Shown here one piece after another: positions 1 through 32,355 of a stretch of DNA of 32,355 nt; position 1 is the stretch's first letter, and each line of letters begins with the position of its first letter. The DNA lies in NCBI GenBank assembly GCA_029007315.1, contig JAQXHO010000105.1:1-32355 (forward strand), in the 5' to 3' direction. The position numbers and the translations under genes were made by a program. This stretch comes from Oscillospiraceae bacterium (GTDB taxonomy: Bacteria; Bacillota; Clostridia; Oscillospirales; Ruminococcaceae). The notes beneath the pieces were generated by a model that searched no databases, was not told the origin of the DNA, and saw nothing but the letters and a program-made list of their open reading frames with translations.

Positions 1-287
1 TCGTCAAAGCTTTCTATTATAAAGAAAGACATTTTATGGTCCGGAAGGCATCTGGGAACTGCTGTAAGCTTTCCTTCTTTCCATGCACGGCGGAGAATAT
101 TCCTTGTATCCGGTTCATCGCCCACTGAAATAAAGGTAAGTATAAGCTGTGCATTTCTGTAAAATTCAGAGGAAAAGAGATTTTCCTGTATCCTTCTGTC
201 AAGGCTTTCCTTTTCGTTCTGAGGAATGCTCTTTCTCAGTGCCTTCATCTCCTTGCGGAGAAGCTTTTTCTCATTTGCAATATCCAT
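1..287 (-). CDS. 5-formyltetrahydrofolate cyclo-ligase, N-terminal part (cut by window edge)
   Basis: This gene is missing from the ORF track because it runs off the left edge. Reading from the ATG at 287 gives 95 uninterrupted codons beginning MDIANEKKLLRKEMKALRKS and later AVPRCLPDHKMSFF. This is the N-terminal pattern of 5-formyl-THF cyclo-ligase (MTHFS, FAU1/YgfA family): a basic helix, then a segment ending in xVPR that helps bind ATP and folate. The enzyme converts 5-formyl-THF to 5,10-methenyl-THF using ATP, in the cytosol. The start lies one base after the stop of the DJ-1 gene and has no clear Shine-Dalgarno, so translational coupling is likely. Its place at the end of the thyX-tmk operon fits folate one-carbon supply. 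About half of a typical 180-190 aa protein is visible. Confidence 0.85.
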   Translation of the reverse strand, partial: MDIANEKKLLRKEMKALRKSIPQNEKESLDRRIQENLFSSEFYRNAQLILTFISVGDEPDTRNILRRAWKEGKLTAVPRCLPDHKMSFFIIESFD

Positions 288-288
288 A

Positions 289-831
289 TCAATCACAGAG
301 TATAGCACTTCTCAGTCTGTCGCTCTCAGCCTGTCCGCAAAGCACCTTCACAAGCTCCAGTCCGAATTCCACTGCCACGCCTGCACCTCTTGCTGTTGTG
401 ATCAAACCGTCTGTCACAACTCCGGCTGTGCCGATAACTGCGCCTTTCAGATCCTTTTCAAAGCCGGTATAGCATACGGCTGTTTTGCCTTCAAGCAGTC
501 CCTTGTGTCCAAGAATTGAAGGTGCGGCACATATTGCACCCACGGGAATGCTGTTGTCCATGCAGTAATCAATGGCAGACTGTACCACAGCTGACGCCTC
601 CTCATTGAGGGTACCGGGCATTCCGCCGGGAAGGACTATCATTTCTGCGGCTGAAAAATCTGTAAGCTCATCTTCTGTAATGTCCGCTGTTACAGGAATT
701 CCGTGGGAACCTGTGACGATTTTTCCGGTAACTCCCACTGTTATTACCTCCTTGCCGGCACGGCGAAGCATATCTATAGGCGCAATTGCCTCTGTTTCCT
801 CAAAACCATTAGCAAGAAATACATATACCAT
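289..831 (-). CDS. DJ-1/PfpI family protein (YajL/ThiJ type)
   Basis: This 180 aa protein has the flavodoxin-like DJ-1 fold signature. The conserved acidic residue lies in FEETEAIAPID (about E14), and the nucleophile elbow is in VGAICAAPSILG with the reactive cysteine at about C101. PGGMPGT precedes it. The length matches single-domain DJ-1 proteins (180-190 aa). Family members include protein/nucleotide deglycase or glyoxalase-like enzymes and redox chaperones; the precise substrate cannot be read from sequence. The start is supported by AAAGGAG upstream of ATG. It lies 25 bases downstream of the DUF2156 gene and one base upstream of the cyclo-ligase start, so it belongs to the thyX operon. 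A protective role for the thiol and folate chemistry of its neighbours is only a guess. Confidence 0.88.
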   Translation of the reverse strand: MVYVFLANGFEETEAIAPIDMLRRAGKEVITVGVTGKIVTGSHGIPVTADITEDELTDFSAAEMIVLPGGMPGTLNEEASAVVQSAIDYCMDNSIPVGAICAAPSILGHKGLLEGKTAVCYTGFEKDLKGAVIGTAGVVTDGLITTARGAGVAVEFGLELVKVLCGQAESDRLRSAILCD

Positions 832-856
832 ATTAATTTTCTCCTTTACAACAACA

Positions 857-1771
857 TTAAAGCAATTTTTCAGGCTCCGGAAATGTACAGCAGTACTTTT
901 TCAGCATAAAAGCAGGCTGACAGGCTCTTTTCGCCTTGCGAAGCCCTTCTATTCCCAGATCCTCTTCACGATTTATATAACGGTATCCTGCGGCAAATTC
1001 TGCCGTGAACGCCTGCATGAGGGCAGTATACACGCCCTTGTATTTTATATCAGCCTTTTCAATATGAGTGACGAACATATCGTCAGTGAGCCTTTCGCCT
1101 ATGGAAAAGCCTGCAAGCTCTCCATTCACCCGAAGAACTCCGCCCTTCAGCTGAAGCTCTTCAAAATTTGAAAAATAGGTGTGTATGGCAAACTGCTCAG
1201 CCACGCTTGATCTGTCGGTATAGCCGTGCTTTTCATTGTAAAAACGTGCGCTCATTGCTATACATTCATCATAATCCTCCGGAGTTATGCCGGAAAAGCT
1301 GTAGTTTTCATAATTTTTTCTGAACTGGGCAAGATGTCCTCTCTTTTTGTGATACTTCTTGCCGGGAAGCTCTGTGAGATCCCTTGTTTCGTAGATATAG
1401 TCAAATCCGTCGGGATAAGGCTCTGCTGTAAACATACCGCCGTAAATATCTTTAAGGACATCAAGGCTCTGCTCCGTGACGCCTATAACCTGCATGGGAA
1501 CCTTCATGGAAACAGCTGTTTCTGCAATTTCACGGAAAACCCTTCTTATATCTCCTCCGCCTGCAGGATAGTAAAACTCAGGAACTCCCTCCTTTGTATC
1601 AAAGGAAGCACATATATAAAAATTCTCAAACCGTGCAAATTTTGTGTCTGCTGCACGGCGCCATGCCAGATTATTTGCGAAGGAATATTCACAGCCCCAA
1701 AATCCCGATCTGTCAAGTGCCCTCTGTACCCATTCCCGGTCTGAAAGCTGTAAAATCCTGAACTCCAGCAT
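857..1771 (-). CDS. DUF2156 protein (GNAT-like, related to phosphatidylglycerol lysyltransferase C-terminal domain)
   Basis: This 304 aa soluble protein resembles the DUF2156 family, the GNAT-like catalytic domain of MprF aminoacyl-phosphatidylglycerol synthases, here without membrane segments. Visible family marks are GKKYHKKRGHLAQFRKNYE near residue 137, the SARFYNEKHG helix, a core LRVNGELAGFSIGE, and the C-terminal YRYINREEDLGIEGLRKAK, typical of the acceptor/donor cleft. Stand-alone versions are common in Clostridia and mostly uncharacterised; they may transfer an aminoacyl group from tRNA to a lipid or small molecule. The start codon overlaps the tmk stop by one base (TAATG), so the two are translationally coupled. 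The function in a thymidylate operon is unexplained. Confidence 0.8.
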   Translation of the reverse strand: MLEFRILQLSDREWVQRALDRSGFWGCEYSFANNLAWRRAADTKFARFENFYICASFDTKEGVPEFYYPAGGGDIRRVFREIAETAVSMKVPMQVIGVTEQSLDVLKDIYGGMFTAEPYPDGFDYIYETRDLTELPGKKYHKKRGHLAQFRKNYENYSFSGITPEDYDECIAMSARFYNEKHGYTDRSSVAEQFAIHTYFSNFEELQLKGGVLRVNGELAGFSIGERLTDDMFVTHIEKADIKYKGVYTALMQAFTAEFAAGYRYINREEDLGIEGLRKAKRACQPAFMLKKYCCTFPEPEKLL

Positions 1772-2442
1772 TATTTATTCACCTCTTCAGTTATACTCAG
1801 AAGCTCCTCATGAATTGACTGTATACTGCGGATACTGCCGCCTTCTGAGCAGTCAACTACCCTCCAGCCAAGCTTTTCTGCGGCATACTCTGCGCTTGCA
1901 AGACAGCTGCGCATATATTCAAGGTCGCTTTCGTGTATGTCCTTTTTGCCGCTGTCGCCGTTATATCTCTCCATCAGCAGTTTCTGCGAAATTTCAAGAG
2001 GCATACTAAGAAATATAACGCAGTCAGGCTTTGGCAGACCCAGTTTGTCATATTCGTAATCCTCAAGCCACTCCAAATATCCGTCCCACTGCTCCTTTGG
2101 CAGCTTGCCCATCTGGTGAATGGCGTTTGAGGTGGTATAACGGCTTGCAAGAATAAGGCTGCCCTTTTTATAGGCTTCTTCCCAGTACAATTTATAGCTT
2201 GCAAAGCGGTCAACTGCATAGAAGCTTGATGCGGCGTAGGAATTTACTCCTCCGGGAACACTTGAAAAGTCACCGCCCAGATACATTTTCACCAGTGCGG
2301 CAGAAGGTTTGTCGTATTCCGGAAAGCTGACAGGTTTTACCGGAACATTCATTTCTCTGAGCTTTTCTGTCAGAAGCCCGAACTGGGTAGTTTTTCCGCA
2401 GCCGTCTATTCCGTCAAGGACTATAAGTTTACCCTCAGCCAT
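1771..2442 (-). CDS. tmk: thymidylate kinase (dTMP kinase)
   Basis: This 223 aa P-loop kinase phosphorylates dTMP to dTDP in the cytosol, the step after thymidylate synthase. The Walker A motif is GIDGCGKTT at residues 11-19, followed by [11 protein letters not shown], the DRF-type substrate motif in [13 protein letters not shown], and [11 protein letters not shown]. It is slightly longer than the usual 200-215 aa. The start has GAGGTG seven bases upstream, inside the 3' end of thyX, and the two genes overlap by 8 bases. The 3' end overlaps the DUF2156 start. Coupling to thyX fits a dedicated dTTP-synthesis operon. Confidence 0.93.
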
Positions 2443-3202
2443 TGTGAATCACCTCATATTTTTCACGAACTTCCTTTGCCTTTCCGCAGGACATTTTTCC
2501 CTCGGTACATGGTCCGCAGCAGCATGATGGTCCGGCTGTACGGAAAAGCGCCGGTGCCGCCTTGCAGCAAAGTTTCAGCATTTCCTCAGCAACTGCACGT
2601 ATTTCCCACTGGGCACGATTGCAGCATCTCAGGCGGAAAAAATTTCTCAGGCTGCGGACATTCATGGTAAGCACCATTTTTGTTTCGCAGGCATTGGGCA
2701 GGACAAACCTTGCGTCCTCTATAGCCATTTTCTCAGCCTTTGAACGTGCCGCCTTTTCCGTCATACCCTGTGCAAGAAGCTCCGGAATATACTTTTCCTG
2801 CAAACGATCGGCAAGTTCATGGTAAGCTTTTATAGCGTTATCCATGGACTTCTGATAGAGTGCCGCCGCTTCTTCGTCCTCTGCAATTGCAGGAGGCGTT
2901 ATGAATTCAAAGTGATCCTGCTTTACATAGCGCTGACTCTGAACGGAGAAAGAAGCGATTCTGTGGCGTGTAACCTGTGCTAAAAACGCACGGGAAACGC
3001 CCTCTATGCCGAATGTAAATGTTACGTGTTCAACAGGACTTTCGTGTCCGAATCCTGCCAGCATATCCACAAACTGCTCTGCCTTTTCATCGGACATATT
3101 CTCCATAAGTGCGTCAACTCCGCTGTCGGAATAGCAGAGTTTAGCTGCTGCGGCAACAGTTTTTTCGGGCAATGGGGTATGGGTGATAAGGGTTACGTTC
3201 AC
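2435..3202 (-). CDS. thyX: flavin-dependent thymidylate synthase ThyX
   Basis: This 255 aa enzyme makes dTMP from dUMP using methylene-THF, FAD and NADPH. The diagnostic RHRX7S signature is present: RHR at residues 79-81 and Ser at 89, in [27 protein letters not shown] and [20 protein letters not shown] are further family blocks. The start is GTG at 3202, with GGAGG eight bases upstream. The C-terminal tail is Cys rich (SCCCGPC...MSCGK); such tails occur in clostridial ThyX and could bind a metal, which is inference. It is the first gene of the operon, behind a consensus sigma-A promoter (3242-3270). ThyX yields THF rather than DHF, so this organism need not depend on dihydrofolate reductase for this step. 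Confidence 0.96.
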
Positions 3203-3241
3203 GTTAAAGTCCTCCAGTCTGTATTCATTCTTATCTATTAT

Positions 3242-3270
3242 ATTTTATCATTTATTAGCTGATATGTCAA
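3242..3270 (-). promoter_or_regulatory. sigma-A promoter of the thyX operon
   Basis: On the minus strand TTGACA (3265-3270) and TAAAAT (3242-3247) are separated by 17 bases. The predicted start of transcription is about 30 bases before the thyX Shine-Dalgarno. A second TATAAT-like hexamer lies just downstream but at poor spacing. Confidence 0.75.
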
Positions 3271-3295
3271 CTGAATAATTTTAACTTGAACCTAA

Positions 3296-3328
3296 AATAA
3301 AAAGGCTCGTCCAAACGGACAAGCCTTC
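3296..3328 (-). terminator. rho-independent terminator after rpsR
   Basis: Read on the minus strand, AAGGCTTGTCC-GTTT-GGACGAGCCTT forms an 11-bp stem (one G-U pair) and is followed by TTTATTTT. It lies 12 bases after the rpsR stop and separates the ribosomal operon from the thyX promoter. Confidence 0.85.
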
Positions 3329-3339
3329 ATTTAACATAT

Positions 3340-3576
3340 TTAGTCTGCTACGTAAGGCAGCAGTGCAACGTGTCTTGCTCTCTTGATAGCAGATGTCAGT
3401 TCACGCTGGTGATATGCGCAGGTGCTTGTAACTCTTCTGGGAAGAATCTTAGCACGCTCTGTCATGCACTTCTTCAGCTTAGCAACATCTTTGTAATCAA
3501 TTCTCTCTGCACGGTCTGCACAGAACATACAAACCTTCTTGCGGGAGCGCTTATTATTTCTTGGTGCTCTTTCCAT
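3340..3576 (-). CDS. rpsR: 30S ribosomal protein S18
   Basis: This 78 aa basic protein has the S18 core: [10 protein letters not shown] near the N terminus, then [50 protein letters not shown]18 pairs with S6 on the platform of the small ribosomal subunit. The CxxC and the later Cys/His make this a zinc-binding (C+) type. The start has TTGGAGG nine bases upstream. It is the last gene of rpsF-ssb-rpsR and is followed by a strong terminator. Confidence 0.97.
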
Positions 3577-3616
3577 TTTTAATATCCTCCAATCTGCTCA
3601 AACTGCATTTTTGAGA

Positions 3617-4132
3617 TTAGAAAGGAACTTCGCCGTCGCTGAGGATCTCTTCAAAATCACCCAGATCTCCAAGCTGTACTGTAGGCTGAGGAGCTGCCTG
3701 CGGAGCAGGAGCCGCCTGTGCCGGTGCAGGCTGTGAATAATTCGGCTGCTGATAAGTTGCCTGATAGCCGCCGTTATTCTGCTGACCATAACCGCTGTTC
3801 TGTGAAGCACTCTTGCTTTCGCCGAATGTAACATTGTCAGCCTGAACGTCCATGGAATAGTGCTTTACACCATTCTGATCAGTCCAGTCATTATTTCTCA
3901 GACTGCCCTCCACAATGATCATGCTGCCCTTGTGAAAATAACGGCTTACAAATTCAGCTGTCTGTCGCCAGCAGGTGACATTGATAAAATCAGCACCACG
4001 TTCACCGGTCTGCTTATTTGTAAAGGGACGGTCAACAGCAACTCTGATTCTGCAGGTTGCAACACCGCTTGGTGTCTGACGAAATTCGGGATCAGCACAA
4101 AGTCTGCCCATCAGAATAACCTTATTCAGCAT
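3617..4132 (-). CDS. ssb: single-stranded DNA-binding protein
   Basis: This 171 aa protein begins MLNKVILMGRLCADPEFRQT, the standard OB-fold start of bacterial SSB. It continues with FINVTCWRQTAEFVSRYFHKG and SMIIVEGSLR to about residue 110. A Gln/Pro/Ala-rich flexible linker follows, then the acidic tip FEEILSDGEVPF, the partner-binding tail of replication SSBs. It coats single-stranded DNA during replication and repair. AAAGGA precedes the ATG. Its position between rpsF and rpsR is the classic Firmicutes arrangement, which ties SSB supply to ribosomal protein transcription. Confidence 0.97.
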   Translation of the reverse strand: MLNKVILMGRLCADPEFRQTPSGVATCRIRVAVDRPFTNKQTGERGADFINVTCWRQTAEFVSRYFHKGSMIIVEGSLRNNDWTDQNGVKHYSMDVQADNVTFGESKSASQNSGYGQQNNGGYQATYQQPNYSQPAPAQAAPAPQAAPQPTVQLGDLGDFEEILSDGEVPF

Positions 4133-4164
4133 ATCTGTTCCTTTCTGTGAATTTCACATTTTAC

Positions 4165-4458
4165 TTATGCGGCAACGGTTACCAGGAACCGCAGTACGCC
4201 GTCTGTGATGTTCAGTACACGCTCCAGCTCTGCCGGGAATTCCGGTGCAGATGTGAATGTGTAAAGTGCATAGTAGCCGTCCGGCTCGTCATTGATCGGG
4301 TATGCCAGCTTACGCTTGCCCCATTCATCAACGTTCTCCAGTGTAGCTGCTTCCTCGATCTTAGCCTTGAACTTAGCCACCAGATCCTTAACAGCGTCTT
4401 CACCGTTTGCCAGGCTGTATACAGCCATCAGCTCGTACTTTTCAGTCTTCTTTGCCAT
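4165..4458 (-). CDS. rpsF: 30S ribosomal protein S6
   Basis: The ORF track extends to 4491, but the real start is the ATG at 4458, giving MAKKTEKYELMAVYSLANGE, because AGGAGGTG lies eight bases upstream. The 97 aa product has the S6 ferredoxin-like fold with WGKRKLAYPINDEPDGYYALYTF as the family core. S6 dimerises with S18 on the 30S platform. It is the first gene of the rpsF-ssb-rpsR operon. In many bacteria an S6:S18 complex represses this operon through its leader; I do not see a convincing copy of that RNA motif in the roughly 60-base leader here, but cannot exclude one. Confidence 0.96.
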   Translation of the reverse strand: MAKKTEKYELMAVYSLANGEDAVKDLVAKFKAKIEEAATLENVDEWGKRKLAYPINDEPDGYYALYTFTSAPEFPAELERVLNITDGVLRFLVTVAA

Positions 4459-4527
4459 TTGAATACACCTCCTTCTGGATTTCGTCTGCACGGCAAATAA
4501 TTATGTGCAAACAAGGATAACGTATCT

Positions 4528-4556
4528 ATTTTAACATACCATTTTCTGTTTGTCAA
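4528..4556 (-). promoter_or_regulatory. sigma-A promoter of rpsF-ssb-rpsR
   Basis: On the minus strand TTGACA (4551-4556) and TAAAAT (4528-4533) are separated by exactly 17 bases. The predicted leader before the rpsF start is about 60 bases. Confidence 0.78.
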
Positions 4557-4593
4557 GGCTTTTTCAGATTTTTTTACCCTTTCCGGAATTTTG

Positions 4594-5601
4594 TTACATC
4601 AATACAAGAGCATAAACAATGGCAGAGGTCAGAGCCACTTCTATTGCCAGTGCTATGAAAATAAATCCTATGCTTGTTCCTCCGGCTATCCGAAGCCTTG
4701 ACTGAAGGTCCATAAGGCTTGCGTTATTTTCTCTGATATTCTTTATTTTCTTCAGACAATGCCGGTAGTAAATATAATTTCCGAAGAGAAACAGCAGAAT
4801 GTGCATTGCCATTGAGGCGTATGAGCCGAAAAGATTCAGACAGTAAAGCAGACTGTAATTTGCTTCCACAAACTCCGCAAGCATCGCTGCTTTTTCATTC
4901 AGCATATTATACATCTCTGTTCCCAGCTCTGTCTGCTGTGAACGAAGAGTCATGATAAAACTGTCAAGATTTGCCGAAACTGTGAAGAAAAGTCCCGGTA
5001 TACTCAGCAGAAAGGTTACTGCTATAATAGCTATCGTCCACAGACGCATTTTTCTGTAGGCAAACCAGAACTGCGGAAATAATACGCATATAAAATTAGG
5101 TGCAAACTTTTTGCCGCTTCCGTGAAAAAAGCGGAATCTCATAAGGAAATACGGTGTATTCTTTCCCACGAAATCCTTCAGTTCTCCTGCACTTGCCCCG
5201 CCTAAATCCTCAGAAGGGTTCTCAGCACCGAATATATTCACTCCGCCGGGAAACGCTCCCTGCCATCTGCTGTCATTGCCCTCACCGGCAAAACCGCCCT
5301 GGTTACCGCTGTCTTCTCCTTCCAGCGGATTTCCGCAGTGAGAACAGAAGGTACTGCCCTTATCACTCAGTTCGCCGCAGTTCGGACATATAACCCTTTC
5401 ACGTTCCTTTTCTTTCTCGTTATTATTGGGATTTTTCCATGTTTCGCCCTTTTCATGAAGCTCTGTATTTATGCAGTGACCGTATTCATTCCAGCAGTCA
5501 CGGTGATAGGGCGTACCGCACTGAGGGCATACCACTATGTCATCATCCGGCTCAAATTCATTTCTGCAGGCTATGCAGATGCATCTTCTGTAATCAGCCA
5601 T
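4594..5601 (-). CDS. RING-like/zinc-ribbon membrane protein with DUF2628-like region
   Basis: This 335 aa protein is unrecognised at the level of a named gene. Residues 8-45 form a prokaryotic RING-like zinc finger (CICIACRNEF, VVCPQCGTPYHRDCW, GHC). A charged linker follows, then a second zinc ribbon at about 72-92 (VICPNCGELSDKGSTFCSHCGNPL) and a Gly/Asn-rich stretch. From about residue 150, FVGKNTPYFLMRFRFFHGSGKKFAPNF and FPQFWFAYRKMRLW match the DUF2628 pattern, with three or so hydrophobic segments after it. It is likely a membrane protein with a cytosolic zinc-binding head. The start has AAAGGA. It has its own promoter and lies alone between two operons. No enzymatic role can be inferred. 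Confidence 0.78.
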   Translation of the reverse strand: MADYRRCICIACRNEFEPDDDIVVCPQCGTPYHRDCWNEYGHCINTELHEKGETWKNPNNNEKEKERERVICPNCGELSDKGSTFCSHCGNPLEGEDSGNQGGFAGEGNDSRWQGAFPGGVNIFGAENPSEDLGGASAGELKDFVGKNTPYFLMRFRFFHGSGKKFAPNFICVLFPQFWFAYRKMRLWTIAIIAVTFLLSIPGLFFTVSANLDSFIMTLRSQQTELGTEMYNMLNEKAAMLAEFVEANYSLLYCLNLFGSYASMAMHILLFLFGNYIYYRHCLKKIKNIRENNASLMDLQSRLRIAGGTSIGFIFIALAIEVALTSAIVYALVLM

Positions 5602-5643
5602 TTTCAGATTCCTTTCTGACTGTCAATTTTATTTGTAAATTAT

Positions 5644-5672
5644 ATTATACCACATTATTGTGCGTTTTTCAA
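5644..5672 (-). promoter_or_regulatory. promoter of the RING/zinc-ribbon gene
   Basis: On the minus strand TTGAAA (5667-5672) and TATAAT (5644-5649) are 17 bases apart. The predicted transcript starts about 35 bases before the ATG at 5601. Confidence 0.7.
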
Positions 5673-5770
5673 CAAAAATTTTTTCTTACATCAAAGTGTC
5701 TGCATTTTGCCTAAAATATTCCCGAAGGCAATCCCTATGTGTCAATATTAAACAAAAACAAAAAAACTGT

Positions 5771-5799
5771 TTGCACATACGGCAAATTTGTAGTATAAT
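5771..5799 (+). promoter_or_regulatory. sigma-A promoter of prfB
   Basis: TTGCAC (5771-5776) and TATAAT (5794-5799) are separated by 17 bases. The leader to the prfB start is about 45 bases. Confidence 0.75.
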
Positions 5800-5849
5800 A
5801 GTATTATGGTATTTCAGGACTATATTTATTTACAGAAAGGAAAAGCTTC

Positions 5850-6968
5850 ATGGTATTATTAGACGAACTGCGTGTGGCTATGTGTGACCACCGTGAGGAT
5901 ATGAAGGAATTATATGACGTTCTGGGTCTGGAAAAGGTAAAGGCACGTTATGATGAGCTTCAGGCTCAGGTAGCGGCTGACGGTTTCTGGGACGACCTGG
6001 AAAATTCACAGAAGGTTCTGCAGGAATCAAAGGCTCTCGAAAACAAGATCAGCCAGTACAACAAGCTGAACGACAGCCTTGAGGACCTTATTGCACTTAT
6101 TGAGCTTTCTATTGAAGAAGGCGTTACGGAAAGCGACGAGGACATAAACGCTGAAACAGAAGCGTTTGAAAAGACTCTTGAATCAATGCGTCTTTCCTCT
6201 CTGCTGACAGGTGAATACGACAGCTCCAATGCTATTCTGACATTTCATGCAGGTGCAGGCGGAACCGAGGCTCAGGACTGGGCGGAAATGCTTTACCGTA
6301 TGTACAACCGCTGGGCAGAAAGACATAATTTCAAAGTTACAACCCTTGATTATCTGGACGGAGATGAAGCAGGACTTAAAAGCGCTTCCATTCTCATTGA
6401 GGGTGAAAATGCCTACGGCTTCCTTAAATCAGAATCCGGCGTTCACAGACTTGTACGTGTTTCTCCCTTCGATTCCTCCGGCAGAAGACATACATCATTC
6501 TCTGCTCTGGAAGTAATGCCGGAAATTGACGACAACATGGAAGTTGATATTCGTCCCGAAGATGTGAAGATGGACGTGTTCCGTGCAAGCGGCGCAGGCG
6601 GTCAGCATATCAACAAGACAAGCTCCGCTGTTCGTCTTACCCATATTCCCACAGGCATTGTTGTTTCATGCCAGACCCAGAGAAGCCAGTTTCAGAACAA
6701 GGACTTTGCTATGAAAATGCTCCGTGCAAAGCTTGTGGAAATCAAGGAAAGAGAGCATCTGGACAAAATCGCTGACATCAAGGGCGTTCAGAAGGAAATC
6801 GCATGGGGCGCACAGATACGTTCCTATGTATTCATGCCCTATACTCTTGCAAAGGACCACCGCACCGGCTTTGAAAACGGCAATATCCAGGCTGTTATGG
6901 ACGGCGATCTTGACGGTTTTATCACTGCATACCTCAAAGGTCTTACAAGCGGAACTCTCCAGAAGTAA
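5850..6968 (+). CDS. prfB: peptide chain release factor 2 (RF2), no programmed frameshift
   Basis: This 372 aa class I release factor recognises UGA/UAA stop codons and triggers peptide release on the ribosome. The stop-reading motif SPF is in RVSPFDSSGRRHTSF, and the catalytic GGQ is in RASGAGGQHINKTSSAVRLTH. Most bacteria control RF2 by a +1 frameshift at a UGA near codon 25 (CTTTGAC). Here the reading frame passes through LYDVLGLEKVKARYDEL with no stop and no slippery sequence, so the frameshift control is absent. The ATG at 5850 has a modest AAAGGA thirteen or so bases upstream; no other in-frame start fits better. It is monocistronic, with its own promoter and a strong terminator. Confidence 0.95.
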   Translation: MVLLDELRVAMCDHREDMKELYDVLGLEKVKARYDELQAQVAADGFWDDLENSQKVLQESKALENKISQYNKLNDSLEDLIALIELSIEEGVTESDEDINAETEAFEKTLESMRLSSLLTGEYDSSNAILTFHAGAGGTEAQDWAEMLYRMYNRWAERHNFKVTTLDYLDGDEAGLKSASILIEGENAYGFLKSESGVHRLVRVSPFDSSGRRHTSFSALEVMPEIDDNMEVDIRPEDVKMDVFRASGAGGQHINKTSSAVRLTHIPTGIVVSCQTQRSQFQNKDFAMKMLRAKLVEIKEREHLDKIADIKGVQKEIAWGAQIRSYVFMPYTLAKDHRTGFENGNIQAVMDGDLDGFITAYLKGLTSGTLQK

Positions 6969-6985
6969 TAAGCATCTATATACAG

Positions 6986-7025
6986 AAAGGCTGACGCAGA
7001 TCATTTTGCTGCGTCAGCCTTTTTT
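6986..7025 (+). terminator. rho-independent terminator after prfB
   Basis: AAAGGCTGACGCAG and CTGCGTCAGCCTTT form a long GC-rich stem around a short loop and are followed by a T run. It lies 17 bases after the prfB stop. Confidence 0.92.
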
Positions 7026-7113
7026 AAACGGGTGATTCTCAAAGCATAAAGCACCTTTTGAATCACAATTATTTCAGAACATATAACAACCCTCTGAGAA
7101 CAGCCCCTTAATC

Positions 7114-7656
7114 TCAGAAATCGAAAATAGCCTCAATGATCCAGTCAATATGATCCGGGAAAAGCTCATTTGGATCAGCACTAAATCCCCAGGTAATATC
7201 CCACATTCTCCAGAACAGCAGTCCGACAAGCAGAAGTCCGATTATTGAACATACAAGACCGGCAACAGCAGTTCCCTTTCTGCGTTTGCCTGTAAGTCCC
7301 ACAATGCTGAGTATTAAACCTGTAAGAACTAAGGGAAGATCAAGAAGATTGAAAAGGAACAGGAGAATCGAAAGTATACCCATAAGCAAGCCAATAATGC
7401 CGGGTACGTTTGATTTCACATTCTGCTGAATCCCCGCATTCATGTAACCGAAATTATTCTGCGGAAAGCCGTTATTGTATGCAGCAGTATTTCCGTATGG
7501 CTGCTGGTATGGCTGCTGATACGGCTGAAATGCTGCTCCTGTGTTTACAGCAGGATTATTTTCAATCGTTTTCATCTTACCGCCGCAGGATGGACAGAAA
7601 GACGCAGTTTTGTCAAGGGTTTTTCCGCATGAATCACAAACAGATTTGACTGCCAT
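7114..7656 (-). CDS. zinc-ribbon DUF4190-like membrane protein (paralogue 1 of 3)
   Basis: This 180 aa protein starts with a zinc ribbon (CDSCGKTLDKTASFCPSCGGKMK, residues 7-28). A disordered Gln/Pro/Tyr/Asn-rich linker with PYQQPYQQPY follows. Two or three hydrophobic segments come next (GIIGLLMGILSILLFLFNLL, LVLTGLILSIVGLTGKRRKGTAVAGLVCSIIGLLLVGL), resembling DUF4190: a Gly-rich helix pair with a basic loop. The C terminus is short and acidic. It is likely a small membrane protein with its zinc head in the cytosol. The two genes upstream encode paralogues with the same layout. The role is unknown. An imperfect inverted repeat surrounds its stop codon, but there is no U tract, so I do not call a terminator. 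Confidence 0.8.
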   Translation of the reverse strand: MAVKSVCDSCGKTLDKTASFCPSCGGKMKTIENNPAVNTGAAFQPYQQPYQQPYGNTAAYNNGFPQNNFGYMNAGIQQNVKSNVPGIIGLLMGILSILLFLFNLLDLPLVLTGLILSIVGLTGKRRKGTAVAGLVCSIIGLLLVGLLFWRMWDITWGFSADPNELFPDHIDWIIEAIFDF

Positions 7657-7693
7657 AATATTCTACGTCCTTTTTATGTATTAAAACTGCCGT

Positions 7694-8200
7694 TTAGAAG
7701 TAGCGGCTGTAACGATTATAGGAATCGCAGGCTACGCAGCCAACTATACTCCAGTAAATTGAATAAATGACGCCAAGTGCAAGACCTACTATTGAACATA
7801 CAAGTCCTGCAATAGCCATACCTCTTGCAGTTGTGGACTTCATGCCCTTTACGCTGAGGATAAGACCTGTTATTCCCAGAGCTATGCTGAGATATGGTAC
7901 ACAGCACAGTACTACAGAAACAATGCCAATTACCATGCCGGCAATAGCTGCTGTTCTGTTCGGGTCACTGCCATTATTGTAATTAGTTGGCGGCGTATTG
8001 TATGCCGGTGACGAAAACGGTGAATTGTCCGGTAGAGGATTTACAGGAGTTACAGGCGGGATGCTGCCGAAACTCTGACTCTGGCTTCCGAAATCATCCT
8101 GAACATCCACAACGTTCATTTTGCCGCCGCAGATACCGCAGAAACCTTTTTCCCCGTCTACTTCGTTTCCGCACATTGTGCAAATTGATTTTTTTGACAT
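7694..8200 (-). CDS. zinc-ribbon DUF4190-like membrane protein (paralogue 2 of 3)
   Basis: The ORF track starts at 8230, but GGAGG lies seven bases before the ATG at 8200, which gives MSKKSICTMCGNEVDGEKGF and 168 aa. The order matches its neighbours: a zinc ribbon (CTMCG...CGICGGKM), a Ser/Pro/Asn-rich linker, then two hydrophobic segments with the DUF4190 pattern (AAIAGMVIGIVSVVLCC; LSIALGITGLILSVKG), a basic loop MKSTTARGMAIAGLVCSIVGLALG, and a short Cys/Tyr tail. Its promoter contains a perfect 27-bp palindrome over the -10 element, suggesting regulated expression. Function unknown. Confidence 0.8.
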   Translation of the reverse strand: MSKKSICTMCGNEVDGEKGFCGICGGKMNVVDVQDDFGSQSQSFGSIPPVTPVNPLPDNSPFSSPAYNTPPTNYNNGSDPNRTAAIAGMVIGIVSVVLCCVPYLSIALGITGLILSVKGMKSTTARGMAIAGLVCSIVGLALGVIYSIYWSIVGCVACDSYNRYSRYF

Positions 8201-8245
8201 AACATAACCTCCAAAATAAAAATATATCATGTTTAAATTTAAAAA

Positions 8246-8272
8246 TATAATAAATGCTGTGCATTTATTATA
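8246..8272. promoter_or_regulatory. perfect palindrome over the -10 region of zinc-ribbon paralogue 2
   Basis: TATAATAAATGC-TGT-GCATTTATTATA has perfect 12-bp arms around a 3-base centre. The outer end supplies the minus-strand TATAAT (8267-8272). It may be a repressor operator, or a 5' mRNA hairpin, since it extends over the predicted transcription start. Confidence 0.6.
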
Positions 8273-8295
8273 GCATAAAAAGCAGTTTTTGAAAA
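8267..8295 (-). promoter_or_regulatory. probable promoter of zinc-ribbon paralogue 2
   Basis: A minus-strand TATAAT (8267-8272) lies 17 bases from TTTTCA (8290-8295), a weak -35. The weak -35 and the overlapping palindrome are consistent with a regulated promoter. Confidence 0.5.
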
Positions 8296-8378
8296 GGCGA
8301 AATCAAAAATTATTTTTATTTTCTGCAAATTAACCAATAATCAGACAAAATATTACGTCAGAATGACGAAATTCCGCA

Positions 8379-8981
8379 TTACGCAATAGATAAAATATAT
8401 ATAAAGTAAGAGCCTGACGCTATTAACCCCACAACAGAACAAACAAGACCTGCAATGGCACAACCTTTGTATCTGACGCTTCTCAGTCCCACACAGGAAA
8501 GAATGAGTCCTGTAATGGCAATAAGAACGTCTAACCATACAAGGCAGAACAGAATAATTGATACAATTCCGATTACCATTCCTGCAATTGCCATGCCGTT
8601 TCCGGCATTTGTCTGATATGTACCATAGCCGTTCCACTGAGGAAAAGCGGACTGCTGATGCTGCGACGGATTACAGCTGCCAAAGCTTTGCTGTCCGAAA
8701 TCACCGGGATTTTGACCAAATGGCTGAGGCTGACCGAAAGGTTCATTCTGACCGAAAGACTGGTTATGACTGAAAGGCTCGTTCTGACCAAAAGGCTCGT
8801 TCTGACCGAAAGGCTCATTCTGACCGAAAGACTGGTTCTGACCGAAATTTAGCTGTTCAAACTGCTGCTGTGATGAAGCCGGCTGAGCATTGTCATTCAA
8901 AGGCATACCGCAGGCAGGACAGATGGGCATACCGCCCTCAACTGAAGCTCCGCAAACGGGACAAAACTTAATATTCTGCAT
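8379..8981 (-). CDS. zinc-ribbon membrane protein with FGQNEP hexapeptide repeats (paralogue 3 of 3)
   Basis: This 200 aa protein shares the architecture of its two neighbours. Residues 7-26 are a zinc ribbon (CPVCGASVEGGMPICPACGMPL). Residues 46-91 are tandem hexapeptides of the form FGQN(E/Q)(P/S), about seven and a half units. From about 128 there is a DUF4190-like pair of hydrophobic segments (MAIAGMVIGIVSIILFCLVW; VLIAITGLILSCVGLRSVRYKGCAIAGLVCSVVGLI). AGGAGA precedes the ATG. It sits just downstream of the rny terminator without a clear promoter of its own, so some readthrough from rny is possible. Function unknown; the repeat may act as a flexible, low-complexity spacer. Confidence 0.8.
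   Translation of the reverse strand: MQNIKFCPVCGASVEGGMPICPACGMPLNDNAQPASSQQQFEQLNFGQNQSFGQNEPFGQNEPFGQNEPFSHNQSFGQNEPFGQPQPFGQNPGDFGQQSFGSCNPSQHQQSAFPQWNGYGTYQTNAGNGMAIAGMVIGIVSIILFCLVWLDVLIAITGLILSCVGLRSVRYKGCAIAGLVCSVVGLIASGSYFIYILSIA
8709..8846 (-). repeat. 18-bp tandem repeat encoding FGQNEP units
   Basis: About 7.7 units with an 18-base period, reading CTGACCGAAAGGCTCATT and close variants on the plus strand. All lie in frame within paralogue 3. Unit order is FGQNQS, FGQNEP x3, FSHNQS, FGQNEP, FGQPQP, FGQN. Confidence 0.9.
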
Positions 8982-9010
8982 AAATACTTCTCCTTATATA
9001 AACTTTACAA

Positions 9011-9051
9011 TATTGAAAACAGCCGCCGCACAAAACCTGCGGCGGCTGTCT
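9011..9051 (-). terminator. rho-independent terminator after rny
   Basis: On the minus strand ACAGCCGCCGCA and TGCGGCGGCTGT form a perfect 12-bp stem (9019-9030 with 9038-9049), followed by TTTTCAATATT. It begins 8 bases after the rny stop. Confidence 0.85.
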
Positions 9052-9058
9052 GTTATCA

Positions 9059-10651
9059 TTATTTTGCGTAATCAACCACACGGCTTTCACGGATAAGATT
9101 GATCTTGATCTGACCCGGATAGTCCATTTCTGTTTCGATCTGCTTTGCAATCTGACGTGCAACCAGAACCATCTTCTCATCATTGATAGCTTCCGGTACA
9201 ACCATAATACGTATCTCACGTCCTGCCTGCAGTGCGTAACACTTTTCAACACCCTCATATGCTGAGCATATGCTTTCAAGCTTCTGAAGACGCTTGATGT
9301 AGTTTTCGTAGTTTTCGCTTCTTGCAGCAGGTCTTGCAGCAGAAATTGCGTCAGCCGCCTGTACTATACAAGCTATAGCTGTCTTAGGCTCAACATCATT
9401 GTGGTGAGCTTCAACTGCATGGATAACCTCAGGGCTTTCGTTGTAGCGCTTGCATACGTCCACACCGATCTGTACGTGAGAGCCTTCGATCTCAGCTGTA
9501 AGAGCCTTGCCGATATCATGGAGAAGACCTGCACGACGTGCAAGGTTTGCGTCAACTCCAAGCTCAGAGGCAAGTATGCCGGAAAGCTTTGCCACTTCAA
9601 TAGAGTGATTAAGCACATTCTGGCGGTAGCTTGTACGGTAATACAAGCGTCCCAGCAGCTTTACCAGCTCATTGTTGATACCGTGTACGTTTGTTTCCAG
9701 AACGGCACGTTCGCCCTCCTGGCGGATACGGTGTTCAACCTCACGCTTTGCCTTTTCAACCATTTCCTCAATCTTTGTGGGATGAATTCTGCCGTCGGCA
9801 ATAAGCTTTTCCAGTGCGATACGTGCTATTTCACGGCGTACATGGTCGAAGCATGAAAGTGTGATAGCTTCCGGAGTATCGTCAATTATAAGATCAACGC
9901 CTGTAAGGGTTTCAAGAGTACGGATATTGCGTCCTTCACGGCCGATGATTCTGCCCTTCATCTCATCATTGGGAAGAGCAACTACTGAAACGGCTGTTTC
10001 CGAAACCTGATCCGCAGCACATTTTGCTATAGCCAGTGAAATGTAATTTCTCGCCTTTTCCTCGCATTCGTCCTTGAGATTCTGCTCATAGGCAGTGATC
10101 TTCATGGCTTTCTCATGAACAAGCTCATTTTCCAGTGTGTTCAGAATGTATTCCTTTGCCTGGTCACGGGTAAATTCAGAAATACGCTCCAGAACATTCA
10201 TCTGGTCATTCTTGAGAGTTTCAGCTTCAGCAAGCTTTTCATCGGCAGCCTTCAGCTTTCTCTGGAGATTTTCTTCCTTGCGTTCAAGGTTATCCGTCTT
10301 CTTGTCCAGAGTTTCTTCCTTCTGCTGAATGCGTCTTTCCTGTCTGCCTATCTCGCTTCTGCGTTCCTTAATTTCCTTTTCAGCCTCTGTGCGGAGCTTA
10401 TAGATCTCGTCCTTAGCTTCCACCATTGCGCTTTTCTTCTTGTTTTCTGCGTCTTTTTTTGCGTCAGCAAGGATTCTGCCGGCTTCCTTTTCCGCTGAAC
10501 CGATAGCCGCTTCTGCCTGCTGTTTGCGCTGTTCAATGCCTGCTTCCACGCCCTTTTTATAGGAACTCTGCTTTATTATCAAAGCTCCCGCAGCAAATCC
10601 GGCTATCAAAGCAGCCGCACCGATAACAACCGCAATCCAAATTTCAATCAT
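9059..10651 (-). CDS. rny: ribonuclease Y
   Basis: RNase Y is the membrane-anchored endoribonuclease that starts mRNA decay in many Firmicutes. The ORF track begins at 10699, but GGAGG ten bases before the ATG at 10651 sets the start at [13 protein letters not shown], giving 530 aa. Residues 4-24 are a membrane anchor. Residues 30-200 are a long Lys/Glu/Arg coiled coil. A KH RNA-binding domain begins near residue 230, with [19 protein letters not shown] at 233. The HD phosphodiesterase domain has [10 protein letters not shown] near 378 and [12 protein letters not shown] further on. The C terminus ends in [19 protein letters not shown], typical of the family. It has its own promoter just after metG and an unusually long leader. 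Confidence 0.97.
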
Positions 10652-10962
10652 TTGTGTGCACAACCTCCTTATAATTCTGCTTAGTATATCATCGTACAAG
10701 CATCAGGGCGGTATGTGCCGCTATTCTTATTCATTGATGTAAACCTTTCCCTGCAGTGCCAGGGAAAAGGCAGTCCTATTCTGTATGTTCCTCACTTCCC
10801 GTCTTTCAGAAGACGATTATGAAAATTTACGGCAGCTCTGCCAAAAGCCCATTGGGGCTAAAAATCTATGAATCAAGTCAGCTTCACATACTGCACTTCA
10901 TGAAAACAACTGCCTGCGAACAATTCACAGTACATATTGCATATCTTGTAATTTTATACAGC
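10652..10962 (-). other. long structured 5' leader of rny, or a separate small RNA
   Basis: About 310 bases between the predicted transcription start (near 10962) and the rny ATG contain no supported gene. On the minus strand several pairings are visible: GGCAGT with ACTGCC as an outer helix, GTATGT with ACATAC inside it, small hairpins AGCCCcaatGGGCT and CGTCTTctgaAAGACG, and TTTCCCTGgcactgCAGGGAAA near the end. No U tract follows the last hairpin, so readthrough into rny is expected. I do not recognise an RNA family. It may be a leader controlling rny, or an sRNA; 6S RNA is a possibility I cannot confirm. Confidence 0.4.
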
Positions 10963-10968
10963 TCTTTT

Positions 10969-10997
10969 ATTGTACACTTTTTTCTCAATATTGTCAA
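10969..10997 (-). promoter_or_regulatory. sigma-A promoter of the rny leader
   Basis: On the minus strand TTGACA (10992-10997) and TACAAT (10969-10974) are 17 bases apart. It lies about 47 bases after the metG stop and over 300 bases before the rny start. Confidence 0.75.
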
Positions 10998-11043
10998 GAT
11001 GTATTGCAAAAATAAAAGATCATTCTGTATAAACTTTTTTAAT

Positions 11044-12987
11044 TTATCTCACCTTTGCACCGCAGGGCAGGCTCTGATCCGGGAATACTACCTTTGCGCT
11101 GCCGTCAGCTGCGTCTGCCGCACATATCATGCCGTTGCTCTCAACGCCGCAGAGTTTTACAGGCTTCAGATTTGCAACGATCATTACCTTCTTGCCGATA
11201 AGATCCTCAGGCTTATACCACTGAGCAATGCCGGATACCACCTGTCTGCCGCCCATACCGTCATCAAGCTGGAGGCAAAGCAGTTTCTTGGACTTCTTCA
11301 CCTTTTCGCATTCCAGAACCTTTGCAACTCTCAGGTCAACCTTCATAAAATCATCAAATTCGATTTCATCCTGTGCAGGCTGAACTTCTATCTTTTCTTC
11401 CTCCGGTTCCTTGGGAAGATTGTTTTTGATGATTGCGTTCAGCTCCTCAATTTCCTTTTCAACGTCAATTCTCGGGAAGATGATATTGCCTTTCTTCACC
11501 TGTACATCACTGCGGAGAACGCCGAATTTTCCTGCATTTTCGTATGTTCTTTCGCTTTCAAGGGCGCCTATCTGCTCCCAGACCTCAGGCATGGTTGTAG
11601 GCATGAATGCTGAAAGAAGTGTGGAAACGATTCTGATAGTATCAAGGAGATTGTAGAGAACTGTTGCAAGGCGAATCCTGTTTGCCTCATCTTTAGCAAG
11701 TACCCATGGTGCAGTTTCGTCAATATACTTGTTTGCACGAGAAACCACCTTAAATATTTCAGCCAGTGCAAGGTTCAGCTGCGTCTGGTCAATGAAGCCG
11801 TCTACAGCATCTCTCAGACCTGTTGCCGCCGCAATGAGTTCATCGTCAAATTCTCCTGCCTGACGTTCAGAAGGCAGTTTTCCGCCGAAATATTTGTCCA
11901 CCATTGCGACTGTACGTGAAACAAGATTGCCAAGACCGTTTGCCAGGTCGGAGTTTATGCGATTTATCATTATTTCATTGGAGAATGAGCTGTCTGCACC
12001 CAGCGCCATTTCACGCAGAATGTGATAACGGATAGCGTCTGCGCCGTAACGCTCTCCCAGAACCAGCGGGTCAACAACATTGCCCAGGGATTTTGACATC
12101 TTCTGACCATTGAATGTTATCCAGCCGTGTACAGCAAGATGCTTTGGCAGAGGCTGTTCCAGTGCCATGAGCATTGCAGGCCAGATAATTGCATGGAAAC
12201 GCATGATGTCTTTTGCAACCATGTGAACATCAGCCGGCCAGTAGTCGTTGTAATCATTGTAAGCGTCATTATAGAAGCCCAGTGCGGAGATATAGTTGGA
12301 AAGAGCGTCTATCCATACATATACAACGTGCTTTTCGTCAAATGTTACCGGAATGCCCCATGTGAATGAGGTTCTGGATACGCACAGGTCCTCCAGACCC
12401 GGCTTTATGAAGTTGTTTACAAGCTCGGTTGCTCTTGTCTTCGGCTGTAGATAGTCGGTTTCTGTCAGAAGCTTTTCGATACGGTCTGCAAAGGGTGACA
12501 TTTTGAAGAAGTATGCCTCTTCCTTTGCTTCAACAACATCTCTGCCGCATTCGGGACATTTGCCGTCAACAAGCTGTGAATCCGTCCAGAAGCTCTCGCA
12601 GGGTGTGCAGTACTTGCCCTTGTATTCGCCCTTGTAGATATATCCCTTGTCGTAGAGTTCCTTGAATATCTTCTGTACTGTTTCAATATGGTAATCGTCT
12701 GTTGTACGGATATAGCGGTCATAGCTGATATTCATGTACTTCCAGAGATTCTTGAAAACTGCAACTATTTCGTCAACATATTCTTTCGGAGTAACGCCCT
12801 TTTCAGCGGCTTTCTGCTCGATTTTCAGACCATGCTCGTCTGTGCCTGTCAGGAACATTACCTCATTGCCCTGCATTCTGCGGTAACGTGCTATTGAATC
12901 ACAGGCTACTGTTGTATAACAGTGTCCGATATGTGGATTTCCCGAGGGATAATAGATTGGTGTGGTTATATAATATTTTTTACACAT
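11044..12987 (-). CDS. metG: methionyl-tRNA synthetase with C-terminal tRNA-binding domain
   Basis: This class I synthetase charges tRNA-Met. The ORF track begins at 13065, but GGAGG nine bases before the ATG at 12987 gives MCKKYYITTPIYYPSGNPHIGH and 647 aa. HIGH is at residues 19-22 and KMSKS at 296-300. A zinc knuckle is formed by C127, C130, C144 and C147 (CTPC...CPEC). The anticodon-binding helical domain follows. After a charged linker, an EMAP-II/Trbp111-type OB domain begins near residue 545 (FDDFMKVDLRVAKVLECE...VKLCGVESNGMICAA), which aids tRNA binding and dimerisation. It has its own promoter and no T-box-like leader. Confidence 0.97.
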   Translation of the reverse strand: MCKKYYITTPIYYPSGNPHIGHCYTTVACDSIARYRRMQGNEVMFLTGTDEHGLKIEQKAAEKGVTPKEYVDEIVAVFKNLWKYMNISYDRYIRTTDDYHIETVQKIFKELYDKGYIYKGEYKGKYCTPCESFWTDSQLVDGKCPECGRDVVEAKEEAYFFKMSPFADRIEKLLTETDYLQPKTRATELVNNFIKPGLEDLCVSRTSFTWGIPVTFDEKHVVYVWIDALSNYISALGFYNDAYNDYNDYWPADVHMVAKDIMRFHAIIWPAMLMALEQPLPKHLAVHGWITFNGQKMSKSLGNVVDPLVLGERYGADAIRYHILREMALGADSSFSNEIMINRINSDLANGLGNLVSRTVAMVDKYFGGKLPSERQAGEFDDELIAAATGLRDAVDGFIDQTQLNLALAEIFKVVSRANKYIDETAPWVLAKDEANRIRLATVLYNLLDTIRIVSTLLSAFMPTTMPEVWEQIGALESERTYENAGKFGVLRSDVQVKKGNIIFPRIDVEKEIEELNAIIKNNLPKEPEEEKIEVQPAQDEIEFDDFMKVDLRVAKVLECEKVKKSKKLLCLQLDDGMGGRQVVSGIAQWYKPEDLIGKKVMIVANLKPVKLCGVESNGMICAADAADGSAKVVFPDQSLPCGAKVR

Positions 12988-13036
12988 AGTGTATTTCCTC
13001 CTTGACGGTATTTTTGTGCAATGCACTTTATCTTTT

Positions 13037-13065
13037 ATTATAACACATATTTTCCCTTTTGTCAC
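13037..13065 (-). promoter_or_regulatory. sigma-A promoter of metG
   Basis: On the minus strand GTGACA (13060-13065) and TATAAT (13037-13042) are 17 bases apart, about 50 bases before the metG ATG. The short leader leaves no room for a T-box or SAM riboswitch. The remaining 140 bases up to the divergent aspartate kinase promoter are AT rich, with nothing else recognised. Confidence 0.7.
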
Positions 13066-13211
13066 CTAAAAAATCAAAATTTTATGGTTGATTAATATTC
13101 CTATTGCAATGTCCGTCCTCCGCATACAAGCGTATTCTACAAATAAACAGACTTAATTTAATGAAATTTGTGGGAAATAACAGTTGATTTTTTCGCTGAA
13201 ATCTAATATAC

Positions 13212-13217
13212 TATAAT
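13212..13217 (+). promoter_or_regulatory. -10 element of the aspartate kinase promoter
   Basis: TATAAT at 13212-13217 is a perfect -10. No good -35 is found at 16-18 bases upstream (only TTTTTC), so the promoter may need an activator or be weak. Confidence 0.5.
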
Positions 13218-13240
13218 GTATGCAATAATTTGAAAGGAGT

Positions 13241-13260
13241 AGGAGATAGGGGTATCTCCT
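13241..13260 (+). promoter_or_regulatory. hairpin in the ribosome binding region of the aspartate kinase
   Basis: AGGAGATA-GGGG-TATCTCCT is a perfect 8-bp stem with a 4-base loop. It lies between the Shine-Dalgarno AAAGGAG (13233-13239) and the ATG at 13272. Unfolded, the spacing is about 32 bases, too far for initiation. Folded, it is about 12. The right arm is also complementary to Shine-Dalgarno sequence. Confidence 0.65.
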
Positions 13261-13271
13261 GTGTAAAGAAA

Positions 13272-14600
13272 ATGGGTGTTAAAGTAGTAAAATTCGGCGG
13301 AAGCAGTCTTGCAGACGCAGGACAGATGAAGAAAGCCGCAGATATTATAAAGGCAGACAAGAACCGCCGCTATGTGGTTCCATCTGCGCCAGGCAAGAGA
13401 TTTTCAGATGATATAAAGGTAACTGACCTTCTGTACAAGTGCTACGGCCTTGCAGAAAAGGGCGACGATTTCAGTGAGGTTCTGGAAGAGATCCATAGCC
13501 GTTACCGTGAAATTATTTCCGGTCTGGGAATGGACTTTTCCATTGACGAGGATATAAAGATAATTGAAGCAGATTTCAAAAAGCGTTTCGGCAGCAACTA
13601 CGCCGCAAGCAGAGGCGAATATCTCAACGGCAAGGTTCTGGCGGCATATCTGGGATTTCCCTTTGTGGACGCTGCTGAGGTAATCTTCTTCAGCGCTGAC
13701 GGAAGCCTTGACCAGGAAAAGACAGCACAGGCTCTGAGAAACGCTCTTGCGGACAAGGAATACGCAGTTATTCCCGGCTTCTATGGCTGCGGCGCTGACG
13801 GCTATGTACGCACATTTTCAAGAGGCGGCTCTGATGTTACAGGTTCTATCGTGGCAGGTGCTGTAAGAGCTTCTCTTTACGAAAACTGGACAGACGTTTC
13901 CGGCTTCTTAGTTGCTGACCCGAGAATAGTAAAGAATCCGGAGCCTATCAGAACTATCACTTACACAGAGCTGAGAGAGCTTTCATATATGGGTGCTTCC
14001 GTACTTCATGAGGAAGCTATTTTCCCGGTACGTTCCGCAGGCATTCCCATTAATATCAAAAATACAAATGACCCTTCTGCTCCGGGAACAATGATCGTAC
14101 CGGAAAGCCATGATGAAGAGGTAAGCGCATACACAATTACAGGTATTGCAGGCAAGAAGAATTTCTCTGCTATAAACCTTCACAAGGACAGAATGAACAG
14201 CCAGATAGGCTTCTGCCGTGACGTACTGGACGTTCTTGCTGAAAACGGCATCTGTATTGAGCATATGCCTTCAAGCATTGACTCCATGACGGTAATCATT
14301 GACAGCGCCCATATCGATGGCAAGCAGGACGAGATCGTAACACAGATCCGCAAGAGAGTAAAGCCTGATGATATTTACGTTGAAGAGGGCATTGCGCTTG
14401 TGGCTGTGGTTGGACGTGGAATGTGCAGAACAAGAGGCGTTGCCGCAAGAATATTTGCAGCCCTTGCTCATGCAAGAATTAACGTAAAGATGATCGACCA
14501 GGGTTCCAGTGAGCTGAATGTTATCGTAGGCGTAAACGAAGAGGACTTTGAACAGGCTATCCGCTGCATTTATGATATTTTCGTAACAGCAGCTAAATAA
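13272..14600 (+). CDS. aspartate kinase (YclM/ThrD-type aspartokinase III)
   Basis: This enzyme phosphorylates aspartate, the first step toward lysine, threonine and methionine. The ORF track starts at a TTG (13230) with no Shine-Dalgarno upstream; the ATG at 13272 gives MGVKVVKFGGSSLADAGQMK and 442 aa, the length of the YclM-like class. KFGGSS is the ATP/aspartate-binding start; VVPSAPGKRFSDDIKVTDLL, SRGGSDVTGSI and YENWTDVSGFLVADPRIV follow. Two ACT domains occupy the C-terminal third (ITGIAGKKNFSAINLHKD; ALVAVVGRGMCRTRGVAARIF), implying allosteric control by an amino acid. It is monocistronic, with a terminator directly after it. A hairpin between the Shine-Dalgarno and the start suggests control of translation. 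Confidence 0.93.
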   Translation: MGVKVVKFGGSSLADAGQMKKAADIIKADKNRRYVVPSAPGKRFSDDIKVTDLLYKCYGLAEKGDDFSEVLEEIHSRYREIISGLGMDFSIDEDIKIIEADFKKRFGSNYAASRGEYLNGKVLAAYLGFPFVDAAEVIFFSADGSLDQEKTAQALRNALADKEYAVIPGFYGCGADGYVRTFSRGGSDVTGSIVAGAVRASLYENWTDVSGFLVADPRIVKNPEPIRTITYTELRELSYMGASVLHEEAIFPVRSAGIPINIKNTNDPSAPGTMIVPESHDEEVSAYTITGIAGKKNFSAINLHKDRMNSQIGFCRDVLDVLAENGICIEHMPSSIDSMTVIIDSAHIDGKQDEIVTQIRKRVKPDDIYVEEGIALVAVVGRGMCRTRGVAARIFAALAHARINVKMIDQGSSELNVIVGVNEEDFEQAIRCIYDIFVTAAK

Positions 14601-14606
14601 AGAAGT

Positions 14607-14643
14607 AAAGGTGCAGCACCATTAAGGTACCGCACCTTTTTTT
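14607..14643. terminator. terminator between the aspartate kinase and spoVT (probably bidirectional)
   Basis: AAAGGTGC and GCACCTTT arms enclose a partly paired loop and are followed by seven T on the plus strand. It reaches the spoVT stop codon. On the minus strand the stem is followed by TTTACTTCTTTATTT, so it may serve both convergent genes. Confidence 0.8.
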
Positions 14644-15181
14644 ACAGCTCTATCTGTTTCCCAAGAAACTGAGAAGCCGCCTGTATCAGAGTTTTCTGGC
14701 TTTCGTTCAGTCCGGAAGAGGTTCCGTTGTCAAGGAATGCCACCGCTCCTGTAACATCACCTGCGGAAATAATAGGCAGACAGGCTACAGCGCCCTTGTC
14801 CACACCTTCTGCCGGTATAAAGGAACATTCAGAGCCTTCGCAGAAATACTGTTTGCGGTTTTCCATAAGCTCCTCCAGCTCCGGTGATACTCTCCGGGCA
14901 TTCCATTCCTTTTTGGCTGCTCCGGAAATGGAAACAACATGATCCCTGTCAAATACTGCCACCGGACAGCCGGACAGCCTGTGCATGATATCTGCCACCT
15001 GTGCCGCATTTTCGCTGATCTCTCCGATAGGCGAATACTTCTTAAAGATAACTTCTCCCTCATTGCTGGTATAAATTTCAAGAGGATCGCCCTCACGGAT
15101 ACGCATTGTTCTGCGTATTTCCTTGGGAATTACAACACGACCTAAATCGTCGATTCGTCTTACGATTCCTGTAGCTTTCAT
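14642..15181 (-). CDS. spoVT: stage V sporulation protein T (AbrB-type transcription factor)
   Basis: SpoVT is a forespore transcription regulator that tunes late sporulation genes. The ORF track starts at 15301; GGAGG before the ATG at 15181 gives MKATGIVRRIDDLGRVVIPK and 178 aa, the normal size. Residues 1-50 are the AbrB swapped-hairpin DNA-binding domain (RRIDDLGRVVIPKEIRRTMRIREGDPLEIY). Residues 60-178 are a GAF-like domain (ADIMHRLSGCPVAVFDRDHVV, GAVACLPIISAGDVTGAVAFLD). A perfect match to the sigma-G/F promoter consensus lies upstream, as in Bacillus where spoVT is a sigma-G gene. The window's yabP and yabQ also support a spore-forming lineage. Confidence 0.93.
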   Translation of the reverse strand: MKATGIVRRIDDLGRVVIPKEIRRTMRIREGDPLEIYTSNEGEVIFKKYSPIGEISENAAQVADIMHRLSGCPVAVFDRDHVVSISGAAKKEWNARRVSPELEELMENRKQYFCEGSECSFIPAEGVDKGAVACLPIISAGDVTGAVAFLDNGTSSGLNESQKTLIQAASQFLGKQIEL

Positions 15182-15215
15182 TTCTACTACCTCCGTAATT
15201 TTCGGTTTGTGGAAA

Positions 15216-15244
15216 TAGTATGTGCATAGCTTGTCAGAATATGC
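15216..15244 (-). promoter_or_regulatory. forespore (sigma-G/sigma-F type) promoter of spoVT
   Basis: On the minus strand GCATA (15240-15244) and CATACTA (15216-15222) are separated by 17 bases. This fits the Bacillus sigma-G consensus gHATR-N17/18-CATnHTA at every defined position. The start of transcription would fall near 15208, just before the GGAGG of spoVT. No sigma-A promoter is evident. Confidence 0.72.
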
Positions 15245-15269
15245 GAGTGTGCCGTGGGAAATAATGGAT

Positions 15270-15449
15270 TTAAGGCAACACCGCACAAAGACTGTGCGCA
15301 AGATGCGCCGACATATTTTTTGTCAGATGAAACAAAAAACGCAGCTGCTACTTTGTGTAACAGCGAGGCTTTTTGTGAAATATTACGAAAAAGATGCAAG
15401 CAGATTGCGTGCAGAGCCGTCAGGCGTGCTTTGTGCGGTGTTGCCTTAA
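15270..15449. mobile_element. 180-bp MITE-like palindromic element with perfect 21-bp terminal inverted repeats
   Basis: TTAAGGCAACACCGCACAAAG (15270-15290) is repeated as its exact reverse complement at 15429-15449. The interior is also roughly self-complementary, so the whole element can fold into one long hairpin. Its apex is TAC-TTTGT-GTA (15349-15359). It has no coding capacity of its own. It sits 3 bases after the rlmH stop and 25 bases upstream of the spoVT promoter. The ends are TTAA, which is itself a palindrome, so a TTAA target duplication cannot be told from part of the inverted repeat. A related apex occurs in the element at 24264-24430. Confidence 0.8.
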
Positions 15450-15452
15450 TAA

Positions 15453-15929
15453 TTATTTATGATATCTTCCGCCGCTTTGTATCTGGTAACTTCTGTAAAT
15501 CTGCTCATAAAGCATTACCCTTGCCAGCTGATGCGGAAAGGTCATGGGCGACATGGAAAGTCTGAGATCTGCTCTGCGTTTCACTTCATCGGAAAGTCCG
15601 TAGGAACTGCCTATTATAAATGTCACCGTGCTGTCGCCGGTTATGCCGGCAGAGGAAAGCTTTTCTGAAAGCGCTGTACTGTCCATAAGCTTTCCTTCAA
15701 TGCACATGGCTATGCAGTAGCCTTTCATGCGTTTTATAAGCTGCTGTCCTTCTTTTTCAAGGGCGGCGGCTATTTCCTTTTCGGACGCCTTTTCCGAAAG
15801 CTGCACAGGTTCAAGCTCGGTACAGCTGAAATTACAGAATCTTGAAAGCCTTTTCTCATATTCCGCCGCTGCATCTCTCAGATATTTTTCCTTTAGTCTG
15901 CCATAGGCAAGTATCTGTATTGTCTGCAT
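15453..15929 (-). CDS. rlmH: 23S rRNA (pseudouridine1915-N3)-methyltransferase RlmH
   Basis: RlmH is a SPOUT-class methyltransferase that methylates pseudouridine 1915 in helix 69 of 23S rRNA on assembled ribosomes. The 158 aa length is standard. Conserved blocks are FIIGSSYGLSDEVKRRADLRLSMSPMTFPHQLARVMLYEQIYRSYQI and the terminal GGRYHK, which form the SAM-binding knot and active site. Its start overlaps the stop of walJ by one base. It is the last gene of the gntR-ABC operon; a palindromic element lies directly after its stop and may end the transcript. Confidence 0.96.
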   Translation of the reverse strand: MQTIQILAYGRLKEKYLRDAAAEYEKRLSRFCNFSCTELEPVQLSEKASEKEIAAALEKEGQQLIKRMKGYCIAMCIEGKLMDSTALSEKLSSAGITGDSTVTFIIGSSYGLSDEVKRRADLRLSMSPMTFPHQLARVMLYEQIYRSYQIQSGGRYHK

Positions 15930-16717
15930 TAAAAAATCACCGCCTTTTCAAGTCCTGTTCTGTCTGCCACATAAAGAAGATAGTCAACGCCCTGTTTATG
16001 CTCCCTGTCAAGATATTCTGTTACAGTTTTCCGTGCAAGAAAGGGCGTGTTGTTTTCCTCGCTGAGATGTCCCAGTATCAGTCTGGTGGTGCCTTCATCT
16101 ATTAGCCGAACAGCTTCCTCTCCGCAGTTTATATTGGATAAATGTCCCTCTCTGCCTGCAATTCTCGCTTTCAGGCACAATGGATAGGAGCCGTTTTTCA
16201 GCATAACAGGGTCGTAATTCGATTCCAGCAGAACAAGGTCACTGCCCTTTACGCCCTTATGTACCTCATCTGTAACGTGACCTAAATCTGTACAGACGGA
16301 ACACACACGTTCCTCCGGAGTTTCTATCCGGTATCCGCAGCTGCCCTCAGCGTCATGGTCCGTGGGAAATGCCCTTACGGAAAAGTCACCTATATCAAGG
16401 GATCCCTCTCTGAAAATACCGCCGAAATATTCATCTGTGATATGTCCTGCCCGGAGAAGCTCTGTCATTGTTCCCTCGGTGGCATAGACTTTTGTTCCCA
16501 GTCTTTTGCAAAGCACCCTCAGCCCTTTTATATGGTCGCTGTGGGTGTGGGTTATGAGTATTCCCGATACAGAGCATTCGGGAATATCACGGGCAGACAT
16601 TGCGGAAATCACCTGTTTGCAGGACATTCCTGCGTCTATCAGCAGGGACTGCTTTCCGGAACGCACTATGGAAACATTGCCCTTGCTGCCGCTGAATAGT
16701 GAGTAGAATTTTGCCAA
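15929..16717 (-). CDS. walJ: metallo-beta-lactamase fold hydrolase, WalJ/YycJ family
   Basis: This 262 aa protein has the WalJ/YycJ pattern: FSGSKGNVSIVRSG, LLIDAGMSC, the metal site THTHSDHIKGL (HxHxDH), TDHDAEGSCGYRI, LLESNYDP, GREGHLSN and LGHLSEENNTP. Family members are predicted 5'-3' DNA exonucleases linked to cell-wall control when beside walKR. The start is TTG at 16717 (MAKFYSLF), chosen because AAGGAAGGA lies seven bases upstream and no ATG fits. It is 15 bases after the ABC permease stop and overlaps rlmH by one base. Here it is not beside walKR but in an ABC transporter operon; walJ-rlmH adjacency is common in Firmicutes. Confidence 0.85.
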   Translation of the reverse strand: MAKFYSLFSGSKGNVSIVRSGKQSLLIDAGMSCKQVISAMSARDIPECSVSGILITHTHSDHIKGLRVLCKRLGTKVYATEGTMTELLRAGHITDEYFGGIFREGSLDIGDFSVRAFPTDHDAEGSCGYRIETPEERVCSVCTDLGHVTDEVHKGVKGSDLVLLESNYDPVMLKNGSYPLCLKARIAGREGHLSNINCGEEAVRLIDEGTTRLILGHLSEENNTPFLARKTVTEYLDREHKQGVDYLLYVADRTGLEKAVIF

Positions 16718-16732
16718 TGTTTTTTCCTTCCT

Positions 16733-17464
16733 TTACACGTAGCTTTCCTCACGGGGCGTTTCGTTCTTTGTTTTGTAAATTTTCCTCTGGCGGACGCAGT
16801 TTCTCACGCCCACATAGGATAACACTCTTGCCAGCAGACCAATTGCGGCAGATGCAATGAATATACCGGATATAAGGGCAGTGTTTCCGAAAATTTCCGG
16901 AACGTCTTCATATATGAGTATTGTAGCCATCATATATGCGCCTGTGCATACGCCGTAAGCGGCAATATACAGGATAACGCTTACCACTTTGCCTGTAATG
17001 CCATAGGACTTGAAGCCTGTTCTTGTGGCAACATAAAACAATATGGATAAAAAAGCATATATAATAAACATTGCAGACATTTTCAGCAGAATTCCACTGC
17101 CATAGCCTGCGGCAAGCATCATAACAGCGTCGATCACTGCCACTGAAGCTATCAGAAAGTCGCACAGCAGCATCATGGCAGAAGGCATTTTGTCAAGTTT
17201 CACCGGCATTGCCACAAGAAGCTTGTAATAATTACCGAAGCTGGTGGCAACAGATACGGCAGAAACCAGCAGCACCACTACAAATGCAACGCAGGATACA
17301 TTCCAGAGAGTATTTTCATTTCCTCCGAAAATATGCATATCATAGCCTGTAAAGGCATTCACCGCATTTATGGCAGTGCAGAACAGTATCATGCAGGGAA
17401 ACATACTGCCCAGACCCATAAGCTTTATGCTGTGAAGCATAGATTTCACTGTACTTTTATTCAT
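16733..17464 (-). CDS. ABC transporter membrane subunit (second permease)
   Basis: The start is the ATG at 17464 (MNKSTVKSMLHSIKLMG) with AAGGAGGAC four bases upstream; the ORF track start at 17533 lies inside the preceding gene. The 243 aa product has six predicted membrane segments (such as SVSVATSFGNYYKLLVAM, VAVIDAVMMLAAGYGSGILL, MFIIYAFLSILFYV) and no soluble domain. It pairs with the other permease and the YtrB-like ATPase in the same operon. The family is a poorly defined ABC-2-like group; the exported substrate is unknown. Confidence 0.75.
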   Translation of the reverse strand: MNKSTVKSMLHSIKLMGLGSMFPCMILFCTAINAVNAFTGYDMHIFGGNENTLWNVSCVAFVVVLLVSAVSVATSFGNYYKLLVAMPVKLDKMPSAMMLLCDFLIASVAVIDAVMMLAAGYGSGILLKMSAMFIIYAFLSILFYVATRTGFKSYGITGKVVSVILYIAAYGVCTGAYMMATILIYEDVPEIFGNTALISGIFIASAAIGLLARVLSYVGVRNCVRQRKIYKTKNETPREESYV

Positions 17465-17474
17465 TTTGTCCTCC

Positions 17475-18272
17475 TTAAAAAATCCAGTAACCGTTCTTTT
17501 CACGCTTTTCCACGTAAAGCTTTTCAACTGCAAAAACCGCTGCTATGCAAAGCACTGCAAGTATTATACAGGGCAGTCCTGCAATGGCGCAGAAAGGCTC
17601 TGACAGGATAAATTCATCGAAAAGTCCCAGCATACAGCCGATCCAAAATATATAGAAAGCTGCAAGGATCACTCCGAACGCCTTCTGCACAGCTTCATTT
17701 TTCACTCCGAAAACGCCGAAATTTGCACAGTACATTCCGACAATGAACATCACTGCCACTATTGTGGAAACGCTTGCCATTCCTCCTGCATAATAAAGCT
17801 CAGGCTTCAGCATAACGCAAACATTCATGATAATTCCCGGCGCAATTCCGAAGAATACAAATATGCAGAAATATCTGAAAGTCTGTCTGAAAAGAGAGAT
17901 TTTTTTCACAGGCATATGAAGAAATGTTTCAAAAATACTTACGCATCCTCCAAGCATTGCCTTCTGCTTTGTTTCCGCATTTTTCATCACTTTCAGATAG
18001 GGAAGACTGGAATTAAGGGCGAAAATAAAGAATGACATAAATGTTCCGCTGAATGTTATTGACGAAACAGACTGGAAGCCGTCCTCAAACAATCCCTCCG
18101 GATTTAAAATAATGCTTACACAAACCACTCCCAGCAGAATCAGAGAAAAGATAAAAAATACTATCGTAAGAACTGCATTTGACTGTCCTGATACTGCCTT
18201 TCTTGCGGCGTTTACACGCCTTTCACCAGACCATTTCGGGTTATATTTGACCTGCTCTTTAACCTTAGCCAT
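17475..18272 (-). CDS. ABC transporter membrane subunit (first permease)
   Basis: The start is the ATG at 18272 (MAKVKEQVKYNPKWSG); GGAGGAGAGG lies upstream inside the ATPase gene, whose 3' end overlaps by 8 bases. The 265 aa product begins with a basic cytosolic tail, then about six membrane segments, including AVLTIVFFIFSLILLGVVCV and FVFFGIAPGIIMNVCVML, ending LAVLCIAAVFAVEKLYVEKREKNGYWIF. A midsection FLHMPVKKISLF resembles the coupling region of YtrC/ABC-2-like permeases. Together with its neighbours it forms a GntR-controlled exporter. Substrate unknown. Confidence 0.75.
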   Translation of the reverse strand: MAKVKEQVKYNPKWSGERRVNAARKAVSGQSNAVLTIVFFIFSLILLGVVCVSIILNPEGLFEDGFQSVSSITFSGTFMSFFIFALNSSLPYLKVMKNAETKQKAMLGGCVSIFETFLHMPVKKISLFRQTFRYFCIFVFFGIAPGIIMNVCVMLKPELYYAGGMASVSTIVAVMFIVGMYCANFGVFGVKNEAVQKAFGVILAAFYIFWIGCMLGLFDEFILSEPFCAIAGLPCIILAVLCIAAVFAVEKLYVEKREKNGYWIF

Positions 18273-19164
18273 TGTTATCCTCTCCTCCAAGCTCCACTAT
18301 CTCATCACGGTGACCCCAGATGCTGAATGTAAGCAGATTCTCAATATTCGGTGTATGTACAGAAACATTTTCAAATCTGTCAAGGTATTCTCTCTTAACA
18401 AGCGCCTCGAAATTCTGTGTGCCTCTCCGTACTCCTGTGCAGAGTTTTGTATTCGATGAATCAAGACTTGCAAGATTTCCGCTTATAACAGCGTATTTAT
18501 CCTCTATCTTATCAATAGCCATGCTCTCTGTAACCTTGCCGTCAATAAGCAGTGTAACGCTGTCTGCTATCTTATCAAGATCTCCTGTAATATGGGTCGA
18601 AAACAGAACTGCACGTTCGCCTTCCTCCACTATTTCACGAAGAATATCCAGCACCTCTATTCTTGCTACTGGGTCCAGTCCTGCTGTAGGCTCGTCCAGT
18701 ATCAGCATATCCGGGTGATGTGCCAGTGCAAGGGCAAGCATTGCCTTTGTTTTCATGCCCTTTGAATATTCGCTGAATTTCTTTTTTGCAGGAAGCTTCC
18801 ACATTCTTGCGTATTTCTCGAAAAGCTCCTGATCCCAGTTCTTATACACATGAGCAAATGCCTTTGCATACTTCTTTATGTTTGAGTTTACCAGAAGAAA
18901 ATCTTCGTCGGAAACATAGCCTATTCTCTCCTTGGCTTCAACTTCCTCTTTGATATTGTCCATGCCGAAAATACGGATATTTCCCTCGTTTCTGTCCATG
19001 GCATTCAGTATAAGCTTTATAAGAGTTGTTTTGCCTGCGCCGTTTTCACCTACAAGGCCCATTACCATGCCTTTTTCAATGCTGAAGGACACCTTGTCAA
19101 GTGTAAATCCCTCGTATTTCTTGGTAACATTCTCCACTTCAAGTGCATATCTGTTATTCATCAT
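18265..19164 (-). CDS. ABC transporter ATP-binding protein (YtrB/BcrA-like)
   Basis: This 299 aa ATPase has a Walker A GLVGENGAGKTTLIK, a degenerate signature YSKGMKTKAMLALAL, Walker B MLILDEPTAGLDP and the switch histidine in VLFSTHITGDLDKIAD. This signature is usual in ATPases partnered with GntR/YtrA regulators. A C-terminal regulatory stretch of about 80 residues follows. The track start is a GTG at 19170; AAGGA has better spacing to the ATG at 19164 (MMNNRYALEV), which overlaps the gntR stop in ATGA. It powers the two permeases. It could export an antimicrobial or be part of an envelope-stress response. Confidence 0.9.
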   Translation of the reverse strand: MMNNRYALEVENVTKKYEGFTLDKVSFSIEKGMVMGLVGENGAGKTTLIKLILNAMDRNEGNIRIFGMDNIKEEVEAKERIGYVSDEDFLLVNSNIKKYAKAFAHVYKNWDQELFEKYARMWKLPAKKKFSEYSKGMKTKAMLALALAHHPDMLILDEPTAGLDPVARIEVLDILREIVEEGERAVLFSTHITGDLDKIADSVTLLIDGKVTESMAIDKIEDKYAVISGNLASLDSSNTKLCTGVRRGTQNFEALVKREYLDRFENVSVHTPNIENLLTFSIWGHRDEIVELGGEDNNG

Positions 19165-19553
19165 TTCCACAGTTCCTTTCTGTTGTCATTATAAACTTCA
19201 TTTATGATCTCTATGATTCTTTCCTTGTCTGCGCCGGCTTTTCTGCATTCCTCTGCGCAGCTTCCCAGCTTTTCAAGATTTTCAGTAAGCCTGCTGTCCT
19301 GAAGCTCGGTAAGCCTGTCAAGCCTTACAAAGGTACCCTTTCCCGATACCGTATAAACAAATCCCTCATGCTCAAGGTCGATATATGCCCGCTTCGTTGT
19401 AATGGCGCTTACGTTCAGATCCTTTGCCAGCTGTCTTACACTGGGCAGCATATCTCCGTTTTTGAATTCGCCCTCATATATCGCCTTTCGTATTCCCTCT
19501 TCTATCTGCTCATACATAGGCTTGTCGCTCGTATAGCTGATGATTATGTTCAT
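19161..19553 (-). CDS. GntR-family regulator, YtrA subfamily
   Basis: This 130 aa protein has a winged helix at residues 10-75: MYEQIEEGIRKAIYEGEFKNGDMLPSVRQLAKDLNVSAITTKRAYIDLEHEGFVYTVSGKGTFV. This is the classic GntR DNA-binding domain. A short helical tail (about 50 residues) is typical of the YtrA subfamily, which has no large ligand domain. AAAGGAG precedes the ATG. It is the first gene of the ABC operon and lies directly behind a promoter buried in a 41-bp near-perfect palindrome, so it is very likely an autorepressor of the transporter. Confidence 0.93.
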   Translation of the reverse strand: MNIIISYTSDKPMYEQIEEGIRKAIYEGEFKNGDMLPSVRQLAKDLNVSAITTKRAYIDLEHEGFVYTVSGKGTFVRLDRLTELQDSRLTENLEKLGSCAEECRKAGADKERIIEIINEVYNDNRKELWK

Positions 19554-19571
19554 TGTGCATCTCCTTTCCCG

Positions 19572-19612
19572 GGTGATATACTGTGTATATCTGATATATA
19601 CAGTATATCACC
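19572..19612. promoter_or_regulatory. 41-bp palindromic operator of the GntR/YtrA regulator
   Basis: GGTGATATACTGT (19572-19584) and its exact reverse complement ACAGTATATCACC (19600-19612) flank a 15-base centre that is also nearly symmetric (GTATAT/ATATATAC). The right arm covers the -10 element of the operon promoter. Long AT-rich palindromes of this kind are typical YtrA-type operators. Confidence 0.8.
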
Positions 19613-19630
19613 TATATACACGCTTGTCAA
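19602..19630 (-). promoter_or_regulatory. sigma-A promoter of the gntR-ABC-walJ-rlmH operon
   Basis: On the minus strand TTGACA (19625-19630) and TATACT (19602-19607) are 17 bases apart. The operator overlaps the -10 and the start region, consistent with repression by steric block. Confidence 0.78.
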
Positions 19631-19639
19631 GGCTTTTTT

Positions 19640-19687
19640 CAAAAAAAATAAAAAAATCTGCCCCGGCGTTCTTCACACCGGGGCAGA
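19640..19687 (-). terminator. rho-independent terminator after yabR
   Basis: On the minus strand CTGCCCCGG and CCGGGGCAG form a perfect 9-bp stem, followed by ATTTTTTTATTTTTTTT. It ends the tmcAL-to-yabR transcript, just before the gntR promoter. Confidence 0.92.
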
Positions 19688-19694
19688 ATATGTA

Positions 19695-20150
19695 TCACTT
19701 GCGTCTTGAATGGTTTTTTCTCTCGGTATTGCGTTTGATATCGCACATACGCTCTTCGCTGTTCTGCTTGAAACGGCTGAGCATATCTTCAAATGACATT
19801 TCGCTCTGAGGAGTCTTTTTTTTCGGTTCCCAGACATTGGGACGCTGAGCCTCTGCTTCACGTTCACGTCTGGGCATTGCAGCCTTGGGTGCCTTCGGCG
19901 GTTCCGGCTCTGCCTGTTTCATGGAGAGGCTTATTTTGCCGTTGTCGCCTATTGAAATAACCTTTACCTTTACTGACTGTCCTTCTTTTACAAAGTCACG
20001 TATCTCGCTTACATAGCTTCTGGAAATCTCGGAAATGTGAACCATTCCCATGATCTTCTGATTTTCCGGATTTGCAATATCCACAAAAATTCCGTATTTT
20101 GCAATGCTCTTAACCGTGCCGTCGTAAATCTTTCCGTTCTCTACCTGCAT
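19695..20150 (-). CDS. S1-domain RNA-binding protein (YabR-like)
   Basis: Residues 1-70 are an S1 OB-fold domain: YDGTVKSIAKYGIFVDIANP, GMVHISEISRSYVSEIRDFVKEGQSVKVKVISIGDNGKISLSMKQ. The rest is a Pro/Arg/Lys-rich tail with a short helix SEMSFEDMLSRFKQNSEERM. YabR proteins follow divIC in Bacillus, as here, and bind RNA or ribosomes; the precise role is unclear. I prefer the ATG at 20150 (MQVENGKIYDGT), which matches the family start and has GGAG three bases upstream. The ATG at 20171, five bases after the divIC stop, is an alternative with no Shine-Dalgarno. Confidence 0.88.
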   Translation of the reverse strand: MQVENGKIYDGTVKSIAKYGIFVDIANPENQKIMGMVHISEISRSYVSEIRDFVKEGQSVKVKVISIGDNGKISLSMKQAEPEPPKAPKAAMPRREREAEAQRPNVWEPKKKTPQSEMSFEDMLSRFKQNSEERMCDIKRNTERKNHSRRK

Positions 20151-20176
20151 TTGCTCCAATAATCCCTTCATTAAAT

Positions 20177-20530
20177 TTAGTTCCGTGAGGTATCATAAAA
20201 CCGGAATTCGTCCGGATAAGCGTATCCATAACCCTCTCTTGCCAGCTTTTCCATATATCTGTCGGTATCTCCGCTGTCCAGAATACGGGCAAGGTCTTCG
20301 TTCTCCGCTTCAAGCTCATTTATCTGACTTTCAAGTTCACGAAGCTCAGCTTTTTTCTCAGCAATACTGGACTGAACGCTTATTATAAGAACAGTACAGC
20401 CGACTATTGCAGCAGCTGCGGCAGTTCTCTGAAGTATACGGAAAATAAACTTAGGCTTTGATACTGCCCTTCGTGCCGCCCTTTTCTGGGCAGCAGTCCT
20501 GCGTTTATTTGTCTTTTTTCTCTGTGCCAC
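20177..20530 (-). CDS. divIC: septum formation initiator, DivIC/FtsB family
   Basis: This 117 aa protein has the DivIC layout: a basic cytosolic N terminus (QRKKTNKRRTAAQKRAARRA), one membrane segment near residue 40 (TAAAAAIVGCTVLIISV), an extracellular coiled coil (AEKKAELRELESQINELEAENEDLARILDSG) and a C-terminal LAREGYGYAYPDEFRFYD. DivIC forms a complex with FtsL and DivIB in the divisome. No ATG fits the conserved part; the GTG at 20530 with AGGA upstream gives MAQRKKTNKR and overlaps yabQ by 26 bases. The order yabP-yabQ-divIC-yabR is the same as in Bacillus. Confidence 0.87.
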   Translation of the reverse strand: MAQRKKTNKRRTAAQKRAARRAVSKPKFIFRILQRTAAAAAIVGCTVLIISVQSSIAEKKAELRELESQINELEAENEDLARILDSGDTDRYMEKLAREGYGYAYPDEFRFYDTSRN

Positions 20531-21053
20531 GCTTTTTCCTGCCCCTTTCTCCTTCTTTATTAAAGATATTATACAACATTTTCTGCGGTGCAATCAAGAG
20601 GGCTGACCAAATATTCTTACTCTTTTTCTGAATTTTGGCGTTTTTTACAAATTTACGTGTGCATTTTTCATACATACGCATACAAGGCTTGCTTATGGGT
20701 GATATTATCCATTTCAGAAAGCACAGTACTGCCGACAATATCCGTGACAGAAGCCTTACAAAAGGATTTCCGAGAAGCAATCTCCACAGGACAAACCCCA
20801 GAATGCTCCCTGCAATGTAGAATACTCTGAAATCACCCTTTGCAAATGCGGTTGTAAAGCAGATTATGCAGCCTGCCCACAGAACAATGAAAACAATATC
20901 TTCAATTGCAGCAGCTGCCGCTTTGTGAGGGATAATCAGTCTTACGGCACGGAAAATGTCGAAAAGAAGCTCCATTCCGCAGCCAAGGAGAACTGCTCCG
21001 AAAAACAAAAGCAGTTCCTCCCGCACTGTCAGAAACGTATCCGGGATAATCAT
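20505..21053 (-). CDS. yabQ: spore cortex biosynthesis protein YabQ
   Basis: YabQ is a membrane protein needed for cortex formation in Bacillus. The 182 aa product has several hydrophobic segments: VREELLLFFGAVLLGCGMELLFDIFRAVRLI, the family core, then IEDIVFIVLWAGCIICFTTAFAKGDFRVFYIAGSILGFVLWRLL. The C terminus is basic and cytosolic. Its ATG overlaps the yabP stop by one base (TGATG), and its 3' end overlaps divIC. Together with yabP it marks the lineage as spore forming. Confidence 0.92.
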   Translation of the reverse strand: MIIPDTFLTVREELLLFFGAVLLGCGMELLFDIFRAVRLIIPHKAAAAAIEDIVFIVLWAGCIICFTTAFAKGDFRVFYIAGSILGFVLWRLLLGNPFVRLLSRILSAVLCFLKWIISPISKPCMRMYEKCTRKFVKNAKIQKKSKNIWSALLIAPQKMLYNIFNKEGERGRKKRGTEKKDK

Positions 21054-21337
21054 CAGCGAAAAAGCTTTCCGAAGGCTGACAGCGGTCCGGTTTTATCCCG
21101 GTCGCCGTAAATAAGGGACCAGATATCACCGCTTATTTTCATATCACCGCTTTCAAGGCTCACTCCGTCAACGTGGAGATTCCTGCCCTTTACGGTAAGC
21201 TCGCCCAGTTCCGTATAAAGTCTTATCAGACGTTCATCAAAGCAGTCAACATCTGTAACTCCGGACAGGCTTATGTTCTTTCTGTCCTCCAGTATGAGAT
21301 TATGGTGCTTTTCCGTTTTCTGCTGCGGCTGTTTCAT
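21053..21337 (-). CDS. yabP: sporulation protein YabP
   Basis: YabP is a small forespore-outer-membrane associated protein required for cortex assembly. The family pattern is HNLILEDRKNISLSGVTDVDCFDERLIRLYTELGELTVKGRNLHVDGVSLESGDMKISGDI, filling most of the protein. The ATG at 21337 (MKQPQQ, 94 aa) is preferred over 21346 because AAAGGA is then nine bases upstream. It is coupled to yabQ. Only 53 bases separate it from rnhA; I see no clear sigma-E promoter there. Confidence 0.92.
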   Translation of the reverse strand: MKQPQQKTEKHHNLILEDRKNISLSGVTDVDCFDERLIRLYTELGELTVKGRNLHVDGVSLESGDMKISGDIWSLIYGDRDKTGPLSAFGKLFR

Positions 21338-21390
21338 AGCATTCATTCCTTTCCCGGCTTTTGTATAAGCCTATGAGAATGAATGCAGAA

Positions 21391-21828
21391 TTATGCCTGT
21401 CTGTCACGTTCTGCCACGGCAAGTCTGTCGCAGCGTTCGTTTTCCGGATGACCTGCGTGACCCTTCACCCAGATAAATTCAACGCTGTGGCGTTCCAGCA
21501 GAGGTAAAAGCTGCTCCCACAGGTCAACGTTAAGCGCCGGTTTTTTGTCGGATTTTATCCAGCCCTTTTTCTTCCAGCCGTAAACCCAGCCTTTTGTAAT
21601 GCTGTCCACAACATATTTGCTGTCAGTGGTGAGAATTACTTTGCAGGGTTCTTTAAGAGCTGACAGCGCCGCAATAACGGCTGACAGTTCCATGCGGTTA
21701 TTTGTTGTGGAGCTTTCACCGCCGGAAAGTTCCTTCTCAGCGGTGCCGTATCTCAGGACTGCGCCCCAGCCTCCGGGTCCGGGATTTCCGCTGCAGGCGC
21801 CGTCTGTAAATATTTCAACTTCTTTCAT
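21391..21828 (-). CDS. rnhA: ribonuclease HI
   Basis: RNase HI cleaves RNA in RNA-DNA hybrids. The 145 aa length is normal. The catalytic DEDD residues are all present: D9 in [17 protein letters not shown]47 in TTNNRMEL, D69 in LTTDSKYV, D134 in [10 protein letters not shown]124 in VKGHAGH is the assisting loop. AAAGGA precedes the ATG. It lies 15 bases after the C39-like gene and is co-transcribed with it and the yabP genes. Confidence 0.96.
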
Positions 21829-21843
21829 CCGGTATAGTCCTTT

Positions 21844-22842
21844 TTAATAGATAATAACAGCCTGTTTGTAAAGGGCGTTGTAGGAAGTCTTGAACATTCC
21901 CATTTCATATGTCACTTCGCCCTGGAGAGGATCAATAACAGTTACGGTGCCGTTATCCATATCATATCCTGTAAGCACCACGCAGGTGGCATTGGGTATC
22001 CAGTAAACGTCCTGCTTTGATGTGCCTAAGCTGACTGTTGAAGTGGTTGTTTCAGCGGCGGTATCTGATGAAACACCTGTTCCCGTAAAACCTGCCGCAG
22101 GTGCTGTTGTAACTGCCGGCATGGTTACGCTTCCTCCGCTGTAAACGGTAAAGCAGTATTCTTCCTTCCGCAGTTCAAGATTACGGTTTATCCATACAAG
22201 CACAGGGTAATCGCTGGCAACACGAAGCAGAACATCTTCGAAATTGTCTGCATTGAGGGTCTTTACATTTTTTCCTCCGCCCTGGGAAGAAATATAGCGC
22301 TGTGCTGCGTCCACCACAACAGGAGCAAAGCAGCCCATTCCGTCCTCTTCAAAGGGAGATCCTATAAATGCCTGTGAAAATGTAGCTTCTCCTCGTTCGG
22401 CACATTTCAGGTAGTCACGGGCAAGAATTTCCTTATTCACATCATATCCCAGATGCTGCAGAACCATTGCCAGTGATGTAATCTCATCACCTGTAGGAAG
22501 CTCCGGCTTCTGATTTATGGCTGTTACATCTATCTGATGAGATGAGGGCAGATCCGGTACAAGGGTTTCAGCAGGCATAACGCTTTCTGTAACGGTACGT
22601 GAAGTTACGGCTGAGGAAGATATTGTACCGGTGGTTGATGAGGTATCTTCCTCTGAATTTCCGCCGCTTCCGCAGGCACATCTTATACAGCTGGCACAGC
22701 CGCTTGACAGAAGGAATATTATCACCAGCAGAACTATGAGTCCGCCTATTCTGCGTCTTCTCAGCTGTTTTCTTGTTACACGTTTTTTAGGCCGCTGTGC
22801 AGAGCCGGCATTTGAGCCGCCTGACTGTCTGTTTTCTTCCAT
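21844..22842 (-). CDS. membrane-anchored C39-like (peptidase C39_2 fold) protein lacking catalytic residues
   Basis: This 332 aa protein has a Gly/Ser/Arg-rich cytosolic N terminus, a membrane segment at 33-46 (GGLIVLLVIIFLLSSG), a Cys cluster (CASCIRCACG) and a Ser/Thr-rich stalk to about 100. Residues 107-332 match the C39_2 papain-like fold: NQKPELPTGDEITSLAMVLQH, FAPVVVDAAQRY, DYPVLVWINRNL, CVVLTGYDMDNGTVTVIDPLQG. In active members the first block reads TGCE and the third begins HxVVL. Here the Cys is Asp119 and the His is Thr286, so peptidase activity is probably lost. A Thr/Ser/Ala-rich insert sits at about 235-275. GGAGG precedes the ATG; tmcAL is 12 bases upstream. Confidence 0.78.
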   Translation of the reverse strand: MEENRQSGGSNAGSAQRPKKRVTRKQLRRRRIGGLIVLLVIIFLLSSGCASCIRCACGSGGNSEEDTSSTTGTISSSAVTSRTVTESVMPAETLVPDLPSSHQIDVTAINQKPELPTGDEITSLAMVLQHLGYDVNKEILARDYLKCAERGEATFSQAFIGSPFEEDGMGCFAPVVVDAAQRYISSQGGGKNVKTLNADNFEDVLLRVASDYPVLVWINRNLELRKEEYCFTVYSGGSVTMPAVTTAPAAGFTGTGVSSDTAAETTTSTVSLGTSKQDVYWIPNATCVVLTGYDMDNGTVTVIDPLQGEVTYEMGMFKTSYNALYKQAVIIY

Positions 22843-22854
22843 GGTATCTCCTCC

Positions 22855-24111
22855 TTAATCTGCTGAATTGTCGGTAAGTGTAATTTTATGACGAAAATCC
22901 GAACCGGCAGTACCCACCTTATTGCAGGCAAGCTGATAAATATCCGTGGCTCTTGATTCCAGCATTGCGCATCTTTCCGCCGCACTGCTCTGGGCGGAAA
23001 GCCATTTCAGAGATTCGGCAAAGGGCAGAGTTCTTATGCCCTTTGAAAGGGCAAGGACTTTTCGTCCTGTATTGTTGAATGCAAGTATTCTGCCGTAGGG
23101 CGGAAGAGAGTATATATCATCTCTTGTAATGCCTATCAGCATATGAAGAAGTATTCTTCTGAGTCTTGCAGCAGGATAGCGTTTTGTTCTCAGTCTTTCC
23201 ATAAGGTCGTCAAGAGATGTGGCGGTACGTGCCTGGTATATTCTGTTGGCAAGTCCCTGGGCTCCTACTTCTGCTATCTGCGCGATTTCCTCCGGTTCCA
23301 TTGTACGCAGTTTATAAAGTATTGTACGCTCTAAATTTCTAAGGTTTGCAAATGAACCGCTTTTCTGTGCGTGGGAAATTTCCTTCCAGGAAGACGAAGG
23401 CACCATTCCGCGGCAGTCTGCTCCTTCGTCAAGGCATCTGCGGACATATGAGGCGCTTGCAAAAAGGCTCACGTCACGGCTGTCATGCTCGGCTGGCAGA
23501 TTCAAGGAAGGCTCCGGAACTGCGGTCATGCTGTTATGGGCGGCACCCATTCTCTGTACTGCGAAGGGCTTGATGCGGCTGTGACAGTCTTCCAGGGCAT
23601 TGAGATATGATACAGCAAGGGTATTGTTCGGGTGGGAAAGCACGGAAGCCACCTCCGGTCCTGCCAGCTGTGTTACAAGCTCCTGCAGAACTGCCGGGTA
23701 GGAATTGCCCTGGCGTGTGAAAAGCCTCAGTGTATCAGCATATTCAGTCTGACAGATACGGCATATCTCAGCCGCCTTCTGAAGCAGCTCCGGGTCGTCG
23801 CATTCACAGCCGAAGGATATTTCGTCAACCACCTGCAGAGCATTCAGAAGAGTGACGCCGCCGGCTGCAAACTGATCTGCCGGTGAAAGCGACCATATTA
23901 CAGGCAGTTCTATTACAAGGTCAGCTCCCGCTTTGAGGGCAAGGCCTGCACGGGTAAGCTTTTCCATGATAGCCACGTCGCCTCTCTGCATGAAGTTTCC
24001 GCTCATTACTGCCACTACAGCGTCGGCTCCGTTTTCACGGATAGTTTTCAGATGATGAAGATGCCCGTTGTGAAGTGGGTTGTATTCACAGATAACACCG
24101 CTTATTTTCAT
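22855..24111 (-). CDS. tmcAL: tRNA(Met) cytidine acetate ligase TmcAL
   Basis: TmcAL uses ATP and acetate to make N4-acetylcytidine at the wobble position of elongator tRNA-Met. The start is the ATG at 24111 (MKISGVICEYNPLHNGH), with AAAGAGG eight bases upstream; the ORF track extension to 24270 is noncoding. Residues 14-17 (HNGH) are the nucleotidyltransferase HxGH. VAVMSGNFMQRGDVAIMEKLTRAGLALKAGADLVIELP and SPADQFAAGG are diagnostic. The 418 aa length is standard. It is divergent from ackA, whose pathway makes acetate, TmcAL's substrate. It leads the operon with the C39-like gene, rnhA and the yabP genes. No clear promoter was found upstream. Confidence 0.93.
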   Translation of the reverse strand: MKISGVICEYNPLHNGHLHHLKTIRENGADAVVAVMSGNFMQRGDVAIMEKLTRAGLALKAGADLVIELPVIWSLSPADQFAAGGVTLLNALQVVDEISFGCECDDPELLQKAAEICRICQTEYADTLRLFTRQGNSYPAVLQELVTQLAGPEVASVLSHPNNTLAVSYLNALEDCHSRIKPFAVQRMGAAHNSMTAVPEPSLNLPAEHDSRDVSLFASASYVRRCLDEGADCRGMVPSSSWKEISHAQKSGSFANLRNLERTILYKLRTMEPEEIAQIAEVGAQGLANRIYQARTATSLDDLMERLRTKRYPAARLRRILLHMLIGITRDDIYSLPPYGRILAFNNTGRKVLALSKGIRTLPFAESLKWLSAQSSAAERCAMLESRATDIYQLACNKVGTAGSDFRHKITLTDNSAD

Positions 24112-24182
24112 TTGAATTACCTCTTTCTGTAAGTCAGAATATGTTGTTTTCTGAAAATACAAGGCGAATTTATGGAAAAGAC

Positions 24183-24210
24183 TTGCATTTTTCAGAAAAA
24201 AGTTTATAAT
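24183..24210 (+). promoter_or_regulatory. sigma-A promoter of ackA
   Basis: TTGCAT (24183-24188) and TATAAT (24205-24210) are separated by 16 bases. Transcription would start near 24217, leaving a leader of about 260 bases. Confidence 0.68.
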
Positions 24211-24263
24211 AGATATAGACAGAACTTTTAAAAGGACATTTTCACCCGGAAAAGTTCTCATAA

Positions 24264-24430
24264 AGGGCACCTTTAAATACTCCGAATCCGTCAGATGCGG
24301 TGCAGATCTGCGACAGATTCATTTGCGGAAAAATGCAGGAATACTTTGTGTATTTCAAGTTTTTTCGCAAGTGAAGATGGCGTAAAGATGTGCCGCAGAT
24401 GGCGGGTGAGTGGGTTTTTAAAGGTGACCT
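24264..24430. repeat. 167-bp imperfect palindromic element in the ackA leader
   Basis: The ends AGGGCACCTTTAAA (24264-24277) and TTTAAAGGTGACCT (24417-24430) are inverted repeats with one mismatch. Further matched blocks lie inward on both arms (for example TCAGATGCGG with CCGCAGATGG, and CATTTGCGGAAAAA with TTTTTTCGCAAGTG). The arms meet at an apex TAC-TTTGT-GTA (24342-24352), exactly at the element's centre. In the transcript it would be one long hairpin ending about 50 bases before the ackA start. The 11-base apex is identical to that in the element at 15270-15449, and the flanks have similar A/T tracts and a shared GCAG. Confidence 0.72.
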
Positions 24431-24480
24431 AAGGGCAGTCTTAATATACTGCCGCAAGAAGATGAAAGGATTTGAAATGT

Positions 24481-25677
24481 ATGATTATTCTCGTTGTTAA
24501 TGCCGGCAGCTCTTCTCTGAAGTACCAGCTCATCAATATGGAGGATGAGTCTGTTATTGCAAAGGGCAACTGCGACCGTATAGGTATTGACGGCCATCTG
24601 AGCCACAAGACCTCTGACGGAAGAGCTATTGAGGAGGACTGTAATTTCCCGACCCATTCAGAAGCCTTCACACGTCTTGTTGAGGCTCTCACTACAGGCG
24701 ACGCTGCTGTTATTTCCAGCATGGACGAGATCTCCGCTGTAGGTCACCGTATCGTGCAGGGTGCTGAGGTCTTCACAAAGACTACTATGGTTACTCCCGA
24801 GGTTATTGACAAGATCGAAGAACTGAAGGAACTTGCTCCCGTACACAACCACGGCCATGCACTGGCTCTCTGGGCTTGTACAAAGGTTATGCCCAATGTT
24901 CCTCAGGTTGTTGTATTTGATACAGCATTCCACCAGACAATTCCCCAGAAGGCTTATATGTATGGTCTGCCCTATGAAGATTATGAGCAGTATCATGTAA
25001 GAAAATACGGCTTCCACGGCACATCCCACAGATTTGTAACTGCTGAGCTTGCAAAGCTCATGGGCAAGGATCTGAAGGATCTCAAAATCGTATCCTGCCA
25101 CCTGGGCAACGGTTCATCAATCACAGCTGTACAGAACGGTCAGTCTGTTGATACCACAATGGGCTTCACTCCGCTGGACGGCGTTCTTATGGGAACACGC
25201 TGCGGTGCAATTGACCCTTCTGCTGTAACATACGTTGCAAACAAGCACGGCTTCTCCACAGGAGATATGGATACATATATGAACAAGAAGTCCGGTCTGC
25301 TGGGCGTTTCCGGCAAGTCCTCCGACTGGCGTGACATTACTGCAGCATCTGAAGCAGGCGATAAGAGAGCGCTTCTCGCAAGAGATATGCTGGTTTACGA
25401 CATCAAGAAGGACATCGGCGCATATGCTGCTGCAATGAACGGTCTGGACGCTGTTATCTTCACAGGCGGTATCGGCGAAAACGCTCCCAACTGCCGTGAA
25501 ATGGTTTGCGCAAATATGGAATATCTGGGAATCAAGATCGACAATGAAGTAAATGACTTCAGGGGCGAACTGAGAAAGATCTCCACTCCGGATTCAAAGG
25601 TTGAGGTCTGGGTAATTCCTACAAACGAGGAACTGCTCATTGCAAGAGATACTCTGGCAATGGTAACAGGCAAGTAA
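24481..25677 (+). CDS. ackA: acetate kinase
   Basis: AckA interconverts acetyl phosphate plus ADP with acetate plus ATP, the ATP-yielding last step of acetate fermentation. The ORF track starts at a TTG (24472); the ATG at 24481 gives MIILVVNAGSSSLKYQLIN and 398 aa, the standard size, with AAAGGA ten bases upstream. Signatures are VNAGSSSLKY at the N terminus, KYGFHGTSHRFV, SCHLGNGSSITAVQNG, TGGIGENAP and the terminal VIPTNEELLIARDT. It has its own promoter, a long palindromic leader and a terminator, so it is monocistronic. No pta gene is next to it in this window. Confidence 0.97.
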   Translation: MIILVVNAGSSSLKYQLINMEDESVIAKGNCDRIGIDGHLSHKTSDGRAIEEDCNFPTHSEAFTRLVEALTTGDAAVISSMDEISAVGHRIVQGAEVFTKTTMVTPEVIDKIEELKELAPVHNHGHALALWACTKVMPNVPQVVVFDTAFHQTIPQKAYMYGLPYEDYEQYHVRKYGFHGTSHRFVTAELAKLMGKDLKDLKIVSCHLGNGSSITAVQNGQSVDTTMGFTPLDGVLMGTRCGAIDPSAVTYVANKHGFSTGDMDTYMNKKSGLLGVSGKSSDWRDITAASEAGDKRALLARDMLVYDIKKDIGAYAAAMNGLDAVIFTGGIGENAPNCREMVCANMEYLGIKIDNEVNDFRGELRKISTPDSKVEVWVIPTNEELLIARDTLAMVTGK

Positions 25678-25708
25678 TTGTAAGTATATCAAAATTTTAT
25701 ATGAAATT

Positions 25709-25740
25709 CGGGTGGCTCATGTCTGCCCGTTTTTCATTTT
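25709..25740 (+). terminator. rho-independent terminator after ackA
   Basis: CGGGTGG and its partner in CTGCCCG form a 7-bp stem with two G-U pairs around CTCATGT, followed by TTTTTCATTTT. It lies 31 bases after the ackA stop. Confidence 0.7.
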
Positions 25741-25757
25741 AAGGAGGATTCGTCAAA

Positions 25758-26153
25758 ATGATACAGAATATGACAGACGCCGCAATGGCTGCCAGAGCAA
25801 ATGCCTACGCACCCTATTCCGGTTTCAAGGTAGGCGCTGCCCTCAAAGGCGAAAGCGGCAGGATCTACACAGGCTGCAACGTGGAAAATTCCTCATACTC
25901 CATGACAATATGCGCCGAGAGAAACGCCGTTTTCCAGGCAGTAGCCGCAGGTGAAAGGCATTTCCGCACAATTGCAATAGTGGGCGGCAGAACTGATGAT
26001 GAGGCAGAGTCAAAGCCATGCGTTCCCTGCGGAGCCTGTCTGCAGGTTTTAGCAGAATTCTGCGGCGGTGATCTTCCGGTGCTGTTAGCAGACGGAGTCC
26101 ATAAGCTCAGCGACTTTCTGCCCAGTCAGTTCTGCCTTGATGAGAAGGGTTAA
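25758..26153 (+). CDS. cdd: cytidine deaminase
   Basis: Cdd deaminates cytidine and deoxycytidine to uridine products in pyrimidine salvage. The 131 aa length is that of the homotetrameric form. Zinc ligands are C52 with the proton shuttle E54 in TICAERNAVFQ, and C91 and C94 in PCGACLQVL. APYSGFKVGAAL and GCNVENSSYS are substrate-binding blocks. AAGGAGG precedes the ATG by nine bases. It follows the ackA terminator and converges on a DUF896 gene; their stop codons overlap by 3 bases. Confidence 0.96.
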   Translation: MIQNMTDAAMAARANAYAPYSGFKVGAALKGESGRIYTGCNVENSSYSMTICAERNAVFQAVAAGERHFRTIAIVGGRTDDEAESKPCVPCGACLQVLAEFCGGDLPVLLADGVHKLSDFLPSQFCLDEKG

Positions 26154-26356
26154 TCTTTCTTTTTCCTGACTTCGGTACGGCTGCCGTCGGGATTGATTAT
26201 GACAGTATGTTCCAGCTGTCCTGAGAGATTACCTATAACAGATCTGCGAAACTCATTTCTGAGGGCAGTCTGCTCCGCACGTTCTTCCTCTGTAAGCTCT
26301 CTTGTTTTTGAAAGTCTTGCAAGGGCGTTGATGCGGTCGATCTTGGTTTTTTCCAT
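26150..26356 (-). CDS. DUF896 (UPF0291/YnzC-type) small protein
   Basis: The ORF track shows a 289 aa ORF, but only its last 68 codons are real. The ATG at 26356 has TGGAGA nine bases upstream and gives MEKTKIDRINALARLSKTRE. This continues LTEEERAEQTALRNEFRRSVIGNL, the DUF896 two-helix domain. YnzC-type proteins are 70-80 aa, SOS-linked in Bacillus or uncharacterised. A consensus promoter lies directly upstream and the frame beyond the ATG runs through noncoding and antisense sequence. The stop overlaps the cdd stop tail-to-tail. Confidence 0.9.
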   Translation of the reverse strand: MEKTKIDRINALARLSKTRELTEEERAEQTALRNEFRRSVIGNLSGQLEHTVIINPDGSRTEVRKKKD

Positions 26357-26396
26357 AAAATGTTCTCCAGTTAAATAATTTTCGGCTTTACCTCTT

Positions 26397-26425
26397 ATTA
26401 TAACACATAATTCGCCGCAGTGCAA
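26397..26425 (-). promoter_or_regulatory. sigma-A promoter of the DUF896 gene
   Basis: On the minus strand TTGCAC (26420-26425) and TATAAT (26397-26402) are 17 bases apart, about 40 bases before the start codon. Confidence 0.72.
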
Positions 26426-26461
26426 TACTAAAGGCGAAAAAAGAGAAAAGGAGATTCTGAA

Positions 26462-27175
26462 ATGAAAACAGCATTTATAACAGGCGGTACGAGAGGCATC
26501 GGACTTGCCATTACAAAAGCGCTTTCCGCACAGGGTTACATGGTGGCGGCAGGCTATTGCAGAAACGAAATGTCCGCAATGAAAATGAAAGACGAATGCG
26601 GCGCAGTTCCGCTTAAATGCGATCTGAGCCGTCCCGGCAGTGCCGCCGTTCTTGCAAGACGTGCACTGGAGGTGCTGGGACACGTTGACCTGCTTGTAAA
26701 CAATGCGGCTGTGTCCTGTACCGATCTGTTTCAGTGCATGACGGAAAACAGAGTACGGGAGCTTTACGAGGTGAATCTCTTCGGCACTACGGAAACCACA
26801 AGATTCCTGCTGCCGGAAATGCTGTCCAGAAAAAGCGGCTGTATTATAAATATCGCTTCGGTATGGGGCGAGATCGGAGCCTCCTGCGAGGTGGATTATT
26901 CCGCTACAAAAGGCGCTGTCATAAGCTTCACAAAGGCTCTTGCAAAGGAAGTGGGGCCTTCCGGGATAAGGGTGAACTGCGTATCTCCAGGCGTTATCAG
27001 AACAGACATGAACTCTCACCTTTCAGAGGAGGATCTGAAGGCACTGTCTGAGGAAACTCCTCTGGGACGAATCGGCAGACCGGAGGAGGTGGCTGCTGCG
27101 GTATGCTGGCTGGCGTCAGACGCCGCAAGCTTCGTTACAGGTCAGGTCTTTCCGGTAAACGGTGGATTCGCATAA
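26462..27175 (+). CDS. SDR-family oxidoreductase (FabG-like; possibly EF-P 5-aminopentanone reductase, YmfI type)
   Basis: This 237 aa classical short-chain dehydrogenase has the NAD(P) motif TGGTRGIG at residues 8-15, VNNAA near 80, and the catalytic Ser/Tyr/Lys in NIASVWGEIGASCEVDYSATKGA. GPSGIRVNCVSPGVIRTDMN and FVTGQVFPVNGGFA complete the fold. The GASCEVxYSxxKGA segment resembles YmfI-type reductases, which finish the 5-aminopentanol modification of elongation factor P in Firmicutes, more than housekeeping FabG. There is no fatty-acid cluster here, which supports a non-FabG role; this remains inference. AAAAGGAG precedes the ATG by eight bases. It is likely monocistronic, though no clear terminator separates it from the next gene. 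Confidence 0.88.
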   Translation: MKTAFITGGTRGIGLAITKALSAQGYMVAAGYCRNEMSAMKMKDECGAVPLKCDLSRPGSAAVLARRALEVLGHVDLLVNNAAVSCTDLFQCMTENRVRELYEVNLFGTTETTRFLLPEMLSRKSGCIINIASVWGEIGASCEVDYSATKGAVISFTKALAKEVGPSGIRVNCVSPGVIRTDMNSHLSEEDLKALSEETPLGRIGRPEEVAAAVCWLASDAASFVTGQVFPVNGGFA

Positions 27176-27183
27176 GCTATTGC

Positions 27184-27212
27184 TTGACAATTTACTGTAT
27201 ACGCTGTATAAT
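27184..27212 (+). promoter_or_regulatory. sigma-A promoter of the solute-binding lipoprotein
   Basis: TTGACA (27184-27189) and TATAAT (27207-27212) match the full consensus with a 17-base spacer, directly after the SDR stop codon. Confidence 0.8.
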
Positions 27213-27223
27213 TGTATTATACA
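27205..27223. promoter_or_regulatory. palindromic operator-like site over the -10 of the solute-binding lipoprotein
   Basis: TGTATAAT-TGT-ATTATACA has perfect 8-bp arms with a 3-base centre, and covers the -10 and probable start of transcription. A repressor site is likely; no regulator gene is adjacent. Confidence 0.6.
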
Positions 27224-27267
27224 ACAGTGGGATAATTTATGCTTCATATGAAAGGAGGTCCTTGCCT

Positions 27268-28737
27268 TTGCAAAAGCACAGACGTATTACAGCTGCCCTT
27301 CTGATATTGTTACTGGCAGCAATGCTTCCTGCCTGCGGTTCTGACAGCAGTTCATCTCAGCCCTTTTCCGGTGAGGAGTCAGTGCAATATAAAACCGACG
27401 CTTACGAGGCGGATGTTTCTCTGGCTGCTGATTATATCCGGAACGACCCTGAGCTTGAAAACGTTAAGGGAAAAACCATTTACTGGCTTTCCTATTACGA
27501 CATCAACCCTTCAAACAACCAGGACAGAAGCGTGGCACTTTCCCTCTTTGAGGACGAATACGGCGGAAAGGTTGAGTACATCAGCTGTACCAGCGAAAAC
27601 AAATTCGACGTACTGGCAAGCCGCATACTGGGCGATGACCCGGTGGATATGTTCCCTTATGAATGGGAAGCTCTGCCCAACGGAGTCGTAAAGGAGCAGT
27701 ATCAGCCTCTTGACGATTACATTGACCTTGAAGATGATATCTGGGACGGCATGGAAGACATTATTGATATGTATGAATACAAGGGCAGTCATTATGTGGT
27801 ACCGTACTGCATTTCAAGTCCGCTGCTCATTACATACAGCCGTTCCATGTGCGAGGAAAACGGTCTGCCTGATCCTTATGAGCTTTACAAGGAAGGCAAG
27901 TGGGACTGGGATATCTTTATGGATATGATGAAGGATTTCAAAGCCAATGCACCGGCAGGCGAAACACGCTTCGGAATAAACGGCTGGTTCGGACAGGCTA
28001 TGATCCAGTCAACAGGTGAAACCGTCATTCGCTACGACGGCGAAAAATTTTCCAGCAACATTAAAAGCCCCGCCATTGAAGCTGCTGAAAACGTTATGGA
28101 GGACATAATGCAGCAGGGACTTTATGACCCGGCATGGTACGGCTACTTCAATGACAACCATTCCACGCTGTTCTTTGCAATGGCTGACTGGGCGCTCGGC
28201 GATTCCAATATAAAGAACATTCCGGAGCCTGATGTGAATGCAGAGGGATTTGTGGAAAAAAATGACCTTATGATCGTGCCTTTCCCTAAATATCCGGAGG
28301 CGGACAAGTATTACATCAACTGCAGCTTCGGTGCAAAAATGCTCGTTAAAAATTCTCAGAACGGTCCGGCGGTAGGTGCATATATAAAATGCGAAAGACT
28401 TGCAGCCGTTACAGATGAATATGTAAACAGCGCAAAGAAGAAATCCCTTATCCCGAATATAGACAGCAGCGGCATTCTGAACGGATATTTAACAGAAGAA
28501 CAGTACGACGCACTGCTTGAGTACATCGATCCGAAAAAAATATCTCCTGTATTTGATTTCGGCTACGGCATGGGAACAAGAATGTACAGCGTGGGCAATT
28601 ATACCTACGAGACAAGAGGAATTATGGATAATATCACATCGGCTCTGCTGAACGGCGACAAGGACTCATGGGCGGTTGTCCGTGACGAATGGTCACCTGT
28701 GGTGGATGAAATTATCGCTGAGTACAACAGCAAATAA
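27268..28737 (+). CDS. extracellular solute-binding lipoprotein (sugar-type ABC family)
   Basis: The start is a TTG at 27268, chosen because AAAGGAGG lies nine bases upstream and no ATG fits; the ORF track start at 27103 lies in the preceding gene. The 489 aa product begins MQKHRRITAALLILLLAAMLPAC, a lipoprotein signal with the lipobox Cys at residue 23, then a Ser-rich linker. The mature part resembles sugar-type solute-binding proteins: KTIYWLSYYDINP, FEDEYGGKVEYI, DPVDMFPYEWEALPNGVV, PYELYKEGKWDWDIFMDMMKDF, GINGWFGQAM. It would sit on the outer membrane leaflet. No permease or ATPase gene is near, so it is an orphan. The ligand is unknown. Confidence 0.85.
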   Translation: MQKHRRITAALLILLLAAMLPACGSDSSSSQPFSGEESVQYKTDAYEADVSLAADYIRNDPELENVKGKTIYWLSYYDINPSNNQDRSVALSLFEDEYGGKVEYISCTSENKFDVLASRILGDDPVDMFPYEWEALPNGVVKEQYQPLDDYIDLEDDIWDGMEDIIDMYEYKGSHYVVPYCISSPLLITYSRSMCEENGLPDPYELYKEGKWDWDIFMDMMKDFKANAPAGETRFGINGWFGQAMIQSTGETVIRYDGEKFSSNIKSPAIEAAENVMEDIMQQGLYDPAWYGYFNDNHSTLFFAMADWALGDSNIKNIPEPDVNAEGFVEKNDLMIVPFPKYPEADKYYINCSFGAKMLVKNSQNGPAVGAYIKCERLAAVTDEYVNSAKKKSLIPNIDSSGILNGYLTEEQYDALLEYIDPKKISPVFDFGYGMGTRMYSVGNYTYETRGIMDNITSALLNGDKDSWAVVRDEWSPVVDEIIAEYNSK

Positions 28738-28764
28738 ATTTCTGCCTTATTTTTCAGAAAACCC

Positions 28765-28793
28765 TTGATTTTTAAAAAAAAGTATGATATAAT
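28765..28793 (+). promoter_or_regulatory. sigma-A promoter of rimP-nusA-rnpM-ylxQ-infB
   Basis: TTGATT (28765-28770) and TATAAT (28788-28793) are separated by 17 bases containing an A tract. Transcription would begin near 28800. Confidence 0.72.
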
Positions 28794-28809
28794 ATACTCA
28801 TATCACCAA

Positions 28810-28838
28810 GCAAAGACCGGCAGCCACCGGTCTTTTGC
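28810..28838 (+). promoter_or_regulatory. leader hairpin of the rimP-nusA operon (possible attenuator)
   Basis: GCAAAGACCGG and CCGGTCTTTTGC form a stem of at least 8 perfect pairs around CAGCCA, about 10 bases after the predicted transcription start. The T tract is short, so it would be a weak, possibly NusA-dependent terminator, or simply a 5' stabiliser. Confidence 0.5.
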
Positions 28839-28873
28839 TTATGTTGATGCAAATTTTTAACGGAGGCGGTTGA

Positions 28874-29353
28874 ATGAAACTTAAAAAATTCGGCGGAACC
28901 GAAAAACTGGTCTATGATATGGTGCTGCCTGTTGCCGAAGAACTGGGCTTCAGTATCTGGGACGTGAGCTTCGAAAAAGAAGGCGCTTACTGGTATCTGA
29001 GAGTATTCATTGACCATGAAAACGGCATTACTATTGACGACTGCGAGAAAATGACCAGACCTGTGAATCAGCTCCTTGATGAAAAGGATCCGATACAGCA
29101 GAATTATATTCTGGAAGTAGGTTCGGCAGGACTTGAAAGAACACTGTGCCAGGGCTGGCACTTTGAGCATTCAATCGGTCAGACGGTCAAAGCCCATGCC
29201 ATTCGTCCCATTGACGGAGAAAAGGAATGGATCGGCACTCTTGCTTCATTTGACGGCGAGAGCATAACCGTCACTTCAGACGAAGATAAAACCGTACAGC
29301 TGACCCTCTCTGATCTCTCATATGTGAAGCTGTACGTTGAGATTGATTTTTAA
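28874..29353 (+). CDS. rimP: ribosome maturation factor RimP
   Basis: RimP aids 30S subunit maturation. The 159 aa product has an N-terminal alpha/beta domain (ELGFSIWDVSFEKEGAYWYLRVFIDHENGITIDDCEKMTRPVNQLLD) and a C-terminal SH3-like domain from about residue 90; NYILEVGSAGLERTL is the family signature (usually EVSSPGLxRPL, with small changes here). GGAGGCGG lies upstream of the ATG. It is the first gene of the nusA-infB operon, the standard bacterial order. Confidence 0.94.
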   Translation: MKLKKFGGTEKLVYDMVLPVAEELGFSIWDVSFEKEGAYWYLRVFIDHENGITIDDCEKMTRPVNQLLDEKDPIQQNYILEVGSAGLERTLCQGWHFEHSIGQTVKAHAIRPIDGEKEWIGTLASFDGESITVTSDEDKTVQLTLSDLSYVKLYVEIDF

Positions 29354-29375
29354 TTTAATGGAGGAATGAAAGGAC

Positions 29376-30566
29376 ATGGACAAAAATTTCTTTGAAGCAC
29401 TGGACGCACTGGGTACTGAAAACAGCGTGGATGTGGAAACTCTGGTGGAAAAGGTCAAAACAGCTATGCTGAAGGCTGCAAGAAAGGCTTATCCCGACTG
29501 CGAGGAAAACATCACTATCGACATCGACCCTGCAACACAGAAGTTTGAGATGTATTTAAGACAGACTGTTGTTGACGACGAACCTATTGATGAAAACGAG
29601 ATAAACATTGCAGCCGCAAGAGTTATCGACCCTTATGCTGTTGTAGGCGGAACAGTTCAGAAAAGACTCAATATCGACAAGTTCGGCAGGGCTGCTGCTC
29701 TTTCCGCAAAGCAGTCCATTAAGGGCGACCTGCGTGACATTAACCGTGCAAGAATTCTTGAAAAGTTTGAGGACAAGGAATTCGAGTGCATCACCTGCCA
29801 GGTTTCCCAGGTAGAGCCGGGCGGTACTGCTACACTTATTTACGACAACACCGAGATATATCTCTTCCGCAAGGAGCAGATACCGGGCGAAATACTTAGA
29901 GAAGGTCAGATGATAAAGGTATATATCACTGCCATTGCAAACAAGCAGAAAAAACCGGTCATCAAGATTTCCCGTGTACGCAAGGAGCTTGTTAAGCGTC
30001 TTTTCGAAATGACTGTACCGGAAATTTACGACGGAACCGTTGAGATAAAGGCTATTTCCAGAGAAGCCGGCTCACGTACAAAAATCGCTGTATGGTCAAA
30101 CGACCCCAACGTTGACGCAGTGGGTGCCTGCATAGGTCCCAAGCGTTCAAGAATTTCCGCAATCGTGGCAGAGCTTTCCGGCGAAAAGATAGATATTATT
30201 CCCTACAGCGAAAAGCCTGAGGAATTCATTGCAAGAGCCCTTGCACCTGCAACAGTTCTTCGTGTGGATATCATTACAAACGAGGAAAAGGACCGCACCT
30301 GCAGCATTGTGGTTCCCAATCATCAGCTTTCACTTGCTATCGGCAACCGTGGTCAGAATGCAAAGCTTGCCGCAAAGCTTACAGGCTTCAAGATCGATAT
30401 TAAGCCTGAGATCGAAATAGTTCCCTCAGAGATTTCCGGCGGACTTTCAGATCCCGAGGAAAAAGACGAAACTGCTTTGCTGGAATCAGCTTCTGATATG
30501 ACAGATATGGAAGCTGCCGCTGATCTTGCACATCTGGACGGAGAGCCTGCACCGGTTCAGGAGTAA
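29376..30566 (+). CDS. nusA: transcription termination/antitermination factor NusA
   Basis: NusA binds RNA polymerase and nascent RNA to modulate pausing, termination and antitermination. The 396 aa protein has the N-terminal polymerase-binding domain (MDKNFFEALDALG...VVDDEPIDENEINIAAARVI), an S1 domain at about 135-200, KH1 (GACIGPKRSRISAIVAELSGEKIDIIPYSE) and KH2 (CSIVVPNHQLSLAIGNRGQNAKLAAKLTGFKIDIKPE). An acidic tail of about 45 residues ends it; Firmicutes NusA lacks the AR repeats of E. coli, as here. GGAGG precedes the ATG, 22 bases after rimP. Confidence 0.97.
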   Translation: MDKNFFEALDALGTENSVDVETLVEKVKTAMLKAARKAYPDCEENITIDIDPATQKFEMYLRQTVVDDEPIDENEINIAAARVIDPYAVVGGTVQKRLNIDKFGRAAALSAKQSIKGDLRDINRARILEKFEDKEFECITCQVSQVEPGGTATLIYDNTEIYLFRKEQIPGEILREGQMIKVYITAIANKQKKPVIKISRVRKELVKRLFEMTVPEIYDGTVEIKAISREAGSRTKIAVWSNDPNVDAVGACIGPKRSRISAIVAELSGEKIDIIPYSEKPEEFIARALAPATVLRVDIITNEEKDRTCSIVVPNHQLSLAIGNRGQNAKLAAKLTGFKIDIKPEIEIVPSEISGGLSDPEEKDETALLESASDMTDMEAAADLAHLDGEPAPVQE

Positions 30567-30570
30567 TATC

Positions 30571-30864
30571 ATGAGAGTTAAAAAGATACCTATGCGTATG
30601 TGCATAGGCTGCGGAGAAATGAAGGAGAAAAAAAGCCTTGTACGTGTGATAAAAACACCGGAAAATGAAATTCTGCTGGACGCCACCGGAAAAAAATCCG
30701 GAAGAGGAGCATACTTATGTAAAAGTATGGAATGCTTTGATAAGGCCCAGAAGGGCAGAAAGCTTGAAAAATCATTTTCATGCAGGGTTGACGCCGCAGT
30801 GTATGAGGAACTGAAAAATGAACTGCAAAGAGAAATTTCTGAATCTGCTGACAATATGCCGTAA
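30571..30864 (+). CDS. rnpM: RNase P modulator RnpM (YlxR)
   Basis: The ORF track begins at 30526 in the end of nusA; the ATG at 30571 with GGAG eight bases upstream gives MRVKKIPMRMCIGCGEMKEK and 97 aa. Signatures are the CIGC pair, KSLVRVIKTPENEILLDATGKKSGRGAYLC and KSMECFDKAQKGRKLEKSF, a basic nucleic-acid-binding surface. In B. subtilis the protein binds and inhibits RNase P RNA. It starts 4 bases after the nusA stop and overlaps ylxQ by 47 bases. Confidence 0.93.
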   Translation: MRVKKIPMRMCIGCGEMKEKKSLVRVIKTPENEILLDATGKKSGRGAYLCKSMECFDKAQKGRKLEKSFSCRVDAAVYEELKNELQREISESADNMP

Positions 30865-31132
30865 AGCCGGAAAGCTTGTTCCGGGTTTTGACCCTGCAAA
30901 AGAGGAAATTCTGTCGCACCGTGCCAGCGGCGTGTTCGTAACCGCCGACGCATCTGCCAGAACAAAAAAGGAAGTCCGCTTTTTCTGTGACAGGGAGAAT
31001 ATTCCCACATGGGAAACAGAGCTTTCCATGGAGGATGTTCAGAATGCACTGGGCAGAAAGGCAGGAGTTCTTGCTGTCTGTGACAAGGGTTTTGCAAAAA
31101 GGCTTATGGAGCTTTCAGATAACATAGAGTAG
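30818..31132 (+). CDS. ylxQ: YlxQ, L7Ae/L30e-type RNA-binding protein
   Basis: This 104 aa protein has the L7Ae fold: LNLLTICRKAGKLVPGFDPAKEEILSHRASGVFVTADASARTKKEV, and the C-terminal LGRKAGVLAVCDKGFAKRL. Members bind kink-turn RNA in archaea; the bacterial YlxQ role is unsettled. The ATG at 30818 has GAGGA eight bases upstream, and its first 47 bases lie inside the 3' end of rnpM in another frame, so translation is coupled. Confidence 0.92.
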   Translation: MNCKEKFLNLLTICRKAGKLVPGFDPAKEEILSHRASGVFVTADASARTKKEVRFFCDRENIPTWETELSMEDVQNALGRKAGVLAVCDKGFAKRLMELSDNIE

Positions 31133-31165
31133 TTAGTTTTACACATGAAACAGGAGGGTTAGCCA

Positions 31166-32355
31166 ATGACAAAGAAAAGAAAACTTAGTGATGTGGCAAA
31201 GGATCTGCGTATGGACGCAGCCGAGCTGATCGCCTTTTATGAAGGCGTCAGCCCCGACGGACAAAAGAAAAAATCAGGCAGCGGTCTTACCGAAGCGGAA
31301 ATAAACGCTGCCCTGGAACATTTCACTCAGAAGCAGCAGGTGGAAAGCTTTGACGAGTATTTCGCAACACGCAGCCTGCCCAGAAGCGCTTTTGAAAAGA
31401 AGGAAAAGACGGAAGAAAAGAAACAGGAAAAGAAGAGTATGAAGAAGACAGAAAAGAAACAGGAAGCAGCGTCTGAAACGGCTAAGACTGCACCTAAAAA
31501 GAATAAGCCGGAAAAGAAAACTGAAAAGCCTGCGGCTCAGGAAAAGGTTCAGAAAACCGAAAAGAAACAGGAACAGCCAAAGGCAGAGCCTAAGACTGAG
31601 CAGAAGCCTCAGCAGGCAGAAAAGAAAAACGACAATAAGAAGAACGACAAGAAAAAACAGCCGCCTAAGGCTCAGAAGCACGGCGAAAGACTTCATGTTG
31701 AAGTGGAGCTTTCCTCCGGCGGAAGTTCTTCCGTGGAAAAGCGCCGCACCGTTGATACAAGAGGTTCCTACGTTGACCTTGACAAGTACAATCAGCGCTA
31801 TGAGCAGATGGCAAGCGGCGGCAAGTACGGCAAGGATAACTACTCCTCCAAAAAGCAGAAGATCAATCAGAAGTCTGCTCAGAGAAACAAGCAGAAGTAT
31901 TCAAACAAGCGTGAAACTGAACAGGATAAGCTCAGACGCCTGGAGCTTGAAAGAGCAAGAAAACAGCAGCTTAAAGTTATGATCCCGGACAGCATTGTTG
32001 TCAGCGAACTGGCTGCACGTCTTAAGGTTACTGCAACCGAAGTCATCAAAAAGCTGATGATGCTGGGCGTTATGGCGTCTATCAATGAGGAGATCGACTT
32101 TGATACAGCGTCACTGGTGGCAGAGGAACTGGGTGCAAAGGTTGAAAAGGAAGTTATCGTTACTATCGAGGAACGTCTTATCGAAGAGGTGGACGAGAGC
32201 GAGGATACAGAGGAACGCTGCCCTGTTGTCTGCGTAATGGGTCACGTTGACCACGGCAAGACATCTATCCTTGACAGAATCAGAAATGCCCATGTAACAG
32301 CAGGAGAAGCTGGCGGTATCACACAGCATATCGGCGCTTACCAGGTAATTCACCA
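31166..32355 (+). CDS. infB: translation initiation factor IF-2, N-terminal part (cut by window edge)
   Basis: This gene is missing from the ORF track because it runs off the right edge. From the ATG at 31166 (GGAGG six to seven bases upstream) the frame is open for 396 codons. The first 50 residues form the IF2-N subdomain ([25 protein letters not shown]). A long Lys/Glu/Gln-rich, probably disordered linker spans about 85-180. The second IF2-N-type domain begins near 270 ([32 protein letters not shown]). The GTPase domain starts with [16 protein letters not shown] at about 359 and [12 protein letters not shown]-2 brings initiator tRNA to the ribosome. The rest lies outside the window. Confidence 0.96.

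Follow-up and report, generated by a model that had tools for sequence, protein, structure and literature searches.

Background

Bacterial MITEs are generally portrayed as remnants of IS that are confined to particular lineages. Those that give rise to stable RNA hairpins, such as NEMIS/Correia, ERIC, RUP and YPAL, have TA-type ends and are found in one genus or a few related genera (review PMC2229807). The two long palindromes treated here, which lie in a window of 32,355 nucleotides (the whole stretch analysed) from an Oscillospiraceae bacterium, resemble these elements in being shorter than 200 bp, non-coding and mostly intergenic, and in possessing terminal inverted repeats, a target duplication and (here predicted) highly base-paired transcripts. 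In contrast to NEMIS/Correia-type elements, however, they show a 4-bp duplication, ends that vary by family, a covarying core that recurs across many bacterial families, and a marked strand asymmetry.

Two other systems invite comparison. With the IS5 family (NCBIfam NF033581, Pfam PF05598) the palindromes share GG... ends and a TTAA/CTAA-like 4-bp target, but they carry no gene, have only some 17 terminal bases in common with the IS, and enclose a core that none of the IS ends read contains. REP palindromes, which are 20-40 bp long, bear GTAG or CGTC tags and are associated with HUH transposases (PMC3733652), are likewise high-copy palindromes with a strand-specific tag; the present elements differ from the REP/RAYT system in their length of 157-190 bp, their tip TACTTTGTGTA, their IS-type ends and their 4-bp duplications. 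Reviews on MITEs and REPs were found in the openly licensed part of the literature, but none on this core. MITEs with RNA hairpins are already known (PMC2229807); what is unusual here is a modular, class-wide core and its strand-specific conservation.

Two miniature elements in the window

A sequence-only reading of the window had pointed to two palindromes with an identical apex, and TACTTTGTGTA is indeed present at both places; these are its two exact matches in the window (chance expectation 0.38 with one mismatch allowed). What that reading missed is that both palindromes are transposable elements with target-site duplications. The features of the first locus are:

15270-15273, no strand: target duplication, left copy, TTAA, flanking the MITE
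15274-15445, plus strand: complete MITE of family A, 172 bp, between rlmH-like and spoVT/abrB-like genes (covariance model 92.5 bits, copies, fold)
15349-15359, plus strand: conserved apex TACTTTGTGTA, exact match
15446-15449, no strand: target duplication, right copy, TTAA, flanking the MITE

and those of the second locus are:

24183-24210, plus strand: likely ackA promoter, TTGCAT-16 nt-TATAAT, upstream of the insertion (inferred; kept in congeners)
24261-24264, no strand: target duplication, left copy, TAAA, flanking the MITE
24265-24429, plus strand: complete MITE of family B, 165 bp, in the ackA leader (own-genome copies, 4-bp duplication, ends, empty site, RNA fold)
24283-24414, plus strand: structured core in the ackA leader (covariance model R1, 55.2 bits, E 3e-11; the match is partly by construction, as this copy is in the seed alignment)
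24338-24356, plus strand: apical stem GGAATAC, loop TTTGT, GTATTTC (fold and alignment)
24342-24352, plus strand: conserved apex TACTTTGTGTA, exact match
24430-24433, no strand: target duplication, right copy, TAAG, one mismatch, flanking the MITE
24465-24470, plus strand: likely ackA ribosome-binding site AAAGGA, outside the hairpin (sequence)

The family A element has the ends GGCAACACCGCACAAAG...CTTTGTGCGGTGTTGCC, folds with a z of -8.6 against shuffles, and carries TACTTTGTGTA on the strand antisense to both neighbouring genes; in comparison with congeners only its left flank can be matched. The family B element has the ends GGGCACCTTTAAA...TTTAAAGGTGACC and an RNA fold of -87.8 kcal/mol (z -11.7 against shuffles), in which an internal loop GCA (24335-24337) / AA (24357-24358) adjoins the apical stem; its TACTTTGTGTA strand is the sense strand of ackA.

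Both palindromes are almost certainly MITEs: they are short and non-coding, have terminal inverted repeats GG...CC, and are dispersed in multiple copies, and the ackA site is found empty in a relative. The flanking 4-mers of family A are identical in 23 of 47 copies (shuffled mean 6.2, maximum 13 in 1000 shuffles), a signal that is absent at 2, 3, 5 or 6 bp, and those of family B are identical in four of ten copies against 0.8 when shuffled. Prominent targets among 66 elements, preselected for a good end match and a duplication matching at three or more of four positions, are TTAA, TTTA, TAAA, TTAG and CTAA.

Other features of the window include a near-perfect palindrome with 20-bp arms at 19572-19612 (GGTGATATACTGTGTATATC/GATATATACAGTATATCACC), which is operator-like and located just upstream of genes for a GntR-like regulator and an ABC transporter. 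Three related zinc-ribbon membrane proteins are encoded side by side at 7114-8981, and 18-bp tandem repeats at 8710-8865 encode FGQNEP-like units in a zinc-ribbon protein.

One core in different families

Within the genome of the window the 11-mer TACTTTGTGTA has 30 occurrences and the reversed control two; of the 30, 28 fall inside one of the two MITE families. A covariance-model search with the core, the check that the sequence-only reading had proposed, detected 33 copies in the same genome. The 15274 element is represented there by about 28 near-complete copies plus fragments, and the ackA element by three complete copies plus short ones. The A-tract-GCAG-apex-T-tract core that the two palindromes had been said to share is borne out by BLAST, in which a 26-nt stretch of the ackA element matches tips of copies of the other family with 93% identity. 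The sequence-only reading had allowed either for a single family of folded elements or for a common structured core whose arms vary, and the latter describes the resemblance: the two MITE families differ in ends and arms but have one core, and many further families of this sort occur in other genera and taxonomic families. The shared apex was to be regarded as a coincidence if neither further copies nor paired covariation were seen, and both are evident here. That two unrelated palindromes came to share the 11-mer by chance has next to no probability, given its genomic copy number, its concentration in two families and its wider distribution: out of 295 genomes from the order 26 contain the 15-mer AATACTTTGTGTATT, the reversed control matching very rarely, and nearly all copies read are the tips of long hairpins with different arms.

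Matches of TACTTTGTGTA outside elements (L066, L088) and in coding sequence (L122, L125) were judged coincidental. Both families also have an alternative apex that is 19 nt longer, L003 belonging to one of them and L057 and L058 to the other. Alongside the short TACTTTGTGTA apex, several families and genera have longer forms that contain an additional ACCC...GGG mini-hairpin (also L114, L169 and L187).

Beyond the source genome, the core model retrieves between 0 and 97 copies per genome in congeners and matches at E 1e-6 or better in 68 of 391 sampled genomes of the class. Many of the class-level matches belong to families outside the order, where the loop varies as well. Carriers by name are Oscillospiraceae and other Clostridia assemblies, Anaerotruncus, and Subdoligranulum plasmid records. 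The ends of the elements vary among carriers (GGCAAYACCGCACAA, GGGCAYCTCTAAA, GGAAGCGCTGATTAA) and include the unrelated types ATACTAATATC (L115, L170, L172, L173), GGGCGTGCGGATTAGGG (L131-L135) and GGGCGTGTTCGCTTAGGG (L147-L149, L185). In L131-L135 as well as in L148, L149 and L185, a hairpin resembling an intrinsic terminator (A-tract, GC stem, T-tract) is situated between the left end and the core.

Three copies in the source genome are devoid of the apex (L230-L232; G000:C12:2933-3067, C128:15284-15409 and C66:9796-9926) and have the same deletion, between TTTTTGT repeats. Several copies of 46-63 bp consist of ends only, some of them with perfect 4-bp duplications. The short core-less copies with duplications may mean either that the core is dispensable or that it was deleted later. 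We considered them as proof of a dispensable core and dropped the argument, because the deletions are flanked by short direct repeats (TTTTTGT) and could recur after insertion.

A probable transposase partner

Family A is very likely mobilised in trans by IS5 transposases, since ends of the 15274 type flank IS5-family transposase genes in relatives. At L385 a lone family A end is followed by an open frame, a fragment, that matches IS5 transposases (NF033581, E 9e-18), and a search with this frame led to L403 and L407, so that IS5 genes bounded by A-like ends are now seen at three loci of related genomes. The IS5 at L407, in another genome of the order, measures 1134 bp and has a 325-aa frame between A-like ends. 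C-like ends GGATACGCTGATTAA likewise bound IS5 genes (L410, L411). No transposase with family B ends (GGGCACCTCTAAAAA), the type in the ackA leader, was found in the genomes searched, and the window's own assembly has no intact IS5 with family-A-like ends, only a remnant of an IS5 transposase gene (L401; G000:C9:1-400) which starts at the contig edge within the expected left end. Two sets of candidates were discarded: PF01609 and PF05598 matches in relatives are mostly transposases with other ends, and pairs of MITE ends 0.7-3.5 kb apart are neighbouring MITEs with host genes between them.

These observations bear on the view that the palindromes are ordinary MITEs, whose symmetry is kept only by transposon biology and recent shared descent and whose conserved tip is functionless in itself. 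In its favour are the clear terminal repeats, the 4-bp duplications, the random orientation to genes and the near-neutral change of the youngest family A copies (see below). However, IS and MITEs share only the outer 17 bases or so, and the IS ends lack the core, which is thus not simply a deleted IS; moreover, one core is carried across families with different arms and ends, and its deep covariation and strong strand asymmetry are not what this view would lead us to expect. We regard it as improbable.

Covariation and strand asymmetry

Covariation among 33 diverse cores scores 0.527, compared to 0.165 for shuffled alignments and at most 0.158 for slid partners (13 pairs scored; the MAFFT alignment misplaced the outer stems). 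An alignment of 16 complete elements of similar length with unrelated arms predicts 50 pairs along the whole element, and the compensatory changes in the arms that the sequence-only reading had asked about are seen as two-sided changes in 38 of them, with a covariation of 0.569 against 0.197 (shuffled) and at most 0.168 (slid). Internal loops recur at fixed positions, GCA/AA below the apical stem and AGGC/AACGAA below the second stem. Covariation beyond both kinds of control is what a structured RNA should display; in Rfam no family reached its gathering score, the only matches being chance-level ones to models of eukaryotic microRNAs and small RNAs.

The two strands are far from equivalent. 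When the left arm is aligned to the reverse complement of the right arm and pair-flanked mismatches are counted, a measure that uses no RNA energies, 39 distinct elements have 136 G.T against 21 A.C (p 8e-22) and 91 G.A against 7 T.C, the nominal p for G.T against A.C overstating independence, as the elements share ancestry. Every one of the 39 has its more stable fold on the TACTTTGTGTA strand, the mean advantage over the complement being 19.7 kcal/mol under RNA energies and 9.3 under DNA energies. Across the alignment of 16 elements, 28 pair columns contain G.T and 9 contain A.C, and the consensus energy is -48.0 for the TACTTTGTGTA strand versus -8.8. Within clusters the bias of G.T to A.C is weaker (64:39 for singletons, 39:19 for shared states), and in family A alone the excess is small, near neutral; this is consistent with selection on the lineages that spread and with decay of copies once they are inserted.

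Relative to the genes next to them the elements are oriented at random (17:16 in tandem arrangements, 14 convergent, 11 divergent). Because elements stand in both gene orientations, a process confined to one chromosomal strand fails to account for the asymmetry, which is explained by a single strand specific to the element. We are confident that the TACTTTGTGTA strand has been selected to fold as a single strand.

Retention of G.T and avoidance of A.C are also compatible with single-stranded DNA, either bound by a recombinase or transposase or extruded in replication, by analogy with recombination sites that fold in a strand-specific manner. Such a form might account for the strand-specific mismatches, the same strand is favoured with DNA energies in every element, and selection seems to act on the spreading lineage instead of the insertion site. 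On the other hand, 4-bp duplications and ends of IS5 (DDE-type) imply double-strand chemistry at the ends, gene orientation, a rough proxy for replication direction, is unbiased, and no partner enzyme was found in this analysis. Folded DNA is an unlikely alternative, and RNA is the form that we moderately favour.

The insertion in the ackA leader

The ackA leader of the congener G015 (L246) is an empty site that reads through without the element, and among the congener ackA leaders that could be read the present one is alone in carrying it. The likely promoter, TTGCA.-16-TATAAT, is conserved in the element-free leaders, and so is the start region (ATG at 24481 in the window). Given the empty site and the conserved promoter, the insertion arose recently compared with the genus and falls inside the likely transcript, in keeping with the earlier suggestion that this copy belongs to a transcribed leader. 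Short inverted repeats at 24222-24257 and 24434-24453 (GAACTTTT...AAAAGTTC; GGCAG...CTGCC) are both matched in insertion-free congeners, and the MITE was inserted between them.

An effect on the processing of ackA mRNA is plausible since the hairpin lies between the promoter and the ribosome-binding site. This position and the sense orientation are also what could commend the element as a cis-acting regulator, a hairpin recruited for stability or translation of the ackA mRNA. Against such a role stand its occurrence in a single readable congener leader, dozens of copies elsewhere in random orientation, and a ribosome-binding site outside the hairpin; a regulator model based on sense orientation was rejected on the random orientation. 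We consider recruitment very improbable and, as far as the data show, nothing indicates that the element was recruited specifically for ackA.

A proposed mobile structured core

Our data are best explained by MITEs that carry a deeply conserved core structured as a single strand and functioning, most likely, as RNA, an interpretation that we hold with good though incomplete confidence. Family A would very likely be moved in trans by an IS5-family transposase that acts on the terminal repeats and leaves the 4-bp duplication; family B resembles it in the type of duplication and in its end, but a transposase of its own was not found in the genomes searched. Different ends and outer arms would enclose the same core, predicted to form a long hairpin with regular internal loops and the tip TAC-TTTGT-GTA, and covariation together with the excess of G.T over A.C indicates that it is the fold of the TACTTTGTGTA strand that is selected. 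The likeliest form of this fold would be a transcript, for instance an ackA mRNA with a 165-nt hairpin between promoter and ribosome-binding site, where the hairpin is probably passive, e.g. as a substrate of a double-strand RNase. Since insertion orientation is random, the selected function serves the lineage of the element and not each host gene.

More tentatively, the core may be a so far undescribed, class-wide structural module, most likely RNA, that rides within a number of unrelated transposon ends in Clostridia and reaches dozens of copies in a genome. It would then be a mobile structured RNA, with a conserved tip and internal loops recognised by a host or element factor, and not a by-product of MITE formation.

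The elements account for hundreds of unannotated hairpins in gut Clostridia, and they call for caution, because leader folds that appear 'riboswitch-like', e.g. before ackA, can be transposon insertions. One structured core persists within different transposon ends across many families of Clostridia, with clear indications of selection for folding of one strand, and this makes a testable case for functional nucleic-acid structures that belong to some miniature elements themselves.
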